51,986 bases of DNA, from the NCBI GenBank assembly GCA_012838995.1, contig DUOD01000020.1, positions 1 through 51,986 on the forward strand, given 5' to 3'. The DNA is from Clostridiales bacterium. GTDB lineage: Bacteria > Bacillota > Clostridia > DUOD01. Shown in pieces: positions 1 through 51,986 of this stretch (position 1 is its first letter; every line of letters starts with the position of its first letter). A program made the position numbers and the translations under genes. The notes beneath the pieces were generated by a model. The model searched no databases. It was not told the DNA's origin and saw nothing but the letters and a program-made list of their open reading frames with translations.

Positions 1-121
1 ACATGCCATGTACTCATTATCAACAGCTTTCGCGGCATAAATGCTTTGATCCGGTTGATAGTATTAATCTTCTTTATTATACTGGCTGGACAACCGAGGG
101 AATTTACACACTAATTTGGAC

Positions 122-150
122 TTGACTCATATTCTCAGGATATGTATAAT
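122..150 (+). promoter_or_regulatory. Sigma-A-type promoter of the type IV pilus operon
   Basis: TTGACT at 122-127 and TATAAT at 145-150 are separated by 17 bases, close to the vegetative consensus. The site lies 27 bases before pilT and is followed by an A/T-rich inverted repeat and an AAGGAG ribosome binding site. It suggests that pilT and the genes after it can be transcribed independently of whatever lies upstream. Bases 1-121 hold no gene I can assign. Confidence 0.65.
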
Positions 151-176
151 TAAAATTATACACAAGGAGAAGAGGC

Positions 177-1232
177 ATGGATATTTATCAAATTCTTAAG
201 GAAATTGTGAACAATCAGGCTTCAGACCTGCACCTCTGTGTGGGAGCGCCTCCCACAATGCGAAAAAACGGAAAGCTTATACCTTTAAACAATACAAAAA
301 TAACGCCAGAGGATACAAAAGGATTTGTAAAGGAGCTTTTAAATACCAAACAATACGAGATTTTATACCAACAGGGCCAAGTAGATTTTTCTTTATCTAT
401 TCCCGGACTTCATCGTTTCCGGATGAACGCCTACCGCCAGAGGGGTAGCTACAGCCTGGCGGTACGCTTGGTATACAGCACCATACCGGACATACAAAGC
501 CTTGGTCTACCGCCCATAGTCGGAGAACTAACCAAAAAATCAAAGGGCTTAATACTGGTCACGGGACCTGCGGGTAGCGGCAAGTCTACCACGCTTGCCA
601 GCATGATTAATAAGATAAACCAGGAAAGACAAGAACATATAATTACATTGGAACAACCTATCGAGTACCTCCATAGCCACAATAAAAGCATTATAAACCA
701 AAGGGAAGTAGGCAGCGACACCGTAAACTTTGCCCAGGCACTCCGATCGGCTTTAAGACAAGATCCGGATATTATACTCATAGGGGAAATGAGGGACCTT
801 GAAACCATATCCATTGCACTGACAGCTGCCGAAACCGGGCATTTAGTTTTATCCACCCTTCACACCGTAGGTGCGGCCAAAACCATCGACAGAATTATAG
901 ATGTATTCCCGCCCGGTCAACAACAACAAATCCGGATACAATTATCCATGGTTTTGCAAGGGGTTATATCCCAACAACTTATCCCAACAATTGATAATTT
1001 AAGGCGGATTGCGGCAGTGGAGACCATGGTGGTAACACCTGCAATACGTCATCTTATACGGGAGGGCAAAACCTATCAAATACAAAATGTCATTCAAACC
1101 GGCGGAAAGTATGGTATGAAAACAATGGACCAGGCACTTTTGGACTTGTACCGGAGCAATATAATATCACGACAACACGTGCTGGACTATTCAACGGATA
1201 TGGAATATATACAAAGACAAATCAATGTTTAG
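177..1232 (+). CDS. pilT: Type IV pilus retraction ATPase PilT
   Basis: The 351-residue product is a hexameric secretion ATPase of the PilT class, which powers depolymerisation of the pilus from the cytoplasmic side of the inner membrane. It has a Walker A motif GPAGSGKST near residue 131, an acidic Walker B stretch IILIGEMRD near 200, and the His box TGHLVLSTLHT near 222. The C-terminal AIRHLIREGK segment is the retraction-ATPase signature (AIRNLIRE-like) that separates PilT from the longer PilB. Length is typical of PilT. The start has an AAGGAGA site 7 bases upstream. It is first in an operon that continues with pilC, a pilin, pilD and pilMNO. PilB itself is not visible in the window. Confidence 0.95.
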   Translation: MDIYQILKEIVNNQASDLHLCVGAPPTMRKNGKLIPLNNTKITPEDTKGFVKELLNTKQYEILYQQGQVDFSLSIPGLHRFRMNAYRQRGSYSLAVRLVYSTIPDIQSLGLPPIVGELTKKSKGLILVTGPAGSGKSTTLASMINKINQERQEHIITLEQPIEYLHSHNKSIINQREVGSDTVNFAQALRSALRQDPDIILIGEMRDLETISIALTAAETGHLVLSTLHTVGAAKTIDRIIDVFPPGQQQQIRIQLSMVLQGVISQQLIPTIDNLRRIAAVETMVVTPAIRHLIREGKTYQIQNVIQTGGKYGMKTMDQALLDLYRSNIISRQHVLDYSTDMEYIQRQINV

Positions 1233-1308
1233 TATAGTCAACAACCAAACATATCCTGACTACAATTTCCAGAATAATTAATATTTAAAGTTAAAAGGAG
1301 GTGGCATT

Positions 1309-2517
1309 ATACCTAGATTTGAATATAGAGCAAAAAGCCTTGACGGAACATATTCCCAAGGCGTATTTGAAGCCGATAGCAAATATCAGGCCATGGTGAT
1401 GATAAGGGAACAGTCCCTGTTTCCGGTATCAGTAAAGCAAATAGAAGAACAAAATGACTTACGAAATAGTAGGCTGTTTTCAAAGATTAATCTTAGGGAT
1501 TTAAGCCTGTTCTGCCGCCAATTCTCGACCATATTAAGGGCGGGAGTACCTATAACACAATGCCTTGACATCTTAAGCAGGCAAACGACCAGCATCGGCC
1601 TAAAGACTCTACTGGAAAAGGTTAATAAAGATGTACATAAAGGCAAAACCCTATACGAGGCAATGTCATCTCACCCCAAACAACTACCGGGTATTATGAT
1701 ACATATGATTGAGGCGGGCGAAATCAGTGGGACCTTAGATGCTTCTCTTGACAGACTGGCAATCCATTTTGAAAAGGAGCACAAATTAAAGCAAAGAATA
1801 GCAAGAACCATGACTTATCCCATTGTAGTAATAATAGTATCGATTATTGTAGTCATTTTTTTATTAACAAATGTGGTACCCACCTTTACAACCATTTTTA
1901 ATAACAACGATTTAATACTTCCCCTTCCCACCATCATCCTTTTATCCCTAAGCAGTTTCCTAAGAGAAAACGGTGTTTTATTGCTCGTTGGTGTCATGCT
2001 TGTTGTTCTTATCCTCCGTATTGCGGTAACCACCAACAGGGGTAGGTACCATTGGCATAAATTTTTATTGAATGCACCCGTTATAGGTAAGCTGCAAAGG
2101 AAAATATTATCCGCACGGTTTACCCGCACCCTAGGGGTTTTACTGAGCACCGGCATACCACTGGTTCAGTCGCTACAGGTGGTTTCCAGGGTAGCAAATA
2201 ACGAGGTGGCTCAAAGGGGTATCCTGGAGGCCGAGGAAAAGGTAAGACAAGGTATGGGATTGACCCAAGCCCTGGAACAACTTAATCTGTTTCCGCCCAT
2301 GGTTACCCAGATGATAATGATTGGCGAGGATTCGGGTACATTGGATGCAATGTTGGAAAAAACGGCAGATTTTTTTGAAGATGGAATAGACTCCGAAATC
2401 ACAAAATTAACTACACTCTTAGAACCGACCATAATAGTTGTTTTAGGGTTAATTGTTGCATTTATAGTATTATCCATCGCCCTGCCCATGTTCGAAATGA
2501 TGAATATGGTTACGTAA
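1309..2517 (+). CDS. pilC: Type IV pilus inner-membrane platform protein PilC (non-AUG start)
   Basis: The product is the polytopic platform protein that couples the pilus ATPases to pilin assembly. It shows two GspF domains, each ending in hydrophobic segments, and repeated GE(I/D)SGTLDA motifs. From the first ATG (1393) the protein would be 374 residues and lack the conserved N-terminus. Translation reads in frame further upstream, giving PRFEYRAKSLDG directly after ATT (1306) or ATA (1309). PilC proteins typically begin MPxFxYxA, and AAGGAGG at 1295-1301 is ideally placed for the ATA. I therefore place the start at 1309 (402 residues, family-typical). A stop at 1279 bounds the frame. The initiator codon itself is an inference. 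Confidence 0.9.
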   Translation: MPRFEYRAKSLDGTYSQGVFEADSKYQAMVMIREQSLFPVSVKQIEEQNDLRNSRLFSKINLRDLSLFCRQFSTILRAGVPITQCLDILSRQTTSIGLKTLLEKVNKDVHKGKTLYEAMSSHPKQLPGIMIHMIEAGEISGTLDASLDRLAIHFEKEHKLKQRIARTMTYPIVVIIVSIIVVIFLLTNVVPTFTTIFNNNDLILPLPTIILLSLSSFLRENGVLLLVGVMLVVLILRIAVTTNRGRYHWHKFLLNAPVIGKLQRKILSARFTRTLGVLLSTGIPLVQSLQVVSRVANNEVAQRGILEAEEKVRQGMGLTQALEQLNLFPPMVTQMIMIGEDSGTLDAMLEKTADFFEDGIDSEITKLTTLLEPTIIVVLGLIVAFIVLSIALPMFEMMNMVT

Positions 2518-2604
2518 AAAAGGTTCTGTTTATAAATGTTATCCTTATTTACACAACATAAAACCCATATTTTTGGGGCTTCTTACAACAAAGGGGGTAA
2601 AAAA

Positions 2605-3024
2605 GTGAAAAAATCAGTAAAAAGAAATCAAAGGGGTTTCACACTAATCGAACTTATAGTGGTAATAGCCATACTTGGAGTTTTGGCAATGTTGATAGTC
2701 CCGCGAATAGCAGGTCAGACTGATAAGGCAAAGGAAACAGTAGCCCAGGCCAATGCCACCATAATTGCTGATGCGGTTAATCTGCACAATGCCATGGTGG
2801 ATGATAAGGATGCCATTAAAGATACCAGTTACAATACAGCAGAAGAAATAAGCAACTTAATTGAGACAATAAATAATAGTACAGATGTAACCGGGGTATC
2901 TGTTCCTGATGATACGGATACCGAATTGATAAAAGAAAAAGGATTTTCAATAGTGGTTGATGGGAACGGTAATGCCAGTGTTGTTGGACCGGCCGGTGGT
3001 GAAGGCAGTGGTGGAGGTAGTTAA
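2605..3024 (+). CDS. Major-type type IV pilin with glycine-rich C-terminus
   Basis: The predicted prepilin is 139 residues from a GTG at 2605, which has AAGGGGGT upstream. The same frame opens earlier, at 2536, but that extension has no ribosome binding site and would put an unusual leader before the processing site. The leader is short and basic, followed by the prepilin peptidase site G|FTLIE with glutamate at +5 and a roughly 20-residue hydrophobic helix. The globular part is small, acidic and lacks cysteine. It ends in a glycine-rich tail (GGEGSGGGS). It sits between pilC and pilD and is the best candidate for the structural subunit; the following genes look like minor pilins. Whether it is the most abundant pilin cannot be seen from sequence. 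Confidence 0.85.
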   Translation: MKKSVKRNQRGFTLIELIVVIAILGVLAMLIVPRIAGQTDKAKETVAQANATIIADAVNLHNAMVDDKDAIKDTSYNTAEEISNLIETINNSTDVTGVSVPDDTDTELIKEKGFSIVVDGNGNASVVGPAGGEGSGGGS

Positions 3025-3101
3025 TAAGACGATGTTACGAACAAGGGCTGACTAATTTTACAGGGATAAATAATCCTTCTTAAAAACCGGAGGAGATTGA
3101 G

Positions 3102-3857
3102 CTGAAGCTTTTATTATTCATATTTGGCCTGATTATCGGTAGCTTTTTAAACGTGTGTATATACAGAATACCATTGGGGCAATCCATAATTGCCCCAGGC
3201 TCCTACTGTCCTAAATGTGGCAAGCCATTGAAATTAAAGGAATTGATACCCATACTTAGCTATGTTTTAGTCAAGGGGAGATGCCGGTACTGCAAAAAGG
3301 ACATTTCCCCACGGTATCCGATGGTTGAACTATTATCGGGCTTACTATTTTTATTGATTTATCTTAAATTTGGTCTTTCATGGCTTTGTATATATTATAT
3401 TATTTTAATCTCATGTTTAATCGTAATTACCTTCATAGACCTCAAACATGGGATTATACCCAATAGCATTGTGTTTTTCAGCCTGGCAGCAGGTTTAATA
3501 TTCAATAGCCTGTCTATGGGCAGACCTTTTATGGACGGGTTATTTGGTATGGCCATTGGAGGGGGCACACTGTTGGCCATTGCTGTCCTGGCATTTCTGA
3601 TAATGGGCAAGGAAGGCATGGGCGGCGGCGATATAAAGCTAATGGGAGCAGTGGGAGTTTTCCTCGGATGGAAGCTTACCATCCTCGCAATGTTACTCTC
3701 CTTTTACTTGGGAGGTATCATTGGCATAACACTTTTAATAACCAGGCGGGGCAAACCGGGCGACAGTATGCCTTATGGCCCCTTCATCGCCGTATCATCC
3801 GTTATTACCATCCTTTGCGGCAAAGAAATAATAAACTGGTATTTGGCAAGGTTTTGA
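3102..3857 (+). CDS. pilD: Prepilin peptidase PilD (likely CTG start)
   Basis: An integral membrane aspartic protease (A24 family) that cleaves prepilin leaders and N-methylates the new N-terminus. The N-terminal cytosolic domain has the zinc-type CPKCGKPL and CRYCKKDI cysteine pairs (residues about 36-62 from the chosen start). The catalytic aspartates are in FIDLKHGIIPN and in GGGDIKLMG (GxGD type). The first GTG in frame (3153) would cut off the conserved start segment GLIIGSFLNVC, which is in frame upstream. CTG at 3102 lies 6 to 8 bases after GGAGGAG and gives MKLLLFIFGLIIGSFLN, the usual family N-terminus, for 251 residues. It is flanked by its pilin substrates. Confidence 0.9.
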   Translation: MKLLLFIFGLIIGSFLNVCIYRIPLGQSIIAPGSYCPKCGKPLKLKELIPILSYVLVKGRCRYCKKDISPRYPMVELLSGLLFLLIYLKFGLSWLCIYYIILISCLIVITFIDLKHGIIPNSIVFFSLAAGLIFNSLSMGRPFMDGLFGMAIGGGTLLAIAVLAFLIMGKEGMGGGDIKLMGAVGVFLGWKLTILAMLLSFYLGGIIGITLLITRRGKPGDSMPYGPFIAVSSVITILCGKEIINWYLARF

Positions 3858-3863
3858 TAAATC

Positions 3864-4328
3864 ATGAACAAAAAAGGTTTTACCGTTATAGAACTGGTTT
3901 TAGTGGTTAGTATAATAAGCATTTTGCTGCTTATGGCCCGTCCCAGTATACAAGTTCCTTTGGAACGCTCAATTCTGGAAACAGAAGCACAAAAAATAGC
4001 AGGAGATATTCGACTGACCCAGCAGCTGGCCTATACCCAAGGAAGGGATTTCCATTTTGAAATCGATATAACAGAAAGGTACTATAAAATCCGACCCAGC
4101 AACCCTTTTGAATCGTCAATAAAGCGGGAAACCCTGGATCGGCGTATAAAAAGAATAACCTGTAATTTTGCCGGTATCCCCGGCGGTTCCCATAGCAGCC
4201 TTAAAAGGCTTACCTATACACCCACCGGCATCCCCAGCCAAACCGGAACCATTGAACTGATTATGGGAAGCGGGATTAAAAAGAGCATAAGGGTGGCGGT
4301 TGCCACGGGAAGGGTAGTAATACGATGA
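3864..4328 (+). CDS. Minor pilin / GspH-like pseudopilin
   Basis: A 154-residue protein with a very short leader MNKKG followed by FTVIELVLVVSIISI, so a class III-type prepilin cleavage site with glutamate at +5. The remaining part carries the GspH/FimT-like pattern: a helix with AQKIAGDIRLTQQLAYTQG, then beta-strand-rich sequence and a C-terminal TGRV segment. GspH/FimT-type minor pilins help to prime pilus assembly. It starts 6 bases after the pilD stop and overlaps the next gene by 4 bases, so the set is translationally coupled. The exact minor pilin role is inferred from position and fold type. Confidence 0.8.
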   Translation: MNKKGFTVIELVLVVSIISILLLMARPSIQVPLERSILETEAQKIAGDIRLTQQLAYTQGRDFHFEIDITERYYKIRPSNPFESSIKRETLDRRIKRITCNFAGIPGGSHSSLKRLTYTPTGIPSQTGTIELIMGSGIKKSIRVAVATGRVVIR

Positions 4329-5116
4329 TTAAAAAAAACTTGCTATCAAAAATAAGACAGGTTAAAGGAATGACCCTGTTGGAAGTGGTCATATCCATTT
4401 GTATTTTAGGATTAATTGCCGGGCCTTTTTTGTCGGTATTTGTATTTTCTTCTCGACATAACCAGCAATCCGCACGTGTATTGGAAGCCACTTTTATAGC
4501 TCAAGGCAGGATGGAAAAACTGCAGTCCATGGATTACTTATCCGCCATAAAGGAAGGAATAAACCAAAGGACGGAACAAGGTGGGTATTATGTTTCCATC
4601 AGTCTTACACCCTATTTACCCGAGGCAACGGATGTTTTTCATATTGTACTGCAAGGAAAGGATAACAGGTCAGGATGTGAGTTTTATGTTGTACCACCTT
4701 CCGGTAACAATTATATTCAAATTACGGAAGTGGATTCCCCTATCAATCTAAATCTGGATATAACCGGCAATGAATATGCCCTCAACATGACATCCTCTGA
4801 CAATTACCGGTCATTAACGGGCCCGTTATCTAAGCAGGGTAGCAATGTCACGGTTTTTATAAATATGGTCCAATATAAAAAGGAATACCCTGTAGTATTT
4901 AATAGCGACTTTGGCACTGCCAACATAGATATAATAGTATACGATACTCTATCCAACCGGGATAAGCTAATCGTTAACCCGGCAATGGAACGACGTTGCA
5001 GCGATTTTATTTATCGTGACCGTTCCATGGTAAGGACCAAGGTGGAAGTATACATGACAAAAGAAGATACAAAACCCACGACCATGTTGCAAAGCATCCT
5101 GGAACTGGAGAATTAA
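4325..5116 (+). CDS. Minor pilin, GspI/PilV-like prepilin
   Basis: A 263-residue prepilin-type protein. After a basic leader of about 15 residues comes G|MTLLEVVISICILGLIAGP, with methionine at +1 rather than phenylalanine and glutamate at +5, typical of GspI/PilV-type minor pilins. The stretch FIAQGRMEKLQSMDY after the helix also fits GspI/PilV. The C-terminal two thirds is beta-rich and not recognised further. It overlaps the preceding gene (ATGA type) and is followed after 4 bases by another pseudopilin. The role is probably part of a tip or priming complex; this is inference from family. Confidence 0.75.
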   Translation: MIKKNLLSKIRQVKGMTLLEVVISICILGLIAGPFLSVFVFSSRHNQQSARVLEATFIAQGRMEKLQSMDYLSAIKEGINQRTEQGGYYVSISLTPYLPEATDVFHIVLQGKDNRSGCEFYVVPPSGNNYIQITEVDSPINLNLDITGNEYALNMTSSDNYRSLTGPLSKQGSNVTVFINMVQYKKEYPVVFNSDFGTANIDIIVYDTLSNRDKLIVNPAMERRCSDFIYRDRSMVRTKVEVYMTKEDTKPTTMLQSILELEN

Positions 5117-5120
5117 GGCT

Positions 5121-5591
5121 ATGAAAAAGTTTTTAAAGGATAAAACCGGATTGACGTTGCTGGAGATAATTATTGCATCGGCATTGATAGCAACCACCCT
5201 AACGGTGGGCTACTCCATTTACGTTATGGGACTTAGAACCTTCAACAGGGATGCGGCAAATATTGAAATACAGCAAAATATACGGTTTGCCTCCAGCTAT
5301 ATCAATAAAAAACTTTTAAATGCTTCCGAAGAAAGTGTAAAGATTTATAAGGGTACCTATTCGGGCGACCGTTTGGCCATAGGCAATGAATTTTTCCAGC
5401 TATCGGGCACCACGTTGCAGGTGGACCATAATTACAATTCCGGACATCCCAACTTCAATCCCTTGGCAGAAGGTGTCAAGGATTTTAAGGTAAACAAGGA
5501 AGGACGCTTTGTTACCGTCACCATTATCGGGGAAAATGCCCGGACGGGCCAAGAATTTTCCACCGTCATAGAAGTATTTTTAAGAAAATGA
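5121..5591 (+). CDS. Minor pilin, GspJ/PilW-like prepilin
   Basis: A 156-residue prepilin with a basic leader, then G|LTLLEIIIASALIATTLTVGY, containing glutamate at +5. Downstream is the pattern FNRDAANIEIQQNIRFASSYI, common in GspJ/PilW-type proteins, which are the third member of the usual minor pilin trio. The C-terminus contains a short beta-rich domain ending in FSTVIEVFL. It is the third of four consecutive pilin-like genes after pilD. The order H-like, I-like, J-like, then X/K-like matches the known assembly-priming complex of type II secretion and type IV pilus systems. Confidence 0.75.
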   Translation: MKKFLKDKTGLTLLEIIIASALIATTLTVGYSIYVMGLRTFNRDAANIEIQQNIRFASSYINKKLLNASEESVKIYKGTYSGDRLAIGNEFFQLSGTTLQVDHNYNSGHPNFNPLAEGVKDFKVNKEGRFVTVTIIGENARTGQEFSTVIEVFLRK

Positions 5592-5610
5592 TGATGGGAA
5601 GGTACTGTTG

Positions 5611-6765
5611 ATGCTTAATTGGAGAATATTGGGGAATAACAAGGGATCAGCCTTTGTTATTGTAATGATAATATTGCTGGTGGTTTCACTTTTGGGCATG
5701 TCCATCATGTCCCTGACCGTCAGTAATTTTTCTATGAACAATACGGAAAAAAATTATATGGCGGCCTTTTATATTGCAGAAGCCGGGCTGCGCCATCAAA
5801 TAGAACATATACGCCTTAAACTTGAGGAACTGTACACTTCAGGCGACTATTCAGATGCCGCCGGTTTTTTCCGGGCTTTGGAAACGTCCATACCGTGTCC
5901 CTCGCCAATCTTTGAAAACCATCATGGATTTGTGCCGGATATAAGTATCAGAATTTCCGATAAACAATATGATGGAAATACCGCTACTTACACCATCAAT
6001 TCAACGGGAAGGATAGATAAAATATCCAGGACCATGTCAGCTAAAATAGAAATAAACTGGCAAGATACTCCACAGCCAGAAGGAATTGATGATAACCATC
6101 CCCTACTAAAAGACAGGGCCGCCATGTTAATCAGCGGTAATATATATTTTAATAACGATAAATCCATGCATTCCAGCAGATATAAGGTAGACCTGTTAAA
6201 TTCAGGACGTATCTTTTGCAACAAAGTCGACAAAGAGCATGTGCTAAATGCCATCGGTATATATAACGTAGAAGATGGAGAACTAAACAGCAACCAGTTA
6301 TATAACTACGTTAACGGTTTTAAGAATTATTCTAACTTTGACAATTATTTAAAGCTCAACGAATTTACCGTAACACAGTCCGGCGGAAAGTACAGGATAT
6401 TTAAGGGCGGCGACAATCAGGTATTTGGCAGTCCCCTTGACCCTGTCGTATTCGTTACACCCAAGGATAACACCATACCGACATGGATACATCAAAACGT
6501 ATGGAAAATATACGGTATATTATGTATAGACGGTGATCTGGAGCTTCAAGGTTCCATGACGGAAATACATGGCGCTTGTCTTGTAAATGGCGACATATTA
6601 ACCCACGACAACAGACATGGGCTATACAAAATTATATATGACGAAGCCATTGTCCGACGGGCTTTGGAAAAACCGGGTTATGAGAGCTTTTTTCAATACA
6701 CTCCCGGGAATACCCGCCGTCCAATAGACGAGCTTTTTACTACCATTTCATGGTCGGAGTTGTGA
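5611..6765 (+). CDS. PilX/GspK-like pilus assembly protein
   Basis: A 384-residue protein that starts at ATG 5611 (AAGG 8 bases upstream; a TTG at 5608 is also possible). It has a short leader with NNKGSAFVIVMIILLVVSLLGMSIM, a PilX-like hydrophobic helix without the +5 glutamate, as in GspK/PilX proteins. The segment NTEKNYMAAFYIAEAGLRHQIE is the characteristic PilX_N pattern. The C-terminal half (IYGILCIDGDLELQGSMTEIHGACLVNGDI) resembles a repetitive beta-helix-like domain often seen in Gram-positive pilus proteins. In GspK-type complexes this subunit sits at the tip. Function here is inferred. Confidence 0.75.
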   Translation: MLNWRILGNNKGSAFVIVMIILLVVSLLGMSIMSLTVSNFSMNNTEKNYMAAFYIAEAGLRHQIEHIRLKLEELYTSGDYSDAAGFFRALETSIPCPSPIFENHHGFVPDISIRISDKQYDGNTATYTINSTGRIDKISRTMSAKIEINWQDTPQPEGIDDNHPLLKDRAAMLISGNIYFNNDKSMHSSRYKVDLLNSGRIFCNKVDKEHVLNAIGIYNVEDGELNSNQLYNYVNGFKNYSNFDNYLKLNEFTVTQSGGKYRIFKGGDNQVFGSPLDPVVFVTPKDNTIPTWIHQNVWKIYGILCIDGDLELQGSMTEIHGACLVNGDILTHDNRHGLYKIIYDEAIVRRALEKPGYESFFQYTPGNTRRPIDELFTTISWSEL

Positions 6766-6779
6766 AAATGGAGGTAGCT

Positions 6780-7832
6780 ATGAAAATAAGGAGAAGATTA
6801 ACCCACAAAAATCACAGATATCTAAAAAAGAAGTTTTCCCTTTTGGGTTTGGATGTAGGCACCAAAACCATCAAAATGGTCCACACAATCAAAGATAACA
6901 ATTTTAGAATAATGAATTGGGCAACCGTCCAAACACCTTCCAATGCCCTAACCCAATCCTCTGTGTATGATGCCAAGGAACTGGCCCAATCCATCGCCCA
7001 TTGCCATAAAGAATTTGGGTTTAAGGAGAAAAAAGTCAGTATATGCCTGTCCCATCCTTTGGTAATAACAAGGGAATACAAATTTCCCGTACTGGAACAC
7101 GACGAAATCATTGAAAATATAAAATTGGAAATGTCGGACTTTCTGGCATCTAAATTGGAAGACTTCCAATTGGATTATAAAATAATTGGGCAGTGGCAGC
7201 AGGATGGTTATACTGCCCAAAGAGTGTTGGCAGTTGCCGCGCCCAAAGAACTGTTACAAAGCTACCTACTGGCCGCCAAGGAAGCGGGGCTTAAACCTAT
7301 GTATATTGACATTTCCGTCAATGTATGTTCTAAAATGATCAACTGGTTATCCAATGTCGACATAAACCCAAAGGATAATGTGGTATGTCTATTGGATATA
7401 GGATATAATACCACCAATATTATTATTTTCAGTGAAGGTACATATTACATCGACAAAGTTCTAAAAACGGGCATGGGTACTTTTTCTTTTTTCGATAATA
7501 AAAGCCCGGATATGGACAATAAGAAAAAGTGCACAATGGACGACCTAGCAGACCATGGGGAGATAAATAATATAATAGCGGAAATCGCCAGTGTATTCCA
7601 TTATTATGATAGCAGGAACTATACATTGGCCGTACCCAAAATATTAATTGCCGGCGGGGGGAGTAGTATAGACGGTTTGGATCGGTACATAAATCAACAG
7701 CTGGATATTGAAACCAAAATTTTGACGTTGTCTGATTTTAAATTTTTTATAAATGAGCCCCGAGATATACCCATTGGTTTATATTTTAAAGCCATTGGCA
7801 CAACTATAAGGGAGGATATAAAAAATGCATGA
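6780..7832 (+). CDS. pilM: Type IV pilus assembly protein PilM
   Basis: A 350-residue actin-like ATP-binding protein of the inner-membrane PilMNO subcomplex. Actin-fold phosphate motifs are visible: LLGLDVGTKTIK near residue 21, LLDIGYNTTNIIIF near 207 and ILIAGGGSSIDGLDRYI near 290. The start at 6780 has GGAGGT 5 bases upstream; earlier in-frame ATGs overlap the preceding gene and lack such a site. The gene overlaps pilN by 8 bases. PilM binds the cytoplasmic N-terminal tail of PilN, and that tail is present in the neighbour. Confidence 0.92.
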   Translation: MKIRRRLTHKNHRYLKKKFSLLGLDVGTKTIKMVHTIKDNNFRIMNWATVQTPSNALTQSSVYDAKELAQSIAHCHKEFGFKEKKVSICLSHPLVITREYKFPVLEHDEIIENIKLEMSDFLASKLEDFQLDYKIIGQWQQDGYTAQRVLAVAAPKELLQSYLLAAKEAGLKPMYIDISVNVCSKMINWLSNVDINPKDNVVCLLDIGYNTTNIIIFSEGTYYIDKVLKTGMGTFSFFDNKSPDMDNKKKCTMDDLADHGEINNIIAEIASVFHYYDSRNYTLAVPKILIAGGGSSIDGLDRYINQQLDIETKILTLSDFKFFINEPRDIPIGLYFKAIGTTIREDIKNA

Positions 7833-8385
7833 TATAAACCTTATTCCTCAAAAAAAAGAAAAAAAATCGGCAAAATCTTTTTTCACCCTTATGGTCTTGC
7901 TCGGAATATGTGCAATCATCGTAGCCCACGGTTATGGACCCTATGTTCAATGGCACCAATTAAGGTATTATTACAATAATCAAAAAAAGATTCTGGGGCA
8001 GTATGAAACAGTCGGTGAAGATTTTGATCAAATAACAAGGGAACTGACAGAGCTTCGGCAAAAAAAGGAGAGTTTGTCTCATATTACAGAAGGCGAATAT
8101 AGTTGGAGCAGCGTACTGTCACAAATTGAAAAGGGCATCCCTCCTTCAACGATATTAACATCCATGGTTTATAACAACCATTTCCTTACCATCGAAGGCA
8201 AATGTCCTACCGATATTGAAGCCGCCCAATTAGCCACATACTTACAAAATACCGGACTGTTTAAAGATGTAAATATTGAGAGCATTATAGAAGATATGTC
8301 GTCCCGTAAAAATGTTTTTATTATAAACTGTTCTTTGGCTGTAAATACCAAACGGGGTAAATTTTCGGAAGAGGGTGAGGGCTAG
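7825..8385 (+). CDS. pilN: Type IV pilus assembly protein PilN
   Basis: A 186-residue bitopic membrane protein. It begins MHDINLIPQ, the conserved cytoplasmic INLIP motif that docks into PilM. One transmembrane segment follows (about residues 20-36), then a coiled-coil-like stretch (about 55-85) and a small alpha/beta domain. This matches PilN architecture and length. It overlaps pilM at its start and abuts pilO at its end, so the three alignment subunits should be made in coupled fashion. Gram-positive pili keep this MNO set even without an outer-membrane secretin. Confidence 0.9.
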   Translation: MHDINLIPQKKEKKSAKSFFTLMVLLGICAIIVAHGYGPYVQWHQLRYYYNNQKKILGQYETVGEDFDQITRELTELRQKKESLSHITEGEYSWSSVLSQIEKGIPPSTILTSMVYNNHFLTIEGKCPTDIEAAQLATYLQNTGLFKDVNIESIIEDMSSRKNVFIINCSLAVNTKRGKFSEEGEG

Positions 8386-9024
8386 GTGAAACTCAGCAAA
8401 CAGGAAAAACGTCTATTATCCATACTGGTCGCATTGGCAATATTCGCATGTTACTATTTATTCATTTATCGCCCTATGATTGGAGACATAGAAACAATGA
8501 CCCTTGACGCAAATATAATGTCAGAACGGTTAAATACGGCTCAAACCAATGAAAAGCGACTACCCGACCTTAAAAGACAACTGGATGAACTGGAGAAGGA
8601 AATACAATCTTCCTTTGATGAAATACCCGAAATAGCCGGGGAACAGGAACTGGTCGTATACCTATACAAAACGTTACAACCCCTTGCTCGTAAAACCTCC
8701 TTGGTAATTGGATCTTCTGAGGAGGGAACTCAGTACAACGGCACGGTTTTTAATATTTCTTTTGAAACTTCATATCAAAATTTTAAAAGAATATTGAAGT
8801 TGTTAGAATCATCCAAGGGCAATAATATAGTAAGCTTTACCATCAACAACATCCCAGCCAACCAAGATAACGAAAACGACAATTTGCATTATGAAAAAGA
8901 TTATAATATCATAGTTAATATGAGCATTGAGTTTTTCTATAGACTACACAGGGGTCAGGAAATAGAAGGTTATCCCTACATAAAAGGCACCATGGTTACA
9001 ACCGATCCCTTTAGAGATAAATAA
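8386..9024 (+). CDS. pilO: Type IV pilus assembly protein PilO
   Basis: A 212-residue protein starting at GTG directly after the pilN stop. It has one N-terminal membrane segment (LLSILVALAIFACYYLFIY), a coiled coil at about residues 40-75 and a ferredoxin-like C-terminal domain with the LLESSKGNNIVSFTINNI pattern. PilO forms heterodimers with PilN and links the pilus motor to the cell envelope. Length, order and topology agree with the family; similarity of PilO sequences is low in general, so the call depends partly on synteny. It is the last pilus gene of the operon. Confidence 0.85.
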   Translation: MKLSKQEKRLLSILVALAIFACYYLFIYRPMIGDIETMTLDANIMSERLNTAQTNEKRLPDLKRQLDELEKEIQSSFDEIPEIAGEQELVVYLYKTLQPLARKTSLVIGSSEEGTQYNGTVFNISFETSYQNFKRILKLLESSKGNNIVSFTINNIPANQDNENDNLHYEKDYNIIVNMSIEFFYRLHRGQEIEGYPYIKGTMVTTDPFRDK

Positions 9025-9048
9025 AAGGAAGGTTTTTTAGGATAATAT

Positions 9049-9564
9049 ATGGATGCAAATATAGCGCTTATCGGGTTTATGGGTACCGGTAAAACAACGG
9101 TGGGTAAAGAGTTGGCAAAAAAGCTAGGTTTTACTTTTATTGACACCGATGAAAAGATAGAAGAAGAAACCGGACTAACCATAAAGGATATTTTTCAAAA
9201 ATACGGAGAAAAATACTTTAGACGCTTAGAGCACAATTTAATAAAGGACATCTCCCGGTATAGAAGGTGTGTTATTTCAACCGGCGGCGGTGTTGTTCTG
9301 AATATAGAAAACATCAAGATTTTAAGGCAGAGGAGTATAATAGTATGTTTGGAGGCCGGATACCAATATTTATTAAATCGGTTGAAGGATACCGATAACA
9401 GACCCTTACTGGCAGGAGAAAATTTAGAGGAACGGCTCTTAAGGCTACTTAAGGAACGGGAGAAATTTTATAAATGTGCCGATATATATATAAAAACAAA
9501 TAACAAAACTGTGAATGATTTAACCGATGAAATAATAAAGGCTATAGAAAGGATTAAGATATGA
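9049..9564 (+). CDS. aroK: Shikimate kinase
   Basis: A 171-residue P-loop kinase that phosphorylates shikimate at the 3-hydroxyl, fifth step of chorismate synthesis. The Walker A motif GFMGTGKTTVGK lies near residue 9. FIDTDEKIEEETG carries the substrate-binding aspartates, YFRRLE the conserved arginine pair, and VISTGGGVV the shikimate-binding glycine loop. The lid arginine is in DNRPLL. Size is standard. It follows pilO after 24 bases and overlaps the next gene by 4 bases. aroQ, another enzyme of the same pathway, is two genes downstream. Confidence 0.95.
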   Translation: MDANIALIGFMGTGKTTVGKELAKKLGFTFIDTDEKIEEETGLTIKDIFQKYGEKYFRRLEHNLIKDISRYRRCVISTGGGVVLNIENIKILRQRSIIVCLEAGYQYLLNRLKDTDNRPLLAGENLEERLLRLLKEREKFYKCADIYIKTNNKTVNDLTDEIIKAIERIKI

Positions 9565-10415
9565 GCATATTATTTGGACCTGCGGGAAATTCCGACAGTT
9601 TTTATGAACAAGGATATAAATCAAGTGTTGAGATGCCAAAATGGTTAAGAAATATGGGGTTAGACGCCTATGAATATTCCTTTAGCAGGGGGGTTAACAT
9701 TACCCAGGCCACCGCAGAAAAAATTAGGGATCAATGCGAGGAGCATAATATATCCCTCAGCCTCCATGCCCCCTATTATATAAACCTTGCGTCGCCCGAT
9801 GATAACAAAATAAAAAAAACAAAGTGGTATTTAATGTCCACATTAGAGGCTGCCAAATGGATGGGTGCGAGCAAGATTGTATTTCACCCCGGTTCCCGGG
9901 GTGACCAGCCCAGGGAACAGGCTTTTTCCAGGGCTAAATCGGTATTTAGGGAAATAATCCAGGAAAAAAACAACAAGGGGTTTGACAATATCTATCTTTG
10001 TCCTGAAACCATGGGTAAGAAAAACCAACTGGGTACTTTGGACGAGATTTTGGAACTGTGCCGTGAAGATGACAAGGTAATACCCACAGTGGATTTCGGA
10101 CATATCCATGCCCTGGGCAGGGGCGCCCTTAATACGGCAGATGATTTTGAAGATATTATAAAAAGAATCAGAGATGAATTAGGAGAGCAATCATTAAAGA
10201 ACTTGCACTGCCATTTCAGTAGAATAGAGTACACCCAGGCCGGGGAAAGGAAACACTGGACTTACGGCCATACGCAATACGGACCGGATTTTGAACCCTT
10301 GGCCGCCGTGCTTCACAAATATGAGGTGGGTGGAACAGTTATCTGCGAATCAAGGGGTACCATGGCGGAAGATGCCCTTAAGTTAAAGACCATTTATCTT
10401 GAAATCAAAAAATAA
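9561..10415 (+). CDS. Endonuclease IV-like (AP endonuclease family 2) TIM-barrel protein
   Basis: A 284-residue TIM-barrel protein of the xylose isomerase-like / AP endonuclease 2 superfamily. Metal-ligand candidates sit at the expected strand ends: LHAPYY (His near 73), FHPGS (His near 112), CPETMGK (Glu near 149), VDFGHIHA (Asp and His near 182), HCHFS and CESRG (Glu near 262). These are the three-metal-site residues of endonuclease IV (Nfo), which incises abasic sites. The protein matches Nfo length but is rather divergent, so a DNA repair role is likely, not certain. It overlaps aroK and is followed by a 67-base A/T-rich gap. Confidence 0.8.
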   Translation: MSILFGPAGNSDSFYEQGYKSSVEMPKWLRNMGLDAYEYSFSRGVNITQATAEKIRDQCEEHNISLSLHAPYYINLASPDDNKIKKTKWYLMSTLEAAKWMGASKIVFHPGSRGDQPREQAFSRAKSVFREIIQEKNNKGFDNIYLCPETMGKKNQLGTLDEILELCREDDKVIPTVDFGHIHALGRGALNTADDFEDIIKRIRDELGEQSLKNLHCHFSRIEYTQAGERKHWTYGHTQYGPDFEPLAAVLHKYEVGGTVICESRGTMAEDALKLKTIYLEIKK

Positions 10416-10482
10416 TAATTTTTTCTATTCAATATAAAATTTTTATGATAATATTTACTATTGAAGTCTATTAAATGATAGG

Positions 10483-10965
10483 GTGGTGGACATTACGAAG
10501 GTTTTAGTACTTAACGGACCCAATCTCAATTTGTTGGGGGACAGGGAAATATCCGTATATGGTAATAGCACCCTAGAACAAATAAATAATAATCTTTTCC
10601 AGTTGGGTAACCAGCTAAACATTTCCATTGATACCTTGCAGTCCAACATCGAAGGGGAGTTAATCGAAGCAATACATAAAGCTAAAGGTAAATACGATGG
10701 TATAATTATAAATCCCGGTGCCCTTACCCATTATAGCTACGCTATAAGGGACGCAATAAAGGCTGTTGGTATAGATACAATAGAAGTACATTTGTCAAAT
10801 ATATACGGCAGGGAGGATTTCAGGCACAAATCCGTCATTGCTCCCGTATGTATCGGCCAGATTGCCGGGCTGGGGCCCTTTGGATATTATCTCGCCCTTC
10901 AATATTTTGCATCAAGGAGAAATGCCAATGGTCAACAGAATAAAGGGTTTAATGGATATAAGTAG
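10483..10965 (+). CDS. aroQ: Type II 3-dehydroquinate dehydratase
   Basis: The product is the dodecameric type II dehydroquinase of the shikimate pathway. Motifs include LVLNGPNLNLLG (active-site Asn and tyrosine-loop region), the flexible loop with REISVYG, QSNIEGELIEAIHKA, INPGALTHYSYAIRDAI, VEHLSN-like VHLSNIYGREDFR, and the C-terminal GLGPFGY. GTG at 10483 is the first standard start and gives 160 residues. However, its upstream ribosome binding site is poor, and GGTGG within 10481-10488 would suit ATT at 10492, which gives MTKVLVLNGPNLN, the usual N-terminus. The 3' end overlaps the next gene by 38 bases. Confidence 0.93.
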   Translation: MVDITKVLVLNGPNLNLLGDREISVYGNSTLEQINNNLFQLGNQLNISIDTLQSNIEGELIEAIHKAKGKYDGIIINPGALTHYSYAIRDAIKAVGIDTIEVHLSNIYGREDFRHKSVIAPVCIGQIAGLGPFGYYLALQYFASRRNANGQQNKGFNGYK

Positions 10966-11998
10966 ACAAATTCCCGTGGACGGCATATTAATAAGTAGCC
11001 GGGAAAACAGACAATATTTTAGTAAATTCACGGGATCAAGCGGATTTTTGTTGTTCAATGAAAACAATAGATTTATAATAACCGATTCCAGATACGTTGA
11101 ACAGGTAAAAAAAGAAGTGCCTGACTTTTTCTGCGAAATAGCCACATCATCCAATATGATTAACAAAATTTATGAACTTATTAGAAAACTCAACATTAAG
11201 AAATTGGGTTTTGAAGGCCATCATATTACATATAATATGTATAATAAAATGGCAAAAACTTTTGCCACAACCCAGTTAATATCCATAAGTGATAGTATAA
11301 GTCAGCTCAGGAGCATAAAGAATGATCAAGAAGTTAAAAGTATTGAGATGGCATCAAAGATTACCCAAAGGGCGTTTAACCACGGAATTGACTTGATTAA
11401 ACCCGGAGCTTCAGAAAGGGATATTGCCTTTGAAATAGAAACATATATCAAAAAAAACAGGGGAGATGATATAGCCTTTAAACCAATAATAGCATCCGGC
11501 CTTAACGGAGTTATGCCCCATGCGCCCTATACCGACAAGGCGATACAAACAGGTGATCTTGTCACTATAGACATTGGCGCTGTTTTTAACGGATACTGCT
11601 CTGATTTGACCAGGACGGTTGTGGTGGACAAGCCCAGCAGCAAACAGTTGGAGATATACAATATAGTATTGGAAGCACAACAAGCGGCCATTCAGGCCAT
11701 AGAACCGGGCAAAAAAGCATCGGATATAGATGCCGTTGCCCGTAATATAATCGAAAAACACGGTCTGGGCAAATTCTTCGGCCATGGATTAGGCCATGGG
11801 GTGGGACTACAGGTACACGAAAAACCAGTTTTATCCCCTAATAGCGATGACATCCTAAGGGAGGGCATGATATTTACCATAGAACCCGGTGTATATATCC
11901 CGGGTTTTGGCGGCATACGCATTGAGGATATGATCCTATTGAGAACTGAAGGTGTTGAATTGCTAACCAAACAACCCAAACATTTGATGGTAATATAA
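10928..11998 (+). CDS. pepQ: Xaa-Pro dipeptidase, M24B family aminopeptidase
   Basis: A 356-residue dinuclear metallopeptidase with a creatinase N-terminal domain (about 1-130) and a pita-bread catalytic domain. Metal ligands are visible: the aspartates in VTIDIGAVFNGYCSDLTRT, the histidine in GHGLGHGVGLQVHE, and the glutamates in FTIEPGVY and GIRIEDM. The frame is open further upstream inside aroQ, but ATG 10928 has AAGGAG 8 bases before it and gives the normal length. It cleaves dipeptides with C-terminal proline. It precedes efp, a common pairing in Firmicutes, where EF-P relieves polyproline stalling. Confidence 0.92.
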   Translation: MVNRIKGLMDISRQIPVDGILISSRENRQYFSKFTGSSGFLLFNENNRFIITDSRYVEQVKKEVPDFFCEIATSSNMINKIYELIRKLNIKKLGFEGHHITYNMYNKMAKTFATTQLISISDSISQLRSIKNDQEVKSIEMASKITQRAFNHGIDLIKPGASERDIAFEIETYIKKNRGDDIAFKPIIASGLNGVMPHAPYTDKAIQTGDLVTIDIGAVFNGYCSDLTRTVVVDKPSSKQLEIYNIVLEAQQAAIQAIEPGKKASDIDAVARNIIEKHGLGKFFGHGLGHGVGLQVHEKPVLSPNSDDILREGMIFTIEPGVYIPGFGGIRIEDMILLRTEGVELLTKQPKHLMVI

Positions 11999-12054
11999 CG
12001 GCTAATAATTTTTGTCATACCATATTACTAAATCTTTTATGGAGGTAATGGAAT

Positions 12055-12612
12055 ATGATATCAGCAGGAGATTTTAAAAAAGGATTAACGGTAGAAATAG
12101 ACGGCCAGGTGTATACCATAGTAGACTTCCAGCACGTCAAACCAGGAAAAGGAGCCGCTTTTGTACGAACTAAAATTAAAAACATAGTTACCGGCGGAAT
12201 AACGGAGAGGACTTTTAACCCCACCGAAAAGTTTCCAAGGGCCCATATAGAACGTAAGGAAATGCAATATCTGTATAACGACGGTAATTTATATTATTTT
12301 ATGGACTTGGAAACTTATGAACAAATACCCTTGAACAAAGACCAAGTTGAAGATGCTTTGAAATACATAAAGGAAAATATGAATGTAATAATAAAGTTTT
12401 TTAAGGGAGAAGCCTTCTCGGTAGAGCCACCCAATTTTGTGGAACTGGAAGTGGTGGAAACCGAGCCGGGCGTCAAAGGCGACACAGCCGCCGGGGGCTC
12501 TAAACCAGCTACTCTTGAAACAGGCGCAACACTACACGTGCCCTTTTTCATAAATAAGGGCGACATTATCCGTGTGGATACAAGAACGGGTGAATATATT
12601 GAAAGGATATAA
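12055..12612 (+). CDS. efp: Translation elongation factor P
   Basis: A 185-residue three-domain beta-barrel protein that promotes peptide bond formation on ribosomes stalled at consecutive prolines. The N-terminal KOW-like domain includes the loop [14 protein letters not shown], with the potentially modified lysine at residue 32. The middle and C-terminal OB domains are complete, ending with TGEYIERI. A clear GGAGG-type site lies before the start. No EpmA/EpmB-type lysylation enzyme is in the window. It lies downstream of pepQ and upstream of the spoIIIA operon, the standard order in Firmicutes. Confidence 0.97.
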
Positions 12613-12659
12613 AGAATAATATGTTTATGACCATCTAAAAATCTAAGGAGGATATATCC

Positions 12660-13037
12660 ATGGAACACCTTAAGGAAAGAGTGTCCTATATAAGGGGCCT
12701 TGCGGACGGCCTGGGTGTCGATGATACTACAAATGAAGGCAAAATTTTGTTAAATATAGTGGATTTACTGGACGAAATGGCAGATGCCATAGTAGAATTG
12801 GATACCAGTCAATCTGAGCTGGACGAATATGTAGAAATTCTTGATGAAAACCTTGCTGATGTGGAAAACCAGGTGTATGGTTATGAGGAGGAGGATGAAG
12901 AGAAAAATTATATAGAAGTGGAATGTCCCAACTGCAAGGGAATTGTATTATTTGAACAAGAAACCTTCGACTATGATGATGAAGATATAATATGTCCCAA
13001 TTGTAACAAACCCATTTATACCGATGACGAAGAATAA
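12660..13037 (+). CDS. CD1247-like small zinc-ribbon protein
   Basis: A 125-residue acidic protein. The N-terminal half (MEHLKERVSYIRGLADGLG and following) is helical and matches the conserved N-terminal domain seen in clostridial proteins of the CD1247 type. The C-terminal part has two CPNC motifs (near residues 90 and 113) spaced as in a zinc ribbon, surrounded by aspartate/glutamate-rich sequence. Its biochemical function is unknown. It is the last gene before a strong terminator and is conserved between efp and spoIIIAA in Clostridia, which suggests a link to that locus without proving one. Confidence 0.75.
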   Translation: MEHLKERVSYIRGLADGLGVDDTTNEGKILLNIVDLLDEMADAIVELDTSQSELDEYVEILDENLADVENQVYGYEEEDEEKNYIEVECPNCKGIVLFEQETFDYDDEDIICPNCNKPIYTDDEE

Positions 13038-13104
13038 TATTGATCAAAACCAAGAAGACCGTTATAATCAATTAAACCATAAGTAATTTTTGGCTTTAAA
13101 TGCC

Positions 13105-13139
13105 AAGAGGAGTTGCAATACAGCAACTCCTCTTTTTTT
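13105..13139 (+). terminator. Rho-independent terminator after the efp cluster
   Basis: A 12-base-pair stem (AAGAGGAGTTGC with GCAACTCCTCTT) closes a small AATACA loop and runs into a T tract. It separates the housekeeping cluster from the spoIIIA operon. Confidence 0.93.
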
Positions 13140-13153
13140 AATTTTTTAAAAAA

Positions 13154-13182
13154 GAATAATATTTTTAGACAAATCATAATAT
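13154..13182 (+). promoter_or_regulatory. Putative sigma-E promoter of spoIIIA
   Basis: GAATAAT at 13154-13160 fits the sigma-E -35 pattern KMATAWW at all seven positions. After a 14-base spacer, CATAATAT at 13175-13182 matches 6 of 8 positions of CATACAMT. The spacing suits sigma-E. The site is 22 bases before the spoIIIAA start, and the spoIIIA operon is known to be under sigma-E in the mother cell. The A/T-rich background weakens the statistical force of the match. Confidence 0.55.
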
Positions 13183-13204
13183 TTATATAAGGAAGAGGGG
13201 GGAC

Positions 13205-14239
13205 ATGTTAATTATGGGTAATATTACAAGCTACCGGTATGGCGATGTATGTAAGGCAAAATTCAGTCAACGGGTCAAAAAGGACGTTTTTGACGTCATG
13301 CCGCTAAATATCAGAAGCATATTATATAACATGGATACAGATCTTATCTTTTCCCTGGAAGAAATTAGATTGAGGGTTTACAAACCTTTAATGATTGTAT
13401 GTCAAAGTGGCAATCATTTTATAGACGCAAATGGTAGGGTGACCGATAACCACGAAAAAGCCTACATAGTCACCAAAGAAGATATGGAAAGAACACTGCA
13501 GTTCATGGCGGAATATTCAATTTACGCTTTAGAAGAAGAGCTTAGGTTGGGATATCTTACCCTAAAGGGCGGATATCGCGTAGGATTGTCCGGCAAGGTA
13601 GTCCTAAACAATAACGAGGTCAAAACAATCAAGTATATATCTTCCTTCAATATAAGGATAAGCAGGGAAGTCATAGGTTCAGCCCAGCCTATAATACCCC
13701 ATATCTTGGGAAGTAACAATAGAATACTCCATACGTTGATAATATCACCGCCCAAAATGGGTAAAACCACCATACTAAGAGATCTGGCGCGCTTACTTAG
13801 CAACGGCAATAAATACATGAAGGGGGTAAAGGTAGGAATCGTGGATGAACGTTCGGAAATAGCCGGCTGCTATCAAGGGGTACCCCAAAACGATGTAGGT
13901 GTAAGGACGGACGTCCTTGACGGCTGCCCCAAAGCCTTAGGCATGATGATGATGATAAGGTCATTGTCACCGGAAGTGATTATTACCGATGAAATCGGCA
14001 GGCAAGAAGACATATATGCCCTGGAAGAAGCACTGAATTCAGGCATCTCAGTTATAACCTCTGTCCACGGCAATGATTTTGAGGATGTAAAAAGGCGACC
14101 CGTTGTATGGCAAATACTTAAGAAAAACATATTCAAAGTGATAATAGTACTGGGCAAAAACCAGGTCCCCGGAACAATAGACAGTATTTATAAACTGTCA
14201 AACAACTCAGACACATATGAAGAAATAATTGGAGTGTGA
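13205..14239 (+). CDS. spoIIIAA: Stage III sporulation protein AA, ATPase
   Basis: A 344-residue secretion-type ATPase of the SpoIIIAA family, thought to power the SpoIIIA-SpoIIQ channel between mother cell and forespore. The P-loop is in ISPPKMGKTTILRDLARLL (near residue 181), the acidic Walker B in PEVIITDEIGRQED (near 258), and the conserved VHGNDFEDVKRRP motif near 287. The N-terminal domain contains IRLRVYKPL and EYSIYALEEELRLGYLTLKGGYR, both typical. It has a GGAAGAGGGGG site. It heads the complete eight-gene spoIIIA operon. Confidence 0.96.
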   Translation: MLIMGNITSYRYGDVCKAKFSQRVKKDVFDVMPLNIRSILYNMDTDLIFSLEEIRLRVYKPLMIVCQSGNHFIDANGRVTDNHEKAYIVTKEDMERTLQFMAEYSIYALEEELRLGYLTLKGGYRVGLSGKVVLNNNEVKTIKYISSFNIRISREVIGSAQPIIPHILGSNNRILHTLIISPPKMGKTTILRDLARLLSNGNKYMKGVKVGIVDERSEIAGCYQGVPQNDVGVRTDVLDGCPKALGMMMMIRSLSPEVIITDEIGRQEDIYALEEALNSGISVITSVHGNDFEDVKRRPVVWQILKKNIFKVIIVLGKNQVPGTIDSIYKLSNNSDTYEEIIGV

Positions 14240-14245
14240 TGGTAT

Positions 14246-14767
14246 ATGATAATCAAATTATTCCTAGGAATTGTTATTATAATTTCCTCCACCATGGTTG
14301 GGATAGCGATTGCAAACAGATACGCTATGAGACCTGCACAGCTTAGAGCGCTGCAAAGCGGTATCAACATACTGCAAACAGAAATATTATACTTTTCGTC
14401 TCCCTTACCTGAAGCACTCCATAAGGTTAGCAAAGCCATATCCGATGACATCAGCATAATATTTAACAGGGCCTCCAAGGGTTTAATGGAAAAGAAACGA
14501 TATACCATTAACGAAGTGTGGACAAGGGCAGTGGAAGACAGCATGGACACTACCGCTTTAACGGAGGAGGACAAAGTAATACTGATCAATTTCGGTTTAG
14601 GATTGGGTAATTCAGATAAGGAAAGTCAAGTTAGACATTTTCAGTTAATCATGGAACAAATAAAAAAGCAGGAAGTAAAGGCAGAAGAGATACGAAAAAA
14701 AAATGAAAAACTATATAAAAGCCTTGGAGTTCTGGGAGGAATGGCAATTACCGTGCTAATTTTATAA
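14246..14767 (+). CDS. spoIIIAB: Stage III sporulation protein AB
   Basis: A 173-residue membrane protein with hydrophobic segments at both ends (about 3-20 and near the C-terminus, LGVLGGMAITVLIL) and a helical middle. The order RPAQLRALQSGINILQTEILYFSSPLPEAL is the conserved core of SpoIIIAB, which resembles GspF/PilC-type platform domains. It follows spoIIIAA by 6 bases. It is thought to serve as the inner-membrane platform for the AA ATPase. Length and position fit the family. Confidence 0.95.
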   Translation: MIIKLFLGIVIIISSTMVGIAIANRYAMRPAQLRALQSGINILQTEILYFSSPLPEALHKVSKAISDDISIIFNRASKGLMEKKRYTINEVWTRAVEDSMDTTALTEEDKVILINFGLGLGNSDKESQVRHFQLIMEQIKKQEVKAEEIRKKNEKLYKSLGVLGGMAITVLIL

Positions 14768-14797
14768 CTCAAAAGAAAAGTAAGGAGGATATACAAA

Positions 14798-14995
14798 GTG
14801 AATATAGATTTAATTTTTAAGATAGCAGCAATCGGTATATTGGTTTCCGTCCTAAACCAAGTACTGATGCGGGCAGGGAGAGAGGAAATGGCAATGATGA
14901 CCACCCTGGCAGGTATAGTGGTAGTCCTTATGATGGTGATTAACCTTATTAGCAACCTCTTTGAAAATGTAAAGACAATTTTTCAATTATACTAG
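14798..14995 (+). CDS. spoIIIAC: Stage III sporulation protein AC
   Basis: A small 65-residue membrane protein, starting at GTG behind TAAGGAGGAT. Two hydrophobic helices (about 4-20 and 33-52) flank a short polar part NQVLMRAGREEMAMM, the conserved connection seen in SpoIIIAC. Size is typical for the family (about 65-68 residues). It belongs to the SpoIIIA channel complex required to maintain forespore activity after engulfment. The following gene, spoIIIAD, is a longer relative. Confidence 0.95.
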   Translation: MNIDLIFKIAAIGILVSVLNQVLMRAGREEMAMMTTLAGIVVVLMMVINLISNLFENVKTIFQLY

Positions 14996-15004
14996 GGTAA
15001 AAAT

Positions 15005-15391
15005 ATGGAAATCTTTCAGATAGTAGCCATTGGCATTATTGCCGTAGTATTAATTATTATAATTAAAGGCCACAGGCCTGAAATCTCCATACAAATTAGC
15101 ATTGCCGCGGGTGTGATCATCTTTTTATTGGTAGTGGGAAAGCTGGCGTCGGTTATACAGTTGCTAAAACAAATGGTAGATAGGGTAAATATGCATCAAG
15201 GTTTTTTTTCTACCATTCTTAAAATAATTGGGATTGCATATATTGCAGAGTTCGGGGTTCAATTGTGTAAAGACGCGGGTGAGCACGCGATAGCGTCTAA
15301 AATCGAATTTGCCGGCAAGATTTTGATAATGGTCCTTGCAGTTCCCATTGTACTGACGTTACTGGATTTGATAATAAATCTCATGGAGTAG
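15005..15391 (+). CDS. spoIIIAD: Stage III sporulation protein AD
   Basis: A 128-residue protein with four hydrophobic helices. The segment ILKIIGIAYIAEFGVQLCKDAGE is the highly conserved SpoIIIAD/AC motif. It begins 10 bases after spoIIIAC. It forms part of the membrane portion of the SpoIIIA apparatus. The gene is intact and of standard length. Confidence 0.95.
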   Translation: MEIFQIVAIGIIAVVLIIIIKGHRPEISIQISIAAGVIIFLLVVGKLASVIQLLKQMVDRVNMHQGFFSTILKIIGIAYIAEFGVQLCKDAGEHAIASKIEFAGKILIMVLAVPIVLTLLDLIINLME

Positions 15392-15399
15392 ATATACAT

Positions 15400-16602
15400 A
15401 TGAAAAGGTTATTTTTTTATATAATAATGCTTTTTATTTTATTTCATCCTACGGGACATTATACCGCTGCAGCCCATGAACAACCCTATGATAGGGACAA
15501 AATTTTTGATGAATTCAGCTTTGGTATACAAAGACAAGTAGAGCAGCTGGATATAAACGAAGTAAATAAATATTTACAGGATATAAATAGACAATACGGC
15601 ACTGCCTTTAGCAGCTCGGCAAAGGAGATGATAAAAAATATTACCCAAGGCAATTTTTCCTTTAATATAAAGGACCTACTGGGAAACTTGTTTAAATTTT
15701 TTTTTAAAGAAGTGGTTATAAACCTAAATTTAATGGGAAAAATCATAATCCTGGCCATCATATGTGGTTTGCTTAAAAATTTGCAAAGTTCTTTTTCAAA
15801 AAGCGGTATTTCAGAAATAACCTACTATTGTTGTTATATCGTAATAATGGTCATATTAGTACAAAGTTTTACGTCCATATTGAACATGAGTAAAACAACA
15901 ATAGACAACATGGTAGTTTTTATGCAAGCCATATTCCCCATACTGATTACAATGCTTATTTCCATGGGCGGTATTGCAAGTTCTTCGTTGTTCCAACCGA
16001 TAATGGGGCTTTTGGTAAGCGGAGTAGGCACATTTTTAAAGGACCTGGTTTTCCCATTAATATTTTTTACAGCCATCCTTTTTTTGATAAATAATGTTTC
16101 ACCCCATATTCAGATATCCAAACTTGCAAACCTTATGAAAAATATATGCATATGGATCCTAGGAATTATCTTTACAATATTTGTAGGTGTCTTGGCAGTA
16201 CAAGGAATAGCAGCTTCCGCCTTTGACGGGGTTTCCATAAGAACAGCCAAGTTTGCCATAGATACTTTTATACCGGTGGTGGGTAGTATGTTGTCAGAAT
16301 CCATTGATACTATCATAGGCTGCTCATTACTGGTGAAAAACGCCACAGGTTTAATCGGATTGATAATTTTAGCCTTTATTTGTTTATTTCCCATAATGAA
16401 GATACTGGCCATCGTATTTATTTACAAACTGGTTGCGGCTTTGATACAGCCCATTTCCGATGAGCGACTGGTCAACTGCTTGAATGATATAAGCAATGTT
16501 GTTGTACTGCTTTTTATTACCCTGGCCGCCGTAGCCTTTATGTTCTTTATCACAATTTCACTGATAATAGGAGCGGGCAATATTACGGTTATGATGAGGT
16601 AA
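15400..16602 (+). CDS. spoIIIAE: Stage III sporulation protein AE
   Basis: A 400-residue polytopic membrane protein with an N-terminal signal-peptide-like segment (residues 1-25), an extracytoplasmic region of about 70 residues, and roughly seven or eight hydrophobic helices to the C-terminus. The conserved motifs QAIFPILITMLISMGG, FDGVSIRTAKFAIDTFIPVVGS and QPISDERLVNCLNDIS fit SpoIIIAE. It is the largest integral membrane component of the SpoIIIA complex. It follows spoIIIAD by 8 bases and nearly touches spoIIIAF. Confidence 0.96.
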   Translation: MKRLFFYIIMLFILFHPTGHYTAAAHEQPYDRDKIFDEFSFGIQRQVEQLDINEVNKYLQDINRQYGTAFSSSAKEMIKNITQGNFSFNIKDLLGNLFKFFFKEVVINLNLMGKIIILAIICGLLKNLQSSFSKSGISEITYYCCYIVIMVILVQSFTSILNMSKTTIDNMVVFMQAIFPILITMLISMGGIASSSLFQPIMGLLVSGVGTFLKDLVFPLIFFTAILFLINNVSPHIQISKLANLMKNICIWILGIIFTIFVGVLAVQGIAASAFDGVSIRTAKFAIDTFIPVVGSMLSESIDTIIGCSLLVKNATGLIGLIILAFICLFPIMKILAIVFIYKLVAALIQPISDERLVNCLNDISNVVVLLFITLAAVAFMFFITISLIIGAGNITVMMR

Positions 16603-16603
16603 T

Positions 16604-17218
16604 ATGATGTTGGAAAACATAAAGTCATGGATTATAGATATCGTTATAATTGTTTGCTTTTCTGTCATCATTGACATGGTACTACCTAAAGGAAACATTA
16701 AAAAGTACGCAAAATTTATTATGGGCATAATAATCATCGTAGTTATTATTTCACCCATAATAGACATATTCAAGCAGCCCATGGACTTAGACGAACATTT
16801 GGATACAATCACCCATCGGCTGGATATCGAGGAAATTAAGTTTAATGCAAAAAATTACGAACAACAACAAATGGAAAATGCCGTGGAATTATTTAAGAGA
16901 CGGCTGCATAACAATATACAACACACCATAGAACGAAATCATGACGTAAAAGTGGTCGGTATAGATTTAGATATGGTAGAGGATCCTAAAGATAAATTCT
17001 TTGGAGAAATAAAAGAAATAAGGATTACCATAGATGAATCTTCCCCAAAGGCGGCCGTGGAAACTGTTTCAAAAGTAGAGATAACATCGGATAAAAACAA
17101 GCCGGCAAAGGACGAAACAGCCTATACTACCACTATCGAAAAAGAAATATTGGAAACTATGTATAAAGTTTACGGAATTGATGGAAACAAAATAAAAATT
17201 ACACAGGAAAACCTATAG
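16604..17218 (+). CDS. spoIIIAF: Stage III sporulation protein AF
   Basis: A 204-residue protein with two N-terminal transmembrane helices (about 8-26 and 35-55) followed by a soluble domain predicted to lie in the intermembrane space. The segment LPKGNIKKYAKFIMGIIIIVVIISPI between the helices is the conserved SpoIIIAF signature. The C-terminal domain is expected to have a ring-building-motif-like fold, with MYKVYGID near the end. ATG at 16607 is an equally possible start. The gene is part of the contiguous spoIIIA operon. Confidence 0.93.
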   Translation: MMLENIKSWIIDIVIIVCFSVIIDMVLPKGNIKKYAKFIMGIIIIVVIISPIIDIFKQPMDLDEHLDTITHRLDIEEIKFNAKNYEQQQMENAVELFKRRLHNNIQHTIERNHDVKVVGIDLDMVEDPKDKFFGEIKEIRITIDESSPKAAVETVSKVEITSDKNKPAKDETAYTTTIEKEILETMYKVYGIDGNKIKITQENL

Positions 17219-17229
17219 GGGGTGATACT

Positions 17230-17826
17230 TTGAATCTTTTTGAATCCTTTAAATTTATAAAACAGAAAATGAAAAATATAAAAAATATTGAAATCTATTT
17301 GGCAATAATCATGCTAGCGGTAATTGCTTCTATATTCTTATCTACCCTTACACCAAAGGAAAGGATAGATAATACGACAAAAACACCACAGGATAATGGG
17401 GATGAACCGATGGATGAAAGCTTAGAATTCAATCTCCATAAGGATATCGAAACTCAACTTACAAAAATTCTTTCATCCATAAAAGGAGCGGGCAGGGTTT
17501 CTGTCATGGTAACCCTGGAAACGGATATGGAACTAATAACGGCTTCGGATATAAACAAGTCAAACACCATAACAGACGAAGATGACGGTCAGGGTGGGAA
17601 AAGGAGGATAACCGAAGAAAATATATCTGAAACCACCGTAACTATCACAGAAAATGGCAATACAAAGCCCATTATCCTTAAAAAAAATTACCCATCCATT
17701 AAGGGCGTTGTTGTGGTTGCTGAAGGCGCAATCATCCCGGAGATAAAAAGGGATTTGTCCGAAGCGGTACAAACGGTTTTAGGAATACCCGCCAATAGGG
17801 TAAAGGTATATGTTATGAAAGATTAA
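17230..17826 (+). CDS. spoIIIAG: Stage III sporulation protein AG
   Basis: A 198-residue protein starting at TTG behind AGGGGGTGATAC. One membrane helix (about 21-38) is followed by a soluble domain with the sequence IKGAGRVSVMVTLETDMEL, then a variable loop, and the conserved C-terminal part VVVVAEGA, VQTVLGIPANRVKVY. In Bacillus subtilis the homologue forms large rings in the intermembrane space through a ring-building motif. The domain boundaries visible here fit that model. Confidence 0.94.
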   Translation: MNLFESFKFIKQKMKNIKNIEIYLAIIMLAVIASIFLSTLTPKERIDNTTKTPQDNGDEPMDESLEFNLHKDIETQLTKILSSIKGAGRVSVMVTLETDMELITASDINKSNTITDEDDGQGGKRRITEENISETTVTITENGNTKPIILKKNYPSIKGVVVVAEGAIIPEIKRDLSEAVQTVLGIPANRVKVYVMKD

Positions 17827-17852
17827 TGGATATAAAGAGGGGGTAAATCCAT

Positions 17853-18443
17853 ATGTTTATAAAAAGGAAAACAATGATAATAGTTGCCTTGGTGCTTATG
17901 ATTGGCATCGCGGGTTACCTTAATTACAGTTATAACAGAAGTGTCCAAACCGTGAAACAAGGAGGAGAAGATATTGATTTTTCTTCTGAAGCAGCTGAAG
18001 AACCGGATGCTTTAGACGATGTTATCGTTGAAGATAAAAAAACGGAAGAAGCTGATGAAAGAGAAGTGATATCACAACAACAAACTACATCAAGTTTTTT
18101 TATCGATTACCGGCTTGAAAGGGATAAGGTAAGAAGTGAGCAGATTGAGTATTTGAAGGAAGTAATCGATAATAAAGATACTGTACAGGAGATTAGAAAC
18201 GAAGCCCAAAGGGAGATGGTGGCCATCGTAAAGATGATGGAAAAAGAATTGGCGGTGGAAAATCTGTTAAAGGCAAAGGGTTTCAGGGATGCTTTGATTT
18301 TTATCCACGAGAATTCCATCAATGTTATAGTAGATGAAGATAATCTCACTCCGGAGCAGGTTGCACAAATACAAGATATAGTGATAAGAGAAACCGGTGA
18401 GAAACTTGAAAATATAAAGATCATGGAAGACAAACACAATTAG
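17853..18443 (+). CDS. spoIIIAH: Stage III sporulation protein AH
   Basis: A 196-residue protein with one N-terminal membrane helix (about 7-24), an acidic low-complexity linker (about 40-75), a helical region with RDKVRSEQIEYLKEVI, and a YscJ/FliF-like ring-building domain at the C-terminus. SpoIIIAH spans the outer forespore side and binds forespore SpoIIQ; no spoIIQ gene is in the window. The N-terminal acidic linker is variable in the family. It is the last gene of the operon and is followed by a promoter for the next cluster. Confidence 0.94.
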   Translation: MFIKRKTMIIVALVLMIGIAGYLNYSYNRSVQTVKQGGEDIDFSSEAAEEPDALDDVIVEDKKTEEADEREVISQQQTTSSFFIDYRLERDKVRSEQIEYLKEVIDNKDTVQEIRNEAQREMVAIVKMMEKELAVENLLKAKGFRDALIFIHENSINVIVDEDNLTPEQVAQIQDIVIRETGEKLENIKIMEDKHN

Positions 18444-18449
18444 ATATAA

Positions 18450-18478
18450 TTGTAAATCAAAAGACAATTTGTTATAAT
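18450..18478 (+). promoter_or_regulatory. Sigma-A-type promoter before the Asp23/AmaP cluster
   Basis: TTGTAA at 18450-18455, 17-base spacer, TATAAT at 18473-18478, with an extended -10 TG one base before it. It lies in the 60-base gap between spoIIIAH and the Asp23 gene. Its two hexamers, spacing and extended element are the same as in the promoter before OLE RNA at 23956. Confidence 0.7.
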
Positions 18479-18503
18479 AAAATAAAAAGTGGAGGTGTAA
18501 CCC

Positions 18504-18902
18504 TTGAGTGAAGGAATAACAAAAGCAATTGACCAAGGCGGCAAGATTTCCTTTGAAGATGAAGTCATTGCAATAATAGCCGGAATCGCCGCAACAGAAG
18601 TAGAAGGCGTAGCCGCGATGAGCGGTGGAATAGTAGGAGGAATAGCGGAAAAACTTGGCATGAAAAACCTTTCCAAGGGCGTCAAGGTAGAAGTGGGAGA
18701 AAAGGAAACTGCCGTTGACTTATATATTATTGTTGAATACGGTTGCAGGATACCTGAGGTAGCCTGGAACATACAGGAAAATGTGAAAAAAGCCGTGGAA
18801 TCCATGACGGGCTTAAAGGTAGTTGAAGTAAACATCCATGTCCAAGGAATTAACTTTGGGAAGGAAACAAAGGAAGTAAGGGATCAGCAAAGAGTAAAAT
18901 AA
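18504..18902 (+). CDS. Asp23/Gls24 family envelope stress response protein
   Basis: A 132-residue Asp23/Gls24 protein starting at TTG behind GTGGAGGTG. Typical motifs include FEDEVIAIIAGIAATEVEGVAAMSGG at the N-terminus, the KGVKVEVGEKETAVDLYIIVEYG strand pair, and GLKVVEVNIHVQGI at the end. Family members are abundant membrane-associated proteins, recruited by AmaP and linked to cell-envelope stress. AmaP and DUF2273 genes follow, completing the usual trio. This position between spoIIIAH and nusB is standard in Clostridia. Confidence 0.93.
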   Translation: MSEGITKAIDQGGKISFEDEVIAIIAGIAATEVEGVAAMSGGIVGGIAEKLGMKNLSKGVKVEVGEKETAVDLYIIVEYGCRIPEVAWNIQENVKKAVESMTGLKVVEVNIHVQGINFGKETKEVRDQQRVK

Positions 18903-18911
18903 TATGGTAAG

Positions 18912-18936
18912 ACCCTCTGACGTTTTTTCAGAGGGT
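18912..18936 (+). terminator. Hairpin after the Asp23 gene, possible attenuator
   Basis: ACCCTCTGA pairs with TCAGAGGGT across a CGTTTTT loop (9 base pairs). The following sequence TAATTTAAG is only modestly T-rich, so it may be a leaky terminator that lowers expression of amaP relative to the Asp23 gene. Confidence 0.6.
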
Positions 18937-18965
18937 TAATTTAAGTTTACGAAGGAGGAATTACA

Positions 18966-19511
18966 ATGAAGTTGGTGGACAGATTTTTATTGGCTATCCT
19001 AGCACTGATTGCAATAATAGCATCCGGTTTTATGATTTCTTTAGCCTCAGGACTTATAAGCCATGAAAGGGTAACAGAATTTTTGACTTTTAACGCCAAT
19101 TCCGTGTCCTTTATCACAACTTCCATAATTATCAGCATTGTGATAATATTGATAAGTTTAAGGTTATTGCTAATGAAAAAAAGGGGATCTTTGGATAAAA
19201 GCACCCTGTTAAAGAACAGCGAACTGGGAATGATAAACGTTTCCTTAAACACCATTAACAGCCTTACACAAAAATCCGTAAAAACCCACCAAGGGGTAAA
19301 AGACGCGAAGAGTTTAATAATTTCTGACGAAGACGGAGTCAGAATATCTTTAAAACTTTTAGTAATGCCCGATGTTATCATACCTGAACTTACTGAGGAC
19401 ATACAAAGAAATGTCAAAGAATATGTTGAAAAATACTCAGGCATATTCGTCAAGGAGGTAAGAATTTTTATCGATAATATTTTCTCAATCGGTAAATCAC
19501 GGGTTGAATAG
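18966..19511 (+). CDS. amaP: Alkaline shock response membrane anchor protein AmaP
   Basis: A 181-residue protein with two N-terminal transmembrane helices (about 8-30 and 48-68), followed by a cytoplasmic Asp23-like domain with GVRISLKLLVMPDVIIPEL and QRNVKEYVEKYSGIFVKEV. AmaP tethers Asp23 to the membrane. The ribosome binding site is GAAGGAGGA. It sits between its partner Asp23 and the DUF2273 gene. The gene is intact and of usual length. Confidence 0.9.
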   Translation: MKLVDRFLLAILALIAIIASGFMISLASGLISHERVTEFLTFNANSVSFITTSIIISIVIILISLRLLLMKKRGSLDKSTLLKNSELGMINVSLNTINSLTQKSVKTHQGVKDAKSLIISDEDGVRISLKLLVMPDVIIPELTEDIQRNVKEYVEKYSGIFVKEVRIFIDNIFSIGKSRVE

Positions 19512-19529
19512 TCGGGGGGGGATAGTGTC

Positions 19530-19760
19530 ATGAGGGATACGACAAACCATATAAAAAAATACATATCAAATAATAAAGGAAAGGTAATAGGCGTCATCCT
19601 TGGGCTGGTCTTCGCTATTTTGGTATTATCAATAGGTTTTTTTAAGTCGCTTTTTATTGCCCTGTGCGTTTTTATAGGTTATTATATTGGAAACAAGTTT
19701 GACAAAAAAGAAAAGTTTCTTGATTTTTTGGACAAGATATTACCGACTATACAAAAATAA
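19530..19760 (+). CDS. DUF2273 family small membrane protein
   Basis: A 76-residue protein with two close hydrophobic helices (about 19-36 and 37-52) and a polar C-terminus FDKKEKFLDFLDKILP. GVILGLVFAILVLSIGFFKSL and IGYYIGNKFD are the conserved pattern of DUF2273 proteins, which follow amaP in many Firmicutes. Function is unknown, presumably structural at the membrane with Asp23 and AmaP. Confidence 0.85.
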   Translation: MRDTTNHIKKYISNNKGKVIGVILGLVFAILVLSIGFFKSLFIALCVFIGYYIGNKFDKKEKFLDFLDKILPTIQK

Positions 19761-19778
19761 TGCCGGGTGAAGAATTCG

Positions 19779-20189
19779 ATGAACAGAAGACAAGCAAGGG
19801 AAACAGCCATGAAACTTATTTTTCAGCAACAGTTTAAAAATGATTTATCCGAAGAAGATTTGTTTAATTTGCTACAGGGCAAAAAAATTAACGAAGAAAA
19901 CTATAGGTATATAAACAACGTAGTTGACGGAATAAAGAAAAACGTTGATCAGATAGATAATCTCATCGTTGCCAATACCAAGGGATGGGCCCTAAATAGG
20001 CTGCCTAAAATCGATTTATCCATCCTTCGGATAGCATTGTACGAAATGCTTTTTATGGAAGAAATACCCGTTAAGGTATCCATAAATGAAGCCGTTGAAA
20101 TGGCTAAAAGATACGGTACCGAAAATTCTCCGAAATTTATAAACGGAATACTGGGTGAAATAAATAAAAAGATGAGCAAAAGGGATTAA
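19779..20189 (+). CDS. nusB: Transcription antitermination factor NusB
   Basis: A 136-residue all-helical RNA-binding protein. The start MNRRQARETAMKLIFQQQ and the motifs GWALNRLPKIDLSILRIALYEMLF and INEAVEMAKRYGTENSPKFINGILG are diagnostic. NusB with NusE binds boxA RNA to make rRNA antitermination complexes. ATG 19779 is preferred over GTG 19767, since GGGTGA upstream is correctly spaced for it. It begins a run nusB, TsaD-like, xseA, xseB, ispA. Confidence 0.96.
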   Translation: MNRRQARETAMKLIFQQQFKNDLSEEDLFNLLQGKKINEENYRYINNVVDGIKKNVDQIDNLIVANTKGWALNRLPKIDLSILRIALYEMLFMEEIPVKVSINEAVEMAKRYGTENSPKFINGILGEINKKMSKRD

Positions 20190-20192
20190 GAA

Positions 20193-21134
20193 ATGAGCTA
20201 TGTATTAGGAATAGATACCAGTTGCTACACCACCTCCATAGCCGTCATCGATACACAGAAAAACATAATACATGATAAACGTATAATGCTAAAGGTTAAA
20301 CGGGGCGAGAGGGGGCTACAGCAGTCTCAGGCCTATTACCAGCATAATGACAATCTTGTACAGCTCATAGACGATATAAAGCCTATAATAAAAAATATCA
20401 AAAACATTGCCGTTTCTACAAAACCGCGGCCGAAGAAGGATTCTTTCATGCCGGTTTTTAAGTCAGGGTATAATACGGCTAAGATACTGTCAACTGCGTT
20501 GAATGTACCCCTTGTGAAAACCAGTCACCAGGAAGGTCATATAATGGCGGGCCTGTATTCTGCGAAGGGCCCTAAATGTCATTCCTTTTTATGTGTCCAT
20601 ATATCAGGCGGTACCAGCGATATACTCCATGTAACCCGGACTGCCGGACAAGGCTTTGTTATTAACACCGTCGGTGGTACCCAAGACCTGAACGCCGGTC
20701 AGTTTATAGATAGGGTAGGGGTGGCACTGGGTATGGATTTTCCCTGCGGCAAAGAATTGGAAGGGCTGGCCGGTAAAGGAACAAAGGGTAGTATTTTGCC
20801 TTCTTCGGTACAGGGCTGCCATATGAGTTTCTCCGGCCCTGAATCCATGTCCCAAAGATTGATATGCCAGGGCGTATCAAAAGAGGATTTGGCGTTATCG
20901 GTTTTCCTATGCATTGCCCGATCCCTGGTAAAAGTTTTAAATAATTGCTACCAAGGTAAGATAAAATTTGATAATATATTATTTGTAGGTGGAGTAGCGT
21001 CTAATACATACATAAAAGAATATCTCAAGACCAAACTTAGTAACAGGTTTGGATTGTATTTCGCTCAACCCCGCTTTTCGGTGGATAATGCAGTGGGTGT
21101 TGCATTATTAGGTAAAACTTGGGAAAGGCAATAG
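20193..21134 (+). CDS. TsaD/Kae1-family paralogue (divergent)
   Basis: A 313-residue protein of the Kae1/TsaD (ASKHA ATPase) family. The N-terminal LGIDTSCYTTSIAVI corresponds to the phosphate-binding start, HQEGHIMAGLYSA to the metal-binding HxxxH motif, HISGGTSDIL and NTVGGTQDLNAGQFIDRVGVALG to nucleotide-binding loops, and VGGVASNTYIKEYL to the C-terminal site. It differs from true TsaD: it is shorter and has YT where TsaD has an acidic pair (TSCD[DE]T). It is therefore likely a paralogue of unknown role, and the essential t6A-forming TsaD is expected elsewhere. It starts 4 bases after nusB and is 4 bases before xseA. Confidence 0.8.
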   Translation: MSYVLGIDTSCYTTSIAVIDTQKNIIHDKRIMLKVKRGERGLQQSQAYYQHNDNLVQLIDDIKPIIKNIKNIAVSTKPRPKKDSFMPVFKSGYNTAKILSTALNVPLVKTSHQEGHIMAGLYSAKGPKCHSFLCVHISGGTSDILHVTRTAGQGFVINTVGGTQDLNAGQFIDRVGVALGMDFPCGKELEGLAGKGTKGSILPSSVQGCHMSFSGPESMSQRLICQGVSKEDLALSVFLCIARSLVKVLNNCYQGKIKFDNILFVGGVASNTYIKEYLKTKLSNRFGLYFAQPRFSVDNAVGVALLGKTWERQ

Positions 21135-21138
21135 ATAT

Positions 21139-22356
21139 ATGTTTGAAAATGTGTATACCGTAAGTGAGGTTAATGCTTATATAAAGAATATCTTCAGATC
21201 AGACAGTATATTAAATAATATCTACATAAAAGGTGAAATATCCAACTTTAAGTGTCACGTTTCGGGTCATATATATTTTACATTAAAGGACAGTCAGTCA
21301 GCCATTAGGTGTGTAATGTTCCGACAATGGGCATCGGTGTTAAAGTTTATGCCGGCCGACGGCATAAAAATTATTGCCCAAGGATATATTTCGGTTTACG
21401 AAAAAGACGGACAATATCAATTTTATGTCCAGGAAGTACAACCCGAAGGTAAAGGTGCCCTGTATTTAGCATATCAACAGCTAAAGGACAGGTTGGAAAA
21501 GGAAGGGTTATTCGACAGTCGACATAAGAAAACCCTGCCTAAGTTACCAAAGAAGATAGCTATTGTAACTTCCTCCACAGGTGCTGCGGTGAGGGATATA
21601 ATCAAAGTTTCCAAGAGGCGATATCCTAATATTTCCCTTATGATAATACCGGTATTGGTTCAAGGACAGTCTGCGGCAAATGATATTGCCGATGCTATCA
21701 GATACGTAAATAAAAGGGATGATATAGACTTGGTTATCGTCGGTAGGGGAGGAGGCTCAATAGAAGAGCTATGGGCTTTTAATGAAGAGGTGGTAGCGAG
21801 GGAGATATTTAAATGTAATAAACCCGTTATATCTGCCGTAGGGCATGAAACAGATTATACAATAGCGGATTTTGTAAGTGACCTTAGGGCACCGACACCC
21901 TCTGCTGCTGCAGAACTTGCGGTACCGGAAAAGCACAGCCTTGAAAATGCCATAGAACACCTTCGATACAAATTAAACAAGTCCATCGGAAGAATTTTGG
22001 ATAATAAAAAAAACAAGTTTAATATGATCAAATCCTCCAGGACATTAAATCGTCCAATGGAGGATATTCAGCAAAAGCGTCAGACGATAGACCATTTAAA
22101 CCACCGAATGCTTGAAGGATACAAACAAATAATAAATCTAAAAAAAATGAAACATCTAGAGCTACTGACCAAGTTGGACGGTACTAATCCCCTAAAAATA
22201 CTGGCAAAGGGCTACGTTTTAACCTATGACAGCAATAATTCTTTGGTAAAATCCGTAGCGCAGCTGGCAATAAACGAAAAAGTCAGCATAAGATACATAG
22301 ACGGTCGTGCCATATGTGAGGTACTGGCCAAGGAGGAGAAGAATAATGAAGGATAA
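21139..22356 (+). CDS. xseA: Exodeoxyribonuclease VII large subunit
   Basis: A 405-residue catalytic subunit that degrades single-stranded DNA with XseB. The N-terminal OB domain holds IYIKGEISNFKCHVSGHIYFTLKD and the central domain has the signature VGRGGGSIEELWAFNEE, VISAVGHETDYTIADFVSDLRAPTPSAAAE. The C-terminal coiled coil (about 285-345) binds small subunits. The segment KGYVLTYDSNNSLV is the usual end. It overlaps xseB by 11 bases, coupling subunit synthesis. Confidence 0.96.
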   Translation: MFENVYTVSEVNAYIKNIFRSDSILNNIYIKGEISNFKCHVSGHIYFTLKDSQSAIRCVMFRQWASVLKFMPADGIKIIAQGYISVYEKDGQYQFYVQEVQPEGKGALYLAYQQLKDRLEKEGLFDSRHKKTLPKLPKKIAIVTSSTGAAVRDIIKVSKRRYPNISLMIIPVLVQGQSAANDIADAIRYVNKRDDIDLVIVGRGGGSIEELWAFNEEVVAREIFKCNKPVISAVGHETDYTIADFVSDLRAPTPSAAAELAVPEKHSLENAIEHLRYKLNKSIGRILDNKKNKFNMIKSSRTLNRPMEDIQQKRQTIDHLNHRMLEGYKQIINLKKMKHLELLTKLDGTNPLKILAKGYVLTYDSNNSLVKSVAQLAINEKVSIRYIDGRAICEVLAKEEKNNEG

Positions 22357-22591
22357 AGAATTGACCGACCATGATCTCACCTTTGAAAAAGCCATTGAAG
22401 CCTTGGAAGAAATAGTGGAAAAAATGGAGATGGAAGATATATCATTGGAGGAATCCATCCGATTGTTTGAACGGGGCGTTCGCTTAACCCGTTACTGTTC
22501 GGAAAAATTGGATGAAGCCGAAGGTAAGATAACCATGATCCTTGAGCGAAACACCCATAACGAAAAAAAAACAACCTTTGACATAGACTAG
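22346..22591 (+). CDS. xseB: Exodeoxyribonuclease VII small subunit
   Basis: An 81-residue helical-hairpin subunit. LTFEKAIEALEEIVEKMEMEDISLEESIRLFERGVRL is the classic XseB sequence. ATG 22346 is chosen because AAGGAGGAG lies 7 bases upstream and the length becomes standard; the open frame extending back to 22307 lies inside xseA. It overlaps xseA and is followed by ispA after 10 bases. Confidence 0.95.
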   Translation: MKDKELTDHDLTFEKAIEALEEIVEKMEMEDISLEESIRLFERGVRLTRYCSEKLDEAEGKITMILERNTHNEKKTTFDID

Positions 22592-22601
22592 GAGGCAATA
22601 A

Positions 22602-23492
22602 ATGGACATAGAGAATTTATTAAAGGAAGAAGCCAAAAGGGTGAACTCATTTTTAAAGGATATATTAAAGCAGTATATTACATATCCCCACATACTTTAT
22701 AACTCCATGGAATACAGCCTATTTGCCGGAGGTAAACGTCTAAGGCCCATCCTGCTTTTATGGACTTTTGATATGTTTGATGATAATCGCCAACCGGCTT
22801 ATTACTATGCAGCTGCTCTGGAATTCATTCATACCTATTCCCTAATCCACGACGATCTTCCGTCCATGGACAACGATGATTTCAGAAGGGGAAAACCCAC
22901 AAATCATAAGGTGTTTGGGGAAGCAGTTGCCATACTTACAGGCGATGCCTTGCTTAATACGGCCTATGAAATAATGGTAAATGCGTCCTTAAAATACAGC
23001 GACAGTCTAAAAAAACATCTAGCGGCCCAGCATGAGATAGCAAGGGCATCGGGCGCCTCGGGCATCATTGGGGGCCAAATCGTTGATATACTGTCAGAAA
23101 ACAAGGAAGGCGACTCGGATACATTAAAATATATCCATACCCATAAAACCGGTACCTTAATTAAGGCTTCGGTCAGAGCAGGGGCAATACTTGGAGGTTG
23201 TGACGAAAAATCATTGTCTGTTTTAGACAAGTATGCTGAATATCTGGGTTTAGCTTTTCAGATAATAGATGATATATTGGATGTGGTAGGTGATACTGAA
23301 AAACTTGGCAAGACCGTGGGCAAAGACGCCAAAACAAAAAAACTAACCTATCCGTCATTATTCGGCTTGCAGGCAGCTAGGGACAAGGCTGTCCAACTTA
23401 CCGAAAAATCAATTGATCAGTTGAAATATTTCGGTGATACAGCAAATGTCTTAGTAGCCCTAACAGAATATCTTTGTAAAAGGGAATTTTAA
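22602..23492 (+). CDS. ispA: Polyprenyl (geranyl/farnesyl) diphosphate synthase
   Basis: A 296-residue trans-prenyl transferase that condenses isopentenyl diphosphate onto allylic primers. The first aspartate-rich motif is in IHDDLPSMDNDDFRRGKPT (near residue 84) and the second in FQIIDDILDVVGD (near 225). GGKRLRP supplies pyrophosphate-binding residues. Product length (C15 or C20) cannot be settled by eye. It is part of the isoprenoid module that includes dxs downstream, interrupted by the YuiD gene, OLE RNA and oapA. Confidence 0.94.
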   Translation: MDIENLLKEEAKRVNSFLKDILKQYITYPHILYNSMEYSLFAGGKRLRPILLLWTFDMFDDNRQPAYYYAAALEFIHTYSLIHDDLPSMDNDDFRRGKPTNHKVFGEAVAILTGDALLNTAYEIMVNASLKYSDSLKKHLAAQHEIARASGASGIIGGQIVDILSENKEGDSDTLKYIHTHKTGTLIKASVRAGAILGGCDEKSLSVLDKYAEYLGLAFQIIDDILDVVGDTEKLGKTVGKDAKTKKLTYPSLFGLQAARDKAVQLTEKSIDQLKYFGDTANVLVALTEYLCKREF

Positions 23493-23506
23493 GGAGGAAC
23501 TACTCG

Positions 23507-23950
23507 TTGGGGGAATTAAAGGGACTTTTTAATAACCGTATACTAATGGTTTCTGTACTGGCATGGTTTATTGCACAAGCGCTCAAAGTTATACTAACCC
23601 TGTTAAAAGAAAAAAAAGTGGATTTTACCAGGCTTATAGGTTCCGGTGGGATGCCCAGTTCCCATTCTGCCTTTGTTGTTTCCCTTGCTACCTCTGTGGG
23701 AATAACCCACGGATGGGATTCAACTTACTTTGCTATTTCAGCCATCTTCACCTTAATCGTTATGTATGATGCTGCAGGCGTAAGGAGAGCGACCGGCAAA
23801 CAGGCAATGATACTTAATAAGATTATAAGCGAGCTTCATCGACATAAAGAGATAAAACATGAGAGGCTGAAAGAATTAATCGGCCATACACCCATTGAAG
23901 TCTTTGCAGGTGCTTTATTGGGCATATTAATATCTTACTTGTTTATTTAG
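23507..23950 (+). CDS. Divergent PAP2 / YuiD family membrane protein
   Basis: A 147-residue membrane protein of the DUF212 (divergent PAP2) family. The phosphatase-like motif GSGGMPSSHSAFVVSLATSVG and RRATGKQAMILNKI...LKELIGHTPIEVFAGALLG are characteristic, with about four hydrophobic helices. The start is TTG behind AAGGAGGA. A phosphatase acting on lipid-linked or prenyl phosphates is an attractive guess given ispA next to it, but the activity is not established. OLE RNA follows immediately. Confidence 0.88.
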   Translation: MGELKGLFNNRILMVSVLAWFIAQALKVILTLLKEKKVDFTRLIGSGGMPSSHSAFVVSLATSVGITHGWDSTYFAISAIFTLIVMYDAAGVRRATGKQAMILNKIISELHRHKEIKHERLKELIGHTPIEVFAGALLGILISYLFI

Positions 23951-23955
23951 TGTTA

Positions 23956-23984
23956 TTGTAATAAAAAAATTGCTATGCTATAAT
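23956..23984 (+). promoter_or_regulatory. Promoter of OLE RNA
   Basis: TTGTAA at 23956-23961, 17-base spacer, TATAAT at 23979-23984, with extended -10 TGC immediately before it. It begins 5 bases after the stop of the YuiD-type gene and points at the long noncoding stretch, predicting a 5' end near 23990-23993. Confidence 0.75.
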
Positions 23985-23992
23985 ATCAATCG

Positions 23993-24600
23993 ATAGTCCA
24001 GCATATAAAATCGGTGGTGCAGTATTCTAGTCAGCACTGTCAATTTCGAAGGCGGGCCTAAAAATCCGTCAAAGGGCACAACGATGAAGTTTCTGGTGCT
24101 GGCCGCTGACGCCCAGTCGGGGGCTGGTGCTGGGAGTTAAGGAAGAAGGGCGATCCACAATGGCATGTGGGCGTTGACCCAGCTTCCGCGGAGACCTAAG
24201 CAGGTGGTGGTTTACCCGCTACTTCTTAGGATTAAACCTGTATCGCGGCGATAACAAGCTGTGTACAGTGTAGCCTGCCTTGAGTGGGGTGGGCGGATAA
24301 CGGACCAAACTGTTAGTACCAGAAGGCCAATGGTTTAACAGTTATTGCCGCTTGAAACCCATTCTGCAAAAGAGGCTAGAAATTGATAAGGCTGTCGAGG
24401 AAAGCTCCTAGACTGCATCCCAAGTATATCAGGGATTAAAGTGTGGACTAAGTGGTAATCTAGTCTTGTTGTTGGCGACACAACAAAGGCGAATTTAAAA
24501 GGGAACTGCTAATCCGGCGACGGGTTAGTATTCGCCTGGGAAAACCTACTAGACCTTAAGCCGCAAAGTTTACCTGATATGCTACCACCGATTATACTTT
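23993..24600 (+). ncRNA. ole: OLE RNA (ornate, large, extremophilic)
   Basis: About 650 bases between the YuiD gene and oapA hold no credible ORF but are rich in G+C-containing helices. A terminal helix joins the ends: AATCGGTGGT at 24009-24018 with ACCACCGATT at 24584-24593. Local hairpins include GGCGAAT/ATTCGCC (24488-24494 with 24530-24536) enclosing CTAATCC/GGGTTAG, TTGTTG/CAACAA just upstream of it, and GACTA/TAGTC around 24447-24465. Size (about 600 nt), position just before oapA, and the isoprenoid/xse/dxs neighbourhood match OLE RNA, an abundant membrane-associated RNA in some extremophilic and anaerobic Firmicutes. Ends are estimated. The family call rests on size, structure and synteny, not on a covariance search. 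Confidence 0.88.
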
Positions 24601-24619
24601 TATTTAGGGAGTGCCGGTT

Positions 24620-25201
24620 TTGAAAAGGCGTGAAAAAAATAATGCAGCCAAAAGGCTGCAAAGGACCAAGTGGGCATTGAAGATAACAATACTCACTTTT
24701 TTAATAAGTGTTTTATTAAGCTTATTTTCAGAAACCACATTGAAACAAAGTAATATATTATCCGCCTTGCTTATTTTATTTTTTATTATTACCATTGGTA
24801 TAGTATTTGACATCATCGGTGTCGCCGTTACGGCAAGCAGTGAAATACCCTTCCTATCGATGGCCTCCAGAAAGATTCCGGGGGCAAAACAATCCTTGGC
24901 ACTTATAAAGAATGCACATCTGGTATCAAGCATATGCAATGACGTAGTGGGTGATATTTGCGGTATCATCAGCGGTGCAGCCGGAGCAGTAATAAGTATC
25001 AGAATTATAACCGATAACTTATCTATAGATAGCGCCCTGATAGGCATACTAATAAGCAGTATAATTGCTTCTGCAACGGTAGGAGGCAAAGCCTTTAGCA
25101 AATCCTTTGCAATGAATAATAAAACGGCAATTGTGCATAAAGTAGGATATATAATATATTTATTGGGCAATGTCTTTAGAGGGAAGCTTAAGAGGAAGTG
25201 A
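24620..25201 (+). CDS. oapA: OLE-associated membrane protein OapA
   Basis: A 193-residue basic membrane protein encoded directly after OLE RNA. The N-terminus is lysine/arginine-rich (residues 2-20), suited to RNA binding. Four hydrophobic segments lie at roughly 20-37, 47-72, 108-130 and 137-153. An aspartate pair (about 108 and 112, DVVGD) sits at the start of the third. The C-terminus is again basic. OapA binds OLE RNA and brings it to the membrane in Bacillus halodurans. TTG 24620 is preferred: GGGAG is 8 bases upstream, whereas GTG 24611 would sit on top of the ribosome binding site. The stop is just before dxs. Confidence 0.87.
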   Translation: MKRREKNNAAKRLQRTKWALKITILTFLISVLLSLFSETTLKQSNILSALLILFFIITIGIVFDIIGVAVTASSEIPFLSMASRKIPGAKQSLALIKNAHLVSSICNDVVGDICGIISGAAGAVISIRIITDNLSIDSALIGILISSIIASATVGGKAFSKSFAMNNKTAIVHKVGYIIYLLGNVFRGKLKRK

Positions 25202-25206
25202 CAAAC

Positions 25207-27087
25207 ATGTATATAGACACCATAACATCACCAGCAGACATAAAAAATAAAACCATAGACGAACTAAACCAGTTAGCCGACGAAATCAGGCAGCTCCTCA
25301 TCGAAGTGATCTCGCAAAATGGAGGCCATTTGGCGTCAAATTTAGGTGTGGTAGAATTAACACTGGCCCTTCATTATGTCTTCGATACCCCCAGGGATAA
25401 AATTATTTGGGATGTGGGTCACCAAACCTATGTTCATAAGATTCTAACCTACAGAAAGGATTTATTCCCCTCAATTAGAAAATATAAGGGTTTAAGCGGT
25501 TTTCCCAAGATATCTGAGAGTAGCCATGATTTTTTTAATACCGGTCACAGCAGTACTTCAATATCAGCTGCTTTGGGCTTTGCCCGAGCGCGAGATTTAA
25601 TGGGCGAAGATTATTCGGTATTGGCCGTTATAGGCGATGGAGCCTTAACGGGGGGAATGGCCTTGGAAGGCTTAAACGACGCCGGCCATAGCCCTACAAA
25701 TCTCATAGTAATCCTTAACGATAACCAAATGTCCATTGCCAATAACGTTGGGAGTTTGTCCACCTATTTATCCAAGATTAGATCGGATCCTAAATACCAC
25801 AAACTAAAAAGGGATATTGAACCTTTATTAAATAAAATTCCCTTTATTGGCAAGGGGATTTATCATGCTGTTAAACGTTTAAAAAATACTATAAAATATC
25901 TTTTTGTTCCCGGCATTATATTTGAAGAATTGGGATTTAAATATATCGGGCCTGTAAACGGCCATGATATATTCTCCCTCATTTCCATGCTGGATAGGGC
26001 ACGATCAGTCAATGGTCCCGTATTGATACATGTGGTTACAAGTAAAGGAAAAGGATATAAACATGCAGAATTAAATCCTGAAAAATTCCATGCGGTAGCA
26101 CCCTTTAATATAAAGACCGGTGAAGAATTATACAAAGGCAGGGGCATCACCTATTCCCAAGTCTTTGGAAATACCATGTTGCGCCTTGCCAAAGAAAATG
26201 AAAAGATTATAGCAATTACGGCGGCAATGCCCCATGGCACAGGTTTGTATGAATTTTCCAGATTATATCCTGAAAGATTTTTTGATGTGGGCATTGCGGA
26301 ACAACACGCCGTTACCTTTGCCGCCGGCCTTGCTGCAAACGGTTATAAACCGGTCTTTGCCGTTTACTCCACTTTTCTCCAAAGGGCCTATGATCAGATA
26401 TTACATGATGTGTGCATTCAAAATCTACCGGTAGTCTTTGCCATTGACAGATGTGGGTTGGTAGGTCAGGACGGCGAAACCCACCACGGAATTTTCGACA
26501 TCAGTTATTTAAGTCACATTCCCAACATGACCATTTTAAGCCCTTCAGACGGTAGCGAGCTGGCCGCCATGTTAAGGTATGCCGTCGACCATCCCGGTCC
26601 CGTTGCCATTAGATACCCGAAGGGTGCAGTTTGCAATATTTACAAGGATAATACCATTACCATAGAACATGGCAAATGGGATACCGTCAGACAGGGCAAA
26701 ACCTGTTGTATAATGGCCACCGGCAAAATGGTCGACTTTGCGCTCAAAAGTTGTGAAATATTAGAAGGTATGGGAATTTATTGTTGTCTGATTAATTGCA
26801 GGTTTATAAAGCCCCTGGACATAGATAAAATTAGGCAATGTGTTAAGGACTTTAGCAAGCTCGTAATTATAGAGGATAATACCGCAATTGGCGGCCTGGG
26901 CAGCACTATAATACAAGAACTTGCAAAGAACGGATACAAGACCTTAGATGTTAAACATATAGCCTTCCCCGATAGTTTTGTCCCCCACGGTGAAATTGAT
27001 GAGTTGCTTAAAGTATATAATATGGATGTAAAAGGCTTGGTAGATCAGATTGCCGCCTTTGTAAACAAACCGGAGAAGAAAAAATGA
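25207..27087 (+). CDS. dxs: 1-deoxy-D-xylulose-5-phosphate synthase
   Basis: A 626-residue thiamine diphosphate enzyme that joins pyruvate and glyceraldehyde 3-phosphate, first step of the MEP isoprenoid pathway. Motifs are GHQTYVHKILTYR, GHSSTSISAALG, the ThDP/Mg motif GDGALTGGMALEGLNDAG with NDNQMSIANNVG, and in the second half DVGIAEQHAVTFAAGLA and DRCGLVGQDGETHHG. ATG 25207 has AAGAGGAAG 8 bases upstream; a GTG at 25198 overlaps the oapA stop. With ispA upstream it brackets the OLE/oapA pair. It overlaps tlyA by 4 bases. Confidence 0.96.
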   Translation: MYIDTITSPADIKNKTIDELNQLADEIRQLLIEVISQNGGHLASNLGVVELTLALHYVFDTPRDKIIWDVGHQTYVHKILTYRKDLFPSIRKYKGLSGFPKISESSHDFFNTGHSSTSISAALGFARARDLMGEDYSVLAVIGDGALTGGMALEGLNDAGHSPTNLIVILNDNQMSIANNVGSLSTYLSKIRSDPKYHKLKRDIEPLLNKIPFIGKGIYHAVKRLKNTIKYLFVPGIIFEELGFKYIGPVNGHDIFSLISMLDRARSVNGPVLIHVVTSKGKGYKHAELNPEKFHAVAPFNIKTGEELYKGRGITYSQVFGNTMLRLAKENEKIIAITAAMPHGTGLYEFSRLYPERFFDVGIAEQHAVTFAAGLAANGYKPVFAVYSTFLQRAYDQILHDVCIQNLPVVFAIDRCGLVGQDGETHHGIFDISYLSHIPNMTILSPSDGSELAAMLRYAVDHPGPVAIRYPKGAVCNIYKDNTITIEHGKWDTVRQGKTCCIMATGKMVDFALKSCEILEGMGIYCCLINCRFIKPLDIDKIRQCVKDFSKLVIIEDNTAIGGLGSTIIQELAKNGYKTLDVKHIAFPDSFVPHGEIDELLKVYNMDVKGLVDQIAAFVNKPEKKK

Positions 27088-27899
27088 AAAAAAATAATAA
27101 TATAAGATTAGATATTGAACTGGTTAATAGAAAACTGTATAATAGTAGGACTTCAGCCCAAAGGGCAATCATGGCCGGACTGGTAAGGGTAAATGATGTT
27201 GTTGTCGATAAGCCTGGAACCTTTATTAAACCGGAAGATATAATCGAAATAAAGGAAGAAGCCTTTGAATACGTTAGCAGGGGCGGTCTAAAACTTGAAA
27301 AAGCCCTAAAAACATTCAACATATCAGTTAGGGGGCTTTTGTGCATGGACGTTGGCGCATCAACGGGAGGGTTCACCGACTGTCTTTTAAGAAACGGTGC
27401 CCATAAGGTATACGCCATAGATGTTGGCTATGGCCAGCTGGCGTGGAATCTTAGAAACCATCCAAAGGTAATAGTTATGGAGAGAACAAACATACGTTAT
27501 TTGAAAAGAGAACAAATTCCTGACGTTATACACCTTTGTACCATCGATGTATCATTTATTTCATTGAAATTGGTACTGCCGGTGGTAAAAAACTTTCTTT
27601 ACAGTGACGGAAAGATAATTTGCTTGGTCAAGCCCCAATTTGAAGCCGGTAGAGATAAGGTAGGCAAAAAAGGCGTGGTCAGGGATAAGAATGTCCATAA
27701 AGATATTTTGATAACCTTGGTTGACTACTGCACCGACATTGAATTGCCGGCCCAGGACTTAACTTTTTCACCAATTACGGGGCCTAAGGGAAACATAGAA
27801 TTTCTTTTGATGTTATCCAATGGAAAAGATAATCCGGTAATGGTCAAATATGATAAAATAGAAAGAGTAGTAGATGAATCCCATAGTGTCCTACTGTGA
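27084..27899 (+). CDS. tlyA: TlyA family rRNA 2'-O-methyltransferase / hemolysin A-like protein
   Basis: A 271-residue protein with an N-terminal S4 RNA-binding domain (about 5-65: NRKLYNSRTSAQRAIMAGLVRVNDVVVDKPG) and an FtsJ-like SAM-dependent methyltransferase domain with DVGASTGGFTDCLL, AIDVGYGQLAW and IDVSFISLKLVLP. LVKPQFEAGRDKVGKKGVVRD is the conserved TlyA segment. TlyA methylates ribose in rRNA in several bacteria; the old name hemolysin is misleading. It overlaps dxs by 4 bases, consistent with co-translation. Confidence 0.92.
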   Translation: MKKNNNIRLDIELVNRKLYNSRTSAQRAIMAGLVRVNDVVVDKPGTFIKPEDIIEIKEEAFEYVSRGGLKLEKALKTFNISVRGLLCMDVGASTGGFTDCLLRNGAHKVYAIDVGYGQLAWNLRNHPKVIVMERTNIRYLKREQIPDVIHLCTIDVSFISLKLVLPVVKNFLYSDGKIICLVKPQFEAGRDKVGKKGVVRDKNVHKDILITLVDYCTDIELPAQDLTFSPITGPKGNIEFLLMLSNGKDNPVMVKYDKIERVVDESHSVLL

Positions 27900-27976
27900 T
27901 GTGCTAACCGGTTTTTGTTAAAACAAGCTAAAAGGAAAACAGATTTTTCAGTATTTCAAGTGGAGTGGGAATATAG

Positions 27977-28852
27977 ATGGTTATCGGTATAATTCCAAAT
28001 TTGGAAAAGGATAATGATCTGTTACTAACAGAGCAATTAATAAACTGTTTACAATCAAGGGGTATCGATGTGCTAATACCCCAAAGTATAAAGAATGCCC
28101 ACTTCCGCAATCTAAAGGTGGATGCGCCAAATACGTCTACAATTTATAAAGACTCTGACATAATTATTGTTCTGGGCGGAGACGGAACGCTGCTTAATGT
28201 AGCAAGGCAGGTAGTTCCCCATGAAACACCGCTATTGGGAATAAATTTAGGACACTTGGGGTTTCTTACCGAGGTAGAAGTAAAAGAAGTAGAAAGTGCT
28301 GTAGACAAACTTATAAGCAACAACTACACCTTGGAAAAGAGAATGATGCTTCAGGCAATTGTTATAAGGAACAATATAGAAATGGAAAATTATTATGCAT
28401 TAAATGATATCGGCATCACCAAGGGCTCTTTTTCCAGGATAATACACCTTAAAACCTATATTGAAAACAATTTGGTTGATATATTCCCGGCCGACGGAAT
28501 AATTGTATCCAGTCCCACGGGATCCACCGCCTATTCACTGTCAGCAGGCGGTCCGGTTATCAGTCCTACCATGGAATGCCTGTTAATAACGCCCATCTGT
28601 CCCCATACCCTGAATGCGCGACCAATATTAATCTCTCCCTCGGAAAACGTAAAAATAGAGGTGCTGGACAATTTTAATGATATAATAGTAACTATAGACG
28701 GTCAGCAGGGCGTTCAGTTAAATTACGGCGATGTCGTCATAATAAAAAAATCCCCTGTGTATACAAATTTGGTCAAACTATCCAAGCGGAGCTTTTATTC
28801 ATTACTCAGAAATAAACTTAGCGAAAGAACCAAAGAAAAATTTAAAGAATAA
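27977..28852 (+). CDS. nadK: NAD(+) kinase
   Basis: A 291-residue kinase that makes NADP from NAD. Signature motifs: IVLGGDGTLLNVAR (near residue 66), GINLGHLGFLTEVE, NDIGITKGSFSRI, the NAD-binding ADGIIVSSPTGSTAYSLSAGGPVISP (near 172) and ITPICPHTLNARPI. Length is typical. The gene follows tlyA after 77 bases in which I see no convincing promoter. It lies in the conserved run dxs-tlyA-nadK-argR-recN. Confidence 0.95.
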   Translation: MVIGIIPNLEKDNDLLLTEQLINCLQSRGIDVLIPQSIKNAHFRNLKVDAPNTSTIYKDSDIIIVLGGDGTLLNVARQVVPHETPLLGINLGHLGFLTEVEVKEVESAVDKLISNNYTLEKRMMLQAIVIRNNIEMENYYALNDIGITKGSFSRIIHLKTYIENNLVDIFPADGIIVSSPTGSTAYSLSAGGPVISPTMECLLITPICPHTLNARPILISPSENVKIEVLDNFNDIIVTIDGQQGVQLNYGDVVIIKKSPVYTNLVKLSKRSFYSLLRNKLSERTKEKFKE

Positions 28853-28867
28853 TACCAGGAGGTGCTT

Positions 28868-29317
28868 ATGAAACTAGCAAGACACGCCAAAATACTGGAG
28901 ATAATCGAAAAATATGAGATCGAAACCCAAGAAGAGCTTGCGGAACATTTGAGAAAAGCAAATATAAACACCACACAAGCCACTATTTCGAGGGATATAA
29001 AAGAACTAAGGCTAATCAAGGTGCTTTCCAAAAACGGAGTGTACAAATATACAACTTTAAACAGCAACGATATGCAAATACCCCAAAAATTAAAAAACGT
29101 ATTTGCCCAATCCATCCTGAACATTAACCACGCCAATAACTTGATAGTTATAAAGACCATAGAGGGTGCCGCCCAAACCGGGGCAGCGGCCATTGACACA
29201 TTGAAATGTAAGGAAATAATAGGAACAATAGCAGGGGACGACACCATATTGGTGGTCGTTCAGGATAACGAAAGTGTAGAGGCCGTAATAGATAATTTTA
29301 AGAAACTCATGGGTTAA
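28868..29317 (+). CDS. argR: Arginine repressor ArgR/AhrC
   Basis: A 149-residue regulator with an N-terminal winged helix (IEKYEIETQEELAEHLRKANINTTQATISRDIKELRLIKV) and a C-terminal oligomerisation and arginine-binding domain with GAAQTGAAAIDTLKCKEIIGTIAGDDTILVV. It represses arginine synthesis and activates catabolism in response to arginine. ATG 28868 is chosen because AGGAGGTG lies directly before it; GTG 28862 would sit in that site. No arginine gene is near; the position before recN is standard. Confidence 0.95.
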   Translation: MKLARHAKILEIIEKYEIETQEELAEHLRKANINTTQATISRDIKELRLIKVLSKNGVYKYTTLNSNDMQIPQKLKNVFAQSILNINHANNLIVIKTIEGAAQTGAAAIDTLKCKEIIGTIAGDDTILVVVQDNESVEAVIDNFKKLMG

Positions 29318-29332
29318 TTAGGGGGTATCAAA

Positions 29333-31048
29333 TTGCTTAGGCAATTAAGTATTTCAAATATTGCCCTTATTGATAATTTAAATATGGAACTGGGCAGCGG
29401 CTTGAATATACTTACCGGCGAAACCGGCGCAGGAAAGTCTATTATTATCGACGCTATAAACCTTATCCTGGGAGAGAGGGCAAACAGGGATTTGATCACC
29501 ACCGATAAGAAGTTCGCTTATGTGGAAGCCATATTTGACGTGCCCGGTGATTGCCCCGTAGGTAAACTCTTGGACCGGTACGGTATTTCCTTTGAACAGG
29601 ACAACACCCTGATCTTTTCAAGGGAGATAACCCAGTCGGGCAAAAATACCTGTAGGATCAACGGTAGGGCAGTAACCCTTTCGGCCTTGAAAGAAATCAG
29701 CGGCTATCTTATAGATATCCATGGTCAGCACCACCATCATACCTTGTTGGATGAAAGCAACAATTTATCGCTGATAGACTTGTTTGGCGGACTGAAAATA
29801 AACAGTATTAAAATAAAGTTGGAAGCTCTATATAAAAAATGGAAGGATATACTGTTAAATCTTAACAGAATAAAGAAGGACGAAAGTAACAGAGAACGAA
29901 ATATCGATTTAATAAATTATCAGCTCAAAGAAATATACGATGCGCATTTAACGATTGGTGAAGACAAGCAGTTATTAGCCAAGAAAAATCTATTGTCCAA
30001 TCTTGAAAAAATCAAAAATGTCTTAGAAGATGCTTACGTTGGAATATATTCCGGTGATGGATATACTACTTCTGTTATAGATATCCTAGGCAATATAAAA
30101 AATAATATCTCAGAAATTACCAGTTATAACCCACAACTTGAAAAGCTGCATGAAGACATAGAAAATATTTTTTATTTCCTGGAAGATATTGCGCTAAATA
30201 TCAGGCAGTTTAAGGAGAATATAGATTTTTCACCCCGAGACTTGGAAGAAATAGATATGAGACTTGATACCATTAATAAACTGAAGCGAAAATACGGCCG
30301 TGAAATAGAAGATATATTGGATTTTGCCAAGTCCTTGGAGAAACAGTTGAAGGCATTAACGGAAAGCAAAGAATCAATGGAAAAATACGAGCAGGACAGA
30401 AGACTTGTACAACAAGAATTATTATCACTGTGCAAGAAATTATCCGGTATAAGAAAAGAAAGGGCAAAACAACTGGAAAAAAGAATCAATGAAGAGCTCC
30501 GCCAGCTGGGCATGGCTAAGGCCAAATTTATAATAAGTTTTAACGAGCAGCCGGCCCACAATGAGGAGACAAAAATTACAGCCAATGGTTTTGACAACGT
30601 GGAATTTTTACTGGCACCTAACCCCGGCCATCCGCCAAAACCTCTTGCTAAAATAATATCCGGCGGTGAATTATCCAGGGTAATGCTGGCCATAAAGAAC
30701 ATCTTTGCTTCTTCGGACAATATCCCCACCTTGATTTTTGACGAAATTGACACGGGAATCAGCGGCGCGACCGCTGAAATTGTTGGGCAAAAACTAAGTT
30801 CTATCTCTAAGTTCCGTCAGGTTATATGCGTAACCCATCTGCCGCAAATTGCATGCTTGGCAAACCACCACTTTGTTATAGAAAAAAAAGTAATAGACAA
30901 CAGAACGATAACACAGGTTAAACTCTTAGATTATCATGAAAGAATAAAGGAAATAGCCAAAATGATATCCGGAACCAAGGTAACAGAACTTACCATGGAC
31001 CATGCCAGACAAATGATTGATAGATGCAGCGGCTCAGCAAATGGCTGA
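29333..31048 (+). CDS. recN: DNA repair protein RecN
   Basis: A 571-residue SMC-like ATPase acting at double-strand breaks. Walker A is GETGAGKSIIIDAI near residue 29, followed by a DIHGQHHHHTLLDESN segment; a long coiled coil covers about 150-390. The C-terminal ABC signature is ISGGELSRVMLAIK with Walker B TLIFDEIDTGISG and the H-loop CVTHLPQIA. Start is TTG behind AGGGGGT. The stop codon lies inside the stem of the terminator that follows. Confidence 0.96.
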   Translation: MLRQLSISNIALIDNLNMELGSGLNILTGETGAGKSIIIDAINLILGERANRDLITTDKKFAYVEAIFDVPGDCPVGKLLDRYGISFEQDNTLIFSREITQSGKNTCRINGRAVTLSALKEISGYLIDIHGQHHHHTLLDESNNLSLIDLFGGLKINSIKIKLEALYKKWKDILLNLNRIKKDESNRERNIDLINYQLKEIYDAHLTIGEDKQLLAKKNLLSNLEKIKNVLEDAYVGIYSGDGYTTSVIDILGNIKNNISEITSYNPQLEKLHEDIENIFYFLEDIALNIRQFKENIDFSPRDLEEIDMRLDTINKLKRKYGREIEDILDFAKSLEKQLKALTESKESMEKYEQDRRLVQQELLSLCKKLSGIRKERAKQLEKRINEELRQLGMAKAKFIISFNEQPAHNEETKITANGFDNVEFLLAPNPGHPPKPLAKIISGGELSRVMLAIKNIFASSDNIPTLIFDEIDTGISGATAEIVGQKLSSISKFRQVICVTHLPQIACLANHHFVIEKKVIDNRTITQVKLLDYHERIKEIAKMISGTKVTELTMDHARQMIDRCSGSANG

Positions 31049-31061
31049 GCCGCTGTTTTTT
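31027..31061 (+). terminator. Rho-independent terminator overlapping the recN stop
   Basis: CAGCGGCTCAGC pairs with GCTGAGCCGCTG over 12 base pairs with a loop of 5 bases, followed by six T. The recN stop codon is part of the stem. Confidence 0.95.
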
Positions 31062-31187
31062 CCAGAATTTCAAAAAAGTATGGGAATAATTAAAATTTAA
31101 TAGGGTTAACTTAAGTACTAGACTAAAATATCGCTAGCTTTCGGTGCCATATAAAACCGTTATAGGAGTTTATAGGAGCGTGGTAAT

Positions 31188-32468
31188 TTGCACAGAACTA
31201 AAAAAACAATTGGAATTATACTGTCTATCATAATTATTTTTTTAAATTACAACCCTTTTACCCAGCGGTTATTAGCAATTCCCTCTGAACTGAAGATATT
31301 TGAGGGTGAACAACAGTTTCTTGACTTGAAAGTACCTTTTACTTTTGAGATTGAAACCGACAGGATTGGCGTTATAAAGCTTAACGGCAATAGCTTAAGC
31401 AAAATCCAGCATGATTTTAGACAACCCTTTTTTTTACAATCCTTGACCAGAGGTAATGTCAATTTACAGTTTAAACTTTTTGGTTTACTGCCAATTAAAA
31501 ACATGCTGGTTAGAGTGGTGCCAAAAATAGATGTAATACCCGGCGGTCACGCTATAGGTGTTGCCCTTTATACTAAGGGAGCGTTGGTGGTAGGTATCTC
31601 AGACATAAAAAGCAGTGATGGCAATATTTACAGCCCGGCCCAAGAAGCCGGTCTGATACCCGGTGATATTATAGAAAAGGTTAATGATGTTAACATAAAA
31701 AACGCTGAACATTTGTCCATGTTGATCAACGATAGCCAATATTCACCTTTGCAACTGACGGTAAGAAGAAATGATAAACTAATAAACATTTCTATCAAGG
31801 CAGTCAAGGATCATCAAGATGATAGGAAAAAACTGGGGATATGGGTTAGGGACAGTACCGCCGGCGTCGGGACCCTATCCTTTTATCTGCCCAAGAATAA
31901 AATGTATGGTGCATTGGGACATGCTATAACAGATATTGATACCAGATCGTTATTGAGGGTGGGCAACGGGGAAATAATGGAATCTAAAATCATTGACATA
32001 CGACAGGGTGAAAAGGGCAAACCCGGCGAAATTAGGGCAATGTTTTTGGAAAAGGAAAATATAATCGGAAATATCAAAAAAAATACCGTATACGGTATTT
32101 ACGGAGAGATATATAAAACCATAACAAATCCTATATATAAAAAGCCCATAGAAATTTGTTTACAACATCAAGTAAAGGAAGGCCCGGCTACTATTTTGTG
32201 CACTGTAGATGATAGGGGTATAAGGGAATACGATATAGAGATTATAAAAATAAATAATCAATTAAAACCCGATATGAAAAGTATGATAATAAAAATAACG
32301 GATAAGGAACTGCTATCAAAAACCGGGGGTATTGTTCAGGGTATGAGCGGAAGTCCTATTATTCAAAATAATAAGTTGGTGGGCGTGGTAACCCATGTTT
32401 TTGTAAATGATCCAACAAAGGGTTATGGTATTTTTATAGAATGGATGTTAAATGAAATGGAAAAATAA
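31188..32468 (+). CDS. spoIVB: SpoIVB serine peptidase
   Basis: A 426-residue S55-family serine peptidase made in the forespore; it signals across to activate the SpoIVFB-dependent processing of pro-sigma-K. It has an N-terminal signal/anchor helix (about 8-24), a PDZ domain (about 145-205: GLIPGDIIEKVNDVNIKNAEHL) and the protease domain. Active-site candidates are His in GALGHAITDID and Ser in GMSGSPIIQNNKLVGVVTHVF. The TTG start is taken from the coding frame and has a moderate AGGAG site. The gene precedes spo0A, as in most spore formers. Sigma-F/G control is expected but no clear site was identified in 31062-31187. Confidence 0.94.
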   Translation: MHRTKKTIGIILSIIIIFLNYNPFTQRLLAIPSELKIFEGEQQFLDLKVPFTFEIETDRIGVIKLNGNSLSKIQHDFRQPFFLQSLTRGNVNLQFKLFGLLPIKNMLVRVVPKIDVIPGGHAIGVALYTKGALVVGISDIKSSDGNIYSPAQEAGLIPGDIIEKVNDVNIKNAEHLSMLINDSQYSPLQLTVRRNDKLINISIKAVKDHQDDRKKLGIWVRDSTAGVGTLSFYLPKNKMYGALGHAITDIDTRSLLRVGNGEIMESKIIDIRQGEKGKPGEIRAMFLEKENIIGNIKKNTVYGIYGEIYKTITNPIYKKPIEICLQHQVKEGPATILCTVDDRGIREYDIEIIKINNQLKPDMKSMIIKITDKELLSKTGGIVQGMSGSPIIQNNKLVGVVTHVFVNDPTKGYGIFIEWMLNEMEK

Positions 32469-32605
32469 GTCATATAAAAACATACTTCCTTAAAGAAAGC
32501 TATGTAATTTATTTACGGGATAAACCCTCATTTTTCAGCAAGTTGCCGGGTAAGACAGGCGTTTTAGAATTTTACCTTATTTTTTTTATTTTTTCTGATA
32601 ATGTA

Positions 32606-32632
32606 GAAGGAAAATTTAAACATTTGTCGAAT
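32606..32632 (+). promoter_or_regulatory. Sigma-H promoter of spo0A overlapped by a Spo0A box
   Basis: GAAGGAAAA at 32606-32614 fits the sigma-H -35 pattern RNAGGAWWW at every position. After 11 bases, GTCGAAT at 32626-32632 fits the -10 pattern RNNGAAT. The heptamer TGTCGAA at 32625-32631, the consensus Spo0A-binding box, lies exactly over the -10. The site is about 50 bases before spo0A. This suggests sigma-H-driven expression with direct autoregulation by Spo0A; overlap with the -10 suggests repression at high Spo0A~P (inference). Confidence 0.72.
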
Positions 32633-32684
32633 TGTAAAGTGATGTATCAACTGGTAAATTTTATGTCTAGGGGGTAGAAACTAA

Positions 32685-33470
32685 ATGATGAAAAAAATCA
32701 AGGTATTAATTGCAGATGACAACAAGGACTTTTGTGACATTTTAAACGAATATTTAAACAGGCAGGAAAATATCGAGGTGGTTGGTATTGCCAATGACGG
32801 CATTGAAGCGGTAGAGCTAATTACCAATACATCACCGGACGTCATAGTACTGGATATTATAATGCCCCATCTCGATGGATTGGGAGTACTGGAAAAAATC
32901 AACTCATTAACTTTGGAAAACTATCCTAAGGTTATCGTTCTTTCTGCAGTTGGCCAGGATAAAATAACCCAAAAGGCCATAGCCCTTGGAGCAGATTACT
33001 ACGTTGTAAAGCCCTTCGATATGGAAATTTTCGTAAAAAGAATTAGGGAATTGATGACAAAGAGGGAACCCAACTCCACCAGAAGAATACACGTGGTGGC
33101 AAAGGCCAAAGGTACTACATCCATTGAAAGCGAAATAACCAATATAATCCACGAAATAGGTGTGCCCGCCCACATTAAAGGATACCAGTACCTACGGGAA
33201 GCAATATTGATGGTGGTAAATAACATTGAATTATTAAGTGCCATTACAAAAGAACTTTATCCGGGCATAGCCACAAAATTCAATACCACACCCAGTCGAG
33301 TGGAAAGGGCAATACGCCATGCCATAGAAGTAGCATGGAGCAGGGGTAGGGTAGACACAATAAACAAGCTTTTCGGTTACACGGTGCACGATAAAAAAGG
33401 AAAACCCACCAATGGAGAATTTATTGCTATGGTTGCTGATAAACTTAGATTGGAAACAAAAATCAGCTAA
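32685..33470 (+). CDS. spo0A: Sporulation transcription factor Spo0A
   Basis: The 261-residue response regulator that commits cells to sporulation. The receiver domain has IADDNKDFC (acid pair), phosphoacceptor aspartate in [14 protein letters not shown] (near residue 56), threonine/serine VLSAVGQ and lysine VVKPFDM. The C-terminal DNA-binding domain contains [24 protein letters not shown] and the recognition helix region [23 protein letters not shown] 32688 is an alternative start. A sigma-H/Spo0A-box promoter precedes it and a strong terminator follows, so it forms a single-gene unit. Confidence 0.98.
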
Positions 33471-33488
33471 TATGCTAAACAACTCCAG

Positions 33489-33527
33489 AAGGAAATCATT
33501 GGAAAAGCCAATGATTTCCTTTTTTTA
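33489..33527 (+). terminator. Rho-independent terminator of spo0A
   Basis: AAGGAAATCATTGG pairs with CCAATGATTTCCTT (14 base pairs) around an AAAAG loop, followed by a T tract. Confidence 0.95.
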
Positions 33528-33588
33528 TATCCATCCTATTTAGGAATAAATATTTTCTAAAAGAGAAATATAGTATTAAAGACTAATT

Positions 33589-34722
33589 ATGGGTGGTCAT
33601 ATGTTTTTGAAAGGCAGGGTGTGTATCGACAGCCGAACCAAAAGACTGGCATCCAGATTAAAACCCGGTGATATCGTCATTATAGACCATCAAGACCTAG
33701 ACGAAGTTGCCGGCAAAATGTTATTGGAAAATAAGGTGAAGGCAGTTATAAATATGGCGTCCTCTATAAGCGGTAAATACCCAAATTTGGGACCTAAAAT
33801 ACTACTCGACAACGGTATACCGGTATTCGACGAAGCCGACAAAAATATATTAACCAAAATAAAGGAAGGCGACGTAGTAAAAATTAGAAATAATAATTTA
33901 TATTGTAATAAAGAATTTGTATTAAAGCTAAAGATGTTGACCAGAGAACAACTCAACAGTAGGCTGAACATCGCCCAAAGGAACTTGAAAAAAGAATTGG
34001 ACAGATTTATAGAAAATACTTTGGAATATGCCCATAAAGAAAAAGATATAATACTGGACAAAATTTTACTTCCGGATATAAAAACCCAACTTAATAATAA
34101 ACATGTACTGGTCGTTGTACGGGGAAAAAATTATAAGGAAGATCTAAAAGCAATAAAAGCATATTTGGAAGAGGTAAAGCCGGTGATGATAGGCGTTGAC
34201 GGAGGTGCCGATGCGTTGATCGAAGCCGGATATACACCCGATATTATCATAGGGGATATGGACAGCGTAAGCGATATAGCCCTGAAAAAATGTAAAGAGA
34301 TAATCGTACATGCATATAAGGATGGAAGGGCACCGGGGCTAAACCGGATAAAAAACCTTAATCTAAAGTGCAGCATATTTCCTTTCCCCGGCACCAGCGA
34401 AGACATAGCCCTGTTACTGGCCTACGAAAAAAAAGCTGACTTAATCGTGGCCGTCGGCAGCCACTCAAACCCCATGGATTTTCTGGAAAAAGGAAGAAAG
34501 GGAATGGCCAGCACTTTTCTAGTGAGGCTTAAAGTGGGCAGTAAACTGGTGGATGCCAAAGGCGTAAACAAACTCTACAATACACCTTTAAAAACAAGAT
34601 ATCTCTTGGCACTGGTTTGCTCAGCTTTTTTCCCAATTGCCATAATAATTTTTTCATCCCCACAGTTACAGCAACTATACCGACTTATACAACTTCACTT
34701 GAGGATAATGTTTGGAATATAA
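33589..34722 (+). CDS. steA: SteA-like cytokinetic ring / thiamine-pyrophosphokinase-fold protein
   Basis: A 377-residue protein of the SteA family. An N-terminal domain (about 1-120) contains GDIVIIDHQDLDEVAGKMLLENKVKAVINMASSISGKYPNLGP, the conserved SteA start. The central part (about 160-310) has a thiamine-pyrophosphokinase-like catalytic fold, with GVDGGADALIEAGYTPDIIIGDMDSVSD. A C-terminal membrane helix (about 342-360) anchors it. In corynebacteria SteA with SteB acts at the division septum. SteB-like and sugar-transfer genes follow. No thiamine genes are near, so a metabolic kinase role is unlikely. Confidence 0.82.
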   Translation: MGGHMFLKGRVCIDSRTKRLASRLKPGDIVIIDHQDLDEVAGKMLLENKVKAVINMASSISGKYPNLGPKILLDNGIPVFDEADKNILTKIKEGDVVKIRNNNLYCNKEFVLKLKMLTREQLNSRLNIAQRNLKKELDRFIENTLEYAHKEKDIILDKILLPDIKTQLNNKHVLVVVRGKNYKEDLKAIKAYLEEVKPVMIGVDGGADALIEAGYTPDIIIGDMDSVSDIALKKCKEIIVHAYKDGRAPGLNRIKNLNLKCSIFPFPGTSEDIALLLAYEKKADLIVAVGSHSNPMDFLEKGRKGMASTFLVRLKVGSKLVDAKGVNKLYNTPLKTRYLLALVCSAFFPIAIIIFSSPQLQQLYRLIQLHLRIMFGI

Positions 34723-34731
34723 GCAGGTGAT

Positions 34732-35613
34732 ATGACATTGATGAGCATAAGATACTATTTGGTACTCATTGTTTCTATTTTTTTGTCTCTGGGAATAGGA
34801 ATATTCATCGGTTCTACCATAGAAGGGGACAAAATCATTAAGCAACAGCAGGCACAGATGACAAAGAGGATAGAGCAAAAATTTCAGCAATTAAAAGAAA
34901 AAAACGACATTCTGTCTAATAAGATTGAGGAAATCAACAAGGAAAATTCCATGTTTGAAACCTTCAATAGGGTTATGTTCAGCGAAGTTGCCAAGGATAA
35001 ATTGGTCAATAAACAGATATCAATATTTTATTTATCGGGGAATACCACCTATGATTACACAGGTTTAACTAAAATGATACATGAGTCGGGGGGCAGTATA
35101 AACCGTGAAATAAACCTGCATATATCCGAATTTGAGCAGTTGGCCGACCAAATTACAGACAAGGATAACAACGACGCAGGAGTTGATATGGTAAAAGATG
35201 CGGCAGTTTCTTTATTAAACTACCTAATTGTAAATAAGAAGAACCAAATGATAGATGACTTGACGGACAAGGGAATAATCGATATAGGGCACAATAATGA
35301 AAATGTAAGCCATTATTTATTAATAGCATGTTCGGACAACATAGAGAGTAATGTCCATACCAATCGACTACAAAGGGAAATAATACGGCAAACAAAGGCT
35401 TTTAATATAAAAACAGTTGCCCTGGAACATGAAGAAGTAGCCAGCACCAGCATGGAATTATATAAAAAAAATAAAGTACCGACTATCGACAATATTAATA
35501 CCATGAGCGGCAAATTATCCTTAATTGCCGTTTTAGGTGGAGAATACGGCCACTTCGGCACCAAGACGGCCTCCGATCAGCTTTTACCAAATACTTTAAT
35601 GGACAAGGATTGA
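34732..35613 (+). CDS. SteB/MctB-like copper transporter family membrane protein
   Basis: A 293-residue protein with one N-terminal membrane helix (about 8-28: YYLVLIVSIFLSLGIGIFIGSTI), a coiled coil (about 40-72) and a globular alpha/beta domain. This matches the family annotated as copper transporter MctB or, when next to steA, SteB. No cysteine- or methionine-rich metal sites are visible, so copper transport is doubtful here. The pairing with SteA, ten bases after its stop, supports a cell-envelope or division role. Confidence 0.75.
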   Translation: MTLMSIRYYLVLIVSIFLSLGIGIFIGSTIEGDKIIKQQQAQMTKRIEQKFQQLKEKNDILSNKIEEINKENSMFETFNRVMFSEVAKDKLVNKQISIFYLSGNTTYDYTGLTKMIHESGGSINREINLHISEFEQLADQITDKDNNDAGVDMVKDAAVSLLNYLIVNKKNQMIDDLTDKGIIDIGHNNENVSHYLLIACSDNIESNVHTNRLQREIIRQTKAFNIKTVALEHEEVASTSMELYKKNKVPTIDNINTMSGKLSLIAVLGGEYGHFGTKTASDQLLPNTLMDKD

Positions 35614-35626
35614 GGTGAGTACATGA

Positions 35627-36307
35627 ATGGATAACGCCAAAACAGTATCTGCTATTATACCCGCCTATAATGAAGAAGCTAATATAGTGCAAACCATTAA
35701 AGCCCTCAAAAAGCTTGATCTTATCAACGAGATTATAGTAGTGGATGATAGTTCAAAGGACAATACCTTGTCACTGGCGCTTAAGGAAAATGTAAGAGTA
35801 ATAGGCAAAAAGACCAATAAGGGTAAAGGCCATAGCCTTAGAGTAGGGTATTCCTATTGCAGGGGAGATATAGTATTATTTGTAGACGCCGATTTAAAAG
35901 ATACTGCCCATGAATGCAAAAAACTTTTAATCCCTATACTGGACGATAAAGGAGACGTTGCCATTGCAAGATTCCCGGACAACGGTAACAGGGATGGCTT
36001 TGGTTTGGTAAACAGATTTGCACAGTTTTTAGTTAAAAGATATACGGGAAAACATGTAGAAAGCGTATTGTCAGGGCAGAGAGCATTTAAAAGACTGGTC
36101 TTGGAAGACATTGGGATAAGGTATAACAGATTTGGTGTAGAAGTAGGCATGACCATTGACATAATCAATAATAACTATAGATTATTGGAAATTGATGTTC
36201 AAATGGACCATCAACATAGAGGTAAATCACTTAAGGGTTTTATCCATAGAACAGGACAATTGATAGATATTTTAAGAGTTGCAATGGGAAAGGAAGTAGT
36301 TAATTGA
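35627..36307 (+). CDS. Family 2 glycosyltransferase (dolichol-phosphate-mannose synthase-like)
   Basis: A 226-residue GT-A-fold glycosyltransferase without membrane segments. The nucleotide-sugar-binding pattern AIIPAYNEEANIVQTI opens the domain, then IIVVDDSSKDNT and the DxD motif VDADLKD (near residue 87). The C-terminal part FGVEVGMTIDIINNNYRLLEIDVQMDHQHRG is typical of GT2 polyprenyl-phosphate glycosyltransferases. It overlaps the following membrane transferase by 4 bases. Together they could build a lipid-linked sugar; donor and acceptor are unknown. Confidence 0.87.
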   Translation: MDNAKTVSAIIPAYNEEANIVQTIKALKKLDLINEIIVVDDSSKDNTLSLALKENVRVIGKKTNKGKGHSLRVGYSYCRGDIVLFVDADLKDTAHECKKLLIPILDDKGDVAIARFPDNGNRDGFGLVNRFAQFLVKRYTGKHVESVLSGQRAFKRLVLEDIGIRYNRFGVEVGMTIDIINNNYRLLEIDVQMDHQHRGKSLKGFIHRTGQLIDILRVAMGKEVVN

Positions 36308-37110
36308 CATTATTAATTATTTTTTTATTGATAGCAGTTTATTTAGCACAAAGGCAAATGTTATCCTTTTTAAGGAATAATAATATCTATGGATATAACC
36401 ACAACAAAAATAAAGCATTAAACTGTGGCGGCCTGATAATATTATTTCCCCTGATCATGCTTTTTAATGCCATTTTTTATCTAAAAGTGATTAATGGCAC
36501 ACAGCTGCTATGCTATCTCTTGGTGATCTTTTCCATGGGATTTGTCGGCTTTATCGATGACATGGTAGGTAAAATACAATATAAGGGGATAATATCCCAT
36601 CTTAAACAATTTTTTTTGTATAAAAATTTCACGACGGGGGTACTAAAGGCAATAACCGGCATACTGGTGGGCTTAATAATATCCTATTGGATAACGGCAG
36701 AAAAAAGCCTGGTGGGCATTATTGTCGGAACGCTGACCTTTTCACTATTTACCAATCTTATCAATATGTTTGATACAAGACCGGGAAGGGCTGTAAAATT
36801 CTTTATTTTCTTTAGTATCCTCCTCACTGTAATGGCTCCCGGGCGTATACTATTATTAACGATTATAATGTCTCCTGTGATACTGTATTTTCCCATGGAT
36901 ATAAAGGGCAGGATAATGCTGGGGGATACCGGTTCTAATATATTGGGTGGGATACTTGGAATGACAAGTATACTCATCCTCGATGGAATTAAGCAGGTAC
37001 TAACCGTTATTTTACTCATAGCTCTCCATTATATAGGGGATAGGTATTCATTTACAAAAATAATCAAAGGATCTAAAATCCTATCTTACATAGATAATCT
37101 CGGCAGATAA
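36304..37110 (+). CDS. MraY/WecA-like polyprenyl-phosphate phosphoglycosyltransferase homologue (atypical)
   Basis: A 268-residue polytopic membrane protein with eight or more hydrophobic helices. PNPT-superfamily motifs are visible: GGLIILF near residue 39, FIDD near 82, NLINMFDTRPGRAVK near 149, and MLGDTGSNILGG near 206. The usual DGxDG of MraY is replaced by DTRPGR and the C-terminal histidine motif is absent, so this is a separate clade rather than MraY. The start is TTG, overlapping the GT2 stop. It probably acts on undecaprenyl phosphate, but sugar specificity is unknown. Confidence 0.78.
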   Translation: MTLLIIFLLIAVYLAQRQMLSFLRNNNIYGYNHNKNKALNCGGLIILFPLIMLFNAIFYLKVINGTQLLCYLLVIFSMGFVGFIDDMVGKIQYKGIISHLKQFFLYKNFTTGVLKAITGILVGLIISYWITAEKSLVGIIVGTLTFSLFTNLINMFDTRPGRAVKFFIFFSILLTVMAPGRILLLTIIMSPVILYFPMDIKGRIMLGDTGSNILGGILGMTSILILDGIKQVLTVILLIALHYIGDRYSFTKIIKGSKILSYIDNLGR

Positions 37111-37146
37111 ATTATTTGAAACGGGGAAAGGAAAACATTATAGAAA

Positions 37147-38256
37147 ATGATTAACTATGCTCAGGCAAGGGTGTTAGATGTATACAATAGAAATGCTGAT
37201 GTACAGGAGCTTGTGGTAGAGACAAACAATTCTCAAGGCAGGGCAGTAAATTATATATCCTTTTCGGGTCCTGTAAAAAAAGGGGATATTGTAATAATCA
37301 ACACTACGGCCGTAGACCTGAATCTGGGGTCCGGAGGTTGGCATTTTGTAATGGCTGTAGTTAACAACGGCCATAGACAGGATACAAAGAAAGGACATAT
37401 CATAAAACTAAATTATACCCCCTGTCAGTATAAATGCATCACGGTGGAAGAACAGGCCAGCAGATACCATAAAGTGTTTAACGAAAAAACCTCTATAGGC
37501 GGGATGCCGGTTTTGATTGGCGAGCTCCACAGCATGCTGCCGCCTGCCTGTTGTGCCCTGAAACACCTTCTGGGCAACAAAATAAAAATCGCCTATATCA
37601 TGGTAGAAGGGGCATGCCTACCCATTAACTACAGTTATTCCGTCGACCGTCTAAAAGAAAAGGGCCTGCTGGAAAAAACCATAACCCCAGGCAATGCTTT
37701 GGGTGGAGATTTGGAAACAGTATCCGTTTATAATGCTCTCTTGGCGGCAAAGCACGTGGCAAAGGCAGATATATCCATAGTTACCCTAGGTCCGGGGATT
37801 ATAGGCACTTCTACTAAATATGGATTCAGCGGCATAAGCCTTGCCGAAGTAATAAACGCAACAAACTCCTTAAAGGGTATCCCCATATACATACCCAGAA
37901 TATCCTTTTGTGACGCCAGAAGACGACATTATGGAATAAGTCACCACTCCGTGACATTGCTTCGTGATATTGTATATTCACCATGCATTATTCCTCTGCC
38001 TATCATAAACAACAGAAAAAAGTTTGGGCTGCTGCTTAAAACCATTGTGCCCGCCACAATTAAAAAAGGACACAAACTGTTTGTTTGCAGTGGAAAGTAT
38101 ATTGAAAAGGCAATGAAATTATATGACGTTAATACTACCACCATGGGACGGGGCATACATGAGGATAAAGAATTTTTCGTCGCCATTGGCAGTGCCGCAA
38201 AATATGCCATACAGGTATTGGAAAAAGGCCTCCCCCACTTTAAACCACCTTGTTAA
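37147..38256 (+). CDS. DUF3866 family protein
   Basis: A 369-residue soluble protein recognised as DUF3866. Motifs such as LNLGSGGWHFVMAVVN, KLNYTPCQYKCITVEEQ, LIGELHSMLPPACCAL, YIMVEGACLPI and ITLGPGIIGTSTKYGFSGISLAE are conserved in clostridial and actinobacterial homologues. No membrane segment or catalytic motif of known type is visible. A pair of adjacent cysteines and a histidine lie at HSMLPPACC. Function is unknown; it lies between the SteA cluster and a NUDIX gene. Confidence 0.82.
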   Translation: MINYAQARVLDVYNRNADVQELVVETNNSQGRAVNYISFSGPVKKGDIVIINTTAVDLNLGSGGWHFVMAVVNNGHRQDTKKGHIIKLNYTPCQYKCITVEEQASRYHKVFNEKTSIGGMPVLIGELHSMLPPACCALKHLLGNKIKIAYIMVEGACLPINYSYSVDRLKEKGLLEKTITPGNALGGDLETVSVYNALLAAKHVAKADISIVTLGPGIIGTSTKYGFSGISLAEVINATNSLKGIPIYIPRISFCDARRRHYGISHHSVTLLRDIVYSPCIIPLPIINNRKKFGLLLKTIVPATIKKGHKLFVCSGKYIEKAMKLYDVNTTTMGRGIHEDKEFFVAIGSAAKYAIQVLEKGLPHFKPPC

Positions 38257-38313
38257 GATTTTAAGCATTTTATGATAGAATTAAATTATTATATAGTCTT
38301 ATAGGAAAGGGAC

Positions 38314-38859
38314 ATGTTTATGGATCTTAAAGAAAAAACGCTGTGCAGCAGGCTTATATTCCAGGGTAAAATAATAGACCTAAAGGTTGAAGATGTACGT
38401 CTCCCCGACGGAAGTACATCTACCAGGGAGATTGTGGTTCACCCAGGGGCAGTGGCAGTCATCGCCGTTAATCAAAACAATAAACTGATTTTTGTTAAAC
38501 AATTTAGGAAGGCAATTGAACAAGTATTGCTTGAAATCCCCGCCGGGAAACTGGAGTCGGGTGAGGACCCGAAAATTTGCGCAATCAGGGAATTGGAAGA
38601 GGAAACCGGGTATCGCTGTAACAGGATAAAACATATAATGGACTTTTACAGCACACCGGGATTCACAAATGAAAAAATACACCTGTATTATGCCTGGGAC
38701 TTGGTTAAAAAGACAACCAAAACCGACGATGACGAATTTCTTGAGGTGGTGGAATTATCCATAAATGAAATTAGAGAATTGATGGATACTAACAATATTA
38801 AAGACAGCAAAACACTAATTGCCATGTTGTATTACTTAAACAGGAAGGACTATCTATGA
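38314..38859 (+). CDS. NUDIX hydrolase, ADP-ribose pyrophosphatase type
   Basis: A 181-residue NUDIX enzyme. The Nudix box GKLESGEDPKICAIRELEEETGYRC is complete, giving the GX5EX7REUXEEXG pattern near residues 76-98. LPDGSTSTREIVVHPGAVAVI before it and FYSTPGFTNEKIHLYYA after it are the conserved features of ADP-ribose pyrophosphatases (NudF type). ATG 38320 is an alternative start. It overlaps the next gene by 4 bases. Confidence 0.92.
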   Translation: MFMDLKEKTLCSRLIFQGKIIDLKVEDVRLPDGSTSTREIVVHPGAVAVIAVNQNNKLIFVKQFRKAIEQVLLEIPAGKLESGEDPKICAIRELEEETGYRCNRIKHIMDFYSTPGFTNEKIHLYYAWDLVKKTTKTDDDEFLEVVELSINEIRELMDTNNIKDSKTLIAMLYYLNRKDYL

Positions 38860-40037
38860 ACCAATACTTTGTAGACTTGCATGTACATATAGGCCGTTCC
38901 TCCAGAGGAAATATAGTAAAAAGGGCAACGGCCAATAATTTGACCTTGGAAAACATCGCCCAAGAATGCTTATATAGAAAGAGAATTGATATTATAGGCA
39001 TTGTGGATGCCATATCCCCCCATGTCATTTTTGACATAGAAATGCTGCTGGAGAGTGGCGTTGTAGAACCCATTACAGGAGGCGGGCTTTTGTACCATGG
39101 CCGGCTTACCATTTTACTGGGCGCAGAAATAGAGACCAGGGAGGAAAATGGATGCCGCTCCCATTCCCTGGTCTTTTTCCCGGATTTCGAGCAAATAAAA
39201 AAATTTTCCGGAGATATGGAAAAATATATAAAGAATATCCATGCCTGTTGCAGTACGGCCCACCTGACCGGACAGCAGTTGTATGATATCGTAAATGACC
39301 ATGGAGGGCTTTACATCCCTGCCCATGCCTTCACCCCCTATAAAAGCTTCTATGGTAACTGTACTCATACTCTGAAGGAAATATTCAGTGAAGATGCATT
39401 GAATAACATGCCTTCAATTGAATTAGGTCTAAGTGCCGATACATATATGGCGGACATGCTTAAGGAACTGGCCGATAAGACCTATTTAAGTAATTCCGAC
39501 GCCCATTCCCTTCCAAAGATCGGAAGGGAGTACAATACCCTAAGGCTTAAGGCCGGTAATTTTAGGGAAGTATTGATGGCCCTCAAAAGGCAGCAGGAAA
39601 GGGCCATAACGGGAAATTACGGCTTAAATCCAAAACTGGGTAAATACCACAGGACTTTTTGTATAAACTGTAACAGCATACTAAAGGGAAAGCCGCCCAT
39701 CAATAAATGCCCCCTATCCGATAAGCACAAAGTAGTGGTGGGGGTGCTGGATCGACTGGAACAGATAAAGGATCCCGGATATAAAAGCACCGTAGAACGT
39801 CCGCCATACCATTACCAAATACCTCTGGAATTCATACCGGGAATAGGTCCTAAGACAATTGACAAACTGCTTAAGGTTTTTGGTACTGAAATGAATGTCC
39901 TGCACAAAGCCACATTTTCACAATTACGAGACGTGGTAAGCGAAAAAAACGCCCGGCTCATTATATCCGCACGCAAGGGAGACCTTAATATGAAAACCGG
40001 AGGCGGCGGTAACTATGGGAAAATATTAGAATATTAA
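38856..40037 (+). CDS. Endonuclease Q-family PHP protein with a degenerate zinc finger
   Basis: A 393-residue protein of the EndoQ family, which nicks DNA 5' of deaminated bases and abasic sites. The PHP domain begins FVDLHVHIGRSSRG (metal histidines) and continues through GIVDAIS, LLGAEIETREENG, YIPAHAFTP and LSNSDAHSL. A cysteine cluster at about 269-285 (CINC ... KCPL) corresponds to the family zinc finger, but the fourth ligand is missing (CPLSDK instead of CPxC). A helix-hairpin-helix FIPGIGPKTIDKLLKVFG lies near 327. It overlaps the NUDIX gene by 4 bases. Confidence 0.85.
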   Translation: MNQYFVDLHVHIGRSSRGNIVKRATANNLTLENIAQECLYRKRIDIIGIVDAISPHVIFDIEMLLESGVVEPITGGGLLYHGRLTILLGAEIETREENGCRSHSLVFFPDFEQIKKFSGDMEKYIKNIHACCSTAHLTGQQLYDIVNDHGGLYIPAHAFTPYKSFYGNCTHTLKEIFSEDALNNMPSIELGLSADTYMADMLKELADKTYLSNSDAHSLPKIGREYNTLRLKAGNFREVLMALKRQQERAITGNYGLNPKLGKYHRTFCINCNSILKGKPPINKCPLSDKHKVVVGVLDRLEQIKDPGYKSTVERPPYHYQIPLEFIPGIGPKTIDKLLKVFGTEMNVLHKATFSQLRDVVSEKNARLIISARKGDLNMKTGGGGNYGKILEY

Positions 40038-40156
40038 TAACAATATATAGGCATAACTTATATAATTGTTAGGAATAAAGCCTCCCTTGTCCGAATAAAT
40101 ATTAAGGAGTAATTCTTTAGTATTTCTTTGTTCGTGCTCAAGGGGGGGGCTGTAAA

Positions 40157-40789
40157 TTGTGGGGCAAGATAAAATATAACATTATAAATCATGTTCGAAG
40201 CAACTTACTGTTATATATAATAGTGTTGTTTTCCTTTTTAGTAGGCATAGCCACAGGAGCTTTTACCGTCTCTTCATTATCCGACCTTGAAAAGGAAGAG
40301 CTTATCGGTTTTTTGGACAATTTTTTCAGCATACTGGGCAACCAGGATATAAACGCCTCCATGGTTTTTAAACAGTCCCTAATCAATAATATCCAGACCC
40401 TTGCTTTAATCTGGATACTTGGCATTACCATCATAGGTATACCCATAATTATGTTTATAATAGGTGTACGGGGTTTTGTGATCGGCTTTACGGTAGGTTT
40501 TCTCATTAATGAGTTTGGAATAAAGGGTCTTTTTTTTGTACTAACGGGCATACTGCCCCAAAACTTGATAATGATTCCGGTGCTTATGGCCATAGGAGTT
40601 ATCGGCATAAATTATTCCATCCTAATGGTCAAAAACCGCGGAAAGGCCAAACAACCGCAAAGACGAGGCAGTCCTTTTATGTTATACACTGCCAATCTTT
40701 GGCTTTTATTCATACCGTTATTGATAGCAACCTTCATCGAGGCCTTTGTAACTCCGGTTTTTATGAAAATATTACTAGATATTTTATAA
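40157..40789 (+). CDS. spoIIM: Stage II sporulation protein M
   Basis: A 210-residue membrane protein with about five hydrophobic helices. LYIIVLFSFLVGIATGAFTVSSL at the N-terminus, FKQSLINNIQTLALIWILGITIIGIPII in the middle and FIEAFVTPVFMKILL at the end match SpoIIM, the mother-cell protein that helps to dissolve septal peptidoglycan with SpoIID and SpoIIP. Start is TTG behind a run AAGGGGGGGG. The 119 bases before it are A/T-rich; I see no firm sigma-E or sigma-F site. Confidence 0.93.
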   Translation: MWGKIKYNIINHVRSNLLLYIIVLFSFLVGIATGAFTVSSLSDLEKEELIGFLDNFFSILGNQDINASMVFKQSLINNIQTLALIWILGITIIGIPIIMFIIGVRGFVIGFTVGFLINEFGIKGLFFVLTGILPQNLIMIPVLMAIGVIGINYSILMVKNRGKAKQPQRRGSPFMLYTANLWLLFIPLLIATFIEAFVTPVFMKILLDIL

Positions 40790-40818
40790 AAATTAGTAAA
40801 GATTACTAATTTTTTTTG
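40789..40818 (+). terminator. A/T-rich terminator of spoIIM
   Basis: AAAATTAGTAA pairs with TTACTAATTTT (11 base pairs, 3-base loop), followed by a run of T. The stem is A/T-rich but long. Confidence 0.75.
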
Positions 40819-40917
40819 TGGAATTGTTAATACTAATTAATAGTTGAAGATATTAAAGAAATAACAGGAAAATGTCGACATAATAATTAGAGAAAAAATA
40901 AAAAATATTTAACAAAA

Positions 40918-40936
40918 AAGGATTCTTATAATCCTT
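40918..40936 (+). promoter_or_regulatory. Inverted repeat with embedded TATAAT before xerD
   Basis: AAGGATT and AATCCTT form a perfect 7-base inverted repeat around CTTAT. TATAAT (40927-40932) lies across the loop and the right arm, so the repeat could be an operator over a -10 element or a hairpin in the 5' leader. No good -35 hexamer is visible 17 bases upstream. Confidence 0.4.
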
Positions 40937-40977
40937 GTTGAATATTTTACTAGTAAATATACAAAGGAGCCGTTGTT

Positions 40978-41862
40978 ATGGATAAGTATCTTAACGAGTT
41001 TATAGGTTATCTAATTAACCAGAAAGGTGTCTCGGAAAATACGCTTGATTCATACACCAGGGATTTAAAGCAGTACATAGCATTCTTAAAAAAACAACAT
41101 CTTTCACAACTTAAAGAAATAACAAAGGCTACTGTTATCTCTTACATACTCTTTCTCCAAAAAAAAGGGAACAAAACTACAACGGTGTCCAGAAAACTTT
41201 CTTCCATTAGGAATTTTCACAGATTTTTATTGTATAAGAGGTATATGGACCAAGACCCTACCCAGGACTTGGAATCGCCTAAAATTGAGCGTCGTTTTCC
41301 CAATTACCTAACGACCACTGAGGTAGAGCTTCTCCTCGATCAACCCGTCCTTTCCGATGCAAAGGGAATCAGGGATAAGGCAATGCTGGAACTGTTATAT
41401 GCAACCGGTATCAGGGTTTCGGAATTGGTTCAACTCAATTTGTCGGATGTCAACATGGACTTGGGTTATATAAAATGTTCCAAAGGTGCTAAAGAGAGGA
41501 TCATTCCTTTGGGTTCCTTGGCGATAAAGTATCTACGTATATATTTGGACACATGCAGATCGGCCATGATAAAAAATCCCAAGGAAAACGCTTTGTTTGT
41601 CAATTGCCATGGCAGTAGGCTAACCCGCCAGGGTTTTTGGAAAATAGTGAAATACTATACTTCCAAGGCAAAGATAAACAAGGGTATAACCCCCCATACC
41701 TTGAGGCATTCCTTTGCAATGCATCTTTTGGACAATGGAGCGGATATAAAGGCTGTACAGGAAATGTTGGGTCATTCAGACGTATCTACCACCCAGGTCT
41801 ATACCCAACTTGCAAATAACCGCATCAAGGAAATATATAAGAAAACCCATCCCAGGGCATAG
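40978..41862 (+). CDS. xerD: Site-specific tyrosine recombinase XerD
   Basis: A 294-residue tyrosine recombinase that resolves chromosome dimers at dif. The N-terminal core-binding domain spans about 1-90. Catalytic residues are all visible: Arg in ATGIRVSELVQLNL, Lys in SKGAKERIIPL, HxxR in HTLRHSFAMHLL, His in LGHSDVSTTQ and nucleophile Tyr in VYTQL. Start is ATG behind AAAGGAG. It lies before deoB, the usual place of xerD in Firmicutes; no att sites or phage genes are near, so an integrase role is rejected. Confidence 0.94.
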   Translation: MDKYLNEFIGYLINQKGVSENTLDSYTRDLKQYIAFLKKQHLSQLKEITKATVISYILFLQKKGNKTTTVSRKLSSIRNFHRFLLYKRYMDQDPTQDLESPKIERRFPNYLTTTEVELLLDQPVLSDAKGIRDKAMLELLYATGIRVSELVQLNLSDVNMDLGYIKCSKGAKERIIPLGSLAIKYLRIYLDTCRSAMIKNPKENALFVNCHGSRLTRQGFWKIVKYYTSKAKINKGITPHTLRHSFAMHLLDNGADIKAVQEMLGHSDVSTTQVYTQLANNRIKEIYKKTHPRA

Positions 41863-41910
41863 ACATCCGCGCATTCTAAACAATTACACCACAAGGAGAG
41901 AATACTTTAT

Positions 41911-43080
41911 ATGATAGGCAGAGTAATATTACTGGTCATCGACAGCCTGGGGATAGGCGAACTGCCTGATGCCCATGAATATGGCGATGTCGGCAGTAAT
42001 ACCCTGGGTAATCTATACAAGGAAACAAATTTAAGCATACCCAATTTAATCAACCTGGGAATGGGCAATATACCAGGGGTTGATATATTAAAAAATACCG
42101 TCCAGCCCATAGGCTGCTTCGGAAAAAGCAGGGAAGCCTCACCGGGAAAGGATACAACCACCGGACATTGGGAACTGTCAGGCATAATACTCGATCATCC
42201 CTTTCCCACCTACCCTCAAGGCTTTCCCGAAGAAGTTATACAACCCTTTGTAAATGCCATCGGTAGGGATATTTTAGGCAATGTGCCCGCTTCGGGTACG
42301 GAAATTATTGAAAAACTCGGAAGTAAGCATATCCAAACCGGGTTCCCCATAGTTTACACCTCTGCCGACAGCGTTTTTCAGATCGCCGCCCATGAAGAAG
42401 TCATACCCGTAGATAAATTGTATGAAATGTGTATGATAGCACGAAAAATTCTAACAGGAAGGCACGGCGTTGGAAGGGTTATCGCCCGTCCCTTTATCGG
42501 ACAACCCGGAAATTTTGTCCGCACCCAAAGGCGACGGGACTTTTCTTTAGAGCCCACCGGTATTACCATATTAGATAGGGTAAAACAGCAGGGTATGGAT
42601 GTGATCGCCATCGGAAAGATAAAAGATATTTTTGCAGGCAAAGGTATAACCAAAGATGTTCATACCAAAAACAATCAAGACGGTATAGAACAGACAATCC
42701 GCCAGTTGGCGTATAATAACAGAGGCCTTATCTTTATTAACCTGGTGGATTTCGATACCAAATACGGCCACCGCAATGATCCTCATGGCTATGCCCAGGC
42801 CTTGGAATATTTTGATGCAAGGTTGCCGGAAATAATATCGTCCATGAAGGATGACGATGTACTGATCATTACCGCCGACCATGGATGCGACCCCACCACG
42901 GAAAGTACCGATCATTCTCGGGAATATATCCCCATACTTATATACGGCCGCAAACTAAAATCAGGCGTATATATCGGTGAGAGAAGCACTTTCGCCGATG
43001 TGGGAGCCACCATTGCCCATATGCTAAAGGTACCGCCCCCGGAAAGGGGCGAAAGCTTTTATGATAAAATTAAGGTATGA
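41911..43080 (+). CDS. deoB: Phosphopentomutase
   Basis: A 389-residue alkaline-phosphatase-superfamily mutase that interconverts ribose (or deoxyribose) 1- and 5-phosphate. Metal-site motifs are [13 protein letters not shown] (Asp near residue 10), [13 protein letters not shown] (phosphoacceptor Thr near 87), [19 protein letters not shown] and [19 protein letters not shown]. It starts behind AAGGAGAG. With punA and pdp, it feeds pentose from nucleosides into central metabolism. Confidence 0.97.
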
Positions 43081-43102
43081 AACAAGTATAGGAGATGAAA
43101 AC

Positions 43103-43921
43103 ATGGAAGATAAGATAAACCGTTCCATAAAATATATCGATTCCTTGGTGGATTTCTCGCCAGATGTAGGCATCATCCTGGGGTCAGGTTTGGGAGATTA
43201 CGTTGATAGTATTGATAAAACCTTAGAAATACCCTATGAGGATATACCCGAGCTGCCTGTATCAACCGTTCCCGGCCATAAGGGATGTTTTGTTCTGGGC
43301 AAACGGGCAAACAAAAATTTAATGATTATGCAGGGAAGGATACACCTGTACGAAGGTTATACCATGAAAAAAATAACACTGCCGTTAAGAATTATGATAA
43401 AAAAAGGTATTAGAGCCTTGATCATTACCAACGCTGCCGGAGGCATAAACAGAGGTTTTAAACCGGGGGATCTGATGGTTATTACCGATCATATTAACCT
43501 CATGGGGGACAACCCCTTGATAGGCCCCAACCTTGAATCCTTTGGTCCCAGGTTCCCGGACATGACAGAGGCGTATGATAAGGAATTAATAAACACTGCC
43601 TTAGCTGTAGGCCGAAAATTGGGCATTGACATAAAAAAGGGCGTTTACGCAGGTTTAAAGGGGCCGAGCTATGAAACGCCGGCGGAAATAGAAATGCTAA
43701 GGCGTATGGGAGCCGATGCCGTTGGAATGTCCACCATACCTGAAGTTATCGTGGCCAGACATTCCGGTATAAAAACCTTGGCCATATCCTGCATAAGTAA
43801 CATGGCCGCCGGTATAATGGACAAACCGCTAAGCCATCAAGAGGTAGTGTACACCGCAAAAAAGATAAGACCGCAGTTTGTTAAGTTGCTGAACGGGATA
43901 GTAAGCAGCATTAAAATCTAG
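43103..43921 (+). CDS. punA: Purine-nucleoside phosphorylase (trimeric type)
   Basis: A 272-residue trimeric PNP that cleaves purine nucleosides to base and ribose 1-phosphate. Motifs include IILGSGLGDYV, the phosphate-binding STVPGHKG, MQGRIHLYEGY, NAAGGINRGF, GPSYETPAEIEMLRRMGADAVGMSTIPEVIVARH. ATG 43103 has AGGAGATG upstream; the longer frame runs into deoB and is not used. It supplies the substrate for DeoB. Confidence 0.95.
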   Translation: MEDKINRSIKYIDSLVDFSPDVGIILGSGLGDYVDSIDKTLEIPYEDIPELPVSTVPGHKGCFVLGKRANKNLMIMQGRIHLYEGYTMKKITLPLRIMIKKGIRALIITNAAGGINRGFKPGDLMVITDHINLMGDNPLIGPNLESFGPRFPDMTEAYDKELINTALAVGRKLGIDIKKGVYAGLKGPSYETPAEIEMLRRMGADAVGMSTIPEVIVARHSGIKTLAISCISNMAAGIMDKPLSHQEVVYTAKKIRPQFVKLLNGIVSSIKI

Positions 43922-43929
43922 GGGGTACC

Positions 43930-45258
43930 ATGGTGAGAATATATGACATCATCAGAAAAAAAAGGGACGGGCAGGTACTTTCATCCCAAGAAATAGATTA
44001 TTTCGTGCAAGGCTATACTCAAGGACAAATTCCGGACTATCAAATGTCCGCCCTTCTCATGGCCATATTCATCAACAAACTAACGGACAAAGAAACCTTT
44101 GACCTGACCCACTCCATGGCCAAATCCGGGGAATCAGTAGACCTGTCGAATATCAAGGGTATAAAAGTGGACAAGCATAGCACCGGTGGGGTGGGGGACA
44201 AGACTACCTTGGTTTTATCTCCCATACTGGCGAGCTTGGGGTTTAAGGTATGTAAAATGTCGGGCAGGGGCCTTGGTCATACGGGGGGCACAATAGACAA
44301 ATTGGAATCCATACCCGGTTTCACAACTCAGCTGTCACCACAACAATATAAAAGTCAGGTAAACAAAATCGGGATGTCAATCATCAGCCAAACGGAAAAT
44401 ATTGCCCCGGCCGACAAAAAACTATACGCCTTAAGGGACGTTACAGCAACCGTGGACAATATATCCCTTATCGCAAGCAGTATAATGAGCAAAAAGCTGG
44501 TATCGGGGGCCGACGTAATACTTTTGGATGTAAAGGTAGGCAAGGGGGCCTTTGTCAAAGATTTAAACACAGCCAGGACTTTAGCCGAAACAATGGTTAA
44601 AATAGGAAACCATTATAACAAAAGAACAGTGGCTGTGATAACCGATATGAACCAGCCCCTGGGTCGTGCCATTGGCAATTCCTTAGAAGTGATGGAGGCT
44701 ATAAACACGCTAATGGGCACCGGCGCCAATGACTTATTGGAATTGTGCATAGTGTTATCCAGCTTAGCCTTTAAGGTGATAGAACCTAAAGAAGATATGA
44801 ATATAATAAAAGACAAGATATTGGGAATAATTAACACCGGACAAGCATTGGAAAAATTCAACCGGTTTGTCCATGCACAGGGAGGACCTGAATGTATTTC
44901 CAAACAACAAGACGTTCTTCCATTGGGAAAATACGTAATACCTTATAGGTCAAACGGCAGCGGATATATATCGGAAATCGATGGCGAAGGCTTGGGTATT
45001 GGGGCGGTAACCATAGGCGCGGGCAGGCAGTTTAAGGATGATAAAATCGATCACGGATGTGGTTTTATATTAAATAAAAAAATCGGTGATAAGGTAAATA
45101 AAGGTGATGTTATTTTAGACATTTACATAAACGACAAAGAAAAACTGCCCTATTGTATGGATATCCTCGACCGATCCTTTGTATTTTCGGACAAACCAAT
45201 AAAACCACCAAAGTTAATATACGGAATTGTGGATGAAAAAGGCTATCATACCTATTAA
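43930..45258 (+). CDS. pdp: Pyrimidine-nucleoside phosphorylase
   Basis: A 442-residue dimeric phosphorylase acting on uridine and thymidine. IRKKRDGQVLSSQEIDYFVQGY is the conserved start; KHSTGGVGDKTTL binds phosphate, KMSGRGLGHTGGTIDKLESIPG and LDVKVGKGAFVKD are further signatures. The C-terminal barrel-sandwich domain is complete, ending at RSFVFSDKPIKPP. It completes the deoB-punA-pdp catabolic set. Confidence 0.96.
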   Translation: MVRIYDIIRKKRDGQVLSSQEIDYFVQGYTQGQIPDYQMSALLMAIFINKLTDKETFDLTHSMAKSGESVDLSNIKGIKVDKHSTGGVGDKTTLVLSPILASLGFKVCKMSGRGLGHTGGTIDKLESIPGFTTQLSPQQYKSQVNKIGMSIISQTENIAPADKKLYALRDVTATVDNISLIASSIMSKKLVSGADVILLDVKVGKGAFVKDLNTARTLAETMVKIGNHYNKRTVAVITDMNQPLGRAIGNSLEVMEAINTLMGTGANDLLELCIVLSSLAFKVIEPKEDMNIIKDKILGIINTGQALEKFNRFVHAQGGPECISKQQDVLPLGKYVIPYRSNGSGYISEIDGEGLGIGAVTIGAGRQFKDDKIDHGCGFILNKKIGDKVNKGDVILDIYINDKEKLPYCMDILDRSFVFSDKPIKPPKLIYGIVDEKGYHTY

Positions 45259-45351
45259 TTTATACCAGCATAACATCCCTTAATTAATGGAAAACTATAC
45301 GTACATAATAAGGCACTTGTAGTACAGTTATTAGCCTAAGGAGGGATGTTA

Positions 45352-46506
45352 TTGCGAAAGAAAACCATTCGGTGGATATCACTGTTAATGGCATGTATAT
45401 TCATGTTCATCGGTAACACTGCCATAGTAAAAGCCGATGATTTTAACTTCGAAGCTAAGGCTGCCATTTTAGTTGAAAATAGCACCGGTGAAATCATATA
45501 TGAAAAAAACGCCCACGATAAGCTTCCCATTGCAAGCATTACAAAGATCATGACCCTGTTACTGATAATGGAAGCTTTGGAACAGGGGAAAATTAGCTTG
45601 GAAGATAGGGTGAGGGTAAGCGAACACGCCAGCAGTATGGGCGGGTCACAAGTGTATTTGGCAGTTGGCGAAGAGTTTAACGTTGAGGATTTGGTAAAAT
45701 CAATAGCCATTGCCTCAGCAAACGACGCCAGTGTTGCCATGGCCGAGCTAATCTACGGTACGGAAGAAATGTTCGTAAAAAATATGAACAAACGGGCCCA
45801 AGAATTGGGAATGAAAAACACCCATTTTAAGGACTGTACCGGCCTAACCGATGAAGGTCATTACTCCACCGCCTATGATATTGCAATCATGTCCAGGGAA
45901 CTGCTTAAACATGAGGACATCCATAAATGGCTAAGCATATGGATAGATCATATAAGGGATGGAGAATTCGAACTGGTGAATACCAATAGATTGGTTAAAT
46001 TTTATGAAGGGTGTGACGGTATAAAAACCGGGACCACATCGGCCGCCAAATCCTGTGTGGCAGCCACCGCTAAGAAAAACTCCATGCGTTTAATCGCAGT
46101 AATACTGGGTGCTCCAAATTCCAGCGCTCGCTTTAAAGAAGCAACTGCACTTTTGGATTATGGTTTTGCGAACTACTCCACTGTAAGAGTGGTGGAAAAG
46201 GGTGATATGCTAAAAAGAATAAAAGTATTAAACAGCACCATGGATCACATTGATATTAAAGCCCAGGACGATATAAACCTGTTAATTAACAAAGGTGAAG
46301 AGGATAGTATTACTAAAGAAATTATATTGCCCGAAACTTTAACAGCCCCCATAGACAAGGATACTGAAATAGGTAATGTTATTATTAAAAAAGGAGATAA
46401 AGAAATAAAAAGAATAGACATAATTTGCCCTCAAAAGATAGAAAGAGCCAAATTTAGAGATTTCTTCAAAAAAATTCTGAGCAGGTGGAGCAGCCATAAA
46501 CACTAG
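45352..46506 (+). CDS. dacF: DacF-type D-alanyl-D-alanine carboxypeptidase
   Basis: A 384-residue penicillin-binding protein (peptidase S11) with a signal peptide (about 1-27). Active-site motifs are SITK (near residue 62), SAND (near 122) and KTGT (near 225), with GLTDEGHYSTAYDIA and a beta-rich C-terminal domain (about 280-375). TTG 45352 has AAGGAGGG 6 bases upstream; ATG 45346 would lie directly against it. It trims peptidoglycan pentapeptides, in DacF-type proteins in the spore. A second S11 gene starts at 51851. Confidence 0.88.
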   Translation: MRKKTIRWISLLMACIFMFIGNTAIVKADDFNFEAKAAILVENSTGEIIYEKNAHDKLPIASITKIMTLLLIMEALEQGKISLEDRVRVSEHASSMGGSQVYLAVGEEFNVEDLVKSIAIASANDASVAMAELIYGTEEMFVKNMNKRAQELGMKNTHFKDCTGLTDEGHYSTAYDIAIMSRELLKHEDIHKWLSIWIDHIRDGEFELVNTNRLVKFYEGCDGIKTGTTSAAKSCVAATAKKNSMRLIAVILGAPNSSARFKEATALLDYGFANYSTVRVVEKGDMLKRIKVLNSTMDHIDIKAQDDINLLINKGEEDSITKEIILPETLTAPIDKDTEIGNVIIKKGDKEIKRIDIICPQKIERAKFRDFFKKILSRWSSHKH

Positions 46507-46520
46507 TATGTGCCGCAATA

Positions 46521-46545
46521 AGAAGACCGGACGGTCTTCTTTTTT
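46521..46545 (+). terminator. Rho-independent terminator after dacF
   Basis: AGAAGACCG pairs with CGGTCTTCT around a GA-containing tight loop, followed by a T tract. It isolates the downstream lysA promoter. Confidence 0.92.
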
Positions 46546-46547
46546 AT

Positions 46548-46576
46548 TTGACATGGAAATATATATATGTTAAAAT
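46548..46576 (+). promoter_or_regulatory. Strong sigma-A promoter of lysA
   Basis: TTGACA at 46548-46553 is a perfect -35, 17-base spacer, TAAAAT at 46571-46576, with an extended -10 TGT. It begins inside the T tract of the preceding terminator and is about 33 bases before the lysA start. No lysine riboswitch fits in this short leader. Confidence 0.82.
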
Positions 46577-46608
46577 TTCATGAAAAATTTATTAAGGAGT
46601 ACTGATAA

Positions 46609-47922
46609 ATGGAACTTAAAGGCACCATGGCTATTAACGATCGTGGTCACTTGGAAATAGGCGGCTGCGACACCGTAGATTTGGCAAAACAGTTCGGTAC
46701 ACCCCTCTATGTAATAGATGAAAAACATGTCAGAAAAATGTGCAGGGAATACAAATCAAGCCTGGAAAAGCATTATGGTAACGGTATGGTGCTGTATGCA
46801 GGCAAAGCCTTTTTAACCACTGCAATGTGCAAAATAATAGAACAAGAGGGACTGGGCTTGGATGTGGTTTCCGGGGGTGAATTATATACCGCGGCATCGG
46901 CAGCATTTCCCGTTGAAAAAATATATATGCACGGAAACAATAAAACCCCTGACGAATTGGAACTTGCCATCAAATTGGGTATATCCAGAATAGTAATAGA
47001 CAGTTTATACGAAATTGAACTGGTAGATGATATTGCAAAAAAGCTCGGCAAAACCGTTGACGTTTCAATAAGGCTGAAACCCGGCATTGAAGCTCATACC
47101 CATAATTATATACAAACCGGTCAGTTGGATTCTAAATTTGGCCTTGGGATAGATGATAATCAAGCTTTTGTTGCCGTTGAAAGGATATTGTCCAAAAAAA
47201 CCATGTCCCTCAAAGGCATCCATTGTCATATAGGCTCTCAGATCTTCCAAATTAAGCCGTATAAAATGGCAGCGGAGATCATGACTTCCTTTATGAAGGA
47301 AATACAAAAAAGATACTGCTACACACTAACGGAAATCAACTTCGGCGGAGGGTTGGGTATACAATATACAGAAGAAGACTTGCCATTGACACCTACAAAC
47401 CATATAAATTATTTAGCAACCTGTGTAAAGGAATGCTGCATTAAGAAAGGATTGGATTTGCCCTTCATCCTCGTAGAACCGGGTAGATCCATTATTGGCG
47501 AAAGCGGTATAACATTATATACAGTAGGTACAATCAAAGATATACCGGGAATACGAAAATATGTAAGCGTTGACGGCGGTATGACCGATAATCCCCGGCC
47601 TGCCCTTTATCAGGCAAAATACAGTGCGGTAATAGCTAATAAAGTACAAAAACCCAAGGAAGAAATCATATCCATCGCGGGAAAGTGCTGCGAATCTGGG
47701 GATATGCTCATATGGGATATCAAACTCCCAAGGGTAGAACCCGGTGATATATTAGCGGTGCTGGCAACAGGTGCCTATAACTATTCAATGGCCAGTAATT
47801 ATAATAAACTCCCCATCCCCGCTGTGGTACTGGTAAACTCAGGAAGGGCTGAATTAATAGTCAAAAGACAAAGCTATGAACAACTCATACAAAATGATGT
47901 ATTGCCTGATCGGCTTAAATAG
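46609..47922 (+). CDS. lysA: Diaminopimelate decarboxylase
   Basis: A 437-residue PLP enzyme (alanine-racemase-fold group IV decarboxylase) converting meso-diaminopimelate to lysine. The PLP lysine is in LYAGKAFLTT (near residue 64); HCHIGSQIF, FGGGLGIQY, VEPGRSIIGE and KCCESGDML supply PLP and substrate contacts; TGAYNYSMASNYN is the C-terminal active-site motif. The start has TAAGGAG. It has its own promoter and terminator-free downstream edge before the noncoding RNA. Confidence 0.96.
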   Translation: MELKGTMAINDRGHLEIGGCDTVDLAKQFGTPLYVIDEKHVRKMCREYKSSLEKHYGNGMVLYAGKAFLTTAMCKIIEQEGLGLDVVSGGELYTAASAAFPVEKIYMHGNNKTPDELELAIKLGISRIVIDSLYEIELVDDIAKKLGKTVDVSIRLKPGIEAHTHNYIQTGQLDSKFGLGIDDNQAFVAVERILSKKTMSLKGIHCHIGSQIFQIKPYKMAAEIMTSFMKEIQKRYCYTLTEINFGGGLGIQYTEEDLPLTPTNHINYLATCVKECCIKKGLDLPFILVEPGRSIIGESGITLYTVGTIKDIPGIRKYVSVDGGMTDNPRPALYQAKYSAVIANKVQKPKEEIISIAGKCCESGDMLIWDIKLPRVEPGDILAVLATGAYNYSMASNYNKLPIPAVVLVNSGRAELIVKRQSYEQLIQNDVLPDRLK

Positions 47923-47958
47923 TAGCAATAATTAAAGTGTGCCTGGCAATGCATTTTA

Positions 47959-47967
47959 TGTTATAAT
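47959..47967 (+). promoter_or_regulatory. Extended -10 promoter before the lysA-trpS noncoding RNA
   Basis: TGTTATAAT is a perfect extended -10 element 37 bases after the lysA stop; no clear -35 is seen at the usual distance. It would start transcription around 47973, directly before the structured stretch. Confidence 0.6.
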
Positions 47968-47972
47968 TAAAG

Positions 47973-48222
47973 CCTGAGGATACCGGTGGGTTAATATCAA
48001 ACTAGGGAAGGAAAACCCGCGTTTTATTTTAACGTAATGGACATCAAGAATAGCCTGCCGGCAAAACTATGGCTTTTCCTTCCACGGGTTAGCCCATATC
48101 AATATGGCATAACCCGACGCCGAAAAAACAAACTGAACATTGGTCAAAAATTTCCTTAGTATAATCTGCTATGTTAAATACACTTTACCTTTCCTGCTGG
48201 GTGGGTAAGAGTTTGTTTTTTT
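47973..48222 (+). ncRNA. Putative structured RNA of unknown family between lysA and trpS
   Basis: The 396-base gap between lysA and trpS has no plausible ORF. Downstream of the extended -10 element there are several strong complementarities: GGAAGGAAAA (48006-48015) with TTTTCCTTCC (48074-48083); a hairpin CGGGTTA/TAACCCG (48085-48091 with 48110-48116) enclosing GCC-ATA/TAT-GGC; and AAAAAACAAACT (48123-48134) with AGTTTGTTTTTT (48210-48221), whose right arm looks like a terminator T tract. AACCCG (48014-48019) can alternatively pair with CGGGTT (48085-48090), so two folds compete. T-box, lysine and SAM hallmarks are not seen. A trpS leader, a 6S-type RNA or a new class are all possible. Confidence 0.55.
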
Positions 48223-48260
48223 ATGGGCCTACAAGGACCTTACATACAGCCTTTTAAATT

Positions 48261-48302
48261 AATTTCGAAAAATGAGTACACTAATATTATATAATCGAAA
48301 TT
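48261..48302 (+). repeat. Inverted repeat flanking a TATAAT before trpS
   Basis: AATTTCGA (48261-48268) and TCGAAATT (48295-48302) are perfect 8-base inverted repeats separated by 26 bases. TATAAT at 48290-48295 touches the right arm. The arms could be half-sites of an operator or form a hairpin just before the trpS ribosome binding site. The -35 region is not convincing. Confidence 0.4.
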
Positions 48303-48318
48303 TGCAGGAGGAGTAACC

Positions 48319-49305
48319 ATGAGCAAAAAACGGGTAATGAGCGGTATGAGACCAACAGGCAGCCTACATTTGGGAAACTATTTCGGCGCCCTGGAAAACT
48401 GGGTAAAACTTCAAGATGAATACGATTGTTTTTACTCCATAGTTGATTGGCATGCCTTGACAACGGCATATGAAGATACATCCAATATTAAAGAAAATAT
48501 ATTTGAAATTGCCATTGACTGGTTAAGTGCGGGCTTGGATCCCGATAAATGTACAATATACATTCAATCATCCATTAAGGAAATAGCAGAACTCCACCTT
48601 ATTTTATCCATGATTGTACCCTTATCATGGCTGGAAAGGTGTCCCACCTACAAAGATCAGCTTAACCAGCTGAAGGATAAGCATATAGCAACATATGGCT
48701 TTTTGGGATACCCTTGCCTTCAAGCAGCGGATATATTAATATGCAACGCGCAATTGGTACCGGTGGGAGAAGACCAGCTACCCCATTTGGAATTAAGCAG
48801 AGAAATAGTAAGAAGGTTTAACTATCTATATGGTGAAGTCTTTAATGAACCCCAGGCAATACTAAACGAGGTCAAAGTACTACCTGGTCTGGATGGAAGG
48901 AAGATGAGTAAAAGCTATCAAAACACCATAACATTATCTGACAGCCCAGAGGATATAAAAAACAAAGTAAAGGTGATGGTAACCGACCCCGCCAGGATAC
49001 GTAAAACCGACCCCGGTCATCCCTCGGTGTGTTCAGTTTATGCCTTCCATAAGGTATTTTCCGACAAAGACATTGACACCATAAAGGAGCAGTGTACCAA
49101 GGGTGCGATCGGCTGCGTTCAATGCAAGAAAATGTTGGCCGATAATATGATAAAATATTTGGAACCCATCTATACAAAACGTAAAGAGATTGAACAAAAA
49201 CCTTACTATGTTAGGGAAGTATTAGAAAACGGCACTAAAAAGGCGACAAAGATAGCTAAACATACAATGGGAAAAGTAAGGGAAGCTGTAAAAATTAATA
49301 TATAA
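48319..49305 (+). CDS. trpS: Tryptophan--tRNA ligase
   Basis: A 328-residue class I aminoacyl-tRNA synthetase. The HIGH-type motif is in GSLHLGNYFGAL (near residue 16) and the KMSKS motif is GRKMSKSYQNTI (near 194). MRPTGSLHLGN and YPCLQAADILICNAQLVPVGEDQLPHLEL are standard TrpRS sequences. Start ATG is behind AGGAGGAG. A structured RNA of unknown type precedes it; many Firmicutes regulate trpS by a T-box but none is apparent here. Confidence 0.97.
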   Translation: MSKKRVMSGMRPTGSLHLGNYFGALENWVKLQDEYDCFYSIVDWHALTTAYEDTSNIKENIFEIAIDWLSAGLDPDKCTIYIQSSIKEIAELHLILSMIVPLSWLERCPTYKDQLNQLKDKHIATYGFLGYPCLQAADILICNAQLVPVGEDQLPHLELSREIVRRFNYLYGEVFNEPQAILNEVKVLPGLDGRKMSKSYQNTITLSDSPEDIKNKVKVMVTDPARIRKTDPGHPSVCSVYAFHKVFSDKDIDTIKEQCTKGAIGCVQCKKMLADNMIKYLEPIYTKRKEIEQKPYYVREVLENGTKKATKIAKHTMGKVREAVKINI

Positions 49306-49315
49306 AGAGGATATC

Positions 49316-50071
49316 ATGGAATACAGGGTTAAGTTGGAAGTATTTGAAGGTCCTTTGGATTTATTATTGCATTTGATAGAAAAATCCAAGGTCGATATTA
49401 AGGATGTTTCCATAACCGAAATTACCGACCAATATTTGGACTACCTTTTTACACTGCAGGAATTTGATCTGGAAATAGCCAGTGAATTTTTGGTAATGGC
49501 AGCTACTCTTATTCAAATTAAATCCAAATCCCTGCTGCCCATTACCAGAGACTCATCCTTGCTTTCGGACTCAGAAGAACTTGATACCCAACAACAGCTA
49601 ATTGAAAGGCTTATACAATATAAAAAATTTAAGGAAATAGCCACAAAGCTAAGAGAATACGAAAAAAAGCAGGCCAAGGTTTACTTTAAAACAAAAAACG
49701 ATGTAGCCCACTTTGTTGAATACAGTGATATTATACCCAAAATAAAAACAGATGATTTATTATTGGCCTATAAAAAGGTCATATCTTCATTAAAAGACAG
49801 GGAAATAATTGTTGAGACAAAAAAGTATTTAAGACAAATAAAAAGGGATGCATACACCATAAAGGAAAAAAAGTATTATATTTTAAAAACCCTTAAAAAC
49901 AAAAAAAGGTTAACCTTTAACAACATTATAAAGGAATGCAGCAGCAAATTGGAGGTTATTATATCCTTCCTGGCAATTTTAGAACTTATAAAGGATAACA
50001 GGATTTCTTTAAGCCAGAGCGCACCATTTAATGATATTCTCATTGAATTCAACCCAAGTTTTGATAGGTGA
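49316..50071 (+). CDS. scpA: Segregation and condensation protein A
   Basis: A 251-residue kleisin subunit of the SMC condensin complex. The N-terminal domain begins VKLEVFEGPLDLLLHLIEKSKVDIKDVSITEITDQY and binds the SMC neck; FLVMAATLIQIKSKSLLP follows. The middle is charged and flexible, and the C-terminal winged helix closes the ring on the SMC head. It starts 10 bases after trpS. scpB follows immediately, as is usual. Confidence 0.95.
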   Translation: MEYRVKLEVFEGPLDLLLHLIEKSKVDIKDVSITEITDQYLDYLFTLQEFDLEIASEFLVMAATLIQIKSKSLLPITRDSSLLSDSEELDTQQQLIERLIQYKKFKEIATKLREYEKKQAKVYFKTKNDVAHFVEYSDIIPKIKTDDLLLAYKKVISSLKDREIIVETKKYLRQIKRDAYTIKEKKYYILKTLKNKKRLTFNNIIKECSSKLEVIISFLAILELIKDNRISLSQSAPFNDILIEFNPSFDR

Positions 50072-50076
50072 TGGTA

Positions 50077-50589
50077 ATGAACTTGAAAGATCTGGTAAAT
50101 GCCATAGAAAGCATATTATTCGTTTCAGGTGATGTTGTAAGCATAAAAGACCTTTGCAAAGTCTTTGACGTGGATGAAACCCAATTGAAAAAAGTTATGG
50201 ATTATATGATAAGGATATTTAATGAAGACAATAGGGGGTTATCCATAACAAAAATAAAGAATGGCTATCAAATGTGTACCAAACCAAAGTACTCTAAATA
50301 TATTGAAGCATTCTGTAATAATACCCAAAAACAAGTCCTGTCTCAAGCAGCCTTAGAAACCTTGGCGATTATTTGCTATAAACAGCCAATAACAAAGGCT
50401 GATATTGAAATGATTAGGGGGGTTAAATCCGACAGCGCCATTGCTACCTTGCTAAACAAAGGACTTATAAAAGAAACCGGCAGACTGGATACCCAGGGTA
50501 GACCCATCCTCTATGGGACCACCGACGAGTTATTACGTTATTTAGGCCTGGAAAGCCTGGAAAAGCTACCATCGCCGGATGATATATAA
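50077..50589 (+). CDS. scpB: Segregation and condensation protein B
   Basis: A 170-residue winged-helix protein that binds ScpA. LVNAIESILFVSGDVVSIKDLCKVF and QAALETLAIICYKQPITKADIEMIRGVKSDSAIATLLNKGLIKETGRLDTQGRPILYGTTDE are classic. ATG 50077 is chosen over GTG 50068 because AGGTGATGG precedes it. It is the partner needed for chromosome condensation. Length is slightly under the usual 180-200. Confidence 0.94.
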   Translation: MNLKDLVNAIESILFVSGDVVSIKDLCKVFDVDETQLKKVMDYMIRIFNEDNRGLSITKIKNGYQMCTKPKYSKYIEAFCNNTQKQVLSQAALETLAIICYKQPITKADIEMIRGVKSDSAIATLLNKGLIKETGRLDTQGRPILYGTTDELLRYLGLESLEKLPSPDDI

Positions 50590-50665
50590 AATACGTGGAT
50601 GTCCATGTATTTTTTTTGTTTTATGTGAAAAAATAGCAAAAGCAAGGCTTAAGAGGTGCTATATT

Positions 50666-51235
50666 TTGCAAATACTATTAATTTGCTTTTTTCTGTTATT
50701 GTCCATTGTGCTGCTGATGGATATACAGTTGGAGATATTGCTAAGCATAGGTGATAAAAGCACCAATTCCTATTTCGCAATCAAGGTCTTTAAAGGACTG
50801 TTTACCTTTAAATACAAACTCTTTAAAAGCACCCAAACCAACAAAAATAAAATACAAAAAAAGAATAAACACAAGGATTTTTTTAAAAAAATACACAAAT
50901 ACATAAAACTTTTAAGGAAACATTCCCATACACTAAAAAAGTGTCTGATTTATATTCTAAAAAGGTTAAAATTTAATAAGATTTATATAGATTCAATGAT
51001 CGGTACGGGGGATCCAATGTCTACCTCCTTATTAACGGGAACTATAAGTACCTTTTTGTTTAATGGATTAACTTATCTTGGTAGATTCAGCAAAATAAAT
51101 ACCCACCGATTAATAGTTAGACCGGAGTTTGCAAAAACTATTTTCAAGGTTAAATTCCACTGCATAATTCAAATAAAGTTAGGCTATATTATAATTGCAG
51201 CCCTTATTGCAGCAAAACAAATAATTAGGCGGTGA
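50666..51235 (+). CDS. DUF2953 family membrane protein
   Basis: A 189-residue protein starting at TTG behind AAGAGGTG. The frame extends upstream to 50579, but that part overlaps scpB and lacks a ribosome binding site. One N-terminal membrane helix (about 2-20) precedes a basic linker with many lysines (about 50-90), then DSMIGTGDPMSTSLLTGTISTFL and VRPEFAKTIFKVKFHCIIQIKLGYIIIAA, the DUF2953 pattern. Function is unknown. Its place between scpB and the GerW-type gene is conserved in Clostridia. Confidence 0.82.
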   Translation: MQILLICFFLLLSIVLLMDIQLEILLSIGDKSTNSYFAIKVFKGLFTFKYKLFKSTQTNKNKIQKKNKHKDFFKKIHKYIKLLRKHSHTLKKCLIYILKRLKFNKIYIDSMIGTGDPMSTSLLTGTISTFLFNGLTYLGRFSKINTHRLIVRPEFAKTIFKVKFHCIIQIKLGYIIIAALIAAKQIIRR

Positions 51236-51241
51236 AGGAAT

Positions 51242-51727
51242 ATGGCAGACCATCCCATTGGAGATATCATGCAAACCACCATGGAAAATATTAAAGAAAT
51301 GATAGATGTAAATACTATTGTGGGCGATGCCGTTGAAACGGGAGACGGTACTGTAATAATACCCATATCAAAACTTTCCTTTGGTTTCGTATCCGGCGGC
51401 AGCGAATTTTCGGCTGAGGGAAAGGACGGTAAGAACAGCAAAGTCCCAAAGGATACCTTATCAGACGGCGGCAAGGACAAGCTTCCCTTCGGCGGTGGAA
51501 CAGGGGCAGGTGTTTCCGTACAACCGGTGGCCTTTCTGGTAGTAGGACAGGGTCAAATAAAACTCCTTCCGGTTATGCATTATTCAGCAATAGATAAGGT
51601 TATAAATTTCATACCTCAACTGGTGGAAGAAGTACAGGGAGTTTTAAAAAAACAAGATAAAACACCAATTCCTAATATACCCGACCCTACCATGACAAAT
51701 CAAAATACAACACATAAAAAAATGTAA
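51242..51727 (+). CDS. ytfJ: GerW/YtfJ family sporulation protein
   Basis: A 161-residue protein with MQTTMENIKEMIDVNTIVGDAVETGDGTVIIPISKLSFGFVSGGSEF at the N-terminus, a glycine-rich loop GGGTGAGVSVQPVAFLVVG, and a variable C-terminal tail. These features identify the YtfJ/GerW family, found in spores and linked to germination in Bacillus. It follows the DUF2953 gene by 6 bases and is followed by a terminator. Confidence 0.93.
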   Translation: MADHPIGDIMQTTMENIKEMIDVNTIVGDAVETGDGTVIIPISKLSFGFVSGGSEFSAEGKDGKNSKVPKDTLSDGGKDKLPFGGGTGAGVSVQPVAFLVVGQGQIKLLPVMHYSAIDKVINFIPQLVEEVQGVLKKQDKTPIPNIPDPTMTNQNTTHKKM

Positions 51728-51732
51728 ACTGT

Positions 51733-51757
51733 AGCAACGAAAAAACGTTGCTTTTTT
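51733..51757 (+). terminator. Rho-independent terminator after the GerW-type gene
   Basis: AGCAACG pairs with CGTTGCT around an AAAAAA loop, followed by six T. Confidence 0.88.
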
Positions 51758-51850
51758 AATACAATAAACAATGGTTCAATTATGCTAATTTAGCAACAAA
51801 TAAAGTTTATAATTTATACCTCTACTACAAAACTGGTAAAGGATGGTCCT

Positions 51851-51986
51851 ATGAAAAAGATTCTAACAATAAGCATAATTGTCTTTATGATCATAATACA
51901 TATCGAAACGCCGTCCCTAGTTCAGGCAAGGGCCCATGCACAACAACCCCAAATATCAGCCCAAGCGGCCATAGTAATGGAAGCCG
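51851..51986 (+). CDS. N-terminus of a D-alanyl-D-alanine carboxypeptidase (cut by window end)
   Basis: The last 136 bases open a frame from ATG 51851 with AAAGGATGG upstream. It encodes a signal peptide (MKKILTISIIVFMIIIHIETPS) and then ISAQAAIVMEA, which resembles the first beta strand of S11 carboxypeptidases (compare AKAAILVEN in the protein at 45352). A dacB-type gene after scpAB, DUF2953 and ytfJ is the usual order in Clostridia. The SxxK, SxN and KTG motifs lie beyond the window, so the call depends on context. Confidence 0.7.
   Translation, partial: MKKILTISIIVFMIIIHIETPSLVQARAHAQQPQISAQAAIVMEA

Follow-up and report, generated by a model that had tools for sequence, protein, structure and literature searches.

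OLE is a large bacterial RNA that is located in the cell membrane, and few of the conserved bacterial RNAs whose biochemical function is still unsettled exceed it in size. In systems described elsewhere, OapA and OLE RNA bind 2:1 at P2/P4a. Some 8,585 non-redundant OLE sequences are known (PMC12286853), and OLE elsewhere is an abundant, separately processed RNA (PMC12265935). OLE forms dimers that have been visualized by cryo-EM and is located at the membrane through OapA; in H. halodurans, OapA, OapB and OapC are essential, and cells that lose OLE become sensitive to cold, ethanol, Mg2+ and poor carbon sources (PMC12286853, PMC12265935, PMC9723947, PMC12054373, PMC11332333, PMC10898510). The P3 stem has been proposed to cross the membrane (PMC12265935). 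OapA is distantly related to CNNM proteins and is distinguished by a DxxxD motif that is absent from CNNM domains (PMC11332333).

The stretch of DNA analyzed here (the window; 51,986 nucleotides, contig DUOD01000020.1 of a Clostridiales bacterium) almost certainly carries ole and oapA as an intact pair that encodes the OLE ribonucleoprotein. The initial annotation had assigned approximately 600 nt, lying without a coding open reading frame between yuiD (which ends at 23950) and oapA, to a complete OLE RNA, with a 5′ limit at 23993. The covariance model bears this out: the region matches Rfam family RF01071 at 536.5 bits (E 1.3e-154, cut-off 50), all model positions are aligned end to end without truncation, and the annotated limit is no more than 5 nt from the Rfam start. 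OLE is the sole Rfam family in the window and is present as one copy in the host genome (1.92 Mb, 98% complete). Because P7, P8 and P9 are retained and the genome also contains OapB and OapC, the RNA belongs to the full-length type, which it resembles in model length, pairing, conserved loops and kink-turn strands, as well as in having OapA directly downstream and xseAB-ispA-dxs-tlyA-nadK-argR as neighbors. It differs from the RF01071 consensus in a P7 hairpin loop that is 8 nt shorter and in several mismatches in P9, both inside the family range. The window OLE is thus a complete, ordinary member of the known family and not a new kind of RNA. Features of the locus are collected in Table 1.

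Table 1. Positions of the RNA elements and genes of the ole-oapA locus in the window.
Feature	Position	Strand	Basis or remark
ispA, farnesyl diphosphate synthase	22602-23492	+	NF045485, above cut-off
yuiD (DUF212, divergent PAP2), upstream neighbor	23507-23950	+	Domain match
Candidate ole sigma-A promoter TTGTAA-17-TATAAT, TG-extended	23956-23984	+	10/12 matches, well placed
OLE RNA, full length	23998-24604	+	RF01071 model 1-616
P1, 5′ strand	24009-24018	+	Pairs with 24584-24593; both-sided changes in 9/10 pairs (27 sequences)
P3.1/P3, 5′ strand	24032-24047 (CAGC 24032-24035, UCAAUUUC 24040-24047)	+	Covariation
P4 hairpin, A-rich loop CCUAAAAA	24051-24070	+	A-A dimer contact in cryo-EM structures (PMC12286853)
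J4a/5 half of kink turn, GAUGAAG	24083-24089	+	OapC site by literature; near-invariant (PMC9723947, PMC12286853)
P5 loop, GCCCA	24111-24115	+	P6-loop partner in RNA dimer (PMC12265935)
P6 loop, AUGGCA	24160-24165	+	P5-loop partner (PMC12265935)
J6/7 half of kink turn, GGAGA	24190-24194	+	Near-invariant (PMC12286853)
P9 loop palindrome, GGCC	24325-24328	+	Symmetric kissing loop (PMC12286853)
P3/P3.1, 3′ strand	24379-24394	+	Covariation
3′ hairpins with GGCGAC loops	24466-24537	+	RF01071 match, pairing
P1, 3′ strand	24584-24593	+	Pairs with 24009-24018
oapA ribosome-binding site, AGGGAG	24606-24611	+	Sequence
oapA, 193 aa from TTG	24620-25201	+	DxxxD = D108/D112
dxs, downstream neighbor of oapA	25198-27087	+	TIGR00204
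argR	28862-29317	+	NF001680

The host represents an isolated lineage, since none of the 60 nearest genomes searched is related to it more closely than at the level of class. OLE is present in 27 of these 60 genomes, that of the window counted in, and the window RNA was aligned in one orientation with the OLE RNAs of the 26 other species. The pairs counted were those of the Rfam structure and of the terminal helix, 164 in all, and the window forms standard pairs at 154 of them; across the 27 sequences, 88.8% of cells are paired, against 73.0 +/- 0.4% after shuffling, and both-sided changes occur in 124 pairs, against 85.7 +/- 3.9. No shuffle reached the observed value of either measure, and sliding the partner columns by 1-3 positions reduced the paired cells to 39-47%. 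Approximately 100 columns are invariant among these class-level sequences.

Two helices absent from the Rfam structure line, P1 and P3.1/P3, together show both-sided changes in 20 of 22 pairs. The 10-bp terminal helix claimed in the initial annotation is P1, a perfect complement in the window (AAUCGGUGGU/ACCACCGAUU) with compensatory changes in the 27 related RNAs; its inner six pairs are strongly conserved and roughly half of the relatives lack the outer four, which leaves a conserved core of about six pairs. The second is a stem of 4 + 8 bp that fits the described P3.1/P3, with both-sided changes in 11 of 12 pairs. In the distal P9 stem, pairing is low (42% over the 27 sequences); loss of this stem in the window was considered and set aside, the low value being ascribed to a variable arm that was misaligned. 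In the OLE RNAs of two relatives (L018:1501-2068 and L031:1501-2039), no sequence is aligned to the distal P9 arm that carries the GGCC kissing loop, and this contact may therefore be dispensable in some lineages.

All the loops that make dimer contacts in the published structures, namely the A-rich loop of P4, the P5/P6 pair and the palindromic loop of P9, are present in the window RNA. To judge from its sequence, the RNA also retains both strands of the kink turn for OapC, J4a/5 and J6/7, and the 3′ hairpins with GGCGAC loops should contain the P12.2/P13 site of OapB (for its role, see PMC9723947).

No Pfam or NCBIfam model matches the 193-residue product of the downstream gene above its cut-off, and its orthology with OapA was therefore established through relatives, motif and fold. 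In each of the 26 OLE-bearing relatives, a homolog (E 1e-35 to 1e-56) is encoded on the OLE strand immediately 3′ of the RNA. In the alignment of 27 OapA sequences, D67, G70, D111, G114, D115, S121, G122, G159, K160 and K164 are invariant (numbering of a 196-aa sequence, in which D111 and D115 correspond to D108 and D112 of the window product), and the diagnostic DxxxD motif, D111-x3-D115, is accordingly found in 27/27 sequences. An OapA mutant of H. halodurans at D100/D104 has been described (PMC9723947). The best start codon is the TTG 8 nt behind GGGAG; the only other in-frame start upstream, GTG at 24611, overlaps the ribosome site.

The initial annotation had named this product as OapA and described it as a four-helix membrane protein, and the AlphaFold model (mean pLDDT 88.5) agrees in having four long helices and a predicted CNNM-like transmembrane fold. 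The best six PDB matches found with Foldseek are all transmembrane structures of CNNM, CorB or CorC (7m1t, 7m1u, 7cff, 7cfg), with probabilities of 0.98-1.00, modest E values (0.01-0.5) and TM scores of 0.43-0.55; the matches below these are noise. The CNNM model PF01595 scores 13.6 bits on OapA, below its cut-off of 28.4, in line with the remote relation between the two families. A comparison of the OapA profile with the MpfA sequence of the host gave no convincing match (probability 4.5%), probably owing to the distant relationship and to the use of one sequence as the target. The predicted fold of OapA matches that of the transmembrane domain of MpfA, CorB and CorC, but OapA differs from these proteins in having four transmembrane helices instead of three, and the DxxxD motif; it carries neither a CBS nor a CorC domain and falls outside the MpfA/CNNM class.

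Genes for the other partners lie elsewhere in the host genome. OapB is a 97-aa KOW-type protein encoded between map and infA (L032:8108-8401), whose best PDB match is 7k9b, "OLE-associated protein B" (E 5.5e-10). OapC is an 83-aa YbxF protein (E 1.2e-14) encoded between rpoC and rpsL (L035:2595-2846), and bS21 is encoded at G000:C63:108352-108510 (84.4 bits). ArgR, whose gene lies in the window itself, is listed among the proteins that bind OLE on the strength of unpublished work (PMC12265935). One MpfA-type transporter with CNNM, CBS and CorC domains (L037:467-1717) coexists with OLE and OapA, and OapA is therefore not the only CNNM-like protein of this host, which is within the range of none or one MpfA per OLE-bearing genome (PMC11332333).

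The gene order proposed for the region, xseAB-ispA-yuiD-RNA-oapA-dxs-tlyA-nadK-argR-recN, holds, with family models for every gene except oapA and recN, the latter being named by sequence and synteny; recN is followed by spoIVB and spo0A. Among 106 OapA loci (80 from named genomes and 26 from relatives), many of which end early at the flank or contig edge, dxs is the first recognized gene downstream in 91; upstream, the first recognized gene is ispA in 26 loci and yuiD in another 26. By these counts the placement of ole-oapA in the window is typical. Sporulation genes (spoIIIAE, spoIIIAH, spoIVB, spo0A) and an Asp23-family, yqhY-like gene flank the cluster at 15400-19508 and 31188-33467, and such flanks are known from other ole neighborhoods. 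Just upstream of xseA, 20193-21134 encodes a TsaD-like protein, also found beside 5/106 ole loci, that scores far under the curated TsaD cut-offs (146.6 vs 207.8 and 130.2 vs 296.1 bits) and is perhaps a divergent TsaD paralog.

Eleven OapA loci without the conserved OLE motif were examined as candidates for OapA without OLE. Nine of them have OLE by the covariance model, in eight cases running off the end of the contig or locus, and were rejected as such candidates. For one of the other two (L083), the upstream sequence is too short; the other (L103) has no OLE beside oapA, and OLE occurs elsewhere in the genome. In this genome, the Bacilli MAG Lapin-027 bin63, oapA (L103:3944-4546) is preceded by an MBL-fold gene and has no adjoining OLE; a full-length OLE (L120:1501-2109; 411 bits) is found on a different contig, flanked by a recG-like gene and a glycosyltransferase gene. 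Apparently ole and oapA, which as a rule occur together, are unlinked here, unless the genome contains a binning error. Full-length OLE RNAs (460 and 485 bits) together with OapA were also found in two MAGs labeled Actinomycetota (L082 and L114), reflecting either transfer or mislabeled or contaminated bins.

How such a complex might work is suggested mainly by published work, from which dimerization, membrane site and a role in metal movement are carried over to this host. The model that we favor, and to which we give an even chance or slightly better, is that of an OLE dimer by which an OapA divalent-metal transporter is both anchored and gated, the RNA replacing the CBS and CorC domains of MpfA. 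The RNA family, its pairing and loops, the identity and predicted fold of OapA and the partner genes on which this model builds are those found above. The ole RNA would be transcribed from its own promoter, with the operon, or both, and would then be cut off the oapA message. The promoter candidate upstream of ole is weak, because such sites are no commoner in the region than in shuffled sequence. Two OLE RNAs would dimerize via the P4, P5/P6 and P9 loops; OapA, as a four-helix CNNM-like membrane protein, would anchor the RNA beside P3, which may itself cross the membrane; and OapB, OapC and bS21 would bind and shape OLE. The complex would regulate movement of Mg2+ or Mn2+ and, through it, stress tolerance, OLE performing the role that the CBS and CorC domains have in MpfA. 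Two observations weigh against a metal function of this kind: a true MpfA-type protein with CNNM, CBS and CorC domains is also present in the host, and the resemblance of OapA to such proteins is modest in the Foldseek matches and unconvincing in the profile comparison with the host MpfA.

It is less probable, although worth weighing, that OLE acts as a ribozyme, with c-di-AMP synthesis as one activity suggested by the Breaker laboratory (PMC11332333), and that OapA merely localizes it to the membrane. The size of the RNA, its ornate structure and its many invariant columns seem more than a scaffold needs; however, the OLE literature cited here contains no catalytic activity, and the predicted fold of OapA and the phenotypes indicate metal transport (PMC11332333). 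We regard as similarly unlikely a role for OLE mainly as a membrane-tethered sponge or sensor for bS21, OapB, OapC and ArgR that tunes translation under stress, with metal effects being secondary. The genes for bS21, OapB and OapC are in the host genome, argR is part of the same gene run, and H. halodurans needs the bS21 site to tolerate cold and ethanol (PMC12054373), but OapB and OapC are absent from many OLE-bearing species and OapA almost never is (PMC11332333), and the Mg2+ and Mn2+ phenotypes (PMC10898510) also argue against this role. Finally, it is very improbable that the region functions as a long, structured 5′ leader controlling oapA-dxs in cis and not as a trans-acting RNA, as the 15 nt between the 3′ end of OLE and the oapA start, in which the promoter and terminator scan found no terminator, would allow, because OLE elsewhere is abundant and separately processed (PMC12265935), the partner-protein genes are far away, and in one genome ole lies on another contig than oapA, an arrangement in which the RNA would not be expected to act on oapA in cis.

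If Lapin-027 bin63 is not misbinned, the ribonucleoprotein would not need co-transcription of its components and the two genes would be separable; in the window, OLE might physically span the membrane through P3, whose pairing is supported by covariation. We put this forward only tentatively, as something short of probable. The window copy alone leaves existing knowledge of OLE unchanged. It adds a complete gene set for the ribonucleoprotein (ole, oapA, oapB, oapC, bS21 and argR) from a lineage that has no relative below class level in the collection, and, for covariation studies of the unresolved 3′ domain of OLE, one further divergent sequence.
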